Source: Aminicella lysinilytica (GTDB lineage Bacteria > Bacillota > Clostridia > Peptostreptococcales > Anaerovoracaceae). From it: a stretch of DNA of 64,000 bases. The DNA is taken from assembly GCF_004362975.1 (NCBI RefSeq), contig NZ_SNXO01000001.1, positions 1 to 64,000 of the forward strand. The letters run 5' to 3'. The notes under the pieces are model-generated. The model did not search any database, was not told the DNA's origin, and worked only from the letters and a program-made list of their open reading frames with translations. Shown in pieces: positions 1 to 64,000 of this stretch. Positions within the stretch are counted from its first letter, which is position 1. Every line of letters starts with the position of its first letter. The position numbers and the translations under genes are program-made.

Positions 1-27
1 TAAGTTGTTTAGATTATTATATGAATT

Positions 28-95
28 GAACCGCCGTATGCCGAACGGCATGTACGGTGGTGTGAGAGGGGCTACTTGCTAGCCCCTACTCGATT
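28..95 (+). mobile_element. group II intron 3' end (domains V and VI)
   Basis: Only the last part of the intron is in the window. Bases 30-61 fold into a domain-V-like hairpin: a 9-bp lower stem (ACCGCCGTA with TACGGTGGT), a 2-nt bulge and a short capped upper stem. Bases 64-91 then form a domain-VI hairpin (GAG, A, GGGGCTA paired with TAGCCCC, T, CTC) with a single bulged A at 88, as expected for the lariat branch point, 6-7 nt before a likely 3' splice site near 94-95. The intron-encoded reverse transcriptase should lie upstream, outside the window. The fold is read directly; the class of intron and whether it is active are unknown. Confidence 0.8.
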
Positions 96-168
96 ATGGA
101 CGATTGTTTATGGTTGTGCTAAAATATAGGAAGTAAATTTAAATACGAACTGGAAAGAAGGAATAAAT

Positions 169-720
169 ATGAAGAAAGAATACTGGTCGAACCTGGTAGT
201 TTCAATTATCTACATTTTACTGGGTACCATTCTGCTGATCCATCCGACCCAAGTCGGGAATACACTTTGCTATCTGCTGGCTGCTGCAGTGGGAGTTATG
301 GGAATCATCTACATTATGAGTTATATGATGACCACTGTGGAGACGCGTGTAGTTGAGAACGGTAACGGCTTCGCCTTCGGCGTAGTTCTCATCGTTCTGG
401 CAGTGTTCATTATAGCAAAGAAATCCCTGATAATCTCTCTGGTGCCGTTCATCTTTGGATTTATGATTACGGTAAAGGGAATATTAGGCATACAGAACGC
501 CATGAATCTGAAACGTTTCGGATATGGCAGTTTCAAGGGCAGTATCTGGGCAGCGATAATCGTTCTGATTTTCGGTCTGGTTGTAATGCTGTTCCCATTC
601 CAGACTGCCAATGTATTCTTCATGTTCATGGGCGTCGGCCTGATCCTCAGCGGCGTCATCGACATTCTGGCGAATCTTATGATTTCAAGGCAAATAGGAA
701 AGATGAAGAAAGAGGACTGA
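169..720 (+). CDS. HdeD/DUF308-family membrane protein
   Basis: A 183-residue integral membrane protein with about six hydrophobic helices arranged as two similar halves, the pattern of the HdeD (DUF308) family. In enteric bacteria HdeD is linked to acid resistance, but most relatives have no known function. The tail is basic and charged (RQIGKMKKED) and probably cytoplasmic. The start has a GAAGGA ribosome binding site 7 nt upstream. The gene sits between the intron end and the first structured RNA element, which begins directly after the stop codon, so the element would be part of this gene's mRNA 3' end if transcription reads through. Family call is good; function is not inferred. Confidence 0.8.
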   Translation: MKKEYWSNLVVSIIYILLGTILLIHPTQVGNTLCYLLAAAVGVMGIIYIMSYMMTTVETRVVENGNGFAFGVVLIVLAVFIIAKKSLIISLVPFIFGFMITVKGILGIQNAMNLKRFGYGSFKGSIWAAIIVLIFGLVVMLFPFQTANVFFMFMGVGLILSGVIDILANLMISRQIGKMKKED

Positions 721-1003
721 GAGGCAATGACCTGGCCGTTTGTCCTCGTGCGGTGGCAGCTATAATAGTCTCGCTCGCGAAGAACAGAATGTGCCGCGAA
801 CTCGGTGAAATAACCACAGTCTCCGGTGGAGACTGTGAAAGGAGAACTCTTCAGTGTAATCATATAAGTACGATTACACTGAAGAGTTCTCCTATATTTT
901 TATTTCACCTCAGACAGCGCGACAACATTAGTCTGTTCTTCCTGCTCGCTTGCGACTATCGCTGCTCTTCCTCCTGCGGAATCACGGCCAGGTCATGCCC
1001 CTC
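721..1003 (+). ncRNA. rod-shaped structured RNA element, copy 1
   Basis: A long nested inverted repeat starting 1 nt after the stop of the HdeD gene. Helices seen: 727-739/984-996 (13 bp), 756-760/961-965, 765-770/954-959, 779-787/933-941 (9 bp), 788-792/925-929, 804-813/900-909 (10 bp), a side hairpin 815-824/828-837 (10 bp) and an apical hairpin 841-861/872-892 (21 bp, perfect). Conserved unpaired words include GTCCTCGTGCG (742-752), CAGACAGCG (911-919) and CCTGCGGAATCAC near 973-985. The same helices with different sequences occur at 6087-6364 and 37649-37928, so pairing is conserved rather than sequence. A weaker conserved tail (GGTTGAAAGG) follows at about 1010. I do not recognise the family. 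Open reading frames inside are by-products of the hairpins. Confidence 0.7.
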
Positions 1004-1127
1004 AGCATGGTTGAAAGGGTCCTTGGTTTTGGACTTATCGTTTTCCGGTTTTGCTTAGTGGAACTACAGCAAGGGTTTTACCTAAAGGGCTAAAACCTTT
1101 AGTACTTAAAAGTTATTAAACAACGCT

Positions 1128-2873
1128 TTAGCGTGTGATTTCGGCGGTGGCGCCTGCCAGCCATTCTGCTACTTCCGGCTCCAGGAGCGGTGTCAGGATC
1201 TGGCGGACCCAGCTGTGGTAATCGTTGACCCAGGCAAGTTCATCGTCAGTGAGCTTCTCTACGGCGATAGCCTTGCGGTCGAAAGGACAGAGAGTCAGAG
1301 ACGTGAATCCATAGCGGCCATCATCCAGTTCTTCACTGAGGAGCAGATTCTCTAGGCGCACCCCAAACTCGTTCTCAATATAAACTCCCGGCTCATCAGA
1401 TGTGATCATTCCCGGAAGCATTGGAGCATCAGCATGATGAGTGGCAATATACTGCGGACCTTCATGGCAGCTGAGCATGTGGCCAACTCCATGACCGGTA
1501 CCGTGATTGAAATCCAGGTCTTCATCGCGCAGAGGCTTACGTGTCAGTATATCCAGATCATAGCCTGTAGTGCCTGCTTCGAAAGTTGCCGTAGACAGAG
1601 CGATGTGGGATTTCAGAACATAAGTATAATAATCCTTCATCTTCTGTGTAAGAGGTCCCAGAGCTATGGTGCGGGTAATATCAGTGGTACCTCCTTCGTA
1701 TTGGCCGCCGCTGTCCACCAGCAGCAGTCCTTCCGGCTTCAGCATAGCGTTGGTATCAGGCTGCGGATCGTAATGAACGATGGCACCGTTAGAATTGTAA
1801 CCGGAAATCGTCGGGAAACTCAGCTCGAAGGCCCCCTCGTCATAGCGGCACTGGTCCAGATAGGCCGCTGCAGACATTTCAGACTCCTTACCGGATCCGA
1901 CATTCTTGTCGAGCCAGTACATAAACCTGGCCATAGCCACGCCGTCCTTCACATGAGAATTTTCGAAACCCTTGATTTCTGTTGGGTTTTTCACAGCCTT
2001 CATCAGATCTACAGGCGTCGGCTCGGAAATGATCCTGACACCATCAGCCACGCAGCTCCGCAGAGCGAAGTTGGCGAAATCCTCATCCATCCAGAGAACC
2101 TCATCTGCAGACAATTTTGCCAGTTCATTATATATCTCATCATATTCCTTAAATTCAACAAAAGGCAGGCCGCGGCGTATATCCTCGCATACAGCGCCAT
2201 CCATGACAAACAGCTGGGCTTTTTCGGCTGTGACCAAGGCGAAGGAAAAGAACACCGGCGTGTCTTCTACATCATTGCCGCGCAGGTTGAAAAGCCAGGC
2301 AACCTCTTCCAGCAAGTTGAACAAAACGCAGCTGGCGCCTTTGTCAGCCATGGCCTTGCGCACGTCGCGGAGCTTGTCTTCGGCGGACTTGCCCGTGATG
2401 TCAAGGGGCAGAGCACGGACCTTAGACGGGATAATAGCCGGACGTTCCGACCAGAACATGCCGACCAGATCTTTGTTCCATACTACGTCGACGCCGGGGA
2501 TGCTTTCATAAGCCCGGCCCTCGGTGGCACTGGCCAGACGGCCGTCGAAGCCAAGAACATAAGGGGCTTTTTTGCTCTCTAGATATTCTTGGATAGTCGG
2601 AACGCCGGGTTCGCCCATCTTCATGAGTTCGATGCCGGAGCCGGAAATCTGAGCGGCCGCCTGCAGGAAATATCTGCCGTCTGCCCACAGGAAAGCTTCG
2701 TTCTGGCTGATGACCAGAGTCCCGGCAGAACCGGAGAAGCCCGATACGAATTTACGGCACTTGAAGTAGTCGTTGACGTACTCTGAACCATGGAAATCCG
2801 TAGTGGGAATGATATAATAGTCGATGTTCTGCTCAGCCATTATCTGGCGCAGCGATATTAGTTCTTTCTTCAT
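1128..2873 (-). CDS. Xaa-Pro aminopeptidase (M24B family)
   Basis: A cytosolic metallopeptidase of 581 residues that removes N-terminal residues preceding proline. The length fits the long, three-domain aminopeptidase P class (two creatinase-N-like domains, then the M24 pita-bread domain). Metal ligands are visible in order: two aspartates in LLVDSGGQYEGGTTDIT (about residues 384-400), histidine in HGTGHGVGHML (about 459), glutamate in TSDEPGVYIEN (about 492) and glutamate in GVRLENLLL (about 506). The start chosen is the ATG at 2873, preceded by GGGAGGTC; an upstream extension in the same frame lacks a ribosome binding site and runs into the neighbour's leader. It probably serves peptide catabolism. 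It is convergent with the HdeD gene and RNA element copy 1. Confidence 0.9.
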   Translation of the reverse strand: MKKELISLRQIMAEQNIDYYIIPTTDFHGSEYVNDYFKCRKFVSGFSGSAGTLVISQNEAFLWADGRYFLQAAAQISGSGIELMKMGEPGVPTIQEYLESKKAPYVLGFDGRLASATEGRAYESIPGVDVVWNKDLVGMFWSERPAIIPSKVRALPLDITGKSAEDKLRDVRKAMADKGASCVLFNLLEEVAWLFNLRGNDVEDTPVFFSFALVTAEKAQLFVMDGAVCEDIRRGLPFVEFKEYDEIYNELAKLSADEVLWMDEDFANFALRSCVADGVRIISEPTPVDLMKAVKNPTEIKGFENSHVKDGVAMARFMYWLDKNVGSGKESEMSAAAYLDQCRYDEGAFELSFPTISGYNSNGAIVHYDPQPDTNAMLKPEGLLLVDSGGQYEGGTTDITRTIALGPLTQKMKDYYTYVLKSHIALSTATFEAGTTGYDLDILTRKPLRDEDLDFNHGTGHGVGHMLSCHEGPQYIATHHADAPMLPGMITSDEPGVYIENEFGVRLENLLLSEELDDGRYGFTSLTLCPFDRKAIAVEKLTDDELAWVNDYHSWVRQILTPLLEPEVAEWLAGATAEITR

Positions 2874-2922
2874 TTTGACCTCCCTTGCACGGCCGGAACA
2901 ACGCCGGCCCCGCCCGTAAACA

Positions 2923-3450
2923 TTATTTAAATAACTGCTTAGGCACTCTTTTGTCAATAACGTAGGCCACAATGCCGATACATATGCCTGCGCCGATACC
3001 GGAGAATACCAGGACCGGAAAATAAACGAACATTTTAATATTGGATACCACGAAGGCCGCCACCAGGAGCTGGCCCATGTTGTGAGCTACGCCGCCGGCC
3101 ATGCTTACGCCGATCATGGAGAATTTCCCTGTCTTCATGAGGAGCCACATTATGATTAGGCTGATGACGCCGCCGGCCAGGGAATAGAACATGGCGAAGA
3201 TGCCGCTGAACAAAAGTCCTGACAGGGCGATACGCATGAGGTTGATGGCCATGGCGTAGCGGAAATCCATTTCGTAGAGGGCTATGATGATGACCAGATT
3301 GGCTAGGCCCAGTTTGACGCCGGGAATGCCGACGCTGTATGGGATCAGAAATTCCACATAGGTGAAAATCAGTGCCAGAGTAGCATACATGGCACTCATA
3401 GTCAGGCGGCGGGTCCGCTGGGCGCTTTCGCTAATTTGAGATCGCGTCAT
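2923..3450 (-). CDS. Gx transporter family membrane protein
   Basis: A hydrophobic protein of 175 residues with about five or six membrane helices, matching the Gx transporter family (often annotated heptaprenyl diphosphate synthase component I, related in fold to ECF S-components). The ATG at 3450 is preferred because a GGAGG sequence lies 11 nt upstream; a GTG four codons earlier overlaps that ribosome binding site. The start overlaps the end of the NusG_II gene, so the two are translationally coupled. NusG_II, Gx-transporter and ApbE genes also cluster in flavin-based extracellular electron transfer loci, where homologues are called eetA/eetB; the substrate here is unknown. Family call is firm, role inferred. 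Confidence 0.8.
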   Translation of the reverse strand: MTRSQISESAQRTRRLTMSAMYATLALIFTYVEFLIPYSVGIPGVKLGLANLVIIIALYEMDFRYAMAINLMRIALSGLLFSGIFAMFYSLAGGVISLIIMWLLMKTGKFSMIGVSMAGGVAHNMGQLLVAAFVVSNIKMFVYFPVLVFSGIGAGICIGIVAYVIDKRVPKQLFK

Positions 3451-3802
3451 ACTTGTCGTCACCTCCCTCTATGGTAATTACTATTTTATTTGGCAGACAG
3501 ACTATGCTTTGATTGGTTTCATTGATCTTGCCTTTCTTGACGCACACCTGATTCTTACAATCAGAATAAGTCATTTGCACATAGCCGTCTTTTATGCTAA
3601 ACTTGTTCGTGTGTCCCTTGTGTTTGATCGTGACAGATTGATTACGTGACAGATCGTAGGAACCGTAGACTTTACCGCTTACAGTTACTACAGCCTTCTG
3701 GCCTGTGACGCTGCCGGCAATAGAAAGCCAGGACAGTCCCAGACCGAGGACTATCAATATTATGAATAAAACTATATCAGCTTTTTTGACTATCTTAAAC
3801 AT
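3431..3802 (-). CDS. NusG domain II-containing membrane-anchored protein
   Basis: A 123-residue protein with one N-terminal membrane helix (about residues 10-30) and an extracytoplasmic NusG_II-type beta domain. The family's cysteine pattern is visible: DCKNQVCVKKGKI followed by IVCLPNKIVI. Despite the name it is not the transcription factor NusG. Such proteins accompany Gx transporter and ApbE genes and are thought to take part in flavin- or membrane-linked redox systems. Its ATG (3802) has AAGGAG 5 nt upstream. The start codon lies only 24 bp from the divergent ATG of apbE, so there is no room for promoters between them. Confidence 0.8.
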   Translation of the reverse strand: MFKIVKKADIVLFIILIVLGLGLSWLSIAGSVTGQKAVVTVSGKVYGSYDLSRNQSVTIKHKGHTNKFSIKDGYVQMTYSDCKNQVCVKKGKINETNQSIVCLPNKIVITIEGGDDKYDAISN

Positions 3803-3826
3803 GAAAGCTCCTTATGAGGAAGTACT

Positions 3827-4843
3827 ATGAAAAAAATCATTTCCGCGGTATGCATCTGTGCTTTGACCGCCGTGCTAATTATACCACAGACCGGGTGTGT
3901 GGGAAAGACTGACAAGGTCACCCAGGAGAGTTTTTATTTCGACACCACCTGTTCCATTACTATCTATGATATGAAAGATATGAGCGAGGACAACGCCGGA
4001 AAGGCCATAGACAAGGCCTTCAAACAATGCTCCCGCTACGAGAACCTTTTGAGCAAGACCAAGAAAGGCTCAGACATTTATAAAATAAACCACGCAGGCG
4101 GAGCCCCTGTCAAGTGCGACAATGAGACCATAGAGTGCATCAGGGACGGGCTGAAGTATTGCAAGCTCTCCGGCGGCAAGTTCGATATTACCATCGGCAA
4201 GGTCAACGACCTGTGGGATTTCGAGACGGACGATCCTAAGTTGCCTGACGCGGCTGCAGTCAAGGCTGCCCTGCCATATGTGAATTACAAGCAGATACAT
4301 ATCAGCGGCAACACTGTGACTATGGGTACGACCAAGGGCGAAATCGACCTGGGCGGCATTGCCAAGGGCTTCATCGCGGATAAGGTCAGCGCCTATCTTA
4401 AGTCTATCGGCGTCACCAGCGCTATCATCAGTCTCGGCGGGAACATCGAGTGCATAGGCGACAAGTCCGGGCAGGATTTCAATATAGGCATAGAGAAGCC
4501 GTACTCCGACCAGAGCGAGATCGTCGGATCCACCGGCCTTAACAACGGCACAGTAGTTACATCGGGCGTTTACGAGCGCTATTTCAAATATAAGGGAAAG
4601 AAATATCATCATATACTCAACGTGAATACGGGTTATCCTGTAAGCACCGACGTTATCGGCGTCACTATCAAATCCAAGTGGGGCCATTCCGTAGACTGCG
4701 ACGGTCTGTCGACGACCTGCCTGATACTGGGCGAGAAGAAGGCCAAGAAGCTGATCGAAAGTCTGGACGGTTATGAGGCCTTGTTCATTCTGAAGAACGA
4801 TCAGATCGTCAAGACCAGCGGCTTCGATTTCGATGCAGATTAA
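3827..4843 (+). CDS. apbE: FAD:protein FMN transferase (ApbE), lipoprotein
   Basis: Transfers FMN from FAD to a threonine or serine of target redox proteins outside the cytoplasmic membrane. The 338-residue protein starts with a lipoprotein signal ending in IPQTGC, so Cys24 is the likely lipidated residue. Family motifs are present: GGKFDITIGKVNDLWDF, GEIDLGGIAKGF, ISLGGNIECIG, the HHILNVNTGYPV segment and DCDGLSTTCLILG. A GAGGAAG ribosome binding site precedes the ATG. It is divergent from the NusG_II and Gx genes with a 24-bp gap; together they form a flavinylation or electron-transfer set. No obvious flavinylation substrate (RnfG- or NqrC-like FMN-binding domain) is present in the window. 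Confidence 0.92.
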   Translation: MKKIISAVCICALTAVLIIPQTGCVGKTDKVTQESFYFDTTCSITIYDMKDMSEDNAGKAIDKAFKQCSRYENLLSKTKKGSDIYKINHAGGAPVKCDNETIECIRDGLKYCKLSGGKFDITIGKVNDLWDFETDDPKLPDAAAVKAALPYVNYKQIHISGNTVTMGTTKGEIDLGGIAKGFIADKVSAYLKSIGVTSAIISLGGNIECIGDKSGQDFNIGIEKPYSDQSEIVGSTGLNNGTVVTSGVYERYFKYKGKKYHHILNVNTGYPVSTDVIGVTIKSKWGHSVDCDGLSTTCLILGEKKAKKLIESLDGYEALFILKNDQIVKTSGFDFDAD

Positions 4844-4933
4844 GGAAATCTTAATTTTACCTAAAAATTCAATGAATCCAGTGGACTAATCGGCAGATAC
4901 GTGTATACTGGTCAATGGAAAAGAGGAGTATGT

Positions 4934-6085
4934 ATGAGCAAAACCAAGAATAAAACCAAGCATCCTGTGTTTGCGGTTATAACCCGCATATGGTCCCTGC
5001 TGTTTCTGGCAGCATCGGGCGGCATCGCGTACCTTATGTATTATGCGGACATTCTGCCGGCCAAATACCAGTACGGCGGGTACGCCGCCATTGGGGTATG
5101 CTTTTTGATATTGTTTCCGGCTTTGTTTTTCAAAAGGTTCAAAATGTCCCGCAAGGTAATTTGTCTGGTTTTGTCAATTGCCCTGGTGGGCTGTTATGCT
5201 TACGGTGGCAATTATCTTTACAAGACGGTGAAGTTTTTCTCTAAGATAACCAAGATAAATACTGCTGACAGCAGCCTGGCCAAGCGCGTCAGCGTTACGG
5301 ACGATTCATATAACATTTACATCAGCGGCATCGATATCACTGGAAATATTGACACAGTCTCGCGGTCTGACGTGAATATGATAGTCACGGTCAACCCTAA
5401 GACTCATAAGATCCTGCTGACTTCGATCCCGCGGGACTATCTGATCAAGCTGCCAAGCGCCAACTATGCTTCCGACAAGCTGACTCATACAGGCGCCTAC
5501 GGCATAGACGACACTCTCGGCGCAGTGGAAGATCTCCTGGGCATCGATATGAATTATTATGTGAAGGTAAATTATTCGACAGTGTTGAAGCTGGTGGATT
5601 CCATCGGCGGCATTGATGTGAATTCTGATTATACATTTACGACCAGCGGCATGAAGTCTATCTACACATTCAACAAAGGCATGAACCACCTGAACGGCAA
5701 GCAGGCTCTGGCTTTCGCCCGGGAGCGTCATTCTTTCCCTGACGGCGATATCCAGCGCAATAAAAATCAGCAGAAGGTAATGCAGGCTGTTCTGAAGAAG
5801 GTCAGCTCCAGCAAGACGCTGATCATGAAGTATTCTGATATCCTCGGGGGTATCCAGGATTATATGAAGACTAATTTCACCGGCACGGAAATCAGGGATC
5901 TGATCAAGATGCAGGTTCGCGATATGCCGAATTGGAAAATCACCAAGCAGAATATGGTGGGTACTGATTCTACTGAGTTCTGCTACTCGACGGGTGCTGA
6001 TCAGGAGGTTTCTGTGGTCGTGCCTGACGCCACGAGTATGGAGAAGGCAGTTACGAAGATCAAGCAGGTGGAGTCCGGAAAATAA
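4934..6085 (+). CDS. LytR-CpsA-Psr (LCP) family cell wall polymer ligase
   Basis: Membrane-anchored enzyme of 383 residues that attaches teichoic acid-like or capsular polymers from undecaprenyl carriers to peptidoglycan. About three hydrophobic segments occupy the first ~100 residues, followed by the extracellular LCP domain with the diphosphate-binding arginines and aspartates in SRSDVNMIVTVNPKTHKILL, TSIPRDYLI and FARERHSFPDGDIQRNKNQQ. The ATG at 4934 has AGAGGAGTA immediately upstream; an upstream in-frame start has none. RNA element copy 2 starts within 2 nt of its stop codon. A second LCP gene lies at 32557-33861. Confidence 0.9.
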   Translation: MSKTKNKTKHPVFAVITRIWSLLFLAASGGIAYLMYYADILPAKYQYGGYAAIGVCFLILFPALFFKRFKMSRKVICLVLSIALVGCYAYGGNYLYKTVKFFSKITKINTADSSLAKRVSVTDDSYNIYISGIDITGNIDTVSRSDVNMIVTVNPKTHKILLTSIPRDYLIKLPSANYASDKLTHTGAYGIDDTLGAVEDLLGIDMNYYVKVNYSTVLKLVDSIGGIDVNSDYTFTTSGMKSIYTFNKGMNHLNGKQALAFARERHSFPDGDIQRNKNQQKVMQAVLKKVSSSKTLIMKYSDILGGIQDYMKTNFTGTEIRDLIKMQVRDMPNWKITKQNMVGTDSTEFCYSTGADQEVSVVVPDATSMEKAVTKIKQVESGK

Positions 6086-6086
6086 G

Positions 6087-6364
6087 GCTATAATTCCGCT
6101 ATGCTGGTCCTCGTGCGCAGGCAGTCATATAGCCTCACTCGCGAAGAACAGAATGTGCTGCGAACTCAGCGAAATAACACAGTTTCCTGTGGAAACTGTA
6201 AAAGGAGAATTCCTCGGTGTAATCATACAAGTATGATTACACATTCGGCCTTCTCCTTTTTTATTATTTCGCTTCAGACAGCGCAGCACATTTGTCTGTT
6301 CTTCCTGCTCGTCTGCGGCTATGACTGCACTTGCTCCTGCGGAATCGCATAGCGGAATCATAGC
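6087..6364 (+). ncRNA. rod-shaped structured RNA element, copy 2
   Basis: Second copy of the element seen at 721-1003, beginning directly after the LCP stop codon. Helices: 6093-6104/6347-6358 (12 bp), 6121-6128/6321-6328 plus 6131-6134/6317-6320, 6143-6151/6296-6304 (9 bp), 6152-6162/6282-6292 (11 bp), 6168-6177/6264-6273 (10 bp), side hairpin 6179-6187/6191-6199, and apical hairpin 6217-6228/6231-6242 with flanking AAGGAGAA/TTCTCCTT. The conserved boxes GTCCTCGTGCG, CTCACTCGCGAAG, CAGACAGCG and CTCCTGCGGAATCGC occupy the same places as in copy 1. The downstream tail CTTGGTTGAAAG (about 6369-6380) also matches copy 1. It separates the convergent LCP and uspA genes. Confidence 0.72.
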
Positions 6365-6443
6365 TCGCCTTGGTTGAAAGATACTTGAGTTTTAGCTTTA
6401 ATAGCCGAGGCTTTATTGCGTAGTATTAATGCTAGAATTCTTG

Positions 6444-6854
6444 CTATAATTCCGCTTTCTCTTCGGGTAGTACTACTACCGGGATGTGGGCGTATTTTAT
6501 AAGATGAACGGATACTGAGCCCAGGAACATTGAGATTCCTTTATGGGTGCGCTTGACGATGACGATCACGTCTATGGCGTTCTGCTTGGCGTATTTCAGG
6601 ATCGTATTGCCGGCAACTCCGAATTTGACTGCCTTAGTCACCTGGTAATCCGACAGTTTCTCAGCTACCTGATCCAGTACGGCCATTGATTCTTTCTCCA
6701 TCCGGTCGAAGAAGACCTGACTTGTAGTGTCCACATCTTCGCGGACGGTCAGCAGTGTGATTTCCACACGATCAGGATGATAGATGGTTTTTATGGCATC
6801 TACCGCCTCGATGCTTCTGTCACTTCCGTCTATAGGTATCAATAATTTTTTCAT
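6444..6854 (-). CDS. universal stress protein, UspA family
   Basis: A 136-residue single-domain UspA protein of the adenine-nucleotide-binding alpha/beta fold. N-terminal LLIPIDGSDRSIEAVDAI and a C-terminal MFLGSVSVHLIKYAHIPVVV segment match the family; the usual G-2X-G-9X-G(S/T) ATP motif is partly present as GS-VS. Such proteins are induced by starvation or stress, usually with no known partner. The start has an AGAGGTG site upstream. It is the last gene of a possible minus-strand run with crcB and the MocR regulator (12-nt gaps), which may be coincidental. Confidence 0.85.
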   Translation of the reverse strand: MKKLLIPIDGSDRSIEAVDAIKTIYHPDRVEITLLTVREDVDTTSQVFFDRMEKESMAVLDQVAEKLSDYQVTKAVKFGVAGNTILKYAKQNAIDVIVIVKRTHKGISMFLGSVSVHLIKYAHIPVVVLPEEKAEL

Positions 6855-6866
6855 TTTTACACCTCT

Positions 6867-7235
6867 TTATCTCACTGCCAGTTGCCCAAGTACCACGCCG
6901 CCAAGGCACAGCACCACGCTGAGCACTGCGTAGATCACAGCTATAAACGTATCGCCGGCCTGGAGCAGTCCCACGGTTTCCAGAGAAAAACTTGAGAATG
7001 TTGTGAAGCCGCCGCAGAGGCCGACCTTCAGGAACAAAACCAGCCGTGGATTGAAATGTCCGCTTTTAATGGCAAGGGCCGTAATGTAGCCGATGCAGAA
7101 AGCACCGAATATGTTGATGAGCAGCGTCATGACCGGCAAGCCATTCTGCGGCCGCAGAGGGACCATGCCCAGCAGATAGCGGCCGATAGCGCCGCCCGCT
7201 CCGCCGAGTCCGACGAATAAACAATCAATTATCAA
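6867..7235 (-). CDS. crcB: fluoride channel CrcB/Fluc
   Basis: A four-helix membrane protein of 122 residues that exports fluoride as a dual-topology dimer. The conserved signature GGFTTFSSFS (about residues 75-84) and the helix-2 asparagine motif NIFGAF (about residues 41-46) are present, and the length is typical. Only one crcB is seen, so a homodimer is expected. No fluoride riboswitch is visible upstream, where the MocR gene ends 12 nt before the start; expression probably comes from read-through or from within that gene. AGGAGGTAAG precedes the ATG. Confidence 0.9.
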   Translation of the reverse strand: MIIDCLFVGLGGAGGAIGRYLLGMVPLRPQNGLPVMTLLINIFGAFCIGYITALAIKSGHFNPRLVLFLKVGLCGGFTTFSSFSLETVGLLQAGDTFIAVIYAVLSVVLCLGGVVLGQLAVR

Positions 7236-7247
7236 TAAACTTACCTC

Positions 7248-8630
7248 CTAGTGTTGCCACAATTCTATCATACTTTCTATGGAAGTTTCAATAGCCTCCA
7301 GAGGAATCTGATTATAATAGAAAATCAGCGCCGCCGTGTCCTGGTCTGTGAGCATGGCTACCGGCGCCACGTGAAGGCCTATGGAGCCAGCCCGGGAACT
7401 GAGAACTTCCGGCGGGATTTTCGTGGTGACCCGCAGGGTGATGTTGATGCCGGAGCTGGTGTTCAGAGGAGTAACAAAATCTTTCGCGTATTTGTTGAAG
7501 GCCGTCAGGACGGTCTGTAGTTTCTGGGCGTAGAGATTTCTGAGCTTGCGTATGCCTGTGTAATAGTAGCCCTTTTCCATGAAGAGGGCCAGGGTCAGCT
7601 GTTCCTCCTTGGAGCAGGTCTGGTCGTAGTCGCCCTTGGTCTCGCTGAAAATGCCGGCCATTTTCTGAGGCAGGATCATGTAACTGATCTTGATGGCCGG
7701 GAACAAAGTAGATGAGAAGGAACCGAAATACACCACATTGGACTTTTTGTCCAGACCCTGAAGTGCAGGCACAGGCCGGCCGAAGTAGCGCAGTTCGCTG
7801 TCGTAGTCATCCTCCAGAATAATGCTGTTATTGGCTGCTGCCCAGTCCAGCAGCTCATAACGCCTGCCTATGGGCATGACCGAGCCTGTCGGGAACTGGT
7901 TGGACGGACTCACGTAGACTGCCGATGGAATGTTCACCGGCAGTTTTTCTATGGCGATGCCGTCAGCGGCTACAGGAATTTTGGTTATTGTAAAACCGTG
8001 GTCCCGGAAGATTTTCTGGACAGGCAGATAGCCAGGATCCTCTGTGGCTACATGGCCGATATTCAGACGGTTCATGATTCTGGAAAGGTGGTTGGTCAGC
8101 TGCTGGGTGCCGGCACTGATGACTATCTGGTCCGGCGTACAGATGACGCCTCGGGATGAGTAGACGTACTTGGAGATTTCGAAGCGCAGGACCTGCTCTC
8201 CCTGGGGGTCGCTCTCGAAAAGCAGCAGATGGGAATAGTAGTTCAGCACCTCGGACATGCATTTCTTCCATTTGCCGAAGTCGAAGCTGGACAGGTCGTA
8301 TTTGTAGCGGGCGTCCTCGAAGGGATAGTTCTCGAAATCCACCGCAGCATCATCGGCCCGGTTGCCGGCGCCGACGCCTGCGGAAAGCTTGGCCACATAG
8401 TACCCCGACTGGGGCTTGCTTACGACATAGCCCTCCACCAGAAGCTGGTTGTAGGCCATCTCCACTGTAGTGATGCTCACGCCTAAGGTTTTGGAGATAC
8501 TCCTCAGGGAAGGCAGCTTCTCTCCGGCCGCCATATTGCCGCAGGTGATTTCCCCTTTCAGATAATCGTACAACTGTATATACATTGATTTACTAGAACT
8601 GTTATGCAATTCTATGGAAATTGGCTTCAT
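7248..8630 (-). CDS. MocR/PdxR-type regulator (GntR HTH fused to aminotransferase domain)
   Basis: A PLP-dependent transcription factor of 460 residues. Residues about 10-75 form a GntR winged helix-turn-helix (KLPSLRSISKTLGVSITTVEMAYNQL). The rest is a class-I aminotransferase-like domain with YVSPSNQFPTGSVMP and LEDDYDSELRYFG. The position where fold type I enzymes carry the PLP lysine reads SFSSTLFPAIKISYMI, so the lysine is present. Members near ECF-type membrane proteins often control vitamin B6 salvage, and this gene is divergent from an ECF S-component 130 bp away, which supports that role by context. GNTR boxes were not resolved in the intergenic region. Confidence 0.88.
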   Translation of the reverse strand: MKPISIELHNSSSKSMYIQLYDYLKGEITCGNMAAGEKLPSLRSISKTLGVSITTVEMAYNQLLVEGYVVSKPQSGYYVAKLSAGVGAGNRADDAAVDFENYPFEDARYKYDLSSFDFGKWKKCMSEVLNYYSHLLLFESDPQGEQVLRFEISKYVYSSRGVICTPDQIVISAGTQQLTNHLSRIMNRLNIGHVATEDPGYLPVQKIFRDHGFTITKIPVAADGIAIEKLPVNIPSAVYVSPSNQFPTGSVMPIGRRYELLDWAAANNSIILEDDYDSELRYFGRPVPALQGLDKKSNVVYFGSFSSTLFPAIKISYMILPQKMAGIFSETKGDYDQTCSKEEQLTLALFMEKGYYYTGIRKLRNLYAQKLQTVLTAFNKYAKDFVTPLNTSSGINITLRVTTKIPPEVLSSRAGSIGLHVAPVAMLTDQDTAALIFYYNQIPLEAIETSIESMIELWQH

Positions 8631-8760
8631 TTTACCCGATGCCTCCTAACTGTATATTAAAAAGTAATTAATATTGCATATTTGAAAAGATACACTTTAA
8701 TGCTATTATAATGGTGGATCCAGAAAAGGTCAATACTTGATGATAATTTAGGAGACAGAA

Positions 8761-9318
8761 ATGAACAGATATGAATCGGACAAGAAAATAAACATGATAG
8801 TAATGACGGGACTCATGATGTGCCTGATACTGGTAGCGACCAGTTTATTCAAGGTTCCTGTGCCGTTTACACAGGGCTATGTGCATCTGGGCGACGCTAT
8901 GATATTCCTTTCAGTGCTGGTACTGGGCAAGAAGAACGGCGCCATCGCAGCGGGCTTCGGCTCGGCTCTCGGCGACATCCTCGGCGGCTACGCTATGTGG
9001 GCCCCTTGGACCTTCGTGATCAAATTCGCTATGGCCTTTGTCATGGGCATCTTCGTTGAAGCCATGGAAAAGCGTGGACATAAGACCGGAAATAAAGGCG
9101 TTTGCCTTATAGAAGTCCTGGGAATGATCCTGGGCGGAGCTGAAATGGCCGGCGGTTACTTCATCGCAGAGCGTTTCATCTACGGAAACTGGACAGTCGC
9201 CGCACTGGCGATCCCATGGAACATCGGACAGTTTACAGTTGGCATGATAGTAGCCACAGTACTGGCGGCGGCACTTTATAAGACCCCAGCGAAAAAATTC
9301 TTTGCTATCAAGAACTAA
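8761..9318 (+). CDS. ECF transporter S component, possibly for a B6 vitamer
   Basis: An integral membrane protein of 185 residues with about five or six helices. The segment FTQGYVHLGDAMIFLSVLVL, then GKKNGAIAAGFGSALGDILG and APWTFVIKFAMAF, match the ECF-transporter substrate-binding family that includes riboflavin- and pyridoxine-type S components. Energy-coupling subunits (EcfA/EcfT) are not in the window, so a shared module is expected. Divergence from a MocR/PdxR-type regulator points to pyridoxine or pyridoxal, but that is inference. GGAGACAGAA precedes the ATG. It is followed by a foldable leader and terminator before the hydrogenase maturation genes. Confidence 0.82.
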   Translation: MNRYESDKKINMIVMTGLMMCLILVATSLFKVPVPFTQGYVHLGDAMIFLSVLVLGKKNGAIAAGFGSALGDILGGYAMWAPWTFVIKFAMAFVMGIFVEAMEKRGHKTGNKGVCLIEVLGMILGGAEMAGGYFIAERFIYGNWTVAALAIPWNIGQFTVGMIVATVLAAALYKTPAKKFFAIKN

Positions 9319-9324
9319 TCATGT

Positions 9325-9486
9325 TACAATGGTCGTACTGACCGGGAAGGCTCACGTAGCCTGAGGCGGGAAGGCCATGGGACATGAACAAAAAGCAGCT
9401 CGGCCGGGGCTACGCCTCGGAAATCAAATGCGGGCCGCCAATACTATTGAAATTGGAACCCTGTGCCTTTCGGCACAGGGTTTTTT
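9325..9486 (+). promoter_or_regulatory. candidate structured leader/attenuator upstream of the hyd maturation genes
   Basis: Between the ECF gene and the TM1266-like gene lies a GC-rich stretch able to fold in competing ways. GGCT-CACGT-AGCC can form a local hairpin, or CGTAGCC can pair with a later GGCTACG; GAGGCG can pair with CGCCTC. It ends in a strong intrinsic terminator at 9457-9486, about 58 nt before the start codon. A TACAAT sequence near 9326 could be a -10 element. I could not match it to a known riboswitch class. It may simply be the 3' UTR and terminator of the ECF gene. Confidence 0.35.
9457..9486 (+). terminator. intrinsic terminator
   Basis: An 11-bp perfect stem (AACCCTGTGCC with GGCACAGGGTT) around a TTTC loop is followed by a run of six T. 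It ends the ECF transcript or acts as an attenuator for the following genes. Confidence 0.88.
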
Positions 9487-9544
9487 GAGCGCAGGCGGTG
9501 CATCCGGCAGGGATGCGCAGGCCACGCAAATTTTGGAGGTAAAA

Positions 9545-9799
9545 ATGGAAAACAGAGTAGCTATGATATCCATCGTCGTGGAAAACGGCCATGAGGCAGG
9601 AGATCTCAACGGGATACTCCACGAGTACAGCGAATATATAATAGGACGCATGGGGCTGCCTTACAGAAACAGACAGATTTTCCTCATCAGTATAGCCATA
9701 GACGGACCGGCCGACGCCATCAGCGCTTTGGCCGGGAAGATCGGCGCTTTGCCTGGAGTTTCAGCCAAGACCGTCTATGCCAGGTTAGAGGAAAAATAG
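9545..9799 (+). CDS. TM1266-family iron-only hydrogenase system regulator
   Basis: An 84-residue protein with an ACT/NikR-C-like ferredoxin fold, the size and sequence expected for the family found beside [FeFe]-hydrogenase maturation genes. The strand pattern MENRVAMISIVVEN...NRQIFLISIAIDGPADAISALAGKIGALPGVSAKTVYA is typical. It has no DNA-binding domain of its own, so it probably senses a metabolite and acts through a partner. The start at 9545 is supported by GGAGGTAAAA; an upstream in-frame extension crosses the terminator and is rejected. It is followed after 2 nt by hydE, so the genes are co-transcribed. Confidence 0.87.
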   Translation: MENRVAMISIVVENGHEAGDLNGILHEYSEYIIGRMGLPYRNRQIFLISIAIDGPADAISALAGKIGALPGVSAKTVYARLEEK

Positions 9800-9801
9800 A
9801 G

Positions 9802-10929
9802 ATGGCAGATGTCAGAGATCGCAGCCAGGGTCCGCCGAGCTCTGGGTGGGAAGGCGGCGGGGCTAGCACCAGGGCACTTATTGACACCTTGGAGGCCGAC
9901 CGTCACCTGGACAGAAATCAGTGGATCGCTTTCTTCCGGGGCAGGACGCCTGAGGCCTTGGAGTACCTCAGCACTCGGGCGAGGGAAGTGAGCAGGAAGC
10001 AGTTCGGCCGGGATATTTACACCAGGGGCCTCATCGAGTTCACCAACTACTGCCGAAACGATTGCTATTACTGCGGCATCAGGTGCAGCAACGCCAAGGC
10101 TGACCGGTACCGGCTCACAGATCAGCAGATAATGGATTGCTGCAAACAGGGATACGGACTGGGCTTTCGGACCTTCGTTCTCCAGGGCGGCGAGGACCCG
10201 CAGTTGACGGAGGATCGCATCGCCTGCCTGGTGACCGCCATTAAGGATAAATACCCCGACTGCGCTGTGACCCTTTCCATAGGAGAATGGGAACGCAGCA
10301 GCTACGAAAGATTCTTCCGGGCCGGCGCCGACAGATACCTTTTGCGCCACGAGACGGCAGACCCGGAACATTACCGACGCCTGCACCCGAAGGGATTATC
10401 CCCGGAGCACAGAAAACAGTGCCTCCGGGAGCTTGCGGAGATCGGCTATCAGGCTGGGACGGGCTTCATGATCGGGTCCCCGGGCCAGGGGCCGGAGCAG
10501 CTGGCAGAAGACATGCTTTTCATAGAACAGCTGGCGCCGCAGATGATCGGCATAGGACCCTTTGTGCCACACCACGACACGCCCTTTGCCGGGGAGCGCG
10601 CCGGGACTGTAGAGGAAACCCTTTACTGCATCGGGGCCCTGAGGCTCATGCTGCCACAGGCTTTGATACCGGCAACGACGGCCCTTGGCACCATGGCGGA
10701 AGACGGCCGGGAGCGGGGCATACTGGCAGGAGCCAATGTGGTCATGCCGAACCTGTCGCCTTTGGGGGTCAGGGAAAAATACGAATTATACGATAACAAA
10801 ATCTGCACTGGGGATGAGGCGGCGGAGTGCCGGGATTGTCTGGAGCTGCGGATGGAGTCTATAGGTTACAGGCTTGTTGTGTCCCGCGGGGATCACCCGC
10901 AGGCTGGAAAGGAAGAAAGAAATGTATGA
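9802..10929 (+). CDS. hydE: [FeFe]-hydrogenase H-cluster radical SAM maturase HydE
   Basis: A radical SAM enzyme of 375 residues that helps build the diiron subcluster of the H-cluster. The [4Fe-4S]-binding CX3CX2C motif reads CRNDCYYC, followed by the usual glycine/arginine region and the conserved HETADPEHYRRLHP and TGFMIGSPGQ segments. The N-terminus is longer and richer in glycine and serine than usual. It starts 2 nt after the regulator gene and overlaps hydG by 8 nt. The partial C-terminal second cluster site of some HydE proteins is not obvious. Confidence 0.95.
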   Translation: MADVRDRSQGPPSSGWEGGGASTRALIDTLEADRHLDRNQWIAFFRGRTPEALEYLSTRAREVSRKQFGRDIYTRGLIEFTNYCRNDCYYCGIRCSNAKADRYRLTDQQIMDCCKQGYGLGFRTFVLQGGEDPQLTEDRIACLVTAIKDKYPDCAVTLSIGEWERSSYERFFRAGADRYLLRHETADPEHYRRLHPKGLSPEHRKQCLRELAEIGYQAGTGFMIGSPGQGPEQLAEDMLFIEQLAPQMIGIGPFVPHHDTPFAGERAGTVEETLYCIGALRLMLPQALIPATTALGTMAEDGRERGILAGANVVMPNLSPLGVREKYELYDNKICTGDEAAECRDCLELRMESIGYRLVVSRGDHPQAGKEERNV

Positions 10930-12340
10930 TATGATGTCGCCGAAGACGGAGGATTTTATTAATGATGAAGAGATCAGGCAGTGTCTGGATTATGGTGAGG
11001 CTCACAAGACTGACCGGGCGCTGATTGATGAGATACTGGCTAAGGCCCGCCTGCGGAAGGGTGTCACTCACAAGGAGGCTATGGTCCTGCTGGATTGTGA
11101 ACTTGAGGATAAGAATGAGGAGATATATGCCCTGGCTCAGCAGATCAAGAAGGATTTCTACGGCAACCGCATAGTAATGTTCGCGCCACTGTATCTTTCT
11201 AATTACTGTGTAAACGGCTGCGAGTACTGCCCGTATCATTTTCGCAATAAGCATATAGCCAGGAAGAAGCTGACTCAGGACGAGATCCGCCAGGAGGTCA
11301 TAGCTCTTCAGGATATGGGTCATAAGCGTCTGGCCCTGGAGGCCGGCGAGGATCCTGTAATGAATCCTATCGAGTACATACTGGAGTCTATCAACACCAT
11401 ATATAACATCAAGCATAAGAACGGTGCTATCCGCCGTGTCAATGTGAACATCGCTGCCACCACTGTGGAAAACTACACGCGGCTGAAGGACGCAGGCATC
11501 GGGACATATATTTTGTTCCAGGAGACATATAATAAGGTAAATTATGAACGCCTGCATCCTACGGGCCCTAAGCATGACTATGCTTACCATACGGAAGCCA
11601 TGGACAGGGCCATGGATGGCGGCATCGACGACGTGGGGCTCGGCGTGCTTTTCGGGCTTAATAATTACAGGTATGATTTCACCGGTATACTTATGCATGC
11701 GGAGCATCTGGAGGCCTATAAAGGCTGTGGCCCGCATACTATCAGTGTGCCGAGGGTGCGCCAGGCTGATGATATCGATCCGGATGTTTTCAACAACGGC
11801 ATCACCGATGATACTTTCGCCAAGATCGTTGCATGCATCCGTATCGCAGTTCCATACACGGGCATGATCGTTTCTACTCGCGAGAGCGAAGCTTCCAGGA
11901 AACGCGTCCTGCATCTGGGGATTTCTCAGATCAGCGGAGGCTCCCGCACCAGTGTCGGAGGCTATGCTGAGGAGGAGTCGGAAGAGGACAGCTCGGCCCA
12001 GTTCGATGTAAATGACAGACGCACCCTGGATCAGGTGGTCAACTGGCTTATGACTATGGGCTATGTGCCAAGTTTCTGCACGGCCTGCTACCGAGAAGGC
12101 CGCACGGGCGACCGATTCATGTCTCTGCTGAAGGGCGGACAGATAGTTAACTGTTGCCATCCTAATGCACTGATGACGCTGAAGGAATATCTGGAGGACT
12201 ACGCATCTTCGGAGACCAAGGCCCTGGGCGATGCGCTGATCACCCGCGAACTTGATGTAATAACCAATCCGAAGGTCCGCGAAAAGTGCGAAGCTTATCT
12301 GGGCGACATCCAGAACGGGCAGCGAGATTTCAGATTCTAA
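10922..12340 (+). CDS. hydG: [FeFe]-hydrogenase maturase HydG (tyrosine lyase)
   Basis: A radical SAM tyrosine lyase of 472 residues that supplies CO and cyanide as an Fe(CO)2(CN) synthon. The SAM cluster motif is CVNGCEYC; the C-terminal auxiliary cluster motif (CTAC followed 21-22 residues later by CC) is intact. The ATG at 10922 follows GGAAAGGAAGAAAG and overlaps the hydE stop, indicating translational coupling. A MITE-like element begins 14 nt after the stop and separates this gene from hydF. Confidence 0.95.
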   Translation: MYDMMSPKTEDFINDEEIRQCLDYGEAHKTDRALIDEILAKARLRKGVTHKEAMVLLDCELEDKNEEIYALAQQIKKDFYGNRIVMFAPLYLSNYCVNGCEYCPYHFRNKHIARKKLTQDEIRQEVIALQDMGHKRLALEAGEDPVMNPIEYILESINTIYNIKHKNGAIRRVNVNIAATTVENYTRLKDAGIGTYILFQETYNKVNYERLHPTGPKHDYAYHTEAMDRAMDGGIDDVGLGVLFGLNNYRYDFTGILMHAEHLEAYKGCGPHTISVPRVRQADDIDPDVFNNGITDDTFAKIVACIRIAVPYTGMIVSTRESEASRKRVLHLGISQISGGSRTSVGGYAEEESEEDSSAQFDVNDRRTLDQVVNWLMTMGYVPSFCTACYREGRTGDRFMSLLKGGQIVNCCHPNALMTLKEYLEDYASSETKALGDALITRELDVITNPKVREKCEAYLGDIQNGQRDFRF

Positions 12341-12353
12341 AAAATCCTAGTAT

Positions 12354-12607
12354 GTGTTTTATGATAAATCACGATATTTGGAGCCAAAAATCTGAATTTT
12401 AATTATTGCTGAAGGGAATTCTGAACTCGAGTACAGATATGAACGTATATGAAATAACCAGAAGCCAACAAAGGTGATGAGCGTGTGAAGTGGAGCCAAA
12501 ATTGTGACTCGGAGAGAGGTATAATTGTGCAAGACCACTCTGTGCTATACGTAATCGTGGTGGTTTTCGTATTTTGGACACGAAAAATTCGATTTGTCAT
12601 AAAACAC
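12354..12607. mobile_element. MITE-like element, copy 1
   Basis: Flanked by inverted repeats: GTGTTTTATGATAAATC at 12354-12370 and its near-exact reverse complement at 12591-12607 (16 of 17 bases). A second element with the same ends lies at 27996-28270. No coding sequence is present inside. The word TGGAGCCAAAA occurs twice inside (12379-12389 and 12491-12501). The right end precedes the hydF ribosome binding site by about 55 bp, so hydF is either expressed through the element or from a promoter within it. No clear target duplication is visible. Confidence 0.7.
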
Positions 12608-12674
12608 ATCAAGGCAAGTGAGCCCGGAGCCGAAATCAGTAAACCCGCAACCAAGACAATTGAAAGGAGCATCA

Positions 12675-13988
12675 ATGTCACTGAACGATACGCCATCGGG
12701 CGAAAGAATACATATAGGTTTTTTCGGCAGACGCAACGCCGGAAAATCCAGCATAGTCAACCGAGTGACCGGCCAGAGGCTTTCTGTGGTTTCGCCCCAG
12801 AAGGGCACCACGACAGATCCGGTCTACAAGGCCATGGAGCTCTTGCCACTGGGCTCGGTCATGATCATCGACACTCCTGGCTTCGATGATGAGGGAGCCC
12901 TGGGCGGCCTTCGCGTGGAGAAAGCAAAGGAAGTCCTTGGCAAAACTGACATCGCCGTACTGGTGGTGGACGGCAGCGCAGTGCCAGGCGTTGCTGAGGT
13001 CTGCGACAATGCGCCAAGGGCGGCTGAGGCCGACGCCAGCGTAGCGCCTGCTCTCGCTCCACCGGACAGGCAATTGATAGAAATGTTCAGGGAACGGCAG
13101 GTTCCCTACATTATCGTTTTTAACAAAATGGATCTGGCGGCCGAGGCCGGTCGCCCGGTAGAATTGCAAGTGACCGGCCGTATGGGAATCCCGACGGGCA
13201 GCATCGAGGCCAGCCTCCCGGCGACAGCTCTATATGTCAGTGCCAGGACCGATGAAGGCATAACCGAGCTGAAGGAGCGCCTGGCGCAAATGGTGCCGAC
13301 CAGAGACGCCGGGCGCCGCCTGGTCGGTGACCTGATAAACCAGGGCGACCAGATCGTGCTGGTGATTCCTATTGATGAGTCGGCTCCGAAGGGCAGGTTG
13401 ATCCTGCCCCAGCAGCAGGTCATCCGCGATATTCTGGAGGCCGGCGCGACCGTAACGGTTGCAAGGGAGACAGAACTAGTTGGGGCTTTGAACGCCCTTC
13501 GCACCAAACCAAGCCTGGTAATCACTGACAGTCAGGCTTTTCATGAGGTAGCAGAGATACTGCCGGCCGACATGCTGCTGACGTCGTTCTCGATTTTAAT
13601 GGCCAGGTATAAAGGCTTTCTGGATACAGCTCTTGCGGGGGTGGACTCTATTGAAGGTATCCGGGACGGGGACCGGGTCCTTGTCGCCGAGGGCTGCACG
13701 CATCACCGGCAGTGTAACGACATCGGCACCGTAAAAATACCCCGCTGGCTGAAGGCCCACACGGGGCGAAAAATAATTATTGAAACTGTAAGCGGCAGAG
13801 ATTTCCCAAGTGACCTTTCGGATTACAAGGTCGTCATCCACTGCGGCGGCTGCATGCTCAACGAACGTGAAGTCGTGAGACGCAGGGATGTAACTCTGGC
13901 GCAAAATATACCTTTTATCAATTATGGCGTGCTGATTGCGTACATGAACGGAATCCTTCAGAGGAGCATTGCGCCGTTGGGATTGTAG
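12675..13988 (+). CDS. hydF: [FeFe]-hydrogenase maturation GTPase HydF
   Basis: The scaffold GTPase (438 residues) on which the diiron subcluster is assembled and delivered to HydA. The GTPase domain has the P-loop GRRNAGKSS, G3 DTPGFDDEGALG and G4 NKMD. The C-terminal iron-sulfur site follows the HydF CXH...HCXXC rule: CTH at about residue 355 and HCGGC about 45 residues later. The start at 12675 follows AAAGGAG; an upstream in-frame extension would reach back into the MITE-like element and is not used. It belongs with hydE and hydG. Confidence 0.94.
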   Translation: MSLNDTPSGERIHIGFFGRRNAGKSSIVNRVTGQRLSVVSPQKGTTTDPVYKAMELLPLGSVMIIDTPGFDDEGALGGLRVEKAKEVLGKTDIAVLVVDGSAVPGVAEVCDNAPRAAEADASVAPALAPPDRQLIEMFRERQVPYIIVFNKMDLAAEAGRPVELQVTGRMGIPTGSIEASLPATALYVSARTDEGITELKERLAQMVPTRDAGRRLVGDLINQGDQIVLVIPIDESAPKGRLILPQQQVIRDILEAGATVTVARETELVGALNALRTKPSLVITDSQAFHEVAEILPADMLLTSFSILMARYKGFLDTALAGVDSIEGIRDGDRVLVAEGCTHHRQCNDIGTVKIPRWLKAHTGRKIIIETVSGRDFPSDLSDYKVVIHCGGCMLNEREVVRRRDVTLAQNIPFINYGVLIAYMNGILQRSIAPLGL

Positions 13989-13996
13989 GGCCAGTC

Positions 13997-14266
13997 TTAC
14001 ATAGAATCATCCTGGCCTCTATCGTCTCTCTCGTTTTTGTCGTGCAAAAGGATCCATTTGGCGCGGATCTGGTAGTTGTCGTTTTTCTTGTCGTCACAGT
14101 ATTTTTCAAAGGGCGACTCTTTTTTGTCCTTGTTAGACACCGTTGCCTTTGCAGGCTTTTCAACTGCAGGCTTGTTGCCCCGTGCCTTTTTGTAGATCGT
14201 AGTGATCGCCCACATTACTAAGGCGAATCCAAGTACTACGAATACAGCTATCATTGTAATTTCCAT
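13997..14266 (-). CDS. small single-pass membrane protein, unknown function
   Basis: An 89-residue protein with one N-terminal membrane helix (about residues 4-24), then a lysine-rich, highly charged cytoplasmic tail. I do not recognise a family. Its start overlaps the stop of the next minus-strand gene by 1 nt (TAATG), so the two are coupled. It is the last gene of a minus-strand run that begins with a sigma factor and anti-sigma-like protein and may belong to that regulon. It ends 9 nt from the convergent hydF stop. Confidence 0.6.
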   Translation of the reverse strand: MEITMIAVFVVLGFALVMWAITTIYKKARGNKPAVEKPAKATVSNKDKKESPFEKYCDDKKNDNYQIRAKWILLHDKNERDDRGQDDSM

Positions 14267-14712
14267 TATTGATTTCCCCCTTTCTTTGCTGTGTTATGTT
14301 TTCGGTAATTCTGTATGCTGAAAAACAATACAGAGACAATAATTGTAGTGATGATCACGACAACTGATATCGTGAAGAAAACCATATTGCTAAAATTGAT
14401 TCCAACGGTTTCAGACCCGATGGTGCTGACATTTCTCATATATATAAATAACCAAATCAGGCAAGTAATTGTTATACCGATAGTGTAAACGCATTTATGG
14501 GCAACGGAGTGTTCTGCATATGAGGAAACTGTGCTATATCTGTAACGTATAGCTACAATTACAACAGCAACAACAAAACCGCTGAGCAGTATTATCAAGT
14601 GACCGATGGCATTATCAATAGTGCCATCAGTGTGGTAGTCTGCGTTTACACTGTATAAACACGGGAAAGAAAAGACTATTGTCAACAGAAGTATTTCTTT
14701 TATGTATTTTAT
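14266..14712 (-). CDS. multi-pass membrane protein, unknown function, unusual start
   Basis: A hydrophobic protein with an apparent signal peptide and three further membrane helices; no family recognised. The start is uncertain. An AAAGGAGG ribosome binding site at about 14720-14727 points to codon 14710-14712, which is ATA, not ATG. Reading from there gives a good signal sequence (KYIKEILLLTIVFSFPCLYS). The first conventional start in frame is TTG at 14685, 35 nt from the ribosome binding site and in the middle of that signal sequence. Either AUA is used, or an ATG has mutated. The gene is coupled to the 89-residue gene downstream. Confidence 0.55.
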   Translation of the reverse strand: MKYIKEILLLTIVFSFPCLYSVNADYHTDGTIDNAIGHLIILLSGFVVAVVIVAIRYRYSTVSSYAEHSVAHKCVYTIGITITCLIWLFIYMRNVSTIGSETVGINFSNMVFFTISVVVIITTIIVSVLFFSIQNYRKHNTAKKGGNQ

Positions 14713-14847
14713 GAAACTGGCCTCCTTTCTTTTATATATTTGAGTGTCTTGATTGACCTCTCATATATATAAACTGTCTGAGTGGCGATTTGTGGACAAG
14801 ATTTTCGAAAAAAGGTAAAAATAATTTGAAAATAACCTAAATGACGG

Positions 14848-15516
14848 CTATTTGAATTGTTTCATAACAGATATAGCCATATTTTTAAGAGTTTTATAAT
14901 CACAGTTTCCACTTAAGTCATAAGTATATGTACCGTCATCAAAGAAAATCTGATGCATGTCGTCTTTATGCGATATTATTGCCTTATGGCCAAAGATAGT
15001 GGTTTCATGAATATCGCTATCTTCCGCATCTAAACCGACGCTTTGACCATCTGCAAATGACTGATCATAATTAATGAATTGTTTTTTGCTGTTTTCATAA
15101 CTTATGTCATTGCTTATAGGGCCTCTATCTCTACTAATGACCTTAAATCCCGCAGGGCACTCAGGGTCAATATACTCGATTTTCGCATCTTCATCTACGG
15201 TCCCTTTCTGGTCGAAGGTGATACTCCAGTCAATAGCACTTTTTCTGATATGATATAGCAGACTGGGTTTCATCACAGCTATGGCAGTCAGAGAGGAGAT
15301 GATCAGCGTGGCAATCAGCACAGCCACCAACACTGCCCGGCGCAGCTGGAAGTGAGACACGTGAACGTAGCGGCGCTCAGCCGCCTTGAAGGCAGGCTTC
15401 ATTTTGCGCTGGAATTCCGCGGAAAATTCATGCTTAGGAGCGGCCGCAGCCTGAGCCTCAAGCATGGCAATCTCGTCAGCGTATACATCGGTCAGGGCAT
15501 TCTGCAGTTTACTCAT
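14848..15516 (-). CDS. anti-sigma factor-like membrane protein (DUF4367-type C-terminus)
   Basis: A 222-residue protein encoded directly after an ECF sigma factor with overlapping ends. The N-terminal ~65 residues are cytoplasmic and helical, one membrane helix follows (about residues 62-85, VLVAVLIATLIISSLTAIAV), and the extracellular part resembles DUF4367 domains of clostridial anti-sigma-like proteins. The expected role is to hold the sigma factor at the membrane until a signal arrives. No zinc-finger anti-sigma motif is visible. ATG at 15516 is chosen; a GTG three codons earlier is possible. Confidence 0.75.
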   Translation of the reverse strand: MSKLQNALTDVYADEIAMLEAQAAAAPKHEFSAEFQRKMKPAFKAAERRYVHVSHFQLRRAVLVAVLIATLIISSLTAIAVMKPSLLYHIRKSAIDWSITFDQKGTVDEDAKIEYIDPECPAGFKVISRDRGPISNDISYENSKKQFINYDQSFADGQSVGLDAEDSDIHETTIFGHKAIISHKDDMHQIFFDDGTYTYDLSGNCDYKTLKNMAISVMKQFK

Positions 15517-16063
15517 AGCGTCCACCCAGCCTTTCTATCAAAACTTCGCGGCCCCGCTGGGCGCGCTTCTGCACGGCAACTACGGACAGATCCAGCATAG
15601 TGGCGATCTCGACGTATCTATACTCGCACACGCACAAAAGATACATCACGTCGCGGTATATGGCAGGCAGGCTTTTGATCTCCGCGACAAGCGCGTTATA
15701 GCGGATGCTTTCGAAGACGCTGTCGCTGACAGGGCCTGTGTGACCGGCATTCTCTTCGGTAGCCTCGCCGGCATCGCTTTCATAGCCAAGGTCATTGCCA
15801 TTGTTTTTCAGCATATCCAGAGACACGTTTCTGACTATGATGAGGATGAAGCTCTTCGTCTGCCCGCTGTCGATGTCTCCGACCTTATGAAAGTTCTTGG
15901 CAATACGAAGAAAAGCCTCGTTTACAGCATCCTCAGTCAGGCCCTCGTCATTCAGGATATTCTTCGCAATAAAATGCATGAGCTGCATATACTGGTAGTA
16001 CAGCTTTTCAAATTTACTCTGCTCTTCCGGCGTGTCTACGATCTGTAGAAATGTTTGAAGCAT
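15509..16063 (-). CDS. ECF-type RNA polymerase sigma factor (sigma-70 family)
   Basis: A 184-residue sigma factor. Region 2 lies near the N-terminus (YYQYMQLMHFIAKNILNDEGLTEDAVNEAFLRIAKNF is split here by the usual helix breaks), and region 4 is the helix-turn-helix YRDVMYLLCVCEYRYVEIAT followed by MLDLSVVAVQKRAQRGR. GGGAG precedes the ATG. The upstream 80 bp contain two CATAATATG-like words that could belong to its own promoter, as autoregulation is common. It is divergent from the hydrogenase operon (181 bp apart). Confidence 0.88.
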   Translation of the reverse strand: MLQTFLQIVDTPEEQSKFEKLYYQYMQLMHFIAKNILNDEGLTEDAVNEAFLRIAKNFHKVGDIDSGQTKSFILIIVRNVSLDMLKNNGNDLGYESDAGEATEENAGHTGPVSDSVFESIRYNALVAEIKSLPAIYRDVMYLLCVCEYRYVEIATMLDLSVVAVQKRAQRGREVLIERLGGRYE

Positions 16064-16244
16064 AACGTTCTCCCTTTTGAATCATATGTCCATATTATGC
16101 ACCCATTACGGACAGCGGTATAGTCATATTATGTTTGTTAAAAAATACACAGCATCATGAGAAATAATTCACACTTTAGTATATTAAAATAGAGGCCATT
16201 ATGTTATAATATTCTAAATATATCGAAAGGAGACGAGGATAGGC

Positions 16245-18098
16245 GTGAGCAGACTGGAATTTAAGAAGAAAAGTCAGGCCCAGAAGGAAGTCGAGGGCCT
16301 TTACAGAGATCTGGAAAGACGTGTGGTGGCAAGTCCGCCAGGGCAGTGTCCGGTGGATATGACAGGGTCATTTCTCAAGCTGTGTCAGGCTCAGTCCTGC
16401 GGTAAGTGCGTGCCGTGCAGGGTCGGAGTCGGTCAGCTGATCAACATCATAGACGGGATCCTGAATCTGAATGTAGAAAGCAGTATGGAAGATCTGGCGC
16501 TTTTGCAGAGGACTGCGGAAGCTATCAAGTATTCATCAGACTGCGCCATAGGCAGTGAATCTGCCGAGCTGGTGCTGAAAGGCCTGAAGAGCTTCAGGGA
16601 AGATTATGTTTCCCACGTGGAGAGGAACCGCTGCTCCGACAATCTGAGAGACAGGAGGCACTCGGTGCCTTGCGTTGCCAAATGTCCGGCCGAGGTGGAC
16701 ATTCCGGGCTATATGGCTCTAATCAAGGAAGGAAGATACGATGACGCTGTCAGACTCATAAGGAAGGACAATCCGTTCCCTACAGTCTGCGCTTTGATAT
16801 GTGAGCATCCGTGCGAAGGCCACTGCAGAAGGAACATGATTGACGCCCCGATAAACATCAGGGGTATGAAAATGTTCGCAGTGGACAACTGTTCGGAAAC
16901 AGTGCCGGTGCCTGCGCCTATGGATAACACAGGCAAGAGAGTGGCCATAGTCGGCGGAGGTCCGAGCGGACTGACGGCGGCATATTACTTAGCTCTCATG
17001 GGACATAAACCGACCATATTCGAGAAGAGAAAACAGCTGGGCGGAATGCTCCGCTACGGCATACCGAGCTACAGACTGCCGAGGCAGAGACTTGACTGGG
17101 ATATCCAGTCCATTCTGGACGCAGGCATAGAGGTCAAACTCAACGTCAATGTCGACGACGAGAACAGCATCAAGGAGCTCATAGAGGATTACGATGCAGC
17201 CTATGTTGCCATCGGCGCTCACAACTACAAGATGATAGGCATCGACGGCGAAGAAAGCGAGGGCGTATACTCTGCAGTGGACCTTTTGCGCGAGATCGGA
17301 GACGAACACCTGCCGGATTACGCCGGCAAAAGAGTGGCTGTAGTCGGCGGCGGAAATGTGGCCATGGATGTGGCCAGGACGGCCATGAGGCTTGGCGCGT
17401 CCCACGTGGACATCGTCTACAGACGTCGCAAGGCGGACATGACTGCCCTGCCTGAGGAGATAGAAGGAGCCATCGCCGAAGGTTGCAGACTGCTGGAACT
17501 GCGCACGCCTGTACGCATAGAGGCGGACGAGACCGGTAAGGTTACGGCCCTCATAATCAAACCGCAAAAAGTAGGCCCGCTGGATGCCTCCGGCAGACCT
17601 AAGTCGTTCCCGGCGCAGAAGGACGAGCAGGTGATTCCTTGCGAAATCATCATAGGCGCCATTGGACAGGAAATAGACTCTGAAGTGTTCGAGAAAGCCG
17701 GAGTATCTGTTTTGTGGAAGAAGCTGAACACGGACACTTCAATGAAGGTCATCGGCATGGAGGGGGTCTTTGCCGGCGGCGACAGTGTGACCGGTCCGTC
17801 ATCGGCGGTCAACGCCATTGCCCAGGGCAAGGTGGCCGCTGCCAATATAGACAACTACCTGGGATATAATCATGAGATCGAGTGCGATGTGGAGATACCG
17901 GATGCCGTTCTGGAGGATAAGACTCCATGCGGAAGATCGGAACTTACATCCAGATATCCTGATGAAAGAAACAGAGATTTCAACGGTTTCGAGAATGGAC
18001 TGCTTCTTGAGGAGGCTATTCAGGAGGCGGGACGTTGCCTGCGCTGCGACCGCAACAGCCTCGGTGCATTCAGAGGAGGTAGACAGATAAAATGGTAA
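16245..18098 (+). CDS. NuoF-C/GltD-type flavoprotein subunit of the hydrogenase
   Basis: A 617-residue fusion. Residues about 40-130 carry the NuoF C-terminal 4Fe-4S site (CGKCVPCRVGVGQL plus a later cysteine in CAIGSE) without the NuoF FMN/NADH domain. Residues about 135-215 are the cysteine-rich Fer4_20 domain found in GltD and dihydropyrimidine dehydrogenase (CEHPCEGHCRR). The rest is an FAD/NAD(P) oxidoreductase with two Rossmann motifs (VAIVGGGPSGLTAAYYLALM and VAVVGGGNVAMDVARTAMRL). It should pass electrons between NAD(P)H and HydA, encoded 7 nt overlapping downstream. The GTG start follows a GGAGACGAGG region. NADPH use and any bifurcation are inference. Confidence 0.85.
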   Translation: MSRLEFKKKSQAQKEVEGLYRDLERRVVASPPGQCPVDMTGSFLKLCQAQSCGKCVPCRVGVGQLINIIDGILNLNVESSMEDLALLQRTAEAIKYSSDCAIGSESAELVLKGLKSFREDYVSHVERNRCSDNLRDRRHSVPCVAKCPAEVDIPGYMALIKEGRYDDAVRLIRKDNPFPTVCALICEHPCEGHCRRNMIDAPINIRGMKMFAVDNCSETVPVPAPMDNTGKRVAIVGGGPSGLTAAYYLALMGHKPTIFEKRKQLGGMLRYGIPSYRLPRQRLDWDIQSILDAGIEVKLNVNVDDENSIKELIEDYDAAYVAIGAHNYKMIGIDGEESEGVYSAVDLLREIGDEHLPDYAGKRVAVVGGGNVAMDVARTAMRLGASHVDIVYRRRKADMTALPEEIEGAIAEGCRLLELRTPVRIEADETGKVTALIIKPQKVGPLDASGRPKSFPAQKDEQVIPCEIIIGAIGQEIDSEVFEKAGVSVLWKKLNTDTSMKVIGMEGVFAGGDSVTGPSSAVNAIAQGKVAAANIDNYLGYNHEIECDVEIPDAVLEDKTPCGRSELTSRYPDERNRDFNGFENGLLLEEAIQEAGRCLRCDRNSLGAFRGGRQIKW

Positions 18099-19861
18099 AT
18101 TTGACGATAAACAATATGAAATTGTCCGTACAGGAGGGCACGACTATTCTGCGGGCAGCCCGCAGCGTAGGTATAGAGATACCTCATCTCTGCTACTGGG
18201 AGGGGTTGAATGATATAGGCGCCTGCCGTATCTGCGTTGTGGAGCTGGCCGGCATGGAGAAGCTGGTTTCCGCCTGCAATACAGAGGTGGCTGAGGGCAT
18301 GGAGATATATACCAACAGTCCTAAGGTGCGTCAGACCAGGAAGGTCAATCTGCGGCTGATACTTTCAGAGCACGACTGCACCTGCGCTATATGCACCAGA
18401 AGCGGAAACTGCGCCCTGCAGACTATTGCCAGAGATTTGGGAATAGCCGATCCTATATATAAGGATATTACAGAAAGATTCAAGTGGAACAGAGAATTTC
18501 CTCTGATCAGAAACGCCTCCAAATGCATCAAATGCATGCGTTGCGTTCAGGTCTGCGATGACATACAGAGTGTCCATGTCTGGGAAATGACCGGCACTGC
18601 CCAGAGAACCAGCATCGGTGTCAGAGACGGCCTGCCTATAGACAGCGCCAACGCCAAGTGTTCCCTTTGTGGTCAGTGCATAACCCACTGCCCGGTAGGC
18701 GCCCTGCGCGAGCGCAATGACACAGACATAGTGCTGGATGCTTTGTCCGATCCGGAGAAGGTCGTTATGGTTCAGTTCGCACCGGCGGTCCGCGTGGCCT
18801 GGGGCGAAAAGGTCGGCATGCACCGGGTGGAGCAGACGACCGGCAAGCTGGTGGCTGCTCTGAAGCAGATTGGCTTCGATTACGTTTTCGACACGGTATA
18901 TTCTGCCGATATGACTATAATGGAAGAAGGCAGCGAGTTCATCGAAAGGCTTAAACACCGTGACGACTACAGCTGGCCTATGTTCACGTCCTGCTGCCCG
19001 GGCTGGCTCCGATTCGTGAAGAGCGAGTTCCCGGATTATGTGCAGAATCTGTCGACGGCCAAATCGCCACAGCAGATGTTCGGCGCTCTGGGCAAGACTT
19101 ATATGGCGGAAAAACTCGGCATCGATCCGAGTAAGATATTTGCGGTTTCCATCATGCCTTGCACTGCCAAAAAATATGAGTGCGACGTGGAGGAGGTCAA
19201 CGATTCGGGATTTAAAGACGTGGATGTGGTCATTACTACCAGGGAACTGGATAATATGATCATGGCAGACGGTATTAATGCGGAAAATCTGCCGGAGGCT
19301 TCTTTCGATGATTTCTTCGGCGAGGGTACTGGAGCCGGCGTTATTTTCGGCGCTACAGGCGGCGTTATGGAAGCTGCTCTCCGGTCTGCATACTTCCTTC
19401 TGACCGGCGAAAATCCAACGGCTGACGCGTTCAAAAATGTCCGCGGCATGGATGGCTGGAAGGAGGCTACTTTCACAGTGGCAGGCGCAAAAGTTCGCGT
19501 GGCTGTTGCCAGCGGTCTGGGAAATGCTCGTCGCTTGCTGACGGCAATCGATGCGGGAGAAGTGGAGTATGATTTCGTGGAGATAATGGCCTGCCCTGGC
19601 GGCTGCTCAGGCGGCGGCGGACAGCCAATCACCGACGGAACTGAAATGGCCTGCGTCAGAGGCGAGGAGCTTTACAACATTGACAGCACTCAGCCTATCC
19701 GATTCTCTCACGAGAATCCTTCAGTGCGCATGACCTATGAGGAGTACCTAGGGGCGCCGATGTCTCACCGCGCTCACGAGCTGCTCCATACAAATGTAGA
19801 AGCATGGAACCTCCTGCCGAAGTTCCATACATCCTACAAGCAGGATAATGTAGAAGACTAG
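18092..19861 (+). CDS. hydA: [FeFe]-hydrogenase, group A, catalytic subunit
   Basis: A cytosolic iron hydrogenase of 589 residues. In order: N-terminal [2Fe-2S] domain (CYWEGLNDIGACRIC), the His/Cys-ligated cluster (HDCTCAICTRSGNC), two [4Fe-4S] ferredoxin motifs (CIKCMRCVQVC and CSLCGQCITHC) and the H-cluster domain with TSCCPGW, MPCTAKKYE and EIMACPGGCSGGGGQP. All catalytic cysteines are present, so it should be active. It overlaps the flavoprotein gene, implying a complex. The maturases lie in the same region. The C-terminus extends about 60 residues past the last motif. Confidence 0.96.
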   Translation: MVNLTINNMKLSVQEGTTILRAARSVGIEIPHLCYWEGLNDIGACRICVVELAGMEKLVSACNTEVAEGMEIYTNSPKVRQTRKVNLRLILSEHDCTCAICTRSGNCALQTIARDLGIADPIYKDITERFKWNREFPLIRNASKCIKCMRCVQVCDDIQSVHVWEMTGTAQRTSIGVRDGLPIDSANAKCSLCGQCITHCPVGALRERNDTDIVLDALSDPEKVVMVQFAPAVRVAWGEKVGMHRVEQTTGKLVAALKQIGFDYVFDTVYSADMTIMEEGSEFIERLKHRDDYSWPMFTSCCPGWLRFVKSEFPDYVQNLSTAKSPQQMFGALGKTYMAEKLGIDPSKIFAVSIMPCTAKKYECDVEEVNDSGFKDVDVVITTRELDNMIMADGINAENLPEASFDDFFGEGTGAGVIFGATGGVMEAALRSAYFLLTGENPTADAFKNVRGMDGWKEATFTVAGAKVRVAVASGLGNARRLLTAIDAGEVEYDFVEIMACPGGCSGGGGQPITDGTEMACVRGEELYNIDSTQPIRFSHENPSVRMTYEEYLGAPMSHRAHELLHTNVEAWNLLPKFHTSYKQDNVED

Positions 19862-19937
19862 CATGGGCACTGGCGCTGCTCAGCATGGCCGACTTGGCTT
19901 GCTTGACTTGCTTGGCTTGTTGACCGTCAGCTGCCGC
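19862..19937. other. low-complexity spacer after hydA
   Basis: Contains a short slipped repeat of CTTGCTTGACTTGCTTGG. No gene or terminator is evident. Confidence 0.4.
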
Positions 19938-20220
19938 AAACTAGTTTTATAGCAAAACGGCTATTTCAGCAGTTGAAATTACAAAAGGCTACCTCATGCT
20001 GCGTCTGATTTACGGTTTAGTCCTGACAATGTGGGCAGTACTGAAAATTGCACTAATCCAAATACAATAATCCCAACATTTGGCTTGTTAATGAAGCAAA
20101 TGTTGGGATTTGTCGTTGTTATGGTAAACCTAAGCAGGCGATTTGAAGGTGTTCATTATGGAATAACTGAATTTTGTAATTTGGAACGTCTCAAACGAGG
20201 TTTTGCTATAAAACAAGTTT
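19938..20220. repeat. 283-bp nested inverted-repeat element
   Basis: The ends, 19938-19958 and 20200-20220, are inverted repeats matching at 20 of 21 bases. Inside, AAATTAC/GTAATTT and GGTTTA/TAAACC can pair in nested order, and a strong hairpin (20071-20082 with 20097-20108, 12 bp perfect) sits near the centre. It resembles the rod elements in length and nesting but not in sequence, and no second copy was seen in this window. It could be a MITE or a structured RNA. Nothing coding is supported inside. The next 175 bases (20221-20395) show no clear feature. Confidence 0.5.
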
Positions 20221-20395
20221 TGTCGACATAGGACTTCCGCCCACGAATCCAGGATCCGAAGAATCGCATCGGGGTAACCACCAACATATCGCACCAGACG
20301 CATTTGCACAACCTAGGCGCAGAAATCCCGCCAAATGACCGAAAAATCCCAATTTTCGGTAACCTGATGTATACATAAGAAAACAATAATTGTCG

Positions 20396-20450
20396 TTGAA
20401 AACCACTATATGTAGTGCTATAATTATTTAAGCGGTACACATAATGTGGA
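20396..20450 (+). promoter_or_regulatory. nrdJ promoter with two NrdR-type boxes
   Basis: TTGAAA (20396-20401), a 17-bp spacer and TATAAT (20419-20424) form a near-consensus promoter. The spacer contains the palindrome CACTATATGTAGTG (20404-20417), a close match to the NrdR box. A second imperfect box, ACACATAATGTGG (20437-20449), lies about 32 bp downstream on the same helix face, the spacing usual for paired NrdR sites. NrdR repression by dATP is expected. A GC-rich leader of about 120 nt follows; it shows no cobalamin-riboswitch core. Confidence 0.8.
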
Positions 20451-20572
20451 ACGGGCGGCTCGCGACGGCAAGACGCGGCGCGCCTGCTGAACAAACGCAG
20501 AACGCCGGCGACCAAGCCGGGACGGCTGCCGACCGCCAATAAACTTGAAAAATGTGTGAAAGGATAATAATT

Positions 20573-22879
20573 ATGGCAATCAGCGACATAAGTGAAAACG
20601 CTCTGAAAGTTCTGGAAAAGCGCTATCAGGGGAAAGATGAAAAGGGCAACGTAGTAGAATCTGTAGAAGGAATGTTCCGCAGAGTTTCAGATACCATTGC
20701 CAAGGCAGATACTAAGTTTGACAACTCGGTGGACACGAAGAAATTATCCGATGAGTTTTTTGAGCTCATGACCAGTCTCAGGTTCATGCCAAACTCACCG
20801 ACATTAATGAACGCAGGCAGACAGCTGGGACAGCTCTCAGCATGTTTTGTACTTCCTGTTGAAGACAGCATGGAGGGAATCTTTGACTCTGTCAAAAACG
20901 CAGCCCTCATCCACAAGTCAGGCGGCGGTACGGGATTTTCATTTTCCAGACTGCGTCAGAGCGGAGCGTCCGTAAGATCCACAGGCGGAGTAGCCAGCGG
21001 TCCGGTCAGCTTCATGAGGGTTTTCAATTCTGCCACTGAAGCCGTCAAACAGGGCGGCACCAGGCGCGGAGCCAATATGGGCGTCCTCAGGATCGACCAT
21101 CCTGACATCCTGGATTTCATAAACTGTAAGGCGGACAACGCAGATATCACCAATTTCAACATCAGCGTTGGCATAACAGAGAAGTTCATGGAGGCTGTTG
21201 AGAAACAGTCCGACTATGACCTTATAGACCCTAAGACCAAGACGGCAGTCGGCCATCTCAGCGCAGTGAAGGTCTTCGATATGATCGTTGACCACGCCTG
21301 GAGAAACGGCGAGCCGGGAATCATTTTCCTGGACAGACTCAACCGCGATAACGTAGTTCCGACTCAGGGAGACATAGAGAGCACTAATCCATGCGGCGAG
21401 CAGCCGCTGCTTCCTTATGAAAGCTGCAACCTGGGCTCTATCAACCTGGTCAAGATGCTCAGAAAGACACTGACCGGATACGAGTTCGATTTCAGACTTC
21501 TTGGCGCTACAGTAGAAGAGGCTGTTCACTTCCTGGATAATGTAATAGAAGTAAATAATTATCCACTTGATATAATCGGCGACACCACCAGAGCCACCAG
21601 AAAAATCGGCTTGGGAGTAATGGGCTGGGCAGACGCTTTGCTCCTCCTTGGCATTCCTTATAATTCAGACGAAGCAGTAGACCTGGCCGGCAAAGTCATG
21701 GGCTATATCAATAACACCGGCCATGCCGCCAGCGCGAGACTGGCAGAAAAACGCGGAGCCTTCCCTTTGTTCAGCGTGAGCACGTACAAAGACGGGCCTG
21801 CTATGCGTAATGCTACGGTCACGACTATCGCTCCGACGGGGACGATTTCAATGATCGCGGGCTGCTCTTCTGGAGTCGAGCCGGTCTTTGCCTACGCCTA
21901 CATCCGGAACATCATGGACGGGACGGAAATGGTGGAGGTCAACCCGGTGCTGGTTGCCAAGCTGAAGGAGCTGGGCCTGTACGAGGACGGCCTGCTGAAG
22001 AAGATTGCAAATGCAGGCAGCGTGGAAAACTGCCTGGAGATACCGGAAGAAGTGCGCAGAGTTTTTGTCAGCGCTCAGGATATCAAGCCTGTTGACCACA
22101 TCAAGATGCAGTCGGCTTTCCAGCGCTACACTGACAACGCCGTGTCCAAGACGGTCAACTTCCCTAAGGAGGCCACCAGAAACGACGTGCGCGAGGCGTA
22201 CCTTCTGGCCTATGAAGAGGATTGCAAGGGCGTGACGATCTATCGCGACGGAAGCCGCGAGGAGCAGGTCCTGAACATAGGAAAGGTCAACAAAAAAGAC
22301 GATGCAGGTGTTGCTGCCGTGGCTGACGGGGTTCCGGGCCATGTGGAGCCGCGGCCGCGTCCCGCTGTTACCAAAGGTTTTACGGAGAAGGTCCGCATAG
22401 GCTGCGGCAATCTTTACATAACGACTAATTACGATGAGAATGGAATCTGCGAGGTCTTCACCAGCACAGGCAAGGCCGGCGGATGCCCAAGTCAGAGCGA
22501 GGCTACGGCACGGCTGGTGTCGGTGGCTCTGCGCAGCGGCATTTCTATCGAGGAGGTCTATGATCAGCTGAAGGGCATCAGGTGTCCTTCGACTATCAGG
22601 CAGCAGGGCATGAACTGCACGTCCTGCCCGGATGCTATAGCCAAGGTAATCATGAAGGTTTCAAAGCTTATCGATGAGGAGGCCAACAGCGGCATAGCTA
22701 CTTCTATCGTTAAAGAGCGTGAGACATTGAAGAATATGCAGCAGGCGCCGGTTATGGGCGATGTCCAAGTGCCGGCCACATCCGGCGAGATTCATGTGTG
22801 CCCGGAGTGCGGCGGGCCTGTGGAGCATGAGGGAGGATGCGTCATCTGCAGGAACTGCGGATTCTCCAAGTGCGGCTGA
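20573..22879 (+). CDS. nrdJ: adenosylcobalamin-dependent ribonucleotide reductase (class II)
   Basis: Reduces ribonucleotides to deoxyribonucleotides with a coenzyme-B12 radical. The 768-residue protein has the substrate loop and cysteines of the family (SACFVLPVEDSMEGIFD, NPCGEQPLLPYESCNLGSI, TTIAPTGTISMIAGCSSGVEP). A TSCPD domain follows (GGCPSQSEATARL), then a C-terminal zinc-ribbon-like tail (CPECGGPVEHEGGCVICRNC...CG) that may supply redox cysteines. The ATG at 20573 follows GAAAGGATAATAATT; an upstream in-frame start lacks a ribosome binding site. Transcription probably comes from the NrdR-controlled promoter upstream. Confidence 0.95.
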   Translation: MAISDISENALKVLEKRYQGKDEKGNVVESVEGMFRRVSDTIAKADTKFDNSVDTKKLSDEFFELMTSLRFMPNSPTLMNAGRQLGQLSACFVLPVEDSMEGIFDSVKNAALIHKSGGGTGFSFSRLRQSGASVRSTGGVASGPVSFMRVFNSATEAVKQGGTRRGANMGVLRIDHPDILDFINCKADNADITNFNISVGITEKFMEAVEKQSDYDLIDPKTKTAVGHLSAVKVFDMIVDHAWRNGEPGIIFLDRLNRDNVVPTQGDIESTNPCGEQPLLPYESCNLGSINLVKMLRKTLTGYEFDFRLLGATVEEAVHFLDNVIEVNNYPLDIIGDTTRATRKIGLGVMGWADALLLLGIPYNSDEAVDLAGKVMGYINNTGHAASARLAEKRGAFPLFSVSTYKDGPAMRNATVTTIAPTGTISMIAGCSSGVEPVFAYAYIRNIMDGTEMVEVNPVLVAKLKELGLYEDGLLKKIANAGSVENCLEIPEEVRRVFVSAQDIKPVDHIKMQSAFQRYTDNAVSKTVNFPKEATRNDVREAYLLAYEEDCKGVTIYRDGSREEQVLNIGKVNKKDDAGVAAVADGVPGHVEPRPRPAVTKGFTEKVRIGCGNLYITTNYDENGICEVFTSTGKAGGCPSQSEATARLVSVALRSGISIEEVYDQLKGIRCPSTIRQQGMNCTSCPDAIAKVIMKVSKLIDEEANSGIATSIVKERETLKNMQQAPVMGDVQVPATSGEIHVCPECGGPVEHEGGCVICRNCGFSKCG

Positions 22880-22893
22880 TAAATGATATTATG

Positions 22894-22920
22894 GAGGGGC
22901 TGGCGACAGCCCCTCTTTCT
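22894..22920 (+). terminator. intrinsic terminator after nrdJ
   Basis: GAGGGGCTG and CAGCCCCTC form a 9-bp stem around GCGA, followed by TTTCTTTCT. It lies between the convergent nrdJ and patatin genes. Confidence 0.8.
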
Positions 22921-22922
22921 TT

Positions 22923-24065
22923 CTAAGCCAGCCCGTGTTTGATCAGCCAGCGGGCAGCCCGCACCTGATCCTTCAGGAGTTTTTTGCCGTAGCCTTTGTA
23001 GAAGATGCTGCCTTCGCCGCGGGTCATGAGACTGTCCGCGATGAACAAGGTCAGCGTCTTTTTGTTTACGGATTTGACTAACTCGCGGAGTTTGTCAAGG
23101 GAAGCCAGCGCCTGCATGGCAGACAGATTGCTAAGAGAAAGGTCTGCGTCTATGACCATGTCCGCTTTGGCAGCCAGCACTGCATCGGTCAGCCGCTCCA
23201 TGAACTTCTTGCGGCTGTAGAGGATCAGCGGATCCATATCAAATGACAGAGCCACCGCGTCCAGATCGGTCCACTCGCTCTTAGGGAAGGCCCCTTTATA
23301 AAATGTGTACATGGTGCCGTCGTAAGCGCCGTATTCCTTCATGGCAGTCTGGTAGCCCAGACGTTCTGTGCGCTTGGAATTGGCCGGATCGAAGACCAGA
23401 AAGTCGCCCAGATCCCAGAGACACTTGATGAGAGTCACATTATCCTGACCCTCAGCCTGCTCCGAGAAGTATTTCCCAGGGGCCTCCATGAATACAGCTA
23501 TACAATCAGTGGCACCGTTGTCCCAAGCCATAGGAATAGGCAGGTTGTTGCTGTAACCCCCGTCTATGAATTTCTCTTCGCCGATTTCGTAATAATGAAT
23601 GGCAGGGAAAGCCGCTGAAGAGGCTGCTATATAGTCGCCAAGCTGGCCTTTAGGAATGTCTCTGACCCAGAGAGGCCGTGGCTTCAGGGTCGGGAATTCC
23701 GTTGTCATGAGACCCATTTCAATTGGTGAATTGCGGACGGCTTCCTCATCCAGGTATTTGTCGATAAGAGCCTTCAGCTTGTCGGTCGACGCTCCGCCCT
23801 TCTTGATGAATTCTGTCGCAAAACTCAGCATATTGGCGTCCTCTGCCACATCAAATACCTGATCCGTGCGGATCTCTTTCCAAAGGGTGTTCAGCTTGTC
23901 CACATCGCCCTGGACCACCATGGCGGCGTTGATAGCTCCTACAGAAGTTCCACAGACCATATCAAACTCCACGCCCAGTTCTGTAAGCGCCTGCCATACA
24001 CCGGCTTCATAAGCGCCACGGGCGCCTCCTCCGGCTAAAACTAATGCCGTTTTTCTTTCCTTCAT
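22923..24065 (-). CDS. patatin-like phospholipase
   Basis: A predicted lipid acyl hydrolase of 380 residues. The oxyanion loop GGGARGAYEAG, the nucleophile elbow GTSVGA (GXSXG) and the catalytic aspartate motif DGGYSNN are all present, giving a Ser-Asp dyad. No signal peptide is seen, so it acts in the cytoplasm or at the inner membrane. The ATG at 24065 follows AGGAG by 10 nt; an earlier in-frame ATG has no ribosome binding site. The C-terminal ~130 residues lie outside the core domain and are not recognised. Divergent from the sirtuin gene. Confidence 0.88.
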   Translation of the reverse strand: MKERKTALVLAGGGARGAYEAGVWQALTELGVEFDMVCGTSVGAINAAMVVQGDVDKLNTLWKEIRTDQVFDVAEDANMLSFATEFIKKGGASTDKLKALIDKYLDEEAVRNSPIEMGLMTTEFPTLKPRPLWVRDIPKGQLGDYIAASSAAFPAIHYYEIGEEKFIDGGYSNNLPIPMAWDNGATDCIAVFMEAPGKYFSEQAEGQDNVTLIKCLWDLGDFLVFDPANSKRTERLGYQTAMKEYGAYDGTMYTFYKGAFPKSEWTDLDAVALSFDMDPLILYSRKKFMERLTDAVLAAKADMVIDADLSLSNLSAMQALASLDKLRELVKSVNKKTLTLFIADSLMTRGEGSIFYKGYGKKLLKDQVRAARWLIKHGLA

Positions 24066-24140
24066 CGGTGTTTTTCTCCTGTCATTTATGATATACTGAC
24101 TATACATGCATTATACCTTAAGAAGGAGGTAATTTACAAG

Positions 24141-24863
24141 ATGGATGATAGATTAAAGCAGATAATCGATGACAGTAAAGCCATCGTCTTTTTCGGCGGC
24201 GCAGGCGTGTCCACAGAAAGCGGCATTCCGGACTTTCGCTCGGAAAGCGGCCTGTATCACGCCCAGCAGGTTTACGGTTATGCGCCTGAGACCATGCTGT
24301 CCCACTCATTTTACAAAAGTCACACTGAAATGTTCTTTAAGTATTACAAAGAAAACCTTATCCATTTAGATGCCGAGCCTAACGAGGCTCATAAAACTCT
24401 GGCCGGGCTGGAGGCTGACGGCAAGCTTATAGGCATAGTGACACAAAATATAGACGGTCTGCATCAGAAGGCGGGCAGCAAGCAGGTCTACGAACTTCAC
24501 GGCAGTGTCATGCGTAACTTCTGCGAGAAATGCGGCAAGGCTTACGATCTTGATTATGTCATGGATCCGGCCAACTGTGATAATGGCGTGCCATATTGCA
24601 ACTGCGGCGGCATAGTCAAGCCTGATGTTGTTCTCTATGAGGAAATGTTAAATGATGACACAGTCAGCGGAGCGGTCAACGCTATTTCGCAGGCTGACAC
24701 TCTGATAATCGGAGGCACATCTCTGGTAGTTTACCCGGCCGCAGGCCTGATCAACTACTTCCACGGGAAGCATCTGGTACTGATAAATAAGGATAAGACC
24801 TCCGCCGACAGCAGAGCGGATCTGGTCATAAACGATTCCATAGGAAAGGTAATGAAACTGTAG
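24141..24863 (+). CDS. cobB: NAD-dependent protein deacylase, sirtuin family
   Basis: Removes acyl groups from lysines using NAD. The 240-residue protein has GAGVSTESGIPDFRS, TQNIDGLHQKAG with the catalytic histidine in ELHGS, and a four-cysteine zinc module (CEKC and CNC with a further cysteine between). GTSLVVYPAAGLI completes the NAD site. The ribosome binding site is AAGGAGGTAA. Its stop codon is followed immediately by the ATG of surE, so the two are translated together. Confidence 0.92.
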   Translation: MDDRLKQIIDDSKAIVFFGGAGVSTESGIPDFRSESGLYHAQQVYGYAPETMLSHSFYKSHTEMFFKYYKENLIHLDAEPNEAHKTLAGLEADGKLIGIVTQNIDGLHQKAGSKQVYELHGSVMRNFCEKCGKAYDLDYVMDPANCDNGVPYCNCGGIVKPDVVLYEEMLNDDTVSGAVNAISQADTLIIGGTSLVVYPAAGLINYFHGKHLVLINKDKTSADSRADLVINDSIGKVMKL

Positions 24864-25625
24864 ATGAATATACTAGTTGTTAACGACGACGGAATAGAAA
24901 CGGCCGGCATCCGAGCTCTGGCCAAGGCACTTTCAACGGTGGCGGATGTTTATGTCTGCGCGCCGGCAAGCCAGCAGAGCGGCAAGAGCCAGTCGATTTC
25001 CATCAAGACAGAAGTTTTTGTTGAGAAAGTCGACTTCCCCTTTGCCAAGGGGGCACTTTCGACTACGGGAACCCCTGCAGACTGCACCAAAATAGGCCTG
25101 CAGTTTTTCGCCGACCAAGGCCATCCTATAGACATGGTCTACTCAGGCATAAACCACGGCAGCAACCTGGGGCGGGACACTTTGTACTCGGGAACTGTAG
25201 GCGCGGCCATGGAGGGCGCCGTCAGCGGACACCATTCGGTGGCAGTATCCGTAGACAGCCATCAGGCCAGCCATTTCGACGTAGCCTGCCAGTTGGCCCT
25301 GGACGTGATTGATTTTGTACTAAAAGAAACCAGCGCGGACACGGTACTGAATATAAACGTGCCCGACCTGCCGCGGGAGGAAATCCGTGGCCTCAGATAC
25401 ACGGTGATGGGCGGCAGATACTACATAGACAGCTTCGCGCCGCGGGAAAGCGGAGGATATGTGCTGGACGGCGAGCCGGGGGATCTTTCGGAGCTCTCGG
25501 AAGAGTACGATGTGAAGGCTGTGACAGAGGGCTACGCCTCGATTACGCCGCTGCACTTCGACTATACTCAGTACGATATGGTGGAGAAGGTGGCGGGTTG
25601 CGGACTGACCATCGACGAGAAATAA
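24864..25625 (+). CDS. surE: 5'/3'-nucleotidase SurE
   Basis: A metal-dependent nucleoside monophosphatase of 253 residues. The N-terminal metal site VNDDGIETAG (Asp-Asp), the serine/asparagine ligands in APASQQSGKSQSIS and the SGINHGSNLGRDTLYSGTVG segment match the family. The length is typical. It has no gap from the sirtuin gene and is followed after 16 nt by a DUF2156 gene; the three form an operon with no obvious common pathway. Confidence 0.94.
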   Translation: MNILVVNDDGIETAGIRALAKALSTVADVYVCAPASQQSGKSQSISIKTEVFVEKVDFPFAKGALSTTGTPADCTKIGLQFFADQGHPIDMVYSGINHGSNLGRDTLYSGTVGAAMEGAVSGHHSVAVSVDSHQASHFDVACQLALDVIDFVLKETSADTVLNINVPDLPREEIRGLRYTVMGGRYYIDSFAPRESGGYVLDGEPGDLSELSEEYDVKAVTEGYASITPLHFDYTQYDMVEKVAGCGLTIDEK

Positions 25626-25641
25626 GGAGAAAATTTAATAT

Positions 25642-26595
25642 ATGGATATTTTCAAACATTGTTTTGAGAAATTAACTGACGAAGACATCAAGACTATGAA
25701 GGCGTATTTCGACGGCTATGACTACCGTGGCGCCGGATACACTTTTCTGGCCAATTATATATGGCGTACCAGCTATTGCCTTTGCTGGGAGAGGATAAGC
25801 GATTACCTGTCCATAGCGGGCGCTGACTGTATGACCAGGGAGCCCAAGGCTATCGTTTCCATGCCTCTGACCAGGGATGGCAATTATGACAAATCGAAGC
25901 TCAGGAAGGTGATCCTCGAGTCGAAGAAGCGTTTCGACGAGCGGGGCGTGGATTTTTCAATACATCTGATCCCGGGCCACATGGTCCATTTCCTGGAGGA
26001 GGCTTTTCCGGGTGAGATGGAGTTTACCCATGACAGGGACGCCGATGAGTATGTGTACGAAAAAGAAAAATTGATAAATTTGCCCGGCCGGGCTTTACAC
26101 AAGAAGAAGAATCATTTAAACTACTTCTTGAAGACCTATAAGTATGAGGCGCGGCCCATAACGGCGGACATGATTCCTCAGCTTATGGAGCTTGTGGATC
26201 AGATCCGTTCGGAGCGCAGCTACGGTGAGGAGGAGCTTGAGAGCCTTAACGCCGAGTTGGCAGCTATAACGGAAATGCTGAGATTCCTTGACGATCCGAG
26301 GGTGTACACCGTGGCCATACTCATCAATGGAAAAGTCGAAGCCTTTGCTATAGGCGAGAAACTCAGCGAAGACACGGCCGTAGAACATTTTGAGAAGGCC
26401 AACGACAACATCCGCGGCTTGTACCAGGCCATATGCAGTGAATTCTGCAAAGCGTTGCCTGAGGAAATGGTTTTCGTCAACCGTGAAGAGGACATGGGCC
26501 TTGAAAATCTGCGGCAGGCGAAGGAAGCGCTGAAACCTCATCACATGGAAGAAAAATTTAGTGGTTGCTTTTTGTATACAAGTAGTGTAGAATGA
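25642..26595 (+). CDS. DUF2156 (phosphatidylglycerol lysyltransferase C-terminal-like) protein
   Basis: A soluble protein of 317 residues built of two GNAT-like halves, matching the DUF2156 family that is related to the catalytic domain of MprF. There is no membrane part, so it is not a full lysyl-phosphatidylglycerol synthase. Recognisable segments are YTFLANYIWRTSYCLCWERI near the N-terminus, GRALHKKKNHLNYFLKTY in the middle and NREEDMGLENLRQAKEAL near the C-terminus. AAGGAGAAAATTT precedes the ATG. The substrate is unknown. Confidence 0.82.
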   Translation: MDIFKHCFEKLTDEDIKTMKAYFDGYDYRGAGYTFLANYIWRTSYCLCWERISDYLSIAGADCMTREPKAIVSMPLTRDGNYDKSKLRKVILESKKRFDERGVDFSIHLIPGHMVHFLEEAFPGEMEFTHDRDADEYVYEKEKLINLPGRALHKKKNHLNYFLKTYKYEARPITADMIPQLMELVDQIRSERSYGEEELESLNAELAAITEMLRFLDDPRVYTVAILINGKVEAFAIGEKLSEDTAVEHFEKANDNIRGLYQAICSEFCKALPEEMVFVNREEDMGLENLRQAKEALKPHHMEEKFSGCFLYTSSVE

Positions 26596-26630
26596 ATTGT
26601 GACAAGAAATTAACAATCTAAAGCGTTTGC

Positions 26631-26657
26631 TAATTAGCCATCATGGCTTGTTAATTA
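26631..26657. promoter_or_regulatory. palindrome upstream of thiolase
   Basis: TAATTA-GCCAT-C-ATGGC-TTGT-TAATTA forms a near-perfect inverted repeat ending just before the GGAGGT ribosome binding site of the thiolase gene. It may be an operator or a 5'-UTR hairpin that stabilises the mRNA. Confidence 0.4.
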
Positions 26658-26675
26658 TAAGGAGGTACAATAGAA

Positions 26676-27863
26676 ATGAAAGAAGTAGTAATCGTAGGTG
26701 CTGCTAGAACAGCAATCGGAACCTTTGGTGGTTCTCTTAAGAACGTTCCTGCCAGAACTCTTGGAGCTATCTGCATCAAGGAAGCTATTAAAAGAGCTGG
26801 TCTGAAACCAGAGCAGGTTGAAGAGGTCATCATGGGCGACGTACTGCAGGGTGGTCTTGGTCAGAATGTCGCAAGACAGATGTCATTAGACGCAGGTCTT
26901 CCTGTTGAAGTACCAGCGATGACAATAAATAAGGTTTGCGGCTCCGGACTGAGAGCAGTTGAACTGGCAGCACAGATCATCAAAGCCGGCGACGAGGATA
27001 TCATCGTTGCAGGTGGAGCAGAGAACATGTCAGCTACAGCATATTCAGTTCCTTCAGCTAGATGGGGACAGAGAATGTTCGACGGCAAGATGGTAGACAT
27101 GATGGTTAAGGATGGCCTTTGGGACGCATTCAATGATTATCACATGGGTATCACAGCTGAGAACGTTGCTGAGAAATGGGGACTGACCAGAGAAGAACTG
27201 GACGAGTTCTCAGTAAACTCACAGAAGAAGGCTGAAGCAGCAATCAAATCCGGACAGTTCAAGGACGAGATCGTTCCTGTAGAGATCCCTCAGAGGAAGG
27301 GTGATCCTATCATCTTCGATACAGACGAGCATCCTAAGTTCGGAACAACTATTGAGAAGGTTGCTAAACTGAAACCTGCTTTCAAGAAGGACGGCGGAGT
27401 TGTTACAGCAGCTAATGCTTCCGGAATCAACGATTCAGGCGCAGCAGTTGTAGTAATGTCAGCAGACAAAGCTAAAGAACTGGGACTTAAGCCACTGGTT
27501 AAGATCGTATCATACGCATCAGCTGGTGTTGATCCTAAGATCATGGGCGTTGGACCTGTTCCGGCTTCACAGAAGGCTCTTGCTAAGGCAGGACTGGAAG
27601 TTAAGGATATGGATCTTTATGAAGCAAATGAAGCTTTCGCAGCTCAGTCACTTGCAGTAGGCAAAGAGCTTGGATTTGATTCTGAGAAACTCAATGTCAA
27701 CGGCGGAGCTATCGCACTCGGACATCCTATCGGAGCATCCGGTTGCAGAATCCTGATTTCACTGATGTATGAAATGATGAAGAGACCTGATGCTAAGAAG
27801 GGTCTTGCAACTCTCTGCATCGGCGGCGGCATGGGAACAGCTGTAGTAGTTGAGAAGTGCTAA
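26676..27863 (+). CDS. thlA: acetyl-CoA C-acetyltransferase (thiolase)
   Basis: Condenses two acetyl-CoA to acetoacetyl-CoA, the entry to butyrate-type fermentation, or the reverse. The 395-residue protein has the nucleophilic cysteine in [12 protein letters not shown] (about residue 88), the active-site histidine in [10 protein letters not shown] and the second cysteine in CIGGGMG. Codon use is much more biased than in its neighbours (GCT, GTT, AGA and AAG dominate), as expected for a very highly expressed gene. GGAGGTACAATAGAA precedes the ATG and a strong terminator follows. No other butyrate genes are in the window. Confidence 0.95.
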
Positions 27864-27882
27864 ATTGAAAATTTGATTATCT

Positions 27883-27922
27883 GGAGGGGGCTGTCACGCA
27901 AGTGACAGCTTCCTTTTTTTTA
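27883..27922 (+). terminator. intrinsic terminator after thiolase
   Basis: GCTGTCAC and GTGACAGC form an 8-bp stem with a GCAA loop, extended by GGA/TCC, followed by nine T. Confidence 0.9.
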
Positions 27923-27933
27923 TTGGGCCGGCC

Positions 27934-27990
27934 GGCTGCGGCGGGTTTGCGCTTTGCCGGGCTGCGGGTTTGCGCTTTGCCGGGCTGCGG
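27934..27990. repeat. short GC-rich tandem repeat
   Basis: Two adjacent copies of a ~23-bp unit containing GCGGGTTTGCGCTTTGCCGG lie between the thiolase terminator and the second MITE-like element. Confidence 0.6.
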
Positions 27991-27995
27991 CCGAA

Positions 27996-28270
27996 GTGTT
28001 TTATGATAAATCGACCTTTTTCTGTTCAAAAAACAGAAGTCTAGCAAATTCGGCCGGAATCCTGGCCAGTATGCATATTTATACTACTTTATGCGGCCAG
28101 TGGAATCACCAGCGCCGGTTTGGCTCACCAGATTATCACTGCTATTAGATTTGGGTTAATCTAAGCGTGCCGATTCCTGTACTTCAGTTCAGATATTTCT
28201 TCAAACATCTGTAGAATCTAGTACGCATTCGTATTTTTGAATCCGTTTATCGCGATTTATCATAAAACAC
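27996..28270. mobile_element. MITE-like element, copy 2
   Basis: The ends are 18-bp perfect inverted repeats: GTGTTTTATGATAAATCG at 27996-28013 and its reverse complement at 28253-28270. They match the ends of the element at 12354-12607. The interior differs but holds several hairpins, for example CTGTT/AACAG near 28023, TGGCC/GGCCA around 28063-28100 and TTAGATT/AATCTAA near 28145-28163. No coding sequence is supported. Confidence 0.72.
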
Positions 28271-28571
28271 ATCTTTAAAGAATTGGCGGCAATCGGCGAT
28301 TTTCATCTTCTCTTGTATAAGTATCTATATCATGAATAATCAGGAGACCAGTGTACGGTTTTTGGCCATTCCAATTTCAATATGCATTTTAGGACTACTC
28401 ATTAGGAAGAAGAGCACCGGTATAGTGGGCGGCAGGTTGAGCAAAAGTGCACCGACGTCGATGCTGCCAGGCCAGGCTCTTGCGGCCGCCGGCCCATAGA
28501 AAGCAAAGAAATAAGCCGGCCGCGGAAGGCGGCCGACCTGTGAATGTATCCGGAAGTGTATAGGATTGTCT
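28271..28571. other. intergenic stretch, no confident feature
   Basis: A minus-strand reading frame here has a hydrophobic stretch that might be a decayed gene fragment, but there is no ribosome binding site or recognisable domain. GC-rich inverted words (GCCGGCC) occur around 28480-28530. Confidence 0.3.
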
Positions 28572-28640
28572 GGATCCAAGCATTGACATGGATCTAGGCT
28601 ATTGACATGAATCCAAGCTATTGACATGGATCCAGGCATC
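28572..28640. repeat. four tandem ~19-bp repeats
   Basis: Units begin at 28572, 28590, 28609 and 28628 and follow GGATCCAAGCTATTGACAT with single-base variants. The array sits just beyond the stop codon of the large secreted protein on the minus strand. Confidence 0.8.
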
Positions 28641-28679
28641 GGAAATCGTGGAATTGATTACGATTCCCGAAGCTGGTTA

Positions 28680-31142
28680 TCAGGATTTTTTAACTGTGAT
28701 TGTTACTGTGACTGTGTCCTTGTTTCCACTGGCATTGGTCAATTCATAGGCGTAATCGCCTGTGGTCTTATTCAGAGAACCCTTGTCTGCCTTTACGTCA
28801 GTGATAGTGTAACCGTCGGTAGGCTCAACATTGAACTGAAGAGTTGTGAAGGCTTTATATTCTACAATTGCGCTGACTGCGCAGTTGTCGCCGTTCTCAT
28901 CTACTGCCTTGAAAGTTACCGGAGTCTGGTCGTAGAACTGTGTAGTTGTAACAACTCCGTCATCTGTTGAACCAGTCTTGTCAACTGCTGCTGACTTGAT
29001 AGTAACGTTGGAACCTACCGTTCCCTTGATGTCCTGTGTTCCGTAAACATATACAGTTACAGGATAATCGGAAGTGAGGGTGCTTCCTGCTTCAACACTT
29101 AAGTTGTTGATATAGCAGGCCTTGGCCTGTCCGTTAGTTCCGTCAGCAAGATCGATCTTCCATGTGGAATTATTGGAAAGCTTTACGTTTACAGGGTTGT
29201 TTACCTGTTCGTTAGCTACGTTGTACTGAGCTCCGATTTTCTTATAATCTGTAAGGGTACCCTTGCGATAGTCGCCTGTAGTGCATGCATTCAGAGTAGT
29301 TCCGTTTGCCATACGCTTGCCGGCTGCTGTCAGATGGTATCCATAAGATGATGAGATAGTACCTGTCAGTTTAGCATTGTTGATATTTACGTTTAGACTT
29401 TCTGTCTTGTTGTAGATATTGTTCCAGATGTTTCCTGTGTAAGTTCCGTTCTTGATAGAAGCATTGCTGGCTTTGATAGCGGCTTTGCCGTATGTAGCGC
29501 TGTCGCCTGTGTCACTTGTCTTGTAAGAAGTAACGCCCGGGTTGCCTGCATCGTCAGACTCAACCAGTTCTACCAGAGTGCCGCCCCACTTGTGGGAAGT
29601 TCCCAGCTTGACCTTTGCGTTATCAAGTACTACATTAGTATAACCTGCGTTAGCAGCTCCGGATTTGATCTGAACTGCTGTGTCAGCTGCGCTTACCGTA
29701 GAATCCTTGATGGAAATTGTTCCGCCTGCATTCTGCTGTGTCATGACTGCTATACGCCCCGACTTGATAGTCGAATTAGTATAGTAAGCAGATGATGTGC
29801 TTGATGCCATGATCTGTGCATAGTCCGGGCTGTAGAATTTAACATTTGTGAACTTGTCATGTACGCCTGAATCAGCGTAAGCAACATAGCCCGAACCCTT
29901 CATAGTGAAGCCGTACTTTGTGCCATTGACAGTCTTAGTTGCAGTGTATGTTTTGCCCTTCTTAGCCTTTTCAACAGAACCGATGCCTGCCGTTACGCCG
30001 GACACGTTCAAAGCATACTGATTGTTATTGTTAGCATAACTTGTGCCGGAATCCGTTGAAAGTGCGCCCCAGCCTGAGGATACGATCATGGAATCCTTGT
30101 ATATTCCCTGAGCACTTCCAAGGATGTTAGTAGCTCTTACTGTCCCCTCGAGGCCCAGTGCGAACGGTGTGCGCTTCATCATTGGAACTACCAGTGCGTT
30201 GTACTGAGCATTGGTATCGCCTGTTTCCTCTGCATAGATGACAGAGTTCTTGATGTTCAGGATGCCGTTACCCTTAGCGGCCGCTGCAGTCCTGATGACG
30301 CCCTTGGTGTGCACATAAGTCTGGTTGATGTTGACAGTACTTGTGGCTTTGGTGTCTTTCCCGGAAGTCTGAGCCAGTATAGCTACGCCCTCGCCCTGGA
30401 AATCATTAGCGCCGTCGCCGTTGAAGTACATCTTCATCTTGTCGATGTTGAAGGTGGTGTTCTTGCTTGCTGCATCAACGATGATGCCGTTGAAGAATCC
30501 GCCCTTGGAAGTAAGAGAACCGTTTTTGATAGTACTCTTGCTGTAGGTTGCTTTCTTCAGAAGACTCTTGATGGTCTCGGCTGCATCGATAGCTCCGTCC
30601 TTGATCTTCAGAGCTGAACGGTATGTGTACTGTGAAGTATTGCCGCCCATGTTGCCGAATTTAGCCGGCTCTGTATATGTGTCTGCGCCCGATGTGGCCG
30701 CAAAGCTATATGTGCCTGACTTGAACTTGGTCTTGTTGTTCTTGGCTCTGATGATGTCGTACTGCGCGCCCTTGACTACCAAAGTCATAACGCCCTTGCT
30801 GGCCTTGACCGTATAAGTCTTCTTTGTGTTCTTCACATCGCACAAAGTAACGCTTACGATGTTAGATGATGCCGATGGGGAGTTGATGGTGTCATCCGAA
30901 GTGGCCTTAGTTGCTACATAATTACTCCCTGTTTTGTAGCTGACGATGCGTACGGTCTTGCCCTTTAATTTAGCGGGGATCTTTGGCTGTGCCACCGAAG
31001 AAGATGCATAAGATGCTACTGATGTATTGCCCGTCGCTGCCAGTGTATAGCTGATCCCCGGCATACCGAAGCCGATGATCACTGCCAGCGTTAGAAGAAC
31101 GATCAGAACTTTCTTACTCATAAGCTTAAAATTCTTACTCAT
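28680..31142 (-). CDS. large secreted beta-helix/repeat-rich surface protein
   Basis: An 820-residue exported protein with an N-terminal signal sequence (KVLIVLLTLAVIIGFGMPG) and a long body rich in Asn, Thr, Gly, Lys and Ser. Recurrent stretches such as INQTYVHTKGVIRT, INNAKLTGTISSS and IKDSTVSAADTAVQI suggest a right-handed parallel beta-helix like those of adhesins or polysaccharide-active proteins. The last ~90 residues look like an Ig-like or GLEYA-type beta domain. No sortase motif or S-layer repeats are visible, so the mode of attachment is unknown. GAGGAGA lies 9 nt before the first ATG; ATGAGTAAGAA is repeated seven codons later, offering a second start. Confidence 0.7.
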   Translation of the reverse strand: MSKNFKLMSKKVLIVLLTLAVIIGFGMPGISYTLAATGNTSVASYASSSVAQPKIPAKLKGKTVRIVSYKTGSNYVATKATSDDTINSPSASSNIVSVTLCDVKNTKKTYTVKASKGVMTLVVKGAQYDIIRAKNNKTKFKSGTYSFAATSGADTYTEPAKFGNMGGNTSQYTYRSALKIKDGAIDAAETIKSLLKKATYSKSTIKNGSLTSKGGFFNGIIVDAASKNTTFNIDKMKMYFNGDGANDFQGEGVAILAQTSGKDTKATSTVNINQTYVHTKGVIRTAAAAKGNGILNIKNSVIYAEETGDTNAQYNALVVPMMKRTPFALGLEGTVRATNILGSAQGIYKDSMIVSSGWGALSTDSGTSYANNNNQYALNVSGVTAGIGSVEKAKKGKTYTATKTVNGTKYGFTMKGSGYVAYADSGVHDKFTNVKFYSPDYAQIMASSTSSAYYTNSTIKSGRIAVMTQQNAGGTISIKDSTVSAADTAVQIKSGAANAGYTNVVLDNAKVKLGTSHKWGGTLVELVESDDAGNPGVTSYKTSDTGDSATYGKAAIKASNASIKNGTYTGNIWNNIYNKTESLNVNINNAKLTGTISSSYGYHLTAAGKRMANGTTLNACTTGDYRKGTLTDYKKIGAQYNVANEQVNNPVNVKLSNNSTWKIDLADGTNGQAKACYINNLSVEAGSTLTSDYPVTVYVYGTQDIKGTVGSNVTIKSAAVDKTGSTDDGVVTTTQFYDQTPVTFKAVDENGDNCAVSAIVEYKAFTTLQFNVEPTDGYTITDVKADKGSLNKTTGDYAYELTNASGNKDTVTVTITVKKS

Positions 31143-31405
31143 TATCTTGATTCTCCTCTCATAATAACTGTCCCGTTCTTCTTAATTACTTATTCACCTC
31201 CGCTTTCAGAATATTCGCATGATACATTACTATTTAAATATAGTACTTATGATTCCCAGAGTACAATTACTTATTTGAGATAGCATTTATAACGAGAAAA
31301 GCATAAACGGGCAATCAAGCCGTTTGCGGGGCGCCGCCTTTCACCGGACTGTAAATTTCCTCCGAAACTTGTACCAGACCGCCGTTAGTGGTATACTGAA
31401 TTATT
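31143..31405. other. divergent promoter region
   Basis: It separates the surface-protein and cca genes. AT-rich words such as TATTTAAATATAG (about 31234-31246) could hold the minus-strand promoter, and GTGGTATACTGAATT lies just before the cca start. No operator is clear. The cca ATG lacks an obvious ribosome binding site. Confidence 0.35.
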
Positions 31406-32557
31406 ATGAAAATACGAATGCCTGAATATGTAAAGAGAATAATAAGGACCCTGGAAGACAGGGGATATGAGGCTTATATTGTCGGCGGATGCGTCCGCGA
31501 TGGCATGCTGGGCCGCCAGCCGGAGGACTGGGATGTATGTACATCGGCTACTCCCGAAGAGATCAAAGAGTCCTTCAGCGATGTGAAGACCGTGGATACG
31601 GGTATCCGCCACGGCACTGTTACGGTGGTCATAGATCACGAGCCTGTGGAGGTCACGACTTTCCGTACAGACGGTAAATACTCTGACGGCAGGCATCCTG
31701 ACAAGGTCCAGTTCACAAAGGATCTTACGGGGGATCTTGCCCGCCGGGATTTCACTATGAATGCCATGGCCTACGGGCCTGAAGGCGTTATAGACCCCTT
31801 CGGGGGTCTGGCCGATCTGACCAACGGCGTCATTCGCTGCGTTGGCGATCCGGTCAAGCGCTTCCAGGAAGACGCCCTGCGCATTTTGCGGGCCGTAAGA
31901 TTCGCGTCAGTCTTGGGCTTTGAGATAGAAAAATCAACAGAAGCCGCCATAAGCAGGTTCGCCGGCATAGTAAGATACGTTTCCACGGAGCGCATAAATA
32001 CGGAATTTTCCAAGCTCATACTTGGCAAAAACGCCGGTAAGATCCTAACCAGATATCGCGAAGAGATCATGGAGGCTACGGGACCGGAGTTGCCCCTGCC
32101 GACAATGCTCGGCAAGATAGACCTGCTTCCGGCGGAGCTGCCTGTGCGTCTCGTTTTGTTGTACCCTGCCAACCTGAAGGATTGCCTGAAAGGCCTGAAG
32201 TATGACAATGCCACCATCAAAAAGGCTGCGGCCATCGACGCCCTTGCGGGGGAGCCGTTGCCCTTCGACGAAGTGTCCATGAAGAAACTTTTGCGCAAAG
32301 ATGGGCCTGAGGCGGTTCGCGGCAGTCTGGAGATTTGCCGGACTTTTGACGTTGACACCAGCGATGCCAAGGCGATGCTGGCGGATATACTGGATTCGGG
32401 CCAGTGTTACAGCCTGGATCAGCTGGCTGTGACCGGGGCCGATCTGAATATGGCACCAGGGCCGGAGGTGGGCCAGGTGCTGAACGGTTTGCTGGATGCG
32501 GTCATCGAGGGTCGCGTCGAGAATGATAAAGAGAAATTGCTGAAAGAGGTGCGCTGA
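31406..32557 (+). CDS. cca: CCA tRNA nucleotidyltransferase
   Basis: A class II nucleotidyltransferase of 383 residues that adds or repairs the 3' CCA of tRNAs. It has the GG motif and DXD metal site (YIVGGCVRDGMLG, then EDWDVCTSA), HGTVTVV, the LARRDFTMNAMA segment and the RILRAVRFAS template motif. An HD domain is not evident, so it is the short form. It overlaps the following LCP gene by 1 nt (TGATG arrangement), so the two are co-translated. No Shine-Dalgarno sequence is visible; TATACT lies only 16 nt upstream of the ATG. Confidence 0.93.
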   Translation: MKIRMPEYVKRIIRTLEDRGYEAYIVGGCVRDGMLGRQPEDWDVCTSATPEEIKESFSDVKTVDTGIRHGTVTVVIDHEPVEVTTFRTDGKYSDGRHPDKVQFTKDLTGDLARRDFTMNAMAYGPEGVIDPFGGLADLTNGVIRCVGDPVKRFQEDALRILRAVRFASVLGFEIEKSTEAAISRFAGIVRYVSTERINTEFSKLILGKNAGKILTRYREEIMEATGPELPLPTMLGKIDLLPAELPVRLVLLYPANLKDCLKGLKYDNATIKKAAAIDALAGEPLPFDEVSMKKLLRKDGPEAVRGSLEICRTFDVDTSDAKAMLADILDSGQCYSLDQLAVTGADLNMAPGPEVGQVLNGLLDAVIEGRVENDKEKLLKEVR

Positions 32558-33861
32558 TGAGCAGAAGAACTGTAGACTTGGGCGAGGACGTCCATTACAG
32601 CCCAGAGGTAATACGCAAATACGAGGATCCTGAGTTTGCCAAGGCGTCGGAGAAATACGAGCGGGAGGCCAGAAGGCGCAAAAACCACGGCGGCAAGCAC
32701 AGTCGCAAGCCTGAGAAGAGTTTCAGGTCTGACGACAGTCGCAGGGCCAGCCGCAGCACCCGCAACAACGGCGGATACGGCGGAGGCTCGAGCAATAGCG
32801 GACATCATGGCAATAGCGGCCACGGCAGCGGTTCAGGTACCCGCACCAGATGGAATCCGGGCAAATTTATCAGGAATCTTATCATAATCCTGGCAATACT
32901 TTTTATTGCCTTCTGCGGATACTTCCTGTATATGACATCGCATTTGGATAAGGCGGATACCAGCGATTCGAATTTCGCTATCAACAGCCAGGTGGCCAGT
33001 GATCTGAAGGGCTACAGGAATATCGCAATTCTGGGAGTCGACGCCAGGGCCAATGAGGGCTACGATGGTTCCAGAACCGATGCAATAATAATAATGAGCA
33101 TTAAGAAATCTAACGGAGATATTAAGCTGATTTCAGTCATGAGGGATTCTTACTTGAAGATGAATGAGAACGGCACTCTGACTCTGGATAAGATAACTCA
33201 CGCTCACGCTTACGGTGGCGGCACTGATACCTGCGCAGCTCTTAACCGCAGTCTGGATCTGAATATCAGCGAATTCGTGATTTTCAACTGGAAGGCAGTG
33301 GCCGATACGGTTGATGCCTTGGGCGGCATAACTGTAGATGTGAAGCAGGATGAAATCAGCGACCTGAATCAATATGGAAAAGAAACTGCAAGGAATGTCG
33401 GTGGCACCTATACTAAGATCACTACTACTGGCAAGCAGACTATAGACGGTGTTCAGGCTGCTACTTACTGCAGAATCAGAAAAACCTCCGGCGGCGACTC
33501 GGGTCGTGCCAACAGGTATAAGAAGGTTATGTCTGCAGTTATGAAGAAGGCTATCACTTCACCGCTGAAGTTGAATACTCTGGCTAAGGAAGTCCTGCCT
33601 GAGATCCGCACGAATATGTCGCAGGCTCAGTTGCTTACGGCTGTCCTCAGGGCGCCGGGCTATGATATCAAGAAGAATATCAGCTGGCCGAAGAGTTATT
33701 ACGGCGGACTGGTGGGCGGCGTCTGGTACGCGGTACCGACGACTCTGAGCAGTAACGTTCAGTGGCTCCACGCCAAGGCCTTCGCGCAGACGAATTACAC
33801 GCCAACGACCACCTGCCTGAATATCAGTAACGAGATAATCAGTAGCACCGGAATACAGTGA
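32557..33861 (+). CDS. LytR-CpsA-Psr (LCP) family protein with long basic N-terminus
   Basis: A second cell-wall polymer ligase, 434 residues. The first ~105 residues are cytoplasmic, strongly basic and low in complexity (RRKNHGGKHSRK, then a Gly/Ser/Asn run), followed by one membrane helix (about residues 108-130) and the extracellular LCP domain with GVDARANEGYDGSRTDAIII, SVMRDSYLKM and RIRKTSGGDSGRANRYKK. The domain is preserved, so activity is likely. It differs from the LCP protein at 4934-6085, which has several N-terminal helices and a short head. The start overlaps the cca stop codon. Confidence 0.88.
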   Translation: MSRRTVDLGEDVHYSPEVIRKYEDPEFAKASEKYEREARRRKNHGGKHSRKPEKSFRSDDSRRASRSTRNNGGYGGGSSNSGHHGNSGHGSGSGTRTRWNPGKFIRNLIIILAILFIAFCGYFLYMTSHLDKADTSDSNFAINSQVASDLKGYRNIAILGVDARANEGYDGSRTDAIIIMSIKKSNGDIKLISVMRDSYLKMNENGTLTLDKITHAHAYGGGTDTCAALNRSLDLNISEFVIFNWKAVADTVDALGGITVDVKQDEISDLNQYGKETARNVGGTYTKITTTGKQTIDGVQAATYCRIRKTSGGDSGRANRYKKVMSAVMKKAITSPLKLNTLAKEVLPEIRTNMSQAQLLTAVLRAPGYDIKKNISWPKSYYGGLVGGVWYAVPTTLSSNVQWLHAKAFAQTNYTPTTTCLNISNEIISSTGIQ

Positions 33862-33877
33862 CCGCGCCGTCCCTGCA

Positions 33878-35215
33878 TCACTCTACTTTGGTATTAAGCA
33901 GGACGCTGACGATGAATACGTGGTCGGCGGTCTGCCAGGTGCAGTTGCCATGATAACGCTCGGCTACGGACTGGATGCTGGATATGCCGAAACCGTGGAG
34001 ATCCTTCTCGTTTTCCTTTGTGCTCATGAGAGTGCCATCAGCAGAACGATTCAGTTCACCGTCATAACTGTTTTCCACACGGAGTATCAGTTTGTCGTCG
34101 ATAGGAAAGCAGAAGAGATGGATGAACCGCTTCTCGCCGGCGGGAGTTTTCACGACAGCTTCAACGGCATTCTGCAGGCAGTTGCCCAGCATTATACAGA
34201 TGTGGAGAGTATTGATGCCAAGGTTTTTCGGGAAGAGAAATTCGCATTTGAAGTCTATGTTTTCCTGGCTGCAGCGATTGGCGCAATCGGCAATTACAGC
34301 GTCGATCTCGTGGACCTTGCTCCATACGGGCAGGGACTCAGGCAACTCGGAGGCCATGTTATCGATGAAGGCCGACAGACCATCGTAGTCGCGGCTTTCC
34401 GACAGGCCTTTCAGGGCGTTGACAATGTGACGCCTGTTGTGATTGTGCTCTCTGATGCTGCGGACATTATCCACCAGCATATCGTAATACTTGCCGGACA
34501 GAACCAGCTGTTCCTTTGTGACAAGAGCCTCCGACTCGGACACCAGCTTATCACCAAGGATCGTAAGGGAACTGAAAGCCAGAATATAGCCGCTGACCTC
34601 CAACGCCATCATGGTGAAATTCCGGAAGAGTATCCATACATCAGGAAGCGACCAGGGCTGCCAGGCGTCCGTGAAGAAGACGATGGCGACGAAATTGCAC
34701 AGGGAAAAGACCACCAGGTTGCTGATGTTTTCCATGTAAACCGACAGGCATTTCAATATGACCGGTCGAAGCTCCAGAGCGAAGGCCACCATGAAGAAGG
34801 AAACCGTGATCAGATAGCAGGTGAGAAACAGCTGAGATGCCTGATAGTCGTTTATGCGACCGCCGAAGATGGCGGTGACTGTCCTGGACAGAACCAGAAT
34901 TATGTACAGGGTGTTATTAATGAAGATAGCTGTGAAAACAGCCTGACGCCTGGGAACCTGCTCGAACAGGTAGAAATACGCTGCAATGCTGAAGAGACCG
35001 TAAACCAGGATCAGCAGTCCGTGGATCACCACGTTAAGGCCCGGGGCCAGGTAATATTCGCAGGCGCCCATGGCCGCCGCAACAGCTGACCAGACGCCGA
35101 CACACTGGTACCACCTGCGTTCAGTCGGATACAGAGTGTGCACCATAAGAATCCCCATGGCCAGATACATGACCTGAGGTATATACATTGAAAATCCGTG
35201 GAGCTGCCAGATCAT
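33878..35215 (-). CDS. AgrC-like sensor histidine kinase (GHKL ATPase)
   Basis: A membrane sensor kinase of 445 residues. About six or seven helices fill the first ~210 residues, followed by a linker, the phospho-acceptor region REHNHNRRHIVNALKGL and a C-terminal ATPase domain with N, G1 and G2-like boxes (MLGNCLQNAVEAV, RVENSYDG, HGFGISSIQSV). This matches the HPK10/AgrC type used for peptide sensing. It is coupled to the LytTR regulator upstream by an ATGA overlap. No peptide precursor gene was found nearby, so the signal is unknown. Confidence 0.87.
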   Translation of the reverse strand: MIWQLHGFSMYIPQVMYLAMGILMVHTLYPTERRWYQCVGVWSAVAAAMGACEYYLAPGLNVVIHGLLILVYGLFSIAAYFYLFEQVPRRQAVFTAIFINNTLYIILVLSRTVTAIFGGRINDYQASQLFLTCYLITVSFFMVAFALELRPVILKCLSVYMENISNLVVFSLCNFVAIVFFTDAWQPWSLPDVWILFRNFTMMALEVSGYILAFSSLTILGDKLVSESEALVTKEQLVLSGKYYDMLVDNVRSIREHNHNRRHIVNALKGLSESRDYDGLSAFIDNMASELPESLPVWSKVHEIDAVIADCANRCSQENIDFKCEFLFPKNLGINTLHICIMLGNCLQNAVEAVVKTPAGEKRFIHLFCFPIDDKLILRVENSYDGELNRSADGTLMSTKENEKDLHGFGISSIQSVAERYHGNCTWQTADHVFIVSVLLNTKVE

Positions 35216-35934
35216 AGCGGCGTCTCCCCAAGATGCTTTTTGACGAAATAATTAGTATACATATCTATTATCTCCTTTTTCCCGTGAGCCCTGATAGGCA
35301 CCCTGCTGCCGTCATTCATGAGAAAATCATCCTCCGCATATTTCACATAGTCCATATTCACCAGATAACTTTTGTGGCAGCGGATGAACCTTGGATCATC
35401 CAATTCCAAGTCGTCCAGTTTGCAGTAGCTGGTCTCCTCGTGACCGTCGGCCAGATGGATCGTCACGACATGGCCGTGACTCTCGGCAGAAACTATGTCC
35501 CGGTACTCGTAATACCTTAAGCGGCCTTTTTGTTTGAGGGCCAGACTTTTCGACACCTCCGCCCTGGTCAGTTTGTCCAGGATCAGGTGCAGGCGTTCCG
35601 TGTTCACAGGCTTTACGAGATAGCCGACCGCTTCCACCTCGTAACTTTCTATAGCAAAATCCTTGCTGTTGGTGAGGAAGGCAATGGGCACGCGTCTGTC
35701 GATCTGGCGGATGGCTTTGGCCGCGTCGAAGCCGTTCATATCGTCCATGAATATATCCATGAGCAAAAGGTCGAACCTGGCGAGGCCGTCGATGTAATCG
35801 TCCAGGAGTTTCTTGCCGGAGTCGTACTCGTAGGCTTTGTATTCGATGTCGGACCCGCTGAAGTACTCGCACAAAATGTCGCTCAGGGCGTCTCTCTCAT
35901 ATTTCTGGTTGTCGCAGATAACTATGTTGAACAT
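35212..35934 (-). CDS. LytTR-family response regulator
   Basis: A 241-residue regulator. The receiver domain (residues 1-120) has the acidic pair, the phospho-acceptor in LLLMDIFMDDMNGFDAA and the conserved lysine in GYLVKPV. The C-terminal LytTR DNA-binding domain has YYEYRDIVSAESHGHVVTIH and FIRCHKSYLVNMDYV. The ATG at 35934 follows GAGGTTAAA; an upstream in-frame extension reaches into the promoter region and is rejected. Partner of the GHKL kinase. It may control the divergent nhaC gene or itself. Confidence 0.9.
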   Translation of the reverse strand: MFNIVICDNQKYERDALSDILCEYFSGSDIEYKAYEYDSGKKLLDDYIDGLARFDLLLMDIFMDDMNGFDAAKAIRQIDRRVPIAFLTNSKDFAIESYEVEAVGYLVKPVNTERLHLILDKLTRAEVSKSLALKQKGRLRYYEYRDIVSAESHGHVVTIHLADGHEETSYCKLDDLELDDPRFIRCHKSYLVNMDYVKYAEDDFLMNDGSRVPIRAHGKKEIIDMYTNYFVKKHLGETPL

Positions 35935-36154
35935 TTTAACCTCAATTATCTCTGATACTATAGTTGGCAGTTCTATAAATATATCATTTTCACGAGATTT
36001 TTTCAACGCTAATCAGAAATATAGAAATTATCAGACAACGATTTTGATGAAAAACCTTCCGATTTTGATGAGTGCGTTTTCTGAATCTTTAGATATGGTA
36101 ATGTATATATATCAATTTTTTCAATATTATCAATATTATAACAAGGAGAAAAGA

Positions 36155-37645
36155 ATGGCAGACAAAGAAAAGAAAGTACGGGTGCCGCGTACGCCAAAGG
36201 TTTATCAGGCACTTATCACATTCGGCATTTTAATTGTCGTAATGGCGGTCGCAATTATCGTATACGGCTCTCCGGTACATGTTCCAATGTTCATCGGAGT
36301 TATCGTAGCAGCCTGCATGTCGTTATACCTGGGATATGACTGGGGTTTCATCGAAAAGGCAATGATGGATGGAATATATAACGCCCTTCAGGCTATTATC
36401 ATACTTATTATCGTAGGAATCCTCATCGGAGTGTGGATCGTCGGAGGAATCGTACCGGCAATGATCTATTACGGCCTCAAACTTCTGTCGCCGTCAATAT
36501 TCCTGGTAGCAGCTCTTCTGATCTGCTCCATTACATCCCTGGCAACAGGTTCGTCATGGGGAACTATGGGAACTATGGGTCTTGCCCTCATGGGAATCGC
36601 TACGGGCCTGGGAATACCTGCGCCAATGGCGGCCGGAGCTATCATATCCGGAGCATACTTCGGCGACAAAATGTCACCTTTGTCAGATACGACGAATCTG
36701 GCTCCTGCTATGGCAGGCACTGACGTTATCACTCACGTTAAGTTCATGATGCTCCCTACGGGAGTTGCTTACGCAATTTCCATCGTAGCCTTCGGCATTA
36801 TGGGATTCATGCACACATCCAATACCGGTGGAGCAGACCTGTCTTCTATTAAGGAGATGAGCGATGGCCTTTCCGGCATGTTCAACATCAACCCGCTTCT
36901 GCTTCTGCCGCCTATTATCGTAATAGGAGCTGTAGCAATGAAGATACCTGCGATTCCGGGAATCACTCTGGGAATCATTTCCGGAGCGATCATAGGTATG
37001 ATTTTCCAGGGAGATGCTTCATCTTTCGGAGTAATACTGGATGCAGGAATGAATGGATATACAAGTAACAGCGGAATCAAATCTATCGACAGCCTCCTGA
37101 GCACAGGCGGTATCAGCAACATGATGTATTCTGTTTCCCTGACAATGATCGCCATGATGTTCGGCGGTATTATGGAGAAAACCAAACAGCTGGACGTTAT
37201 AGTAGAAAAGATCCTGCGCATTGCCAAGAGACCTGCTACTCTAGTGCTGACTACAGAGGCTACCTGCCTGCTGAGCAACATCACTATGCCGGAGCAGTAC
37301 ATTTCTATCGTAGTACCTGGCAGAATGTATGCGAAATCATATAAGAATATGGGACTTCATCCTAAGACTCTTTCCAACGCTTTGGAAGGATCAGGAACAG
37401 TTACTTCAGCTCTGGTTCCTTGGAACACATGCGGAGTTTATATCCTGGCAACATTGGGAGTTTCAACATTCCAGTACTTCCCATATGCGATCTTCAATAT
37501 TGCAATGCCTATCACAGTTGCAGTAATGGCATTCATGGGTCTGACTCTTGCTGACAAGGACGGATACAGAATGACTAAGAGAGCCCAGGCTAAGAAAGCA
37601 GCTGACATGGCTCAGAGAGAAGAAGCAGAAGATCTGGAAGCATAA
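36155..37645 (+). CDS. nhaC: NhaC-family Na+/H+ antiporter
   Basis: An integral membrane protein of 496 residues with about 12 helices. Family segments include SLATGSSWGTMGTMGLALM, SGAYFGDKMSPLSDTTNLAP and LSNITMPEQYISIVVPGRMY. It probably exchanges sodium for protons, or a carboxylate pair such as malate/lactate as in MleN relatives. The ATG at 36155 follows AAGGAGAAAAG; a long in-frame extension upstream overlaps the divergent regulator and is not used. Codon bias resembles that of well expressed genes. RNA element copy 3 begins 4 nt after its stop codon. Confidence 0.88.
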   Translation: MADKEKKVRVPRTPKVYQALITFGILIVVMAVAIIVYGSPVHVPMFIGVIVAACMSLYLGYDWGFIEKAMMDGIYNALQAIIILIIVGILIGVWIVGGIVPAMIYYGLKLLSPSIFLVAALLICSITSLATGSSWGTMGTMGLALMGIATGLGIPAPMAAGAIISGAYFGDKMSPLSDTTNLAPAMAGTDVITHVKFMMLPTGVAYAISIVAFGIMGFMHTSNTGGADLSSIKEMSDGLSGMFNINPLLLLPPIIVIGAVAMKIPAIPGITLGIISGAIIGMIFQGDASSFGVILDAGMNGYTSNSGIKSIDSLLSTGGISNMMYSVSLTMIAMMFGGIMEKTKQLDVIVEKILRIAKRPATLVLTTEATCLLSNITMPEQYISIVVPGRMYAKSYKNMGLHPKTLSNALEGSGTVTSALVPWNTCGVYILATLGVSTFQYFPYAIFNIAMPITVAVMAFMGLTLADKDGYRMTKRAQAKKAADMAQREEAEDLEA

Positions 37646-37648
37646 AAT

Positions 37649-37928
37649 GTGCAGACTACGAAGGTCCTCGTTTGTCCTCGTGCGCGAACAGCCATATAGT
37701 CTCACTCACGAAGAATAGAACACGTTACGAACTAGGCGAAATCTTAAAATTTTCTTTGAAAATTTAAATGGTGACATTGTCGGAATAATTGTACAAGTGC
37801 ATTATTCCGCCTTTGCCACCATTTATTTCGCCGTCAAACAGCGTAACGTGTTTTTCTATTCTTCTTGCCCGTTTGCGACTATGGCTGTATCTGCTCCTGC
37901 GGAATCACTCGGGCCTTTGTGTCTGCAC
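37649..37928 (+). ncRNA. rod-shaped structured RNA element, copy 3
   Basis: Third copy, and the most diverged, starting just after the nhaC stop. Helices: 37649-37656/37921-37928, 37688-37695 plus 37696-37701 with 37877-37888 (12 bp), 37710-37718/37856-37864 (9 bp), 37719-37729/37842-37852 (11 bp), 37735-37742/37825-37832, side hairpin 37744-37754/37758-37767, and an apical arm with 37782-37789/37801-37808. Compared with copy 2, helix 37719-37729 reads AACACGTTACG instead of AATGTGCTGCG and its partner changes to match. The conserved boxes GTCCTCGTGCG, CTCACTCACGAAG and CTCCTGCGGAATCAC remain. Confidence 0.72.
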
Positions 37929-37979
37929 TAGTCGTTTCCTTAGAAACAGAAACAATAAACTGTATTTCACCATCTATGA

Positions 37980-38288
37980 CTAATTAAACAGTTTGGTGTA
38001 TTCTGTTTGTGTGTCGGCAATATGGTAGATAAAGACAGTATCATCGATTACTCGATAGATGATTACGTGTTTTTTACATATGACCATGCGGTAGCCAGTT
38101 CTATTTAGCCATTCATCAGGTGTCAGTGAACCGGACATAGGAAATTGCTCAAGCCGTTCGATTGCATCCAAAATATGACCACTGACTTTTATAGCAGTTT
38201 TCATATCGAACAGCACTGCATAATAATCTTCGATCCTTTTTAAATCTTCCCAGGCAGATGGGAGAATTTTTACGTTATTCATCTTCAA
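37980..38288 (-). CDS. RelE/ParE-family toxin
   Basis: A 102-residue protein of the RelE/ParE fold. Recognisable segments are ILPSAWEDLKRIEDYYAV at the N-terminus and YRMVICKKHVIIYRVIDDTVFIYHI near the C-terminus. It probably inhibits growth as an mRNA interferase or gyrase poison; which of the two cannot be told from sequence. It overlaps the upstream antitoxin gene by 14 nt, the usual arrangement. Confidence 0.88.
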   Translation of the reverse strand: MKMNNVKILPSAWEDLKRIEDYYAVLFDMKTAIKVSGHILDAIERLEQFPMSGSLTPDEWLNRTGYRMVICKKHVIIYRVIDDTVFIYHIADTQTEYTKLFN

Positions 38289-38541
38289 GTCGTTTCTTCA
38301 GTGCTTCTTTAGCTTCCGAGATGCTCATTGTTTTCTCACCATCTATGCGTTCCTGCTCTGCCTGCAGTATTCTGTTGCGTAACTTAAGAATTTGCTCTCT
38401 TCTTTCAAAGGTATCAATACTCATTAAGACCATGTCGCCTTCTCCGTTTTTAGTGATGTAAATAGGCTCGTGGCTTTCCTTAGCCAGACTGGATATAGAC
38501 GTATAGTCATTCCGTAAAGCTGCAGATGCTTTGATAATCAT
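38275..38541 (-). CDS. Phd/YefM-family antitoxin
   Basis: An 88-residue antitoxin. The N-terminal YefM-type DNA-binding fold (IKASAALRNDYTSISSLAKE, then PIYITKNGEGDMVLMSI) is followed by a charged helical tail that would wrap the toxin. The pair normally represses its own promoter; the 50 bp upstream contain an inverted AT-rich sequence (ATGATATAATTATATCAT, about 38569-38586) that is both a possible operator and near the -10 region. Confidence 0.88.
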   Translation of the reverse strand: MIIKASAALRNDYTSISSLAKESHEPIYITKNGEGDMVLMSIDTFERREQILKLRNRILQAEQERIDGEKTMSISEAKEALKKRLEDE

Positions 38542-38568
38542 GGTGTCACCCTCCCTTATATGCTTTCG

Positions 38569-38586
38569 ATGATATAATTATATCAT
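38569..38586 (-). promoter_or_regulatory. palindromic operator candidate of the toxin-antitoxin pair
   Basis: ATGATATAATTATATCAT is a perfect 18-bp palindrome about 28 bp upstream of the antitoxin start and contains a TATAAT word. Autoregulation by a Phd-type antitoxin at such a site is typical. Confidence 0.55.
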
Positions 38587-38624
38587 AATATTACTATTAT
38601 GTAAATACTCCAGAATTGTAAATC

Positions 38625-39174
38625 AGCAATAAGTTATTAGTAAGAAACTAAGCAACCAAGGCGGAAGGGGCGAAAGCCAGGTCTCCAGTCCCATTGAAGC
38701 AGTTGCATTTGGGCTCCGCGCACGTATTGGTCAAATATCCAAGATGATGGTGCGTATTTTTATTTATTGTAAACCAAATCCGCACTTATTGACTGAATCT
38801 AAGAGGCCAAGGTGCGCAGCGCTAGGATTGATTGGTATAAATAGAAATAAATGGAAGGAACTGGGGAGAGGAAATGCACTCTTTGTCTTCTGAAATGGCT
38901 AATAAGTGCGCAGTAAATCGTTGGAACACCAATATCCGCACCTCCATGCTCTGAGAATCACTGATAAGTGCGGAAACCATATTTGGAACCCACCTTAACG
39001 CACCTTGATCCCTTAATAAGAGGCTATACGTGCGAGTCGCACGTATAGAACCAAATAGCAGATAAAAGGTGCGGACAACGTGTCTAGGATTATGGGTACA
39101 TACCATTATGGGGACCTACCATAATAGCAATAAGTTATCAGTAATAAACCAAGCAACCAGGGCGGAAGGGGCGA
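38625..39174. repeat. 49-bp direct repeats bounding a repeat-rich spacer
   Basis: 38625-38673 and 39126-39174 match at 45 of 49 bases and both contain GCAACCA and GGCGGAAGGGGCGA. They enclose a 450-bp non-coding segment holding the CGCAC/GTGCG array. This looks like a duplicated or inserted unit. No gene is supported between 38542 and 39204. Confidence 0.75.
38719..39073. repeat. array of CGCAC/GTGCG sites in a 31-bp register
   Basis: Cores occur at 38719 (CGCAC), 38750 (GTGCG), 38781 (CGCAC), 38812 (GTGCG), 38906 (GTGCG), 38937 (CGCAC), 38969 (GTGCG), 38999 (CGCAC), 39030 (GTGCG), 39038 (CGCAC) and 39069 (GTGCG). Most neighbours are 30-32 bp apart; the 38812-38906 gap is three periods. Units CGCAC-N26-GTGCG share inner ATTGG and CCAA words and occur in both orientations. 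The pair at 39030-39042 lies within a 25-bp palindrome. Function unknown. Confidence 0.7.
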
Positions 39175-39200
39175 GGACTAGTGAAAGCCTTCGCCCCTTC
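39165..39200 (-). terminator. hairpin after asnB
   Basis: A 10-bp perfect stem (39165-39174 with 39191-39200, GAAGGGGCGA) lies directly downstream of asnB on the minus strand and includes the end of the 49-bp direct repeat. There is no long T run, so its strength as a terminator is uncertain. Confidence 0.5.
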
Positions 39201-39204
39201 TGTC

Positions 39205-40785
39205 TCATATTCCGCTGGCGCCGTAGTTAGCCAGTACCCGCGCTGACGGGTCAGAAACATTACAGCCGCGCCACCTTTTGTTCGGCATCCAGTAGCCGGT
39301 AACCATCTGAGCCTGACCCGGGTAATACCTTTCAAAGAGCATACGGTAAAGTAAAGATTCTTTTGTAAAAGGTTTTGGAGAGGAATACTGCTCTCTGTAA
39401 AAGGCGTACTCGGTGTCAGAGAAATACTCTTCCGCGTATTCCTTCAGATGATCCACCATAGAATGACCTACAGCATCGCTGAAAGCTGCCTTCTCGCGCA
39501 TAAGGATAGAGGTAGGAAGGTAATCACCCTTGAAAGCGCGCCTTAGCAGATACTTACCTTTGCCATAGGTATTCATCTTAAGTTTTGGGTCTATGCTCAT
39601 GACATAGTCCACGAAGTCCAGATCCCCGAAAGGCACACGGGCCTCCAGAGAATTGACTGAGATGCACCTGTCGGCCCGGAGAACATCGTACATGTGAAGC
39701 TCACGGATCCTCTTGGCCGATTCCTCCTGAAAACTCTCAGGATCAGGTGCGAAATCTGTATATTTATAGCCAAACAATTCATCAGAGATCTCGCCGGTGA
39801 GGAGTACCCGGATGTCTGTATGCTCATGTATCCATCTGCACACCAGATACATACCAATAGAGGCTCTGATGGTAGTGATATCATAGGTGCCCAGCAGATG
39901 AACTACTTCAGGCAGAGCAGCCAGCACATCCTGACGAGTGATTATTACCTCGTGATGATTGCTGCCAATGTAATTTGCAACTTCTTTAGCGTATTTAAGG
40001 TCTATAGCATCCTCCGACATGCCTATAGCAAAAGTTTCTATAGGCTTGCGGAGCAGCTTGGCCGATACTGCGCAGACCAGAGAGGAATCGAGTCCGCCGG
40101 ACAAAAGGAAGCCGAGAGGAGCATCGGCGTCCAGCCGCTTTTCGATTCCGGCCACCAGCTTATCGTGTATGTTTTCGCAGATCACATCAAGTTTATCGTT
40201 ACGGAATGATGTGACCTCTGTCATGTCACGATAGCAGTGGAACTGACCGTCTGCATAGTAATGACACGGAGGAAATGGCATGATCTTCTTCGCCAGGCCG
40301 ACCAGATTCTTGGCCTCCGAGGCGAAAATTATCGAGCCGGCGCTGTCGTATCCATAGTACAACGGGCGTATGCCGATAGGGTCTCTGGCCGCAACAAGCG
40401 AACCGCGGTCCCCGTCGTAAATGATCAACGCGAACTCCGCGTCGAGCATCTGAAACATGTCCGTGCCATACTCTTTGTACAAAGGTAACAGCACTTCGCA
40501 GTCAGAATCACTTCGAAAAGTGTATCCCTTTTGTTCCAGCTGAGAACGAAACCCGCGGAATCCGTAGATCTCACCGTTGCATACTATGTGATTATTCAGG
40601 AGAGAAAAAGGTTGCATGCCTGCTTCCGTCAGACCCATAATAGCCAGCCGATGAAAGCCAAGCATACCCGGGTTTAATGCAACGGTCCGAGACATATCCG
40701 GACCCCGTGAAATCGTTTCGTCGAAGCCGCCTTTGAAATCCTCAGGACTCAGGGCGTCTCCGGCATATCCCATTATTGAACACAT
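39205..40785 (-). CDS. asnB: asparagine synthetase (glutamine-hydrolysing)
   Basis: Makes asparagine from aspartate, glutamine and ATP; 526 residues. The start at 40785 exposes the catalytic Cys2 (MCSIMGYAG) of the class-II amidotransferase domain. The synthetase domain has the PP-loop LLSGGLDSSLVCA and the SLEARVPFGDLDFVDYVMSI segment. GGAGGTAGCGCAA precedes the ATG. It follows the type III glutamine synthetase gene by 15 nt, so the two form a nitrogen-assimilation operon that could be shared in control. Confidence 0.95.
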   Translation of the reverse strand: MCSIMGYAGDALSPEDFKGGFDETISRGPDMSRTVALNPGMLGFHRLAIMGLTEAGMQPFSLLNNHIVCNGEIYGFRGFRSQLEQKGYTFRSDSDCEVLLPLYKEYGTDMFQMLDAEFALIIYDGDRGSLVAARDPIGIRPLYYGYDSAGSIIFASEAKNLVGLAKKIMPFPPCHYYADGQFHCYRDMTEVTSFRNDKLDVICENIHDKLVAGIEKRLDADAPLGFLLSGGLDSSLVCAVSAKLLRKPIETFAIGMSEDAIDLKYAKEVANYIGSNHHEVIITRQDVLAALPEVVHLLGTYDITTIRASIGMYLVCRWIHEHTDIRVLLTGEISDELFGYKYTDFAPDPESFQEESAKRIRELHMYDVLRADRCISVNSLEARVPFGDLDFVDYVMSIDPKLKMNTYGKGKYLLRRAFKGDYLPTSILMREKAAFSDAVGHSMVDHLKEYAEEYFSDTEYAFYREQYSSPKPFTKESLLYRMLFERYYPGQAQMVTGYWMPNKRWRGCNVSDPSARVLANYGASGI

Positions 40786-40800
40786 TTGCGCTACCTCCAA

Positions 40801-42888
40801 TTATCTGATGCCAAACAGCAGATGACCGTACGAAGGGTATGGCCAGTAAGTTTTGGCTGTGATGGTTTCTAATTCGTCGATGACTACACGCAGCTCCGAC
40901 ATAGATATAAATACCTTATCATGGTAATATTTGCCCAGCTCCGTTACATCAGTTATCTCCTTGGCGTTCATTACTGCGTCTTCCAGAATGCCTACCTTCT
41001 TGTAGGCCGATTTCAGCAGGGCTGATACTTTGGTGAGGAGTTCTTCCTCATATATGCAGCAGATATCCGGGGAGACCTTATGCTTCGAGGTTATGGTGTC
41101 TGCCAGTTCCCGTGAGAAGAGGCTGACGGCCGGAAGCATTTCCTTTCTGCCCATTTCTATCATAGTCAGGGCCTCTATATTTATTACCTTGCAGTAGCCT
41201 TCCATGAGGATCTCGTAGCGGGATTCCATTTCCGCTCTACTGAGGACTTTCTGCTTTGTAAACACATCTACATTTTTTTCATGAAGGAAGTACGGCAGAC
41301 ATTCAGGCGTGGACTTGAGATTAAGCAGCCCACGGCCTTCAGCCTCCTTGATCCAGTTTTCATCGTAACCGTTTCCATTGAAGAGGATACGCTTGTGGTC
41401 TCTGATGGTCTTCTTGATAAGTTCGTCCAATGCTTCCTGGAAGTCTGAAACTCCCTCCAGGCTGTCTGCAAACTGGCCAAGTTCCTCGGCGACTATGGTG
41501 TTCAGCACCACGTTAGGCCCCGACAGTGACAGGGACGAACCCAGCATCCTGAATTCAAATCGATTTCCCGTAAAGGCGAAAGGCGATGTCCTGTTTCTGT
41601 CCGTAGTGTCCTTAGGGAACTTCGGCAGAATATGAACGCCTATTTTCATAAGCTCCTTTTCCTTGCTGCCGTACGGCGTCTCCGTTTCAATGGCTCTCAG
41701 TATGCCCTCCAGTTCTTCGCCGATGAAGATTGACACGATGGCCGGCGGAGCTTCATTGGCACCCAGCCTGTGGTCGTTGCCGGCGGAGGCCACGGAGATC
41801 CTCAGCAGATCCTGATACTCGTCTACAGCCTTAATGATAGCACTGAGGAAAAGCAGGAACTGGGCGTTTTCGTAAGGCGTATCGCCGGGCTCCAGCAGAT
41901 TCACGCCGGTGTTTGTGGACAGGGACCAGTTGTTATGCTTGCCGCTGCCGTTGACTCCTGCGAAAGGTTTCTCATGGAGGAGACAGACCATGCCGTGCTT
42001 CTTGGCGATTTTCTGCATGAGTTCCATAGTAAGCTGATTGTGATCCACGGCGATATTCGTCGTAGTGAATATTGGAGCCAGCTCGTGCTGTGACGGAGCA
42101 ACTTCATTATGCTCAGTCTTGGCCAGTATACCCAGCTTCCAGCATTCCTCGTGGAGCTCCTTCATGAAGGCCTGCACCTGAGGCTTGATGACGCCGAAGT
42201 AATGATCCTCCAGCTCCTGACCCTTAGGCGGTTTGGCGCCGAACAAAGTGCGGCCTGTATATATCAGATCTTTTCTCTGATCGTAAATGTCTTTATCTAT
42301 GAGGAAATATTCCTGCTCGGGGCCGACGGTGGTCCGGACCGATGTGACCTCCTCGTTGCCGAAAAGCTTCAAAACTCTCAGGGCCTGTCTGTTGATGGCC
42401 TCCATGGAGCGAAGCAGGGGTGTTTTCTTGTCCAGGGCTTCGCCGCTGTAGGAACAAAAAGCAGTCGGTATGCAAAGGACGTCCTCTTTTATAAATGCGT
42501 AGGATGACGGATCCCAGGCCGTATAGCCTCTGGCCTCAAAGGTGGCGCGCAGGCCTCCTGATGGAAAACTGGATGCGTCGGGTTCTCCCTGCACCAGCTC
42601 TTTGCCGGAGAATTCCATGATGACCTTGCCGTCGCCGGCCGGTTCGATGAAACTATCATGCTTTTCGGCTGTGATGCCGGTCATTGGCTGGAACCAGTGG
42701 GTGAAATGTGTAGCACCCTTTTCTACAGCCCAGTCCTTCATGGCGTTGGCCACAATATTGGCGGCTGCCGGATCAAGTTTCTTTCCGTTCTTGATGGTGC
42801 GCTGCACCTGCCTGTAGGTCTCCTTAGGCAGCCTGTCTCTCATGACAGTGTCGTTGAATACCATGGACCCGAACAATTCTGCTATCAT
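40801..42888 (-). CDS. glnN: glutamine synthetase, type III
   Basis: A 695-residue type III enzyme that makes glutamine from glutamate and ammonia. Size and motifs fit the GSIII family: [51 protein letters not shown] and [21 protein letters not shown]. The start at 42888 ([11 protein letters not shown]) follows GGAAAGGAAGTTAAGTAAT; a 12-residue extension upstream overlaps the leader. A leader with an intrinsic-terminator hairpin precedes it, suggesting control by antitermination. It is divergent from a type I glutamine synthetase and co-transcribed with asnB. Confidence 0.94.
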
Positions 42889-42910
42889 ATTACTTAACTT
42901 CCTTTCCAAA

Positions 42911-42958
42911 AATATAAAAAACAACGGCGCATAAGGAGGATTCCATACGACGCCGTTG
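42911..42958 (-). terminator. leader hairpin/attenuator of the glnN-asnB operon
   Basis: On the minus strand CAACGGCG and CGCCGTTG form an 8-bp stem with a 21-nt loop, followed at once by TTTTTT, ending 22 nt before the glnN ATG. The 5' arm is preceded by a second CAACGG, which allows alternative pairing registers. Its position inside the 5' leader marks it as a likely attenuator. An ANTAR antiterminator gene nearby is a candidate regulator, though the classical double hexaloop was not found. Confidence 0.6.
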
Positions 42959-43002
42959 CCGTTGCTTTTTACTTTACTTTTTCTTATTTCTAGGATGTGC
43001 CC

Positions 43003-43031
43003 ATTCTACAACGATATTTGGTATTTGTCAA
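43003..43031 (-). promoter_or_regulatory. glnN promoter
   Basis: On the minus strand TTGACA (43031-43026), a 17-bp spacer and TAGAAT (43008-43003) make a near-consensus promoter. A leader of about 108 nt follows to the glnN start. Confidence 0.8.
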
Positions 43032-43059
43032 CAGTATTTTATAAAAAAGTTTGTTTATA

Positions 43060-43088
43060 TTGACAAATTTATAAATCAGGAATAAAAT
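43060..43088 (+). promoter_or_regulatory. type I glutamine synthetase promoter
   Basis: TTGACA (43060-43065), a 17-bp spacer and TAAAAT (43083-43088) lie 36 bp upstream of the glnA start. The two divergent -35 boxes are 28 bp apart. Confidence 0.8.
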
Positions 43089-43124
43089 ATCCCTAAATTA
43101 TTTTTTTGAAAAAGGAGAGAGATC

Positions 43125-44324
43125 ATGTATTCTTACGAAGATATAATGACATTCGTAGAGGAAGAAGATGTAAGATTCATAAGGCTTGCATTCTGCGATG
43201 TCAAAGGGGTACAGAAGAATATCGCCATAATGCCGGGAGAACTTAAGCGGGCCTTTGAAAGCGGCATTTCCTTCGATGCCTCGGCTATAGAGGGCTTCGG
43301 CGCAGAAACAAAATCAGACTTATTTTTGTTCCCGGATCCCCAGACCCTGGTGACTTTGCCATGGAGGCCGACCGAAGGCAGAGTGGTGCGCATGTTCTGC
43401 GACATCAGACACCCGGACGGGTCGCCCTTTGCCCTGGATGGCAGGCGTATACTCGCAGACGCAGTGGAGGCCGCCGCCGCAGAAGGTATTAAGTGTTTCT
43501 TCGGCGCGGAGTTTGAATTCTATCTTTTCAAGACGGACGATGACGGAAATCCTACTATTTCCCCTTATGACAGCGCCGGATATTTCGATATAGCTCCGGC
43601 GGACAGAGGCGAGAATATCAGAAGAGAAATCTGCATCAACCTGGACGAAATGGGCATCAGACCCGAGGCATCCCATCATGAAGAGGGACCGGGCCAGCAG
43701 GAAATCGACTTCAAGTTTTCCGATCCCCTTTCGGCTGCAGATAACGCCACTGCCTTCAAGAATGTAGTGAAGATGATCGCCATGGCCAATGGGGCGGCAG
43801 CTGATTTTTCGCCGAGGCCTCTGGATGGCAAGAGCGGCAACGGCATGCATATCAATATGTCTGTCAGTTCTGATGACGGGCGTGATGTGCAGGAGCAGTT
43901 CATGGCCGGGATCATGGAGCATATCAGGGAAATCACATATTTTCTAGATCCTCTGGAAAGCTCTTACGCACGGCTTGGAGAGTTTAAGGCACCTAAGTTC
44001 GTGACCTGGTCGCCTGAGAACAGATCGCAGCTCATAAGGATACCGGCTGCAGCTCCAGAAAACCGCCGCATCGAGCTAAGGTCGCCGGATCCTGCGGCTA
44101 ATCCGTATATTGCCTACGCTCTGCTGATTTACGCGGGCATAGACGGTATAGAAAGAGAACTTGCGGCCTGCGAACCTTCAAATACTAATCTTTACAGGGC
44201 TGAGGAAGCGGATACCCGCGGCCTTGGAAAATTGCCGGAGACTCTGGAGGAAGCAAGGCAGCTGGCCAAGTCCAGCGCCATTGTAAGGGAAGTCCTGCCG
44301 GCAGAACTGGTAGAGCAGATATAG
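43125..44324 (+). CDS. glnA: glutamine synthetase, type I (short alpha-like form)
   Basis: A second glutamine synthetase, 399 residues, shorter than the usual ~440 of GSI. The beta-grasp half is present (RFIRLAFCDVKGVQKNI), as are GAEFEFYLF, HHEEGPGQQEIDF, NGMHINMSV and the ENRRIELRSPDPAANPY region. There is no adenylylation loop, consistent with the alpha-type enzymes of Firmicutes. GGAGAGAGATC precedes the ATG. The gene is followed by an ANTAR regulator after 55 nt, a common clostridial pairing. Having both GSI and GSIII suggests separate regulation. Confidence 0.92.
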   Translation: MYSYEDIMTFVEEEDVRFIRLAFCDVKGVQKNIAIMPGELKRAFESGISFDASAIEGFGAETKSDLFLFPDPQTLVTLPWRPTEGRVVRMFCDIRHPDGSPFALDGRRILADAVEAAAAEGIKCFFGAEFEFYLFKTDDDGNPTISPYDSAGYFDIAPADRGENIRREICINLDEMGIRPEASHHEEGPGQQEIDFKFSDPLSAADNATAFKNVVKMIAMANGAAADFSPRPLDGKSGNGMHINMSVSSDDGRDVQEQFMAGIMEHIREITYFLDPLESSYARLGEFKAPKFVTWSPENRSQLIRIPAAAPENRRIELRSPDPAANPYIAYALLIYAGIDGIERELAACEPSNTNLYRAEEADTRGLGKLPETLEEARQLAKSSAIVREVLPAELVEQI

Positions 44325-44379
44325 GTTGACGCGCCGGACGGTTGCAACTGCCCGGCCTATACAGAGAGGAGAAACTGAC

Positions 44380-44955
44380 ATGGCAGAGAGATACTACGCA
44401 ATGATAGTATCTGCCGGGGAAAAGACGGAGAAATCCATTTCCCCTATTTTGTCATCTGATGGTTTCACCAGAACTGTGGCAGTATCCACCGCCGGGACTG
44501 CCAGAAAGCTTGTGGCCGACAGTATGGTAGACCTGGCCATTATAAACTCCCCCCTGCCCGATGACTTCGGGACGCAGCTGGCCCTTGACCTGGCCGAGCG
44601 GAATATCAGCGTGCTTATTTTTGTTAACAGAGACATTTCAGATCAGGTGGCCTCTAAGGTGGAGCCTGCCGGAGTCGTTGTCCTGGCCAAGCCCGTGTCG
44701 CGGCCGGAACTTATACAATCAATCAAGATTCTGAAGGTCATGCGAAGCAAACTCAGGTCTCTTGAAGCGAGAGCCGTTACCGTGGAGACCAAGATGAAGG
44801 AAATCAGCCTGGTCAACCGGGCTAAGTGGCTCCTCATAGACAGGCTGAAAATGAGCGAGGAAGAGGCTCACAGATATATTGAGAAATCGGCCATGGACGA
44901 CTGCGTCAGCAAGAGCGTAATTGCCCAGGGCATAATCAAAACATATGATTCGTAA
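44380..44955 (+). CDS. ANTAR-domain response regulator/antiterminator
   Basis: A 191-residue regulator: an N-terminal receiver-like domain (residues about 1-120) and a C-terminal ANTAR RNA-binding domain (about 130-185: NRAKWLLIDRLKMSEEEAHR...KSVIAQGII). The receiver lacks a clear phospho-aspartate in the usual place (LAIINSPLPDDFG), so it may respond to protein contact or ligand. ANTAR proteins bind leader RNAs and prevent termination; in clostridia they often sit beside glnA. The start at 44380 follows GAGAGGAGAAACTGAC. The glnN leader hairpin is a plausible target. Confidence 0.86.
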   Translation: MAERYYAMIVSAGEKTEKSISPILSSDGFTRTVAVSTAGTARKLVADSMVDLAIINSPLPDDFGTQLALDLAERNISVLIFVNRDISDQVASKVEPAGVVVLAKPVSRPELIQSIKILKVMRSKLRSLEARAVTVETKMKEISLVNRAKWLLIDRLKMSEEEAHRYIEKSAMDDCVSKSVIAQGIIKTYDS

Positions 44956-45037
44956 ACTACCGCAACTGTGACTATTTATGGCATTGCCGGGGATTTTGTG
45001 GTATACTGTTAGCGTTAATAATTTTCGGAGGAAAACC

Positions 45038-46684
45038 ATGAGTGAGAACAATTCAAACAACTTTATCCACAACATTATAGACAAAGATATCGAGGAGGGC
45101 ACCTACGGGGGCAAGGTATACACCAGATTCCCGCCGGAGCCAAACGGATATCTGCATATAGGCCACGCCAAGTCCATCTGCTTGAACTTCAGTACAGCGC
45201 AGAAATATGGCGGCAAGTGCAATCTCAGATATGATGACACTAATCCGGTCAAGGAGGACGTAGAATACGTAGACTCCATCGAGGAAGATGTTAAGTGGCT
45301 GGGATTCACATGGGAGAAGAGGCTTTGGGCTTCCAATTACTTCGACACCATGTACAAGGCGGCTATTGAGCTCATCAATAAGGGCAAGGCTTATGTTGAT
45401 GATCTGACGCCGGAGCAGATGCGCGAATACCGCGGCACATTGAAAGAGCCGGGCAAAGAAAGCCACTGCAGGAACCAGAGCGTTGAAGAGAATCTCTCTT
45501 TGTTCGAGGACATGCGGGCAGGAAAGTTCGCTGACGGCGAGAGAGTGCTCAGGGCTAAAATCGATATGGCATCGCCTAACATCAATCTGCGCGACCCTAT
45601 CATCTACAGAATAGCCCACATCGAGCACCATAACACAGGTAACAAATGGTGCATTTACCCTATGTACGACTTTGCGCACCCTATTGAGGACGCTATCGAG
45701 GGCATAACCCATTCCATCTGCACATTGGAATTCGAAGACCACAGACCTTTGTACGAGTGGGTTTTGAACGAGGTCGGCTTCTGGCCGCACCCGCCTAAGC
45801 AGATAGAATTCGCCAGGCTGAACCTGACTAACACGGTCATGAGCAAAAGGCTGCTTAAGGGCCTTGTCGATGACGGCGTTGTTGACGGCTGGGACGATCC
45901 GAGGATGCCGACAATCGCCGGCCTTCGCAGACGCGGTTATACGCCGGAGGCTATCCGCGAGTTCTGCGAGGAGATCGGAGTGGCTAAATCCAACAGCACC
46001 ATCGAGGTGGCCATGCTGGAGCACTGCGTCAGGACGGATCTGCAGAATCGTGTTGAGAGCAGAAACGTAGTCGAGGATCCGATCAAAGTGGTCATTACCA
46101 ACTATCCTGAGGGACAGTCGGAAATGGTCGAGATCGAGAATAACAGAAACGTACCGGAGATGGGCAGCCGCAAGGTGCCTTTCTCCAGAGAGATATATGT
46201 AGACGGAGCTGACTTTATGGAAGAGCCTGTAAAGAAGTATTTCCGCCTGTTCCCGGGCAACGAGGTCCGCGTCAAGGGGGCTTACTTCGTCAAGTGCGAG
46301 TCAGTTGTGAAGAACGATGATGGTTCTATTAAGGAACTGCACTGCACTTACGACCCTGCCACCAAGAGCGGTGAAGGGTTCGAGGGCCGCAAGGTCAAGG
46401 GAACCATACATTTCGTAGACGCCGCCACGGCAATCAAGATCAGGATCAGGAACTACAATTACCTGATGATCGATGACGAGAATGGAAATCAGGTACTGAA
46501 TCCGGATTCTGTAGTGGACACCTGGGGCTACGCTGAGCCGTCTTTGGCAGAAGCGAAGCCGGGAGAACGTTTCCAGTTCTTCCGCCACGGCTATTACATT
46601 GCCGACAGTGAGCTGACGACAGACACAGAGAAGGTCTTCAACAGGATCGTTGACCTGAAGAGCTCCTGGAAACCGAAGAAGTAG
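45038..46684 (+). CDS. glnS: glutamine--tRNA ligase
   Basis: Charges tRNA(Gln) directly; 548 residues. The HIGH signature is in [15 protein letters not shown] and the KMSKS-like loop reads VMSKRLL. The C-terminal anticodon-binding beta barrels are complete. Many Firmicutes lack GlnRS and use Glu-tRNA amidation, so the gene is a useful taxonomic marker and was probably acquired by transfer in the lineage. CGGAGGAAAACC precedes the ATG; an upstream in-frame start is rejected. It sits after the glutamine synthetase/ANTAR pair, giving the block a glutamine theme. Confidence 0.95.
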
Positions 46685-46730
46685 ATATGTTTCGAAGAAC
46701 TTGGGCTTTCAGATATACAGGAACTAAAAG

Positions 46731-46954
46731 TTCTACTTTTGCGGGTCAAAATACTTGAGAAGTAGAAAAAGTTATAGACAGAAGCACTACATACAGCCAT
46801 TGCTGCAATGTGGTGCTCTCTTTTTTCTACTAGAAACAAAGAAACATGTTGAAAAGTAGAAATTAGGGTACTTTTCTGATTAAGTTTTGTCAGGTTGACA
46901 ATATAAAACTCAGATTTTTCTACTGGATGCGGAAAACAGTGCTTAAAAGTAGAA
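46731..46954. repeat. array of TTCTAC/GTAGAA sites in a 31-bp register
   Basis: Six cores: TTCTAC at 46731, 46825 and 46918, each followed 31 bp later by GTAGAA at 46762, 46856 and 46949 (always 25 bases between). The pairs are separated by 56-57 bases, about two periods. The segments from GTAGAA to the next TTCTAC fold into long imperfect hairpins with palindromic centres (ATTGCTGCAAT at 46799; TTGTCA...TGACAA near 46886-46900). The region after the array up to 47134 shows no gene. Confidence 0.72.
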
Positions 46955-47134
46955 AAAATGAAAAGTGATGGTTGTGTGAAGAAAAAAATGATTAATAAAC
47001 TCATCCGACTATAAGCAAGTAATTTATCGATTTGTCGTGGTGACGCATTATTAGTGGCATGCACACTAAATATCGGCTGAATTGTCCATAAAGTTGTGTA
47101 GCGCAACAATTTAACAAATCGTGAGAAAGCTCCA

Positions 47135-47163
47135 TTGACACCGTGAAAACATGTAGGTATACT
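47135..47163 (+). promoter_or_regulatory. promoter of the NSS transporter
   Basis: TTGACA (47135-47140), a 17-bp spacer and TATACT (47158-47163) lie 52 bp upstream of the ATG. Confidence 0.8.
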
Positions 47164-47215
47164 TATTGATACATAGCAATTTATAATATATTGCTTATTA
47201 TTGAGGAGGTAGTTA

Positions 47216-48616
47216 ATGGAACAGCAGAGTAAGGGCCAGTGGGGAAGTAATTTCGGATTCCTTATGGCGGCCGTAGGTTCGGCAGTTGGATTGGGCAACC
47301 TGTGGGGATTCCCGTATAAGATGGGAAACAACGGAGGATTTGCATTTCTTATAATTTATCTGGTACTGGTAGCGTTCGTTGGCGTAGTAGTTACGCTGGC
47401 AGAGTTGTCCTTAGGACGTAAGTCTGGTATGGGAGTAGTAGGCGCCTATGAATCGATCAGCAAAAAGTACTCCTTTGTAGGTTGGTTCGGCTGGATATCG
47501 CCGATGCTGATACTGGGATTCTATTCTATGCTGGGCGGATATTGCATCAAGTACGCTATCGCTAATCTGGGCGACCTGTTTAATGCCAGCTGGGGCGTTA
47601 ACGGGGCAGAGAGCGCCACATATTTTTCGACTTTCTATGGAGACCAGATCCAGACATCAGTGATGTCGCTTATATTTGTGCTCCTGACAATACTTATTGT
47701 TAAGGGTGGCGTTTCAGGGGGAATAGAAAAGTTCTCCAAATTTGCCATGCCGGCTCTCTTCTTTATGCTTTTGATTGTTATCATCAGAAGTGTGACTCTG
47801 GATGGCGCCGGAGCAGGACTGAGCTTCATGTTCAAGCCTAATTTCGAAGTATTCAAGGGAACGGGTTGGATCAGCGTCCTGGCTTCAGCTGGCGGTCAGA
47901 TGTTCTTCTCCTTGTCACTGGGCATGGGCATTATGATCACTTACGGATCATATATGAGAAAAGATGAAAACCTGGAAAGAAACGCCATAATCGTTCCTAT
48001 GGCAGACACAACTATTGCTATAATGGCAGGTCTGGCTGTAATGCCGGCTGTTTTCGCAGCAGGCTTAGATCCGGCAGGCGGTCCTGGACTTCTGTTCGTA
48101 ACTCTTCAGACCGTATTCCAGGCTATGGGTTCTGCAGGTCCTATATTCGGATTCCTGCTGTATGCGCTTGTATTCATTGCTGCTATCACATCATCGATTT
48201 CTCTGTTGGAAACCGTATGCGCAGTTGTCATGGACAAACGCATGGAAAAGGGAAAGACAATTAACAGAACAGCGATCACATGGATCATGGGAGCTATAGT
48301 AGCTGCCGAAGCAGTGTTCGTATCATTAGACGGACTTGGCTCCAATGGATTCATACAGATATTCGGTCAGGGCTGCTGGCTCGATACCTTCGATCTGGTT
48401 TCCGAGGGCATACTGATGCCACTTGGCGCATTGATCATGTCGATAATATTCGGCTGGATCAGACCGGGATACACAGATGACGAGATATCACTGGATGCTG
48501 GCGGATTCAAGATAGAGAAGTATTTCCACTTCTGCATCAAATTCATAGTGCCAGTAATAATGGTACTGGTTCTGGCTGGACAGATCGATTCATTCTTCGG
48601 ACTGGGATGGTTCTAG
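47216..48616 (+). CDS. sodium-dependent transporter, NSS/SNF family
   Basis: An amino-acid:sodium symporter of 466 residues with about 11-12 helices and the LeuT-type fold. The family N-terminal signature GSAVGLGNLWGFPYKMGNNG is clear, as is the unwound helix-6-like region (GMGIMITYGSYM). The substrate cannot be read from sequence; related proteins in anaerobes take up branched-chain or aromatic amino acids. GAGGAGGTAGTTA precedes the ATG and a shared bidirectional terminator lies after it. Confidence 0.9.
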   Translation: MEQQSKGQWGSNFGFLMAAVGSAVGLGNLWGFPYKMGNNGGFAFLIIYLVLVAFVGVVVTLAELSLGRKSGMGVVGAYESISKKYSFVGWFGWISPMLILGFYSMLGGYCIKYAIANLGDLFNASWGVNGAESATYFSTFYGDQIQTSVMSLIFVLLTILIVKGGVSGGIEKFSKFAMPALFFMLLIVIIRSVTLDGAGAGLSFMFKPNFEVFKGTGWISVLASAGGQMFFSLSLGMGIMITYGSYMRKDENLERNAIIVPMADTTIAIMAGLAVMPAVFAAGLDPAGGPGLLFVTLQTVFQAMGSAGPIFGFLLYALVFIAAITSSISLLETVCAVVMDKRMEKGKTINRTAITWIMGAIVAAEAVFVSLDGLGSNGFIQIFGQGCWLDTFDLVSEGILMPLGALIMSIIFGWIRPGYTDDEISLDAGGFKIEKYFHFCIKFIVPVIMVLVLAGQIDSFFGLGWF

Positions 48617-48639
48617 CAAGTAATTGCACAAACATAAAT

Positions 48640-48678
48640 AAAAGACTGGCCCTTGGGAAACCTCGCGCCAGTCTTTTT
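48640..48678. terminator. bidirectional terminator
   Basis: AAAGACTGGC (48641-48650) and GCCAGTCTTT (48667-48676) form a 10-bp perfect stem flanked by A and T runs, suiting both the NSS gene (+) and the AAE exchanger (-). Confidence 0.88.
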
Positions 48679-48704
48679 ACGTTGATAATTATTATCCTGA
48701 TTTA

Positions 48705-50123
48705 TCAGACCATCGGTAACTTGAAGGTCAGAATGGTAAACAGTATCATGCCGAACAAGGCGAATGGATAAGTTGCTCCATATCCTGCGCCAGGCTCGTC
48801 ACAGCCTAGGGCTTCAGTAGCTGCGCCAAGACCCGGAGTGGATGTCATGCCTCCGCAGAGAGCACCGGACAGCATTACCCAGTTGATCTTGAAGACATAG
48901 CGTCCAACGATGAAGCCAACCAGTATAGCAATAGCTCCGATGACGAATCCCAGAACAGCTACTATCAATCCGGAAACTGAAGAAATACATGCGTTGATGG
49001 CGCCATATCCGTAATTCAGACCTACGATAGCTAGGAAGAACACCAGGCCCAGCTCTCTGATCTCCGACAGGATCTTAGGATCCATACGGAAGTGAAGAGG
49101 TCCTATATCTCCTATATAGCCAAGGAGCAGTGACGCTATGAGCACTCCGCCTGTGGCTCCCAGATTTACATAACCCAGAGGACCCATGTAAATATTGATA
49201 CTTCCAAGGAGATAACCGGCTACGCATACTATGGAGTAGCCCATGATATTGAAAGGCACTTGTTTGACTTGCCGGACTTTCAGGTTCTGGGATGCCTTCT
49301 CCATTTCTATATAATATTGTCGTTTCTCTTCAGCAACATCGAACTTAAATACCATGTTGAAGAAGTTCATGGCCAGTATGACGACTATTACGCCGAATGG
49401 ATAACTGACCGCATGGCCCATTCCGACTTGCGCCACGGCGTTCTTAACATATTCGTTCTGCTGATCCTTGGTGATCTTGGCAGGAACGTTCTTAGTACTT
49501 AGTTTGTATTTGTCGCCTAAGTTGATCATTTTAATGGCGGCGACTTTCTCTGATTCTTTCAGATTTGAGTAGTCTGTGGCTACTTCATTGGCGTGGGATT
49601 CCGATGATTCCAGGGCTGCGCCCAGTCCCGGCGAGCTGGTGAGCGCGCCAGTGTAGATGCCTGCCACAGCATAGGCGTTGCTGCCTTTCACGATGAATGT
49701 GGCACCGTATGTAACGCCTGCGCCGACAAAGGTTATAAGTATGCCCAGTACGACGAACTTGGCACCGTATTTTTTGATAACAACTCCCAGATCCTTCGCG
49801 GCCAGTAAACCTAAGGCCGAAATAAAGAATACCAGGGAGGCCGAGAAGAAATAATCGCTGACTACATTGCCGTTGTTATTGACGAAAATGTTGGTAGCTA
49901 CTTTATAGACTGCCGAACCGTCATCACCGGCCTTGTAGACCTGATCCGCGTACTTGTAAACTGCCCAGCCGATAACGAGACCGACGAACAGCGCACCCGA
50001 CGCGCCGAAACTGAACTTGCCGAACTTGATCTTGCCAAACAACAGTCCGAGAGCGATAGTCACGAACATGAGGATGAAAGGATTCAGCAGCAGGCTCCAG
50101 AAGTCAAATTGTATAAAACTCAT
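48705..50123 (-). CDS. AspT/YidE-YbjL family (AAE) exchanger
   Basis: A membrane protein of 472 residues made of two repeated halves, the AspT/YbjL duplication. The paired signatures SSPGLGAALES and TSTPGLGAATEAL mark equivalent positions of each half. A hydrophilic loop of ~60 residues lies between (about residues 190-260); the TrkA-C domains found in some relatives are absent. AspT exchanges aspartate for alanine with energy conservation; the substrate here is not proven. The ATG at 50123 follows GGAGGACAAA. Confidence 0.85.
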   Translation of the reverse strand: MSFIQFDFWSLLLNPFILMFVTIALGLLFGKIKFGKFSFGASGALFVGLVIGWAVYKYADQVYKAGDDGSAVYKVATNIFVNNNGNVVSDYFFSASLVFFISALGLLAAKDLGVVIKKYGAKFVVLGILITFVGAGVTYGATFIVKGSNAYAVAGIYTGALTSSPGLGAALESSESHANEVATDYSNLKESEKVAAIKMINLGDKYKLSTKNVPAKITKDQQNEYVKNAVAQVGMGHAVSYPFGVIVVILAMNFFNMVFKFDVAEEKRQYYIEMEKASQNLKVRQVKQVPFNIMGYSIVCVAGYLLGSINIYMGPLGYVNLGATGGVLIASLLLGYIGDIGPLHFRMDPKILSEIRELGLVFFLAIVGLNYGYGAINACISSVSGLIVAVLGFVIGAIAILVGFIVGRYVFKINWVMLSGALCGGMTSTPGLGAATEALGCDEPGAGYGATYPFALFGMILFTILTFKLPMV

Positions 50124-50348
50124 TTTGTCCTCCAACTCAATCAATAATTTAATAATTCTTACAATTAATTATATACGAAAAAGCCGGGCTCATGGGAAGT
50201 TAAATTCGGTATAATTGTTCTATTTTTGTACATTGCTGACTTGCTTTAATTGGCTGAATTTCAACACTTTAGCAGGGTAAAACAATTACTGCTTGTACTG
50301 GGCGGACATTCATGGTAAAATATGTAAAAGCCACGAGAGGAGATCGAT

Positions 50349-51068
50349 TTGACAGATTACACGCCATACATAATTACACTGATGAAATGCCTGGGAGCCA
50401 TACTCGCCGGCATATTGCTGGGCAACGGCGCAGTATATTTCTTTAACAAAATGCCCGCCAAGTGGTTCTGCGACTACGGCGAGACGCCATCGGCGGAACT
50501 TCGCGACCCATACACCCAGCGAATCAAAAGTAACCCCTGGAAGTTCGTCTTCACGATGTTTTTTGTTGCCATCGGCGTGTATATGGTCGTCAACGACTGG
50601 CGCTTTGCCATTGCGGCCCTGCTGGCCATATGGCTCATGGTGGAAATGTCCATTGGCGACATCAAGTACGGCATAGTGCCGGACCAGCTGGTGATCCTGC
50701 TGGCAGTGTCGGCCCTGGGCTTCATCGCCTATCACGGCAGTTGGAAGGACTGCGTTTTCGGCGCTCTCATCGGCTTCGGCGTCATGGGATTCATGGGCCT
50801 CCTTGGCAAACTCATGTACAAAAAGGACGCCGTAGGCGGTGGCGATATCAAGCTCTTCGCCAGCCTCGGGCTCCTGACGGGAGTCTATGGCATACTGGCT
50901 ATCTTCGTCATGACGACGATATTCAGCGCGGGGCATTTCATATGGCTCCTTTTGCGCAAAAAAGCTAAAAGAACGGATTCGCGGCCTATGGTTCCTTATG
51001 CGACCCTGGCCACGATCATATATCTGGTCTTCCTGTGGGGAAGGCTGGAGCTATGGCTGACGCTGTAG
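50349..51068 (+). CDS. A24-family prepilin peptidase-like protein
   Basis: A membrane aspartic protease of 239 residues. The two catalytic aspartates are in GDIKYGIVPD and GGGDIKLF, the pattern of type IV prepilin peptidases. The N-terminal cysteine-rich methyltransferase domain of full-length PilD is missing, so it may be a peptidase only. No pilin or pilus assembly genes are in the window. The start is TTG, with GAGAGGAGA upstream. It ends 13 nt before the LysR gene, suggesting co-transcription. Confidence 0.82.
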   Translation: MTDYTPYIITLMKCLGAILAGILLGNGAVYFFNKMPAKWFCDYGETPSAELRDPYTQRIKSNPWKFVFTMFFVAIGVYMVVNDWRFAIAALLAIWLMVEMSIGDIKYGIVPDQLVILLAVSALGFIAYHGSWKDCVFGALIGFGVMGFMGLLGKLMYKKDAVGGGDIKLFASLGLLTGVYGILAIFVMTTIFSAGHFIWLLLRKKAKRTDSRPMVPYATLATIIYLVFLWGRLELWLTL

Positions 51069-51081
51069 CGGGAGGCGTTTT

Positions 51082-51981
51082 ATGTTTATGGATATGAAAA
51101 CTCAGTGCTTCATGGAGGCGGCCAAGTGCCTGAACTTTACCAAGGCGGCGGAGCGGATGTTTATTTCCCAGCCGGCCCTGTCGAAGAACATCGCGTCACT
51201 GGAAGCAGACTGTGGCATGCGGCTCTTTTACAGGGACAAAAAAAGCTCTGTGCGCCTGACTCCTGCCGGGGCTGTCATGCTCTGCGAACTGCAGAAGGCT
51301 GTGAAAATCACCGACGGCATACTTGAGAAAGCCCGTATGGCCGAGGCCGGTGAAGAGGGGCATATGGTCATCGGTCTGCGATTCGGGCAGATATTCAACT
51401 ATGACGTTAAGGCGGTTCTGAATAAAATCGATGATGAGTATCCGGGCATAGAAATCGAGAAGATATCCGGCGGCTACAGAGATCTGCGGACCTGGCTGGA
51501 AGATGGCACGGCCGATATGATCGTAACCTATGAGGAGGAAGCGGGACTCATCAGTGACGCCACCTGGGAAGAGGTGGCTGTATTGGATATGGGTTTCTGC
51601 GTGCCTAAGGAAAATCCCCTGGCAGCAGAGAAAACCCTGCATATCAGGGACCTCGAGGGGCAGAAGATAATAGTCCCTGACGAGAGGGAAATATTCACAG
51701 TGTACGATAGATTCAGAGAGCAGTGCATGATGGAGGGATTCGCGCCTTTAGAAATCTATGCGCCTGATCTGAATCATAAGAATCTTATGGTGGAAATGGG
51801 CAAGGGCATTTGTCTGTGCACCGATGACGTCATGATCAACAGGAGCCCCAACGTGAAATTCTTCAAGTGCAGAGAGCTTGGGAAGGTGAAACTGGTAGCC
51901 GCCTGGCTGAAGGACAATTACAACCCTGTCATAACTTTTTATCATCAGATGTACGAAAATCTCTACCGTAACGAGCGATAG
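51082..51981 (+). CDS. LysR-family transcriptional regulator
   Basis: A 299-residue regulator with an N-terminal winged helix-turn-helix (FMEAAKCLNFTKAAERMFIS and QPALSKNIASLE) and a C-terminal periplasmic-binding-like effector domain. GGGAGGCG precedes the ATG. It lies directly upstream of, and in the same direction as, an MFS transporter and three further genes, so it is the likely regulator of that cluster. Its stop is followed after 12 bases by a palindrome that fits a LysR target. Confidence 0.88.
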   Translation: MFMDMKTQCFMEAAKCLNFTKAAERMFISQPALSKNIASLEADCGMRLFYRDKKSSVRLTPAGAVMLCELQKAVKITDGILEKARMAEAGEEGHMVIGLRFGQIFNYDVKAVLNKIDDEYPGIEIEKISGGYRDLRTWLEDGTADMIVTYEEEAGLISDATWEEVAVLDMGFCVPKENPLAAEKTLHIRDLEGQKIIVPDEREIFTVYDRFREQCMMEGFAPLEIYAPDLNHKNLMVEMGKGICLCTDDVMINRSPNVKFFKCRELGKVKLVAAWLKDNYNPVITFYHQMYENLYRNER

Positions 51982-51993
51982 AGCATAGTTTTA

Positions 51994-52014
51994 ATAACCT
52001 CAGGTTATGATAAC
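51994..52014. promoter_or_regulatory. overlapping palindromes, possible LysR operator
   Basis: ATAACCT-C-AGGTTAT (51994-52008) is a perfect 15-bp palindrome and overlaps a second, GTTAT-G-ATAAC (52004-52014). The first fits the T-N11-A pattern of LysR boxes. It lies between the regulator and the MFS gene, upstream of a terminator. Confidence 0.5.
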
Positions 52015-52034
52015 ATAATAGATAAATATTTCAC

Positions 52035-52064
52035 AAATACCACCTTGCGTGGTATTTTTGTTTT
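52035..52064 (+). terminator. intrinsic terminator after the LysR gene
   Basis: AAATACCAC and GTGGTATTT form a 9-bp stem with a CTTGC loop, followed by TTGTTTT. The MFS gene downstream therefore needs its own promoter or antitermination. Confidence 0.8.
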
Positions 52065-52129
52065 ATCAGAATATTTGTTATTTGAAATATTATCTACATT
52101 GACCTTATTATGATTTTGGAGGTATCATT

Positions 52130-53461
52130 ATGAGCAATCAGAAACACGACGTTAAAGCCGGTAAGAGCAACTTCGGCGCGAAAGGATGGTTCGTCATCAT
52201 CTTCTCATTCCTTTGCATAGTCCTTGACAGTTCCCTGATCAACGACTCGCTGAATGTAGTCATCAGCGCTTTTTCAGGAACCCACGGATGGAGTCAGAAT
52301 TCACTGTATGCATTCTCATCCATATGCTCCTTCATATCGGTTGCAGGAGCTGTACTCTGGGGCTATCTTTCTAACAAAACAAACATCAGATTTGTCTGGG
52401 GCTTTTCCCTGGCAATTACGGCTGTTGCTTGCTTCTTCTGGGGCAGGACTGACAGCATAGTAGTTTACTTTATCTGCCTTGCAGTATCTACAGTTGGCGG
52501 CATGGCCTTCTGCTATATCGCAAACCTGAATGTTATTTCTAACTGGTTCCCTAAGAAAAAGGGAATCGCCATGGGATGGGTAACCATCGGTTTCCCTCTG
52601 TCGGCAGCAGTAACATCAGTTGCGGTAGGTAAAATGATGGCAGCAGGCGGACTGCCTCACGTTTATACTGTTTATGGTATAATTGCAGCAGTATTCGCTG
52701 TTATCGCATTTATCTTTATCAGAGATTACCCGGAACAGGCCGGAGCATACCCTGATAACGACAAGTCATATTCCAAGGAAGAAGCAGATAAGGAACTCAG
52801 ACTTGGACTGGAGTACATGAAGACTTCTATCTGGAAACCGGCTAAGCTTCTGAAGAATAAAAGAGTATGGGCAATAGCATTTTCCCTTGGTGTAATGGAG
52901 CTGTATTCTCTTGGAGTAATGACAAATTTCCTTCCAAGATTCCTTCAGGCAGGATATCAACAACCGGAAATTCTCAAGATGCTTGGCATAGCGGGAGCTC
53001 TCGCATGCCTCGGAAGTTATGCTTGCGGACAGCTTGACGCTCACGTTGGCACCAAAAAGGCAGTGCTGATAACCCAGACTCTGGCAATCATCGCTTTGAT
53101 CCTTAACCTGATCCCGATGAGAGCGACACAGTACGCATCACTTCCGTTCCTGGCAATGATGCTTGGCGGCGCTTCCAACTATCTGGTTTCCTTCACGAAT
53201 ACAGTCTGGGGTCGTTACGATTTTCCTATGGCCTATAAAGTGCTTAAGCCAATGGTTGCAGCCCTTGGCGCCTGCGGAGTCGCCATCGTCGGTATCATAG
53301 GAAATACAGCATCATACGCAGTGGCTTATGTAGTGCTTGGAGTTCTGGTAGCTGCAGGAATGGCCGTAATGGCAATGACATCTGACAGCAAGCTTGGCCG
53401 CGATGAGGAAGATTTTGAAGCCGAAGAAGCTGGCCTATCAGGAGCAGCTGATAATCAATAA
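52130..53461 (+). CDS. MFS transporter (OFA-like)
   Basis: A 12-helix permease of 443 residues. The fold is split by a cytoplasmic loop around residues 200-235 (DKSYSKEEADKELRLG) and has the MFS-type NWFPKKKGIAMGW motif typical of oxalate/formate antiporter relatives. The tail is acidic (DEEDFEAEEAG). GGAGGTATCATT precedes the ATG. It heads a run with a flavoprotein, an EthD-like protein and an LVIVD protein, and probably imports or exports their substrate, perhaps an organic acid. Confidence 0.85.
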   Translation: MSNQKHDVKAGKSNFGAKGWFVIIFSFLCIVLDSSLINDSLNVVISAFSGTHGWSQNSLYAFSSICSFISVAGAVLWGYLSNKTNIRFVWGFSLAITAVACFFWGRTDSIVVYFICLAVSTVGGMAFCYIANLNVISNWFPKKKGIAMGWVTIGFPLSAAVTSVAVGKMMAAGGLPHVYTVYGIIAAVFAVIAFIFIRDYPEQAGAYPDNDKSYSKEEADKELRLGLEYMKTSIWKPAKLLKNKRVWAIAFSLGVMELYSLGVMTNFLPRFLQAGYQQPEILKMLGIAGALACLGSYACGQLDAHVGTKKAVLITQTLAIIALILNLIPMRATQYASLPFLAMMLGGASNYLVSFTNTVWGRYDFPMAYKVLKPMVAALGACGVAIVGIIGNTASYAVAYVVLGVLVAAGMAVMAMTSDSKLGRDEEDFEAEEAGLSGAADNQ

Positions 53462-53555
53462 GTTAACAAATGTTAATAGTATACATAATTAAAAGGATAT
53501 TAGCACTAAGAGAATAGAAATAGTATAATCAATAGTATAAAGAGGAGTATCAAAA

Positions 53556-54491
53556 ATGAAGGTATTAGGAATTTCCGCTGGTTCAAAAAACGGAAACAAC
53601 GACGCTATGTGCAAGGAGGCTCTCATGGGAGCCAGGGAAGCCGGAGCTGATGAGATCCAGTTCATTAATCTGAACGATCTTCATCTGGAGCACTGCACAG
53701 GTTGCACAGCCTGTGTAATGAGCCTTATGAGCGGCAAGGGCGGAGCTTGCATCATTAAAGATGACTTTGAATGGCTCAGAGATAAGATGATGGATGCAGA
53801 CGCGATCGTCTGGTCTGTTCCGATCTTTGAGAAGGGCGCATCCGGACTGTTCAGGACTATAACTGACAGAATGGGCCCGAGAAACGACAAGGCTATGATC
53901 ATAGTCGGCAGCAAGATCGCTGAGGAAACGGGAGGCAAACTTCCTGATCAGAGAATGCTGAAGGACAAGGTCGTGGCTTACATCGGAGTTGGCGGATCGG
54001 ATTGGTCCACCAGGATACAGTGCGATTTCTTCAATCAGGCACTTACGCCTGCATGGAAGGTCATCGACACAGAAGTATTTTCATGGTCCAAGTGCATAGT
54101 AATGGACGAGGATAAAGTTAACAGAAGCCACCAGATAGGCGTGGAGCTGGCCAATGCTGCCAAGGATTATGAGGCGGCCAAGTGGGTCGGAGATCCGGGG
54201 ATCTGCCCTCACTGCCATTGCAGAAACTTCTATCTGAGCGACGATGCTACCAAGGCGACTTGTTGCGCCTGCGGACTCGTTGGCGAAGTCAAAGTCGACG
54301 GCGGGAAGGTATCCTTCCACTTCGATCCGGAGACCGAGGCGAGAGCACACGATCTGCTGTCCGGCAAGTTCATGCATGTAGACGATATCAAAGAGAACGA
54401 AGGCAAGCTGATGGAGCTGAAGAAGACCGATGAATTCAAGCGTAAGAAGCAGGCTTACATCGACTTTATTTCAGCAACAAAACCTGACTAG
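53556..54491 (+). CDS. flavodoxin-fold NAD(P)H-dependent oxidoreductase with C-terminal zinc ribbon
   Basis: A 311-residue protein. Residues 1-175 form a flavodoxin-like domain of the FMN-reductase/iron-sulfur flavoprotein type, with the phosphate loop ISAGSKNGNND and CTGCTACVMS, a cysteine pair seen in iron-sulfur flavoproteins. Residues about 215-245 hold a zinc ribbon (CPHCHC, then CCACG), an unusual addition. The rest is a charged helical tail. Likely a reductase acting on the cluster's substrate. GAGGAGTATCAAAA precedes the ATG; 95 bp separate it from the MFS gene and may hold another promoter (TAGTATAATC near 53521). Confidence 0.8.
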   Translation: MKVLGISAGSKNGNNDAMCKEALMGAREAGADEIQFINLNDLHLEHCTGCTACVMSLMSGKGGACIIKDDFEWLRDKMMDADAIVWSVPIFEKGASGLFRTITDRMGPRNDKAMIIVGSKIAEETGGKLPDQRMLKDKVVAYIGVGGSDWSTRIQCDFFNQALTPAWKVIDTEVFSWSKCIVMDEDKVNRSHQIGVELANAAKDYEAAKWVGDPGICPHCHCRNFYLSDDATKATCCACGLVGEVKVDGGKVSFHFDPETEARAHDLLSGKFMHVDDIKENEGKLMELKKTDEFKRKKQAYIDFISATKPD

Positions 54492-54563
54492 GCTTTCTCG
54501 TGGAAGGCCGTGCGGCCTGCGCGGAGCTGAATAGGCTTGCAGAAGAAAAAGAGGAGATTACAA

Positions 54564-55442
54564 ATGAGCGACAGAACTATGTTGCCTTTTGAGCCAATGA
54601 GGAGTTTGATCTTTGTTGACCTGGCAAAAGAAGATTACAGAATCAAGTTGGAGAACTGGCTGTACAGGTATCACATTCCAGACAGCATTTCACAGTTCGG
54701 ACCTTATGTTACCAAGTATGCCTTTTATCCGGCATTACCGGTACCTCCGGGCGGCGAGCGCTTCGGAACTGTAAGGATGCAGATGACTGAGCATTACTGG
54801 CTTGTTAATCCTAACAACCCTAAGTTCAACCATCACAAGGCTCTTACGGAGTTCTTCCCTACAGACGTATTGAAATGGCAGAACAATATCCCTGACGATT
54901 TCGACCCTAATAATATGGCGCCGAAAGATGAAGTGGAAAACATCGAGGGAGACGATGCAAGGTCGACCAAGGGCGATGCTTCCAAGGGAACAGTTCCTTT
55001 CATATTCGCTTTCATACCGGTATGGTGGGAAGAGGATTTCAAGGGCGAAGGCAGAACAGTCGAGGACGGACCTAACTACAGATGGCAGTTCGTCATCAAG
55101 TACCCTGAAGGCCATGAAGAGGAAGGCGAGAAGTGGTTCCACGAGGAGTTCATCCCGGCATTCCAGGATGCTGAAGAGGTCAACAGAATAGTATCCAGCA
55201 GGGTCATACAGGAAGCCAATAACTGCGAATTCGACAGAGTCTGCGAGATGTGGTTCCAGTGCCAGACATCATGGGTCAACACTATCAAGGAAGTATCCAA
55301 GAAAGTCAAGAAGCCGTCATGGGCAGAAACTGAAGATTTCCCTTACCTCACACAGAGCTTCGGTATCTCCAGCGTATTCCTTTCGGATATAGCGAGAGCA
55401 GACAATATAACTAGTTATCATGGCTATATCACCATGAGGTAA
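54564..55442 (+). CDS. double EthD-like (dimeric alpha/beta barrel) protein
   Basis: A 292-residue soluble protein not matched to a characterised enzyme. It appears to contain two related halves: LENWLYRYHIPDSI near residue 30 and EKWFHEEFIPAF near residue 200 both look like the EthD-type helix that begins with Trp and ends in His-hydrophobic-Pro. This suggests a duplicated ferredoxin-like barrel of the kind used in ring-cleavage or isomerisation steps on aromatic compounds. GAGGAGATTACAA precedes the ATG. It lies between the flavoprotein and the LVIVD protein. The family call is tentative. Confidence 0.6.
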   Translation: MSDRTMLPFEPMRSLIFVDLAKEDYRIKLENWLYRYHIPDSISQFGPYVTKYAFYPALPVPPGGERFGTVRMQMTEHYWLVNPNNPKFNHHKALTEFFPTDVLKWQNNIPDDFDPNNMAPKDEVENIEGDDARSTKGDASKGTVPFIFAFIPVWWEEDFKGEGRTVEDGPNYRWQFVIKYPEGHEEEGEKWFHEEFIPAFQDAEEVNRIVSSRVIQEANNCEFDRVCEMWFQCQTSWVNTIKEVSKKVKKPSWAETEDFPYLTQSFGISSVFLSDIARADNITSYHGYITMR

Positions 55443-55456
55443 GGAGAGGACGAGTT

Positions 55457-56839
55457 ATGGCAGTAGAGTTTAAAGAGGGGAACAAGGGTTACATCAAAAA
55501 CCTTGAAGTCCTGGGTTATAGCAAAATGGACGGCAATTGCGGCATGTTCCAGATGGCCCTGTATAAAACTAAAGAAGGAAAGTACCTCCTGTACGGAGCC
55601 TGCTTCGGCGGCACCCAGAAAGGAGTAATGATCAGCGATGTAACTGATCCGGAAAATCCTGAATTCATAAGATATATGCAGCTTGTGGATCCGGAGGAGT
55701 ATCCTACCACAGAAACTCCGAAGGTACAGATAGCAGACGATCTGCTGATCTGCGCAATGACAGCCGGTTCAGGTCCGGAGACCTTAACAGGCAAGAAAGA
55801 CCTGTCAGATGTCAAATGCGAAGTAGGCATAAGGATATACAGTCTGAAGGAAGATCCATTACATCCAAAATTCCTCAGCTATTGGGACTGTGGAGTCCCA
55901 CATTCTATCGGAGTCCACAGATTCATGTACAACGGCGGCAGATACGTTCATCTATCCTGCGAGTGCATGCCTTTCGAGGGCATGATCTACAGGATCATCG
56001 ATATAGAGGACGTGATGCACCCGAAGGAGATCGGCAGATGGTGGTCTCCTGAGCAGTACGCTGACGGATATCCTGGCAGAACCTTTGACCATGCGGCCGG
56101 CCACGTGCCAAACTTCATGGACAAAGGATGGATGCACGGCCCTCCTTTTGTTCGCGGCGACAAAGCCTACCTTGGCTATTGTGGCGACGGTTTATACGTC
56201 CTGGACGTGTCGGACATGACCAGGCCTAAATGCCTCGGCAACTTAAGGTTCATGCCGACATTCTCCAGCGAGCTGGCAGGCGCGAGACTCCACACAGCAT
56301 TACCTTTGCCGGGCAGAGATCTGGTGGTTTGCCAGAACGAAGGCGAGAGATTCCAGTTCTTCGGACCTGGAAAAATCCAGCACCCGCAGGCTTTGAACAA
56401 TATTCACATGGTCGACGTCAGCGACCCGACCAGGCCTACGCTCATAGCTGAATTCCCGTATCCTGAAGTTCCTGAGGACTTCCCTTATAAGAACTTCAAC
56501 TATATGCAGATGGACGTTCCGGGACCTTTCGGGCCTCATAACCTCCACGAGCCTATGGACGGGAAACCATGGCTGGAGCAGCGTGGAGATAGGGTCTACT
56601 GCTGCTACTTCCATGCGGGACTCAGAATATACGACGTATCCGACGAGTTCAGACCGAGGGAGATCGCATACTTCATTCCGCCGAATCCTACACAGGATCC
56701 GAAAGAATCCTACTTCCCAGGCTTCCCTGGACCGCGTAACGCAGTCACAGAGGACGTCATAGTCGACGATCGCGGCAACATAATCATCGACGCGCTGGAC
56801 GACGGATTCTACATTCTGAGAATGAAAGAAGACAAATAG
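55457..56839 (+). CDS. LVIVD-repeat beta-propeller protein
   Basis: A 460-residue protein with repeats of the form [VLI]-x-[IVM]-x-DV[ST]D-x-x-x-P: MISDVTDPENPEF, LYVLDVSDMTRPKC, IHMVDVSDPTRPTL and LRIYDVSDEFRPRE. These mark blades of an LVIVD beta-propeller. It has no signal peptide, so it is probably cytoplasmic. Many His, Asp and Tyr residues lie in loops (HSIGVHRFMYNGG; FDHAAGH), leaving room for a metal or substrate site. It follows the EthD-like gene after 14 nt with GGAGAGGACG at the start, so the two are co-translated. Function unknown; catalysis is possible. Confidence 0.75.
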   Translation: MAVEFKEGNKGYIKNLEVLGYSKMDGNCGMFQMALYKTKEGKYLLYGACFGGTQKGVMISDVTDPENPEFIRYMQLVDPEEYPTTETPKVQIADDLLICAMTAGSGPETLTGKKDLSDVKCEVGIRIYSLKEDPLHPKFLSYWDCGVPHSIGVHRFMYNGGRYVHLSCECMPFEGMIYRIIDIEDVMHPKEIGRWWSPEQYADGYPGRTFDHAAGHVPNFMDKGWMHGPPFVRGDKAYLGYCGDGLYVLDVSDMTRPKCLGNLRFMPTFSSELAGARLHTALPLPGRDLVVCQNEGERFQFFGPGKIQHPQALNNIHMVDVSDPTRPTLIAEFPYPEVPEDFPYKNFNYMQMDVPGPFGPHNLHEPMDGKPWLEQRGDRVYCCYFHAGLRIYDVSDEFRPREIAYFIPPNPTQDPKESYFPGFPGPRNAVTEDVIVDDRGNIIIDALDDGFYILRMKEDK

Positions 56840-56860
56840 ATTCAATAACTTATTAGACGA

Positions 56861-56891
56861 AAGGCTGCTGTCTTCAGATGGCAGTCTTTTG
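56861..56891 (+). terminator. probable terminator of the LysR-linked cluster
   Basis: AAGGCTGC and GCAGTCTT pair imperfectly around an inner hairpin and end in TCTTTTG. Moderate strength. Confidence 0.55.
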
Positions 56892-57000
56892 CTGTGCCTG
56901 CATCATAAATCGTATGTAATTTTCGATTTCTATGGTAATGGAACCGATATTTTGTTATAATACTGATATGTATATTCAGGAAAGGAGATAGTGCTGACAT

Positions 57001-57300
57001 ATGATAACAGGCAAGCAAAGGAGCTATCTGAAAGGTATCGCTCAGGAACTTGAGCCTATGGCAAGTATAGGCAAACTGGGATTGACTTCCAACGTAGTTG
57101 ATTCCATAGACAAGTACCTGGCAGCGCACGAATTGATCAAGGTCAAGATCCAGGATGGATCTAACCTGAAACCGAAGGACGTATGCGAGGAACTTTCAAA
57201 TAGACTTCAGGCCGAATTCGTTCAGGCCATAGGCAAGAAATTCGTCCTTTACAGACAGTGCAAGGATAAGAGCAAGAGAACGATAGAATTACCTCAGTAA
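57001..57300 (+). CDS. yhbY: YhbY-family RNA-binding protein
   Basis: A 99-residue protein with a single CRM domain (MITGKQRSYLKGIAQELEPM and GLTSNVVDSIDKYLAAHELIKVKI), known to bind pre-50S ribosomes. AGGAGATAGTGCTGACAT precedes the ATG. It starts a run of housekeeping genes (truA, dCMP deaminase, tagO-like and MATE) with small gaps. Confidence 0.92.
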   Translation: MITGKQRSYLKGIAQELEPMASIGKLGLTSNVVDSIDKYLAAHELIKVKIQDGSNLKPKDVCEELSNRLQAEFVQAIGKKFVLYRQCKDKSKRTIELPQ

Positions 57301-57301
57301 T

Positions 57302-58069
57302 ATGGAGAGAAATATTCTGCTGACAATCGAATACGACGGGACCGGCTTTCACGGCTGGCAGAGACAACCGGAGGTTAGGACAGTTCAGGGCGTTCTTGAA
57401 GAAGCTCTGAGCCGGGTCTGCGCTACGCCCATTACTATAGACGGCGTAAGCAGGACCGACGCCGGGGTACACGCCCTGGGACAAAGGGCAACCTTTTCGG
57501 GTGACTTCGGGATCCCAGCTGACAGGATACCCATAGCTGTCAACGGACTTCTGTCCGGCACTGACAGGGAGGGGGATCTGCGGATCATTGAATCCAGGCA
57601 GGTGCCTTCCGGCTTTCATGCCCGCTTCGATGCCAAGGGAAAGAAATACAGGTATATGATCAGAAATGAAGAGAATATGGCTGTATTTTTGCGCAACTAC
57701 AGGTATCAGGTGTCGGAAACTCTTGACATGGATGCTATGCGTACGGCCGCGTCATACATAATCGGCGAGCATGATTTTGCTTGCTTTCAGGCTGCCGGCG
57801 GAACGCCGAGAGAGACTACAGTGCGCACAGTGACTTCCCTTGATATTTTTCAGGAGGGAGAGCCGGGCGCCAGAGACATATCCATAGAGATCGCCGGAGA
57901 CGGTTTTCTGTATAATATGGTAAGAATAATCACAGGCACTCTGGTAGAAGTTGGACGGGGGAAGATAGCCCCGGAACAGATGATAAACATACTGGATAGT
58001 CACGACAGGGGGACGGCAGGCCATACGGCGCCGCCTCAGGGACTCTATCTGGTTGAAGTATATTATTAA
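57302..58069 (+). CDS. truA: tRNA pseudouridine(38-40) synthase
   Basis: Converts uridines 38-40 of tRNA anticodon arms to pseudouridine; 255 residues. The catalytic aspartate is in SRTDAGVHALGQ, and the N-terminal IEYDGTGFHGWQ and C-terminal FLYNMVRIITGTLVEVG segments are typical. The start is 1 nt after the yhbY stop. The C-terminus is complete. Confidence 0.95.
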   Translation: MERNILLTIEYDGTGFHGWQRQPEVRTVQGVLEEALSRVCATPITIDGVSRTDAGVHALGQRATFSGDFGIPADRIPIAVNGLLSGTDREGDLRIIESRQVPSGFHARFDAKGKKYRYMIRNEENMAVFLRNYRYQVSETLDMDAMRTAASYIIGEHDFACFQAAGGTPRETTVRTVTSLDIFQEGEPGARDISIEIAGDGFLYNMVRIITGTLVEVGRGKIAPEQMINILDSHDRGTAGHTAPPQGLYLVEVYY

Positions 58070-58094
58070 CTTTTAAGGTGAAGGAGAGATGCAG

Positions 58095-58559
58095 ATGGCT
58101 CATAAAGTTGACGACAGACCTTCCTGGGATGAATATTTCATGGGAATGGCAGAACTTACAGCTAAGCGTTCCACTTGTCTGAGGAGACACGTGGGGGCAG
58201 TGATCGTGAAAGACCGGCATATAATCGCAACAGGCTATAACGGAGCTCCGAGAGGGGTTGCCCACTGCAGCGAGATCGGCGGATGCCTGCGGGAAGAGAT
58301 GAATATACCTTCCGGTGAGAGGCACGAGCTGTGCAGAGCTTTACACGCTGAGCAGAACGCCATTATTCAGGCTGCGACCCTTGGCCAGAGCATTGAAGAC
58401 GGCGACATCTACATTACCAATCAGCCTTGCGTTATCTGCGCCAAGATGATAATCAACGCAGGAATCAAGAGGATAGTCGTAAGAGACGGATATCCTGATG
58501 AGCTGGCGGTCAAGATCCTGGACGAGGCCGGCCTTAAAGTTGTAGAACTTAAGAAATAA
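58095..58559 (+). CDS. comEB: dCMP deaminase (ComEB-like)
   Basis: A zinc cytidylate deaminase of 154 residues giving dUMP. The zinc and proton-transfer residues are in [10 protein letters not shown] and [12 protein letters not shown]. The insert [11 protein letters not shown] with extra cysteines is usual for the family. The ATG at 58095 is 8 nt from AAGGAG and is preferred to the ATG two codons earlier, which would be only 2 nt away. In an operon with truA and the tagO-like gene. Confidence 0.9.
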
Positions 58560-58578
58560 TCGAAATAGAGGATTATAT

Positions 58579-59676
58579 ATGGAAATAACCAAATTGATCA
58601 TATTCGGCTCCTTTTTTGTAGCCTTTTTTGTAGCACTGGCGACGACGCCTTTTGCTATCAGACTGGCTCCGAAAATAGGCGCTATGGACATACCCAAAGA
58701 CGAACGGAGGATGCATAAGAAGCCAATGCCGAGATTCGGCGGACTGGCCATATTTGTGGGCGTCACCGTATCCCTTCTGGTGTTCCTTCACGGCAACGAG
58801 AAGATCATGGCCGTCATAGTCGGCAGCGTGCTCATATATAGCCTTGGAGTCGTAGATGACCTGAAAAACCTGAATGCTAAACTGAAGTTTTTCTGCGAGG
58901 TACTGATAGCCATACTCATGTATTACATGGGACTGCGTATTGAATTCATCGATAACTACTTCGGACCGGGTCTCTGGAGATTCGGAGCCGTAGTCTGCTT
59001 CATCGTGACGGTGCTTTGGATCGTTGGGATCACCAATACCATTAACCTTGTAGACGGATTGGACGGACTGGCTGCAGGCATTGCGACTATAGCCTGCCTC
59101 AGTGTGGCTTATGTTGCCTACATTCACGGGGATAAATACGGACTTCTCATAGTCTGCGCGGCTATGATGGCAGTTGCCGGCGGAGCCATGGGTTTCCTGC
59201 CATACAACTTCTACCCCGCCAAGATATTTATGGGAGACAGTGGCTCCCTGTTCCTGGGCTTTATGATAGCGGCATTGTCCGTAGTGGGGCCATTGAAGAA
59301 ATCAACGTTGATTGCGGTAGTTATACCGGTACTGGTACTGGGCGTGCCGATTTTCGATACGTTCTTCGCTATAGTGCGGAGGATGGTCAACAAGCGGCCA
59401 ATCATGGAGGCGGACAAAGGCCATCTTCATCATCATCTCATGGCCTCGGGTTATGGCCAGCGGCGAGCGGTGCTCATGCTCTACGGCATAAGTGCTATTA
59501 TGGGAATGGCGGCTGTACTGGTAAGCAGAGAATTATATAAGGACTCCTTCGTACTGGTGGGAATAGCGGCAATTTACCTCTATGTTTTCCTGACAGATCC
59601 GAACCACAAGATGCCACAGATAAAGGCAGTCAATATCGAGAAGGAAGAGAAGAAAGAAAAGAAGGATGGGCATTAA
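58579..59676 (+). CDS. tagO: UDP-GlcNAc:undecaprenyl-phosphate GlcNAc-1-phosphate transferase (TagO/WecA/MraY-like)
   Basis: Starts synthesis of teichoic acid-like or other cell-wall polymers; 365 residues with about 11 helices. The polyprenol phosphotransferase motifs are present: KKPMPRFGGLAI, GVVDDLKNLNAKLKF, NTINLVDGLDGLAAG, FMGDSGSLFLGF and the histidine-rich KGHLHHHLMASG. The tail is lysine- and glutamate-rich. The LCP ligases at 4934 and 32557 would attach the product polymer. It overlaps the MATE gene by 11 nt. Confidence 0.9.
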   Translation: MEITKLIIFGSFFVAFFVALATTPFAIRLAPKIGAMDIPKDERRMHKKPMPRFGGLAIFVGVTVSLLVFLHGNEKIMAVIVGSVLIYSLGVVDDLKNLNAKLKFFCEVLIAILMYYMGLRIEFIDNYFGPGLWRFGAVVCFIVTVLWIVGITNTINLVDGLDGLAAGIATIACLSVAYVAYIHGDKYGLLIVCAAMMAVAGGAMGFLPYNFYPAKIFMGDSGSLFLGFMIAALSVVGPLKKSTLIAVVIPVLVLGVPIFDTFFAIVRRMVNKRPIMEADKGHLHHHLMASGYGQRRAVLMLYGISAIMGMAAVLVSRELYKDSFVLVGIAAIYLYVFLTDPNHKMPQIKAVNIEKEEKKEKKDGH

Positions 59677-61042
59677 CAATCAGAACACAGTGACCATCGA
59701 CAACAGAACGTTGCTTGATAAACTGGTGAAAATTGCAATACCGATAGCGATCCAGGGGGTGGTTTCAGCCACCCTCGGTTTAGTTGATAACTTAATGGTA
59801 GGGTTCCTTGGAGAAGCCGAGCTGGCAGCCGTAGGCATAGCCACCCAGGTGTACTTCATACACTATCTTTTTTTATTTGGATTCAACAGCGGCACTGCCA
59901 CATTCATGGCTCAGTTTTACGGAAACGGCGATAAGAAGAATATAAGGAAGGTCCTGGGATTCGATATGGCGGTGGCCCTCTGCATCGGCACACTGTTCTT
60001 CATAGTGTCATTTTTCTTTACTGATCAGATACTTCATATATATACTGATGATTCGGTCATAATCGCCATGGCCAGACCCTACGTCAAAATAGGCACTGTG
60101 ACATATTTCTTCCTGGCTGTGTCAGCACCGCTGGAGACTGCTTTCAAATCCACACAGCAGACCAAGGTGCCTATGATCATAAGCGCAGTGGTTTTCAGCA
60201 CTAATACCTTTCTGAATTATGTTTTCATTTTCGGCAAATTCGGCGCTCCGGCTATGGGCATCAGCGGCGCGGCTCTGGCAACCTGCATCGCCAGATGCGC
60301 AGAGATGGTCATCAGTATGATAGTGGCCAACAGAGGTAATTACGGCCTGGACGGAAAGCTGAAGGATTTCCTGGGATGGGACAGAGAACTCATAGTCAGA
60401 GTTGTTAAGAACGCTCTGCCTACCACAGGAAACGAGCTCTTCTGGAGCATCGGCACTTCTATGTATGTGGCGGCCTTTGCCAGGATAGGTACTACGGCCT
60501 ATGCGTCCTATCAGGCGGCGGCTACCATCAATAACATTTTTTCATTTGCGGCCTTCAGCGTCGGCGACGCCACGCTGATCCTGGTCGGCGCCAAACTGGG
60601 TGAGGGGAAAAAAGACTATGCTTACGCTCTGGCCAAGAAGATGCTGAAGATCGGCACTTTGTTCGGCGTCCTGTGCGGTCTCGTAGTAATTGCGGCGGCG
60701 TGGCCCCTGGTAAACCTCTTTGCTCTGACTGCTCTGGGCAAGATCTACGCTTTCAGGATACTGGTAGTCTATGGCCTGACTATGGGCCTGAATCTCTTCG
60801 CCGGGATCAATATCACCGGTGTTCTGCGAGGAGGCGGAGACACCCGATACGCCATGTTCACCGAAGTGGGATGCATCTGGTCAGTGGCCGTGCCCCTGGC
60901 CTTCGCCGCATCACTGTGGTGGCATCTGCCGATTTATATGGCTGTCCTCTGCGTCAGAGGCAACGACCTGGTGGAGAGCATCATACTCTATCATAGATTC
61001 AAATCTAAGAAATGGATGAATACGGTCATAACCGGACTGTAA
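59666..61042 (+). CDS. MATE-family efflux transporter
   Basis: A multidrug and toxic compound exporter of 458 residues with 12 helices in two halves. N-terminal IAIPIAIQGVVSATLGLVDN and LGEAELAAVGIATQ, and GRNELFWSIGTSMYVAAFAR-like and SFAAFSVGDATLILVGAKLG segments match the family (the former reads TGNELFWSIG). Cation-coupled export is expected; the substrate is unknown. It overlaps the tagO-like gene by 11 nt. It is the last plus-strand gene before the repeat array. Confidence 0.88.
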   Translation: MGINNQNTVTIDNRTLLDKLVKIAIPIAIQGVVSATLGLVDNLMVGFLGEAELAAVGIATQVYFIHYLFLFGFNSGTATFMAQFYGNGDKKNIRKVLGFDMAVALCIGTLFFIVSFFFTDQILHIYTDDSVIIAMARPYVKIGTVTYFFLAVSAPLETAFKSTQQTKVPMIISAVVFSTNTFLNYVFIFGKFGAPAMGISGAALATCIARCAEMVISMIVANRGNYGLDGKLKDFLGWDRELIVRVVKNALPTTGNELFWSIGTSMYVAAFARIGTTAYASYQAAATINNIFSFAAFSVGDATLILVGAKLGEGKKDYAYALAKKMLKIGTLFGVLCGLVVIAAAWPLVNLFALTALGKIYAFRILVVYGLTMGLNLFAGINITGVLRGGGDTRYAMFTEVGCIWSVAVPLAFAASLWWHLPIYMAVLCVRGNDLVESIILYHRFKSKKWMNTVITGL

Positions 61043-61101
61043 GATCAGTGGGCATCTCCCGCATATGGCTATTTATCCACGAAATATCTGCGCTTTTGAT
61101 G

Positions 61102-61602
61102 CGCCACATCATAACTGGAAAATCAACGATTCTTGCACGGGCCGGGCCGCAGGACGTCGGCCGCAAGAATTGCTTTGAAATGATTGCCATTGTGGCACTA
61201 TCCTTTTTCGAAATCAATGAAACGCAAGAATCGGCCTGATAATTGGACTGATGTGGCGGATATCAGATTTCATAACAGGATCCGTGCAAGAATCAGCCAA
61301 ATAATTGATCCATTGTGGCGGCCACCGGCCTCAACGGCAGCGTTTCCAATGGCTACGCGCCACATTACTTATGTAATTTCCTTGATTCTTGCGTGAGGCT
61401 CCCTAATATTTTGGTGAGACGCCACAGTGCCTTCAATAATCCGAGGATTCTTGCACGCAAGCCCGTCACCTTGATTTGATACGCCACATTGCAATAAAAA
61501 AGACAGTGATTCTTGCAGGCAGGCTGGTGAGCAATTCCATCGACCGATTCTTGCACGGACCGGGCCGCAGGCTGGTGAGCAATTCCATCGACCAATTCTT
61601 GC
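61102..61602. repeat. array of CGCCACA-N19-GATTCTTGC units with 62-bp period
   Basis: Seven units of 35 bp have exactly 19 bases between CGCCACA and GATTCTTGC (or its AATTCTTGC variant). Units at 61102-61136, 61358-61392, 61420-61454 and 61482-61516 are in + orientation; 61163-61197, 61224-61258 and 61286-61320 are in - orientation. Same-strand neighbours are 61-62 bp apart. The 19-base cores vary but several contain CAATTAT or CAATAAT. Two partial copies (GATTCTTGC at 61546, AATTCTTGC at 61594) follow a duplicated 27-bp sequence. There is no gene in 61043-61616. Confidence 0.8.
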
Positions 61603-61616
61603 AGCCCAACGCCAGC

Positions 61617-63641
61617 TTATACAAACAGGCTTCCGATATGATAGATTATAAATGCTACGATCCAGGCAACGCCGGTTTGGAAGAGAACTGTCGAGAAGGC
61701 GTATTTCCAGCCACCCATTTCTCTTCTGACTGTAGCCAGCGTAGCTACGCACGGCATGTACAGCAGACAGAATGTCAGGAAACAGTAAGCCGACAGAGGC
61801 GTGAACATCTGAGACAACATCTGCGCCAGAGTCAGGCCGCTTGTAGCCTTTGTTAAAACGGCCATAGTACTCACCACGGCTTCCTTTGCCGAGAGACCTG
61901 TGATCAGCGCCGTCGCCGCCCGCCAGTCGCCGAAGCCCAGAGGCTCGAACACAGGCGACACGAACTTGCCGATAGCGGCCAGCATACTGTGGCTCGGATC
62001 GGACACCATAGTCAGGCCCGGACTGAAACTCTGCAGGAACCAGATGACGATAGTCGCGACGAATATTACCGTGAAAGCCTTTTTGATGAAGCCCTTCACG
62101 TTTTCCCAAACACGCAGGGCCACGCTTTTGGCCGCCGGGATCCTGTATGGCGGCAGCACCATTACGAACGGTACCGGATCGCCTTGGAACAGGGTTTTGT
62201 TAAATATCAAAGCGCAGATTATGGACACCAGTATGCCCGTAATGTACAGGCCGGCCATGACCAGGGTGCCGTTTGTCGGGAAAAACGCGGCGGTTATCAT
62301 AGCGTACAAAGGCAGCTTGGCGCTGCATGACATGAATGGTATCAGGGTTATGGTCAAGTGACGGTCGCGCTTGCTGGGCAGGGATCTGGTGGCCATGATG
62401 GCAGGCACGGAACAGCCGAAACCGATGAGCATAGGCACCAGAGAACGGCCTGACAGACCGATTTTCTCTAGGAGTTTATCCATAACGAAAGCTACTCGCG
62501 GCATGTATCCACTGTCTTCCAGAATGGACAGGCAGAAGAACAGAACAGCAATTATGGGCAGGAAGGAAATGACGCTTCCGACTCCTGCACAGACGCCGTT
62601 GATCACCAGAGAGTAGACCTCTGTGGAGGCTCCGGCAGACAGCAGACCATTGCCGATCTGTTTGATGACCCAGTCGACGCCAACGGACAGCCAGTCTGAC
62701 AGCAAGCTTCCCAGGCTGCCGAAGGTCAGCCAGAAAATGAAGACCATTATGCACAGAAAAATTGGGATCGCAAATATACGATTCGTCAGTATTTTGTCTA
62801 TTTTAATGGCCCGGTCGTGTTGTATCGTAGTGGTGATTTCCTTGGTCACGACTTCCTTGCATACATCTTCCACGAAGGCGTAGCGCATATCGGCCATGGC
62901 CGCTTCTCTGTCCGTGTCCATGTGGTGCTCCATGTCTTTGATGATGTCGCGGATGATAGCACTGTCGCCGTCGTCCAGGGAAAGCTGCCTGATGACGGGC
63001 TTGTCGCCTTCGACGATCTTGGTAGCACAAAACCTGACGGGCAGGCCGATCTCTCTGGCCGGCTCTTCTATTATATGGCTTATGGAGTGGATGGCCGTGT
63101 GTACGTGGCCTTTACAAAAATCTATATTGGTAGGTACCTGATGTTTGTCTGCTGCCTCGATGGCGTAGTGTATCAGGTCGTGAATGCCCCTGTTCTTGGA
63201 GGCGGATATAGGAAGGACCGGGATCGTAAGGATCTCGGAAAGTTTGTTCATGTCGATTTCTATGTCGTTGCTGTAGACCTCGTCCATCATATTCAGGGCC
63301 AGCACCATAGGTATCTCCAGTTCCATAAGCTGAAGCGTAAGGTACAGATTTCTTTCGAAATTGGTGGCGTCTACTATATTGATGATGACATCGGGTTTGC
63401 CCTCCAGAAGTATCTGTCTGTTGGCCATATCGTCTACGGTGTATTCGGACAGGGAGTACATTCCCGGAAGTTCGATGACGTTGGCTCCGTTATGGCCCTT
63501 GACGGGGCCTTCTTTGGTCTTGTTTCCGGGCGTCGAGAATACGCCCTGATGCTGCAGTCCGCCTGTCATCTGGTTGTAGAGGGTCGTTAGTCCCGAATTG
63601 GGATTGCCGGCCAGAGCGATATTCACATTGAATCTGGCCAT
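61617..63641 (-). CDS. feoB: FeoB-family ferrous iron transporter with altered G1 motif
   Basis: A 674-residue inner-membrane Fe(II) transporter: an N-terminal GTPase domain (1-165), a helical GDI-like region and a membrane domain with two gate repeats and the C-terminal GLSAKEAVVSTMAVL motif. The P-loop reads GNPNSGLTT; the usual catalytic lysine (GNPNSGKTT) is leucine, encoded by CTA. G3 is ELPG rather than DLPG, and G4 NMMD is intact. GTP binding may thus be weakened or act in another way. It overlaps feoA by 1 nt and is the second gene of the operon. Confidence 0.9.
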   Translation of the reverse strand: MARFNVNIALAGNPNSGLTTLYNQMTGGLQHQGVFSTPGNKTKEGPVKGHNGANVIELPGMYSLSEYTVDDMANRQILLEGKPDVIINIVDATNFERNLYLTLQLMELEIPMVLALNMMDEVYSNDIEIDMNKLSEILTIPVLPISASKNRGIHDLIHYAIEAADKHQVPTNIDFCKGHVHTAIHSISHIIEEPAREIGLPVRFCATKIVEGDKPVIRQLSLDDGDSAIIRDIIKDMEHHMDTDREAAMADMRYAFVEDVCKEVVTKEITTTIQHDRAIKIDKILTNRIFAIPIFLCIMVFIFWLTFGSLGSLLSDWLSVGVDWVIKQIGNGLLSAGASTEVYSLVINGVCAGVGSVISFLPIIAVLFFCLSILEDSGYMPRVAFVMDKLLEKIGLSGRSLVPMLIGFGCSVPAIMATRSLPSKRDRHLTITLIPFMSCSAKLPLYAMITAAFFPTNGTLVMAGLYITGILVSIICALIFNKTLFQGDPVPFVMVLPPYRIPAAKSVALRVWENVKGFIKKAFTVIFVATIVIWFLQSFSPGLTMVSDPSHSMLAAIGKFVSPVFEPLGFGDWRAATALITGLSAKEAVVSTMAVLTKATSGLTLAQMLSQMFTPLSAYCFLTFCLLYMPCVATLATVRREMGGWKYAFSTVLFQTGVAWIVAFIIYHIGSLFV

Positions 63642-63868
63642 TAATTTACCTCCCTGACTGTTACGACGGCGGCTTCATCTTTCCTGATGGAGAGCTCGTA
63701 GCCCCGCAAAAAGATCTCTATAGGATCTCCGAAGGGAGCTACCTTCCGGACTCTCACCTCGGTATTAGGGGTGAGGCCCAGATCCAGCAGCCTGCGCCGG
63801 AGAGCGCCCTTGCCGCCTACAGTCTCTATTATTGCTTTTTTTCCTTTTTTTAATTCGCTTAATTTCAT
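63641..63868 (-). CDS. feoA: FeoA-family ferrous iron transport protein
   Basis: A 75-residue SH3-like protein (LSELKKGKKAIIETVGGKG, then LLDLGLTPNTEVRVRKVAPF) that partners FeoB. Its stop overlaps the feoB start. The predicted promoter (TTGTAA at 63903-63898, 17-bp spacer, TATACT at 63880-63875) would start transcription almost exactly at the ATG, and no Shine-Dalgarno sequence is present, so the mRNA may be leaderless. Confidence 0.9.
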   Translation of the reverse strand: MKLSELKKGKKAIIETVGGKGALRRRLLDLGLTPNTEVRVRKVAPFGDPIEIFLRGYELSIRKDEAAVVTVREVN

Positions 63869-63874
63869 ATTAAT

Positions 63875-63903
63875 AGTATATAACGGTTAGAGGCATCTTA
63901 CAA
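63875..63903 (-). promoter_or_regulatory. feoAB promoter
   Basis: On the minus strand TTGTAA, a 17-bp spacer and TATACT lie 6 bp upstream of the feoA ATG. Confidence 0.65.
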
Positions 63904-63931
63904 GAAGTTTTGGCTATGTTCTCGCGGGGTT

Positions 63932-63955
63932 ATTCCTTAAGAGTTCTTAAGGAAT
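63932..63955. promoter_or_regulatory. 24-bp palindrome upstream of feoAB
   Basis: ATTCCTTAAGA-GT-TCTTAAGGAAT is a perfect inverted repeat (11 bp per arm) 29 bp upstream of the -35 element. It suits a dimeric regulator such as a DtxR- or Fur-family metal sensor, but it does not match a consensus that I can name with confidence. Confidence 0.5.
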
Positions 63956-64000
63956 ATTAAGTGAAATTGTATACAATCTCATCTGAGAAACAAAATAATA

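Follow-up and report, generated by a model that had tools for sequence, protein, structure and literature searches.

REP sequences of Escherichia coli lower translation when they lie within 15 nt of a stop codon, according to one account of these palindromes (PMC12306157). Template switching is described as a process that both creates and maintains stems (PMC8794818): it writes inverted copies, homogenizes arms, acts in coding sequence, and inverts spacers (PMC8794818, PMC8604942).

The sequence described here touches on both subjects. It was met three times in the window, a stretch of 64,000 nt from Aminicella lysinilytica (contig NZ_SNXO01000001.1, positions 1–64,000), and it belongs to a palindrome that is dispersed in the genome and placed behind stop codons. 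Its outer stem is locus-specific, its conserved loops are joined by covarying stems, and at one locus there are empty sites and a target duplication. The family was not found in the literature searched.

Three copies in the window

A preliminary description noted three RNA elements, each directly behind a stop codon, sense to the upstream gene, and between convergent genes. All of this holds. The stops lie at 718–720 (TGA), 6083–6085 (TAA), and 37643–37645 (TAA); Pfam backs the upstream gene families (HdeD/DUF308, LCP, and NhaC, respectively); and gene calls bear out the sense orientation, with a convergent gene as the next one called behind each copy. The copies span about 717–1043, 6083–6456, and 37643–37930, with z = −12.0, −12.2, and −11.4 for the fold against shuffles. 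Each contains a conserved core of ~240 nt, which runs from the 5' core GTCCTCGTGCG to the 3' core CTCCTGCGGAATC; at its closing three-way junction two hairpins, Pa and Pb, branch off. An outer stem, P1, encloses the core:

717–740, + strand: copy 1, P1 5' arm, the end of the HdeD/DUF308 gene including its TGA stop (718–720); pairs with 984–1005, and extends 25 nt from the core
742–983, + strand: copy 1, conserved core (5' core GTCCTCGTGCG, three-way junction with Pa and Pb, 3' core CTCCTGCGGAATC)
840–893, + strand: copy 1, long apical hairpin Pb (inverted repeat, 96%; from the fold), then TATATTTTTATTTC
984–1005, + strand: copy 1, P1 3' arm, complementary to the HdeD gene end
1010–1043, + strand: copy 1, conserved tail beginning GTTGAAAG, 26 nt past the 3' core
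6083–6085, + strand: TAA stop codon of the LCP (LytR-CpsA-Psr) gene
6087–6100, + strand: copy 2, T, the left direct repeat GCTATAATTCCGCT (exact 14-nt repeat), within the P1 5' arm
6107–6346, + strand: copy 2, conserved core
6351–6364, − strand: copy 2, T', the inverted T with one mismatch, in the P1 3' arm (6347–6364)
6373–6406, + strand: copy 2, conserved tail beginning GTTGAAAG, 26 nt past the 3' core
6443–6456, + strand: copy 2, T, the right direct repeat GCTATAATTCCGCT, presumed target-site duplication
37643–37645, + strand: TAA stop codon of nhaC
37649–37668, + strand: copy 3, P1 5' arm (nhaC 3' flank); pairs with 37907–37928
37674–37906, + strand: copy 3, conserved core
37907–37928, + strand: copy 3, P1 3' arm, complementary to the nhaC 3' flank

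The GTTGAAAG tail was not found behind the P1 3' arm of copy 3.

The notion that the element itself starts at the stop has to be given up. The conserved element begins ~5–7 nt before GTCCTCG, and the ~20 nt from there back to the stop are locus sequence. What had passed for the first ~20–25 nt of each copy belongs to the host: it is the gene end, and a 3' arm specific to the locus mirrors it.

Other repeats share the window. Its sole Rfam match, to the group II intron entry RF00029, covers positions 29–94 at the contig start, just before and outside copy 1; the copies themselves gave no Rfam match at the gathering threshold. Two units of ~260–280 bp (12352–12609 and 27993–28273) are bounded by inverted repeats with GTGTTTTATGATAAATC-type ends, and appear to be a second MITE-like family unrelated to the gene-end palindrome. 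The inverted repeat AAACTAGTTTTATAGCAAAAC, with 241 nt between its arms (19938–20220), is probably another small element. A 49-nt direct repeat (38625–38673 and 39126–39174; 92% identical, 501 nt apart) lies near a pair of small genes downstream of copy 3 that by eye resemble a toxin-antitoxin pair, and at 61127–61603 near-identical direct repeats of 27–37 nt are clustered, with an inverted pair between them.

Gene ends and the mirrored outer stem

The A. lysinilytica genome (2.29 Mb) was searched with BLAST, two arm profiles, and two covariance searches. These returned 46 copies with a 5' arm (47 rows minus one partial row), whose neighboring genes were called with a gene caller trained on the window. 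The upstream gene is sense in 43 copies and antisense in three; in 35 of the 46 its sense stop lies 10–35 nt before the core, in three the stop is at or inside the core edge, and in five the sense gene is farther off. Chance would put ~1.25% of random copies into the 10–35-nt zone, assuming ~2200 genes (binomial 3e-57). Under a stricter null, with copies uniform in convergent gaps, 17 copies could be scored, and log10 P for the 12 tight ones is −13.6. In other genera the distance from stop to core peaks at 25–28 nt. Random insertion would seldom give such placement, as the preliminary description surmised, and the link to gene ends that it proposed is far stronger than the three window copies had suggested. 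Its plan to list every copy by stop distance and orientation had a mixed outcome: beside the 35 tight copies stand eight that are farther away or antisense. Counterexamples of the kind it named, far from stops or in another orientation, exist as a minority, both in these eight and in the sister species G013, described below.

Downstream neighbors are convergent in 31 of the 46 cases, co-directional in 11, and not seen in four. Orientation alone says little between convergent genes, because any element there is sense to one neighbor. The placement signal is the 5' end, not the 3' end, abutting a stop: among 24 scorable copies, the gap is at most 10 nt on the left (5') side in 18 and on the right (3') side in one. 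Several loci hold two copies facing each other, mostly each behind its own gene. TAG stops are enriched at the element (23 of 38 gene ends, versus 53 of 168 other genes; p 0.0014). We considered that the stop codon might come from the element and rejected this: in several host genes the Pfam domain reaches the C-terminal end, and relatives of NhaC and LCP end normally.

Where the conserved tail was found (20 of 34 copies), it always starts 24–28 nt past the 3' core, and the P1 3' arm, which lies in the 24–28 nt before it, is locus-specific. P1 reaches ~25 nt from the core in A. lysinilytica, wherever the stop lies. Between copies, the outer 5' and 3' arms show identity at or near chance (0.25–0.35, measured ungapped since gapped alignments misled) even where the cores are at least 80% alike; the tail past the 3' arm is conserved. 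Within a copy, the 3' arm matches its own 5' arm: in 27 of 34 A. lysinilytica copies and in 53 of 63 copies from the family, the fit is above the 99th percentile for mismatched arms. In genus g82 the inverted repeat is longer: over 49 copies its median reach from the core is 47 nt, against ~1 nt for mismatched flanks. The relation of P1 length to stop distance there is not significant (rho 0.41, p 0.12, n 16). The copies in G009 and in G013 have a P1 common to copies, not one specific to the locus.

P1 can take in the stop codon and coding sequence of the host gene. At locus L285 the core begins 9 nt past the stop codon of an infB-like gene. The 3' arm there mirrors 22 nt of the gene end in inverted form, with two mismatches: the final 15 nt of coding sequence, the stop, and 4 nt more. 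Among the 17 copies with coding sequence in reach, complementarity counted over coding sequence only beats mismatched arms (p≤0.05) in three.

The pairing is close throughout. In the sister alignment 97.0% of cells are paired, versus 36.6–48.4% when slid, and both sides have changed in 29 of the 39 pairs of the shared fold. The stems are nearly all intact despite diverged arms. Across the family the internal loops (5' AAACUC and 3' CUCARACA) and both cores are conserved; the stems vary freely. Of the pairs on each strand, ~3.5% are GU wobbles (sense, 121 of 3439; antisense, 131 of 3476); in 26 of 34 A. lysinilytica copies the better fold is that of the antisense strand. Isolated helix mismatches, counted symmetrically, come to 27 GT and 43 AC. 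Selection on a sense-strand RNA alone should favor GT; we read the pattern as pairing repair at the DNA level.

Insertion, relatives, and filled and empty gene ends

The preliminary description offered mobility as one option, and the infB-rbfA junction of genus g83 supports it. Two genomes (G238 and G158) are empty there, G219 has one insertion, G192 has a different one, and G100 has both; a sixth g83 genome gave no rbfA. The G219 insertion is flanked by AGAAAATAATTTGTG and AGGAAATAATTTATG, a target duplication of ~15 bp, and contains an inverted copy of the infB end. The duplication holds the infB stop and the rbfA start, and so both genes stay whole. From the empty sites and the target duplication it follows that the element has been mobile. 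Copy 2 in the window has the same order as the G219 insertion (T at 6087–6100, T' at 6351–6364 with one mismatch, T at 6443–6456). Direct flanking repeats scoring at least 11 were found in one of 34 A. lysinilytica copies (control fraction 0.008) and in one of 63 family copies (control 0.003), barely above the control level at this threshold. What speaks for target duplication is how long these two matches are, together with the one locus that has empty sites; elsewhere flanking duplications are absent or, as we suppose, decayed.

By eye, no terminal inverted repeats lie outside the palindrome at the ends of the infB insertion. The last codons of infB show several synonymous differences between species with and without the first insertion (L285/L342 and L345): GTTGAGCGCAAG against GTGGAAAGGAAA. 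Judged from these codons, the coding end of infB looks as if it had been rewritten together with the hairpin. A search for Y1_Tnp (PF01797) gave no match in the element carriers G000, G007, G014, and G015, and no mobilizing enzyme for the element was found. Open reading frames lie between the inverted copies of L293 and close to the repeated copies of L292 and L295.

A single-copy BLAST search had pointed to near-confinement to one species, a view rejected once profiles revealed the limited sensitivity of BLAST. A sequence-only model of the 3' arm matched five of 16 other members of the genus. A family-wide covariance model, built on 17 sister copies, detected divergent relatives of the element across the family, which seems to be the Anaerovoracaceae: 40 of 247 genomes have them, spread over 20 of 92 genera. 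Named relatives of the nhaC gene put the organism close to Mogibacterium, Baileyella, and Emergencia. In an order-wide sample 43 of 393 genomes matched, all but G352 within the same family. These counts are lower bounds, because under strict filters the model recovers only five of the 46 A. lysinilytica copies. Four family loci (L155, L156, L163, and L262) gave no Rfam match at E≤1, including none to a group II intron domain V or catalytic core. As for carriage by phages, a first viral pattern returned nothing and a second returned 50 stretches; none of these matches either arm profile, and they are therefore taken as chance matches.

The sister species G013 is distinctive. Most of its 14 copies lie inside a longer MITE-like carrier with terminal repeats and have no tie to stops; at most five of the 14 are behind a sense gene. 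The carrier ends resemble GTGTAAAATAATTG...GGAGTTTT at, for example, L157, L166, L173, L178, L180, L189, and L193, and the carrier is likely an IS256-type MITE.

In relatives the center of the palindrome resembles a terminator. In 49 of 77 family copies the sense U-tract of the central stem is longer than the opposite A-tract, and in four it is shorter; a T-run of at least 4 follows the stem in 36 of the 77 and an A-run in 15. For A. lysinilytica the corresponding T-run occurs in 17 of 34 copies, with runs of at least 5 T in 11. A simple terminator scan of the three window palindromes gave two antisense matches, at Pa, and none in sense; with a loop limit of 8, it may overlook Pb. The earlier suggestion of a 3'-UTR module that acts as terminator gains from the terminator-like center in the family; the window scan counts against it. 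Several copies in G009, G008, and G014 stand behind an ordinary terminator, where a terminator in the element would be redundant, and a U-run is missing from the operon insertion at infB-rbfA; acting as a terminator is therefore not a general property of the copies.

The pncB gene (nicotinate phosphoribosyltransferase) provides a comparison of filled and empty gene ends. It was matched in 46 of 49 g82 genomes, and 30 loci were fetched; four (L356, L367, L369, and L374) were excluded, as the script gave no usable gene end. The element is present at five of the 26 usable loci (four flagged by the script, L360 by eye). By eye, at least 12 of the 21 element-free loci have an ordinary terminator, and the filled ones have no terminator besides the element's own central stem. 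Together with the U-tract, this pattern suggests a portable terminator, as far as the sequences tell. Two orthologous insertions, in G267 and G491, are 90% alike in the coding end and 90% in the core; their 5' arms are 41% and their 45-nt 3' flanks 53% alike. The apical stem of a pncB copy was at one point traced to the native terminator (L353 and empty relatives), but the same stem occurs at another locus (L326) and the proposal was dropped. At L360 the apical loop is inverted relative to other copies (GAGTTT on its 3' side), as spacer inversion by template switching would give. At two further pncB loci (L350 and L363) apparent 5' ends of group II introns, seen by eye, lie right behind the native terminator; they occupy the same gene end that the palindrome fills in other species.

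Explanations and known systems

We consider it probable, if well short of certain, that the family is a mobile gene-end module, palindromic in form, with a distal arm that is rewritten, most plausibly by template switching. A non-coding palindrome, formerly or still mobile, would settle at gene 3' ends in sense orientation, the moving part extending from ~5–7 nt before GTCCTCG to past the 3' tail. Insertion would leave the order T-core-T'-tail-T: a direct target duplication, T, of ~14–15 bp, and an internal inverted copy, T'. The gene end and T' would then pair as P1, over ~25 bp in A. lysinilytica and over a longer stretch in another genus. Template switching of DNA (snap-back copying) during replication would both write T' and uphold the pairing of the arms; we infer this because wobble pairs are rare and without strand bias. 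Once in place, the element would act as the 3'-end structure of the gene. A bolder version, which we hold only tentatively and think rather unlikely, is a new class of mobile palindrome, in which a dedicated snap-back with a ruler of ~25 nt writes an inverted copy of the target into the element at insertion. If this were true, each copy would bear an address label of its host gene end, making that end one giant hairpin, and this label might even direct the element back to that gene in other strains.

The pairing could also belong to a functional 3'-UTR RNA (stabilizer, terminator, or processed sRNA) under selection, with P1 tracking the gene end by compensatory substitutions and dispersal being incidental. 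Such an RNA would account for the conservation of AAACUC, CUCARACA, and both cores across the family, for the sense placement and sense U-tract, and for stems kept nearly all intact though the arms have diverged. It does not sit well with GU pairs at only ~3.5%, equal on the two strands; with better antisense folds in 26 of 34 copies; or with GT mismatches (27) that do not exceed AC (43). Moreover, P1 is swapped wholesale between species whose coding ends and cores are 90% identical, and the empty sites show insertion, so that we regard this explanation as unlikely, although one to be taken seriously. Insertion is what an ordinary MITE-like element would provide, the gene-end bias then being survivorship, with insertions elsewhere lost. 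The target duplication and empty sites agree with this, as do the MITE-like carrier around most G013 copies and the convergent gene faced by 31 of the 42 A. lysinilytica copies with a called downstream neighbor. Survivorship does not, however, give a 5' end within 10 nt of a stop together with a loose 3' side (18 of 24 versus one of 24), and G013 copies stand behind sense genes in at most five of 14 cases. The infB insertion lacks terminal inverted repeats outside the palindrome (by eye), and a target-derived arm is no feature of MITEs; we find this account distinctly improbable.

Two other explanations invoke a specific route of movement. A REP/BIME/REPIN-type palindrome, moved by a RAYT (Y1) transposase and acting at stops like E. 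coli REPs, would likewise be palindromic, present in many copies, near stops, and often in inverted pairs facing across a spacer. The reported effect of REPs within 15 nt of a stop (PMC12306157) accords with this, and by that analogy it is possible that the element, too, lowers translation. Yet the A. lysinilytica genome, with 46 copies, has no Y1_Tnp match; the element measures 150–290 nt, compared with 10–71 nt for the predicted E. coli REPs of that account (PMC12306157); and one of its arms is locus-specific. With the transposase missing, RAYT was rejected as the mover, unless it acts in trans from elsewhere, and we attach very little weight to a REP origin. Alternatively, T' might be a guide, the element homing by pairing with the gene end in the manner of group II intron exon-binding sites. 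A variable segment of fixed length between conserved blocks, complementary to the flank, is what a guide would look like, and G100 and G192 share an infB insertion although the rbfA of G100 is closer to those of G219 and G238, which lack it. But homologous recombination accounts for that shared copy, no guide-using enzyme was identified, and T' differs at nearly every locus, so that a guide would need rewriting after each move. We deem homing of this kind scarcely probable at all.

The mobile module with a rewritten arm would offer a natural case of a mobile element that becomes fitted to whichever gene end it settles at. It may also reveal how one terminator is traded for another in bacterial genes. 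Moreover, filled and empty sites exist, as do species pairs with the same core and different arms, and these permit a direct test of template switching against slow compensatory substitution.

Each known system shares part of this picture. Like REP, BIME, and REPIN sequences of E. coli and other bacteria, the copies are dispersed intergenic palindromes, many just past stops and often in inverted pairs. They are several times longer, however, with conserved internal loops, a locus-specific target-derived arm, and no RAYT in A. lysinilytica, and their consensus differs from the REP/BIME/REPIN consensus and foot motif, as compared by eye. Like MITEs, they are short, non-coding, and numerous, with a target duplication in the best case; unlike MITEs, they have no constant terminal repeats outside the palindrome (such terminal inverted repeats belong to the G013 carrier only), a host-derived outermost stem, and strict placement at stops. 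With intrinsic (Rho-independent) terminators they share the central GC stem, followed by a T-run of at least 4 in 36 of 77 copies, and at pncB they take a terminator's place; in contrast to such terminators, this stem is nested in a palindrome of 150–290 nt with conserved loops, and many copies have no U-run. Finally, template switching at quasipalindromes is known as a source of scattered mutations, whereas here a single mobile family at gene ends would be subject to it again and again.

Follow-up and report, generated by a model that had tools for sequence, protein, structure and literature searches.

A mirror-symmetric intergenic array of two-word units in Aminicella lysinilytica: a candidate platform for a putative oligomeric DNA-binding protein

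For interspersed bacterial repeats such as the STAR elements, published descriptions have given neither a reader nor a function. The STAR elements of staphylococci carry a 14-bp word separated by spacers of 40–44 bp at the gapR locus (PMC3532100). They are intergenic and species-enriched, their spacers keep the identity of the locus, and both their mechanism of spread and their function are unknown (PMC3532100). Our literature search found nothing closer than STAR, BIME, BOX and BrickBuilt to the array described here, which lies in a window of 64,000 nucleotides (positions 1 to 64,000 of contig NZ_SNXO01000001.1, assembly GCF_004362975.1) of A. lysinilytica. We hold with moderate confidence that this array represents an intergenic element of about 355 bp, interspersed and species-specific, that would serve as a platform for a putative oligomeric double-strand DNA-binding protein.

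A preliminary description of the window, made from its letters, reported seven units with two fixed words, an exact 19-base gap and the strand order + - - - + + +, and all of these properties were recovered at the same place. Seven units of the form CGCCACA-N19-GATTCTTGC lie in that order at 61102–61516, with a gap of exactly 19 bp in 7/7 units and exact words in six of them; the unit at 61163–61197 has two mismatches (TGCCACA, AATTCTTGC). The start-to-start distances between same-strand units are 61, 62, 62 and 62 bp, which bears out the 61–62 bp period first noticed. None of 100 shuffled sequences reached seven matches when up to three mismatches were allowed (mean 0.56). The span originally proposed for the array, 61102–61602, stands as far as 61516, where the units end, and the remainder consists of repeats without CGCCACA. 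Two RATTCTTGC words at 61546–61554 and 61594–61602 close these 48-bp-spaced repeats, and the proposed end at 61602 therefore takes in non-unit material. The window copy has an extra outer plus unit on its left, beyond the standard layout of three minus and three plus units (3+3), and a single 26-bp linker, which it has in common with locus L032. On one side lies a MATE-like transporter gene ending at 61042, and on the other a convergent feoB-like gene has its stop at 61617; both names were read from the translations. The features are as follows.

61102 to 61136, plus strand: extra outer unit CGCCACA-N19-GATTCTTGC, outside the 3+3 layout; core nearest to a +3 unit elsewhere (11/19)
61163 to 61197, minus strand: unit -3, with two word mismatches
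61224 to 61258, minus strand: unit -2
61286 to 61320, minus strand: unit -1
61321 to 61357, no strand: mirror centre of 37 bp, equal in length in every two-sided array
61358 to 61392, plus strand: unit +1
61420 to 61454, plus strand: unit +2
61482 to 61516, plus strand: unit +3
61163 to 61516: complete family-1 element (3+3, 354 bp); homology to other copies stops a few bp from its limits
61519 to 61603, plus strand: two 48-bp-spaced, RATTCTTGC-ended repeats that lack CGCCACA and lie after the element, before the stop of feoB

The preliminary description had proposed searching the genome for the two-word pattern. Across the 2.29 Mb assembly (91 contigs), 71 units were found with at most two mismatches, against 0 for a reversed control pattern, and the window array is one copy among them. 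Most units of this family, which we call family 1, make up about 12 arrays between genes, and a few stand alone. Eight full arrays follow one plan: three minus units, a 37-bp centre and three plus units, with 27-bp linkers, a 62-bp pitch, a total length of 354–355 bp and the GATTCTTGC word pointing outward. Shorter arrays hold the same register, with 3+2 units (L024), 3+1 units (L022) or 1+1 units (L021, L027). The limits are sharp, homology between copies ending within a few bp of the outermost words, and the flanks of copies are unrelated, as they are in the second family introduced below. A sequence-only model gave 68 clear family-1 units (E ≤ 0.0004), followed by five weaker matches (E 0.02–0.6); because there are only five of these, and two are units of known arrays, decayed relics appear to be very few.

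Several arrays belong to a mosaic of nested intergenic repeats, in which an outer repeat that starts with GGGTATTGTTCCATCAATGGTAC and ends near GCTTGGAGAACATTTTGGTGTTC sometimes encloses an array and sometimes does not (L054:11240-11550, L208:790-1110, L021, L027, L028 and L034). Solitary family-1 units in L023, L031 and L038 end another repeat (CTGTCGGGCAATTGGC...), and the core of the one in L031 is a perfect palindrome. The contigs C2, C3, C4, C6, C8 and C12 (about 520 kb) hold no family-1 unit and no listed unit of the second family, when about eleven arrays would be expected under an even spread on these six, which are among the longest contigs, a shortfall that contig-length bias may partly explain. 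Marker motifs for placing the array-poor contigs relative to the replication origin were sought, and none was found.

We compared the eight full family-1 arrays in register, pair by pair, to separate what is kept from what varies. The mean pairwise difference per site was 0.079 in the outer words and 0.029 in the inner words, against 0.470 in the cores, 0.505 in the linkers and 0.512 in the centre. Since every position predicted by the register in full arrays holds a unit, the low difference of the words is not a mere artefact of the search. The alignments contain two gap characters in 2840, which represent one shared 1-bp deletion. Neutral intergenic DNA at half a difference per site should carry many indels, and their near-absence here means that the lengths of the gaps are kept as well as the words, although the lack of indels could partly stem from copying that favours intact templates. 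Words and gap lengths are under constraint and the filler is not. The wide variation of spacing at other loci that had been named beforehand as evidence against the pattern was looked for and not seen. Cores within an array share 7.5 of 19 positions, compared with 7.3 of 19 for different arrays at different positions; as cores are no more alike within an array, concerted (gene) conversion does not explain the constant words. For 40 of the 48 cores, the best match in another array lies at the same position (chance about 8), which indicates that each array is passed on as a unit.

When we scanned the genome for further words that cluster, a second family emerged, CGCACC-N21-ATAMGTGC, with 153 units at no more than one mismatch (control 0) and more than 30 loci; at 59 places, two units fit at exactly 62 bp. 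Both families have a 35-bp unit, a 27-bp linker and a 62-bp pitch. The family-2 order is two minus units, a 93-bp step, three plus units and a closing minus unit, over about 359 bp, and 21 full copies align with almost no gaps. One of these loci is in the window, its units spanning 38720–39074, and has the following features.

38717 to 39075: complete family-2 element (359 bp), one of the 21 full copies aligned
38720 to 38754, minus strand: family-2 unit
38782 to 38816, minus strand: family-2 unit
38875 to 38909, plus strand: family-2 unit with the variant inner word TGCACT
38937 to 38971, plus strand: family-2 unit
38999 to 39033, plus strand: family-2 unit
39039 to 39073, minus strand: family-2 unit that closes the array

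The step across the centre is 93 bp in family 2 versus 72 bp in family 1, and one family-2 unit is reversed; for these reasons the exact layout is not universal. Because family 2 keeps the unit and the pitch with other words, the geometry looks like the property of a protein family and the words like its specificity. The elements GCA....AT and G..GCG occupy the same places in the units of both families, a sequence likeness that suggests related readers for the two. The constraint is unusually explicit, with kept bases and kept distances visible from one genome, in two word sets and one geometry.

Both families are lineage-restricted: beyond chance-like single matches, neither was found in the relatives searched. 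The placement in the family Anaerovoracaceae fits the named relatives of the feoB-like gene, among which is Anaerovorax odorimutans. In 16 further genomes from the genus there is no trace of family 1, and elsewhere in the family Anaerovoracaceae twelve genomes have one or two single, chance-like matches and nothing more; a model search of 61 genomes placed it in this genome only. Family 2 gave single matches at chance level in the genus, and its two-unit pattern occurs in 0 of 98 other genomes of the Anaerovoracaceae. The two-unit family-1 pattern has no match among the 84,980 species of GTDB 220, from which its own genome may be absent, or in viral contigs. A phage or plasmid origin was considered and rejected, blastn giving no match of the window array in phages and none of the L028 array in plasmids.

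Other arrays of words were noticed during these searches. At 46760–46957 of the window, a third word array repeats AGTAGAAA in alternating orientation with steps of 63, 31, 62 and 31 bp, and at L067:7131-7390 the word GGACACGA alternates with steps of 60 and 33 bp beside a solitary family-1 unit. We also looked for pitch-locked arrays of any kind in three relatives within the genus, taking 400 kb from each, and found a palindromic type in the relative G005 and ordinary tandem repeats. In G005 (L224-L230), TTCCTTC-N23-GAAGGAA occurs at 13 sites, each a palindrome (26 matches over both strands, 0 for the control), where ATTCTGAAGGAA-N13-TTCCTTCAGAAT can form stems; the genome contains Y1 transposases, and the sites look REP-like. 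Their mostly 50-bp pitch counts against a universal 62-bp geometry.

The arrays are also neighbours and hosts of insertion sequences. At L231:1340-2725 there is an IS256-type transposase gene (PF00872) that is intact, has GTGTAAATTCA ends and apparently duplicated 8 bp where it inserted, beside words of the third kind (AGTAGAAA / TTTCTACT). At L036:279-806, a family-2 array is contained within an IS256-type non-autonomous element with GTGTAAATTTCA-like ends, which itself interrupts the 37-bp centre of a family-1 array, with 8 bp, CACTTCTG, perfectly duplicated. In L215, L218, L219, L220, L209, L212 and L026, family-2 arrays adjoin, close to their first plus unit, the ends of one or two elements of IS256 type, and many of these junctions fall at the end of a contig. 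These insertion sequences seem to favour the arrays as targets. An IS256-type parent for the arrays looks unlikely, since the one transposase of this type that was found is part of an element whose ends are of the GTGTAAATTCA type and which inserts into them.

We now consider what the family-1 design may do. The preliminary description had offered paired binding sites of a multimeric protein as one reading, and it is the best-supported one in that words are conserved, gaps fixed and fillers free; the protein that reads the words, and its oligomerisation, are what we infer. The element would be a two-fold symmetric platform of six bipartite recognition sites, three per arm, around a fixed 37-bp centre. 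Each site would combine an inner word, CGCCACA, with an outer word, GATTCTTGC, about 27 bp apart between word centres, and the bases between the words would act as spacers. By arithmetic, the 62-bp pitch is about six helical turns, which would put the sites of each arm on one face of the helix. Most likely, such a platform would bring together, in one defined nucleoprotein complex, several protomers of a protein that binds double-strand DNA sequence-specifically and oligomerises. This complex may serve the host, through chromosome organisation or a 3'-end or insulation role, or it may serve the element's own spread. Extended to both families, the idea becomes more speculative, and we think it rather unlikely that at least two parallel pitch-locked families, read by paralogous proteins at about fifty nucleoprotein nodes per chromosome, form an undescribed chromosome-organising or selfish system whose geometry is conserved and whose specificity is swapped between lineages. 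The array is a ready bait, with word mutants and gap shifts of 5 versus 10 bp, for the reader protein and for the choice between host function and selfish spread.

The gene setting of the arrays bears on a reading in which they act as structured RNA or foldback DNA of the BIME, REP or BOX kind, the hairpin between minus and plus units serving as a terminator or a stabiliser of mRNA 3' ends. With genes called crudely by a simple codon score, and with background gaps taken from one part of the genome, 14 of 31 arrays of both families lie between convergent genes, 15 between tandem and 2 between divergent genes, compared with 27, 79 and 30 of 136 background intergenic gaps; the convergent excess (Fisher p = 0.005) and the divergent lack (p = 0.047) would both suit a function at 3' ends. 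Overlap with a called gene occurs for one array only, with a borderline score. The mirror words are able to pair, and the window copy, folded as a single strand, scores better than its shuffled versions (z = -4.1 and -3.7), as would any sequence with inverted words. However, the complementarity of mirrored cores is lower within an array (0.48) than between arrays (0.54), the covariation term is near zero in both families, and pairing inside the unit core, tried in eleven registers, does not exceed z = 2.2; nor are the two words mutual complements. With no covariation and no clear pairing within units beyond shuffles, the words appear to be conserved as sequence. Pairing also leaves the same-strand spacing unexplained. 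Eleven array loci other than the window copy gave no match to an Rfam family, apart from a nearby tRNA, and the genome has no Y1 (PF01797) transposase by a search that returned matches in control genomes. We judge a fold to be an improbable explanation.

A possible but doubtful alternative is that the arrays are non-autonomous, MITE-like transposable elements, whose six words would be transposase sites of both ends and whose constraint would come from mobilisation in trans. Unrelated flanks and sharp limits in both families speak for this, as do terminal inverted repeats with the outermost word facing outward, an intergenic position, truncated copies and occurrence in one genome only among those searched. 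Against it, we found no target-site duplication, the longest flanking direct repeats equalling those of shuffled pairs in both families; inner units are conserved as much as terminal ones; ORF lists read by eye show no transposase gene adjoining family-1 arrays; and the sole transposase of IS256 type that was found differs in its ends and uses arrays as insertion sites. The MITE-like and binding-platform readings can both be true. The preliminary description had also likened the array to recombination cassettes; in this reading the cassettes would be invertible or exchangeable and cross over at GATTCTTGC. The loci L021 and L034 have both flanks in common yet hold 1+1 and 3+3 units with junctions at ATTCTTGC words, and in L026 the +3 core resembles +1 cores; the first change, however, is what ordinary recombination between short repeated words would produce. 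Within this one genome, the order and orientation of units do not change from one full locus to another, and the strand flips are therefore a fixed mirror design and not inversions. With cores that are also position-specific, we consider cassettes very unlikely, and the ORFs around the arrays, as read by eye, bear out the earlier remark that there is no adjacent recombinase gene. A decayed ordinary minisatellite is hardly credible: units do run head-to-tail on each arm, but cores resemble each other no more within than between arrays, near-invariant words stand next to positions that differ at about half of sites, and one layout recurs at many loci. The initial judgement that the array is unlike an ordinary minisatellite was sound, since free cores, near-invariant words and the repeated layout rule one out.

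The candidate binding platform can be placed among known systems by what it has in common with each. The transposon ends of Tn7 and Mu carry several protein sites per end, and both ends are needed; here, no cargo, transposase or target-site duplication was found, and the sites are evenly pitched. A CRISPR array differs in that the present units take opposite orientations and spacers are shared by position between loci. BIMEs and REPs with RAYT transposases likewise have regularly spaced units of opposite orientation in many extragenic copies (PMC2817692, PMC3116915), whereas the units here are not palindromic and show no covariation, and the Y1 transposase is absent from this genome. The BOX elements of pneumococcus are small interspersed repeats nearly confined to one species, as the present families are (PMC3049150). 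They have a boxA-boxB(n)-boxC structure with extensive secondary structure and are not known to have a mirror design of locked words and gaps. BrickBuilt, a MITE of Porphyromonas gingivalis, is a species-specific intergenic element with an internal repeat array and 19 copies, but, unlike family 1, it consists of a spacer-free minisatellite of 23-bp repeats framed by a leader and a tail end (PMC4596501). STAR is the nearest described kind, defined by a short conserved word, a variable spacer of near-constant length, an intergenic position and lineage specificity, all of which are found here. However, STAR has one word, direct repeats and a variable copy number, where the present element has two words per unit, a mirror 3+3 arrangement and exact gaps. 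None of STAR, BIME, BOX and BrickBuilt combines a two-word unit with gaps that are locked and a mirror plan that is fixed. The family-1 element works like STAR, yet it is not a member, for its words and layout differ.
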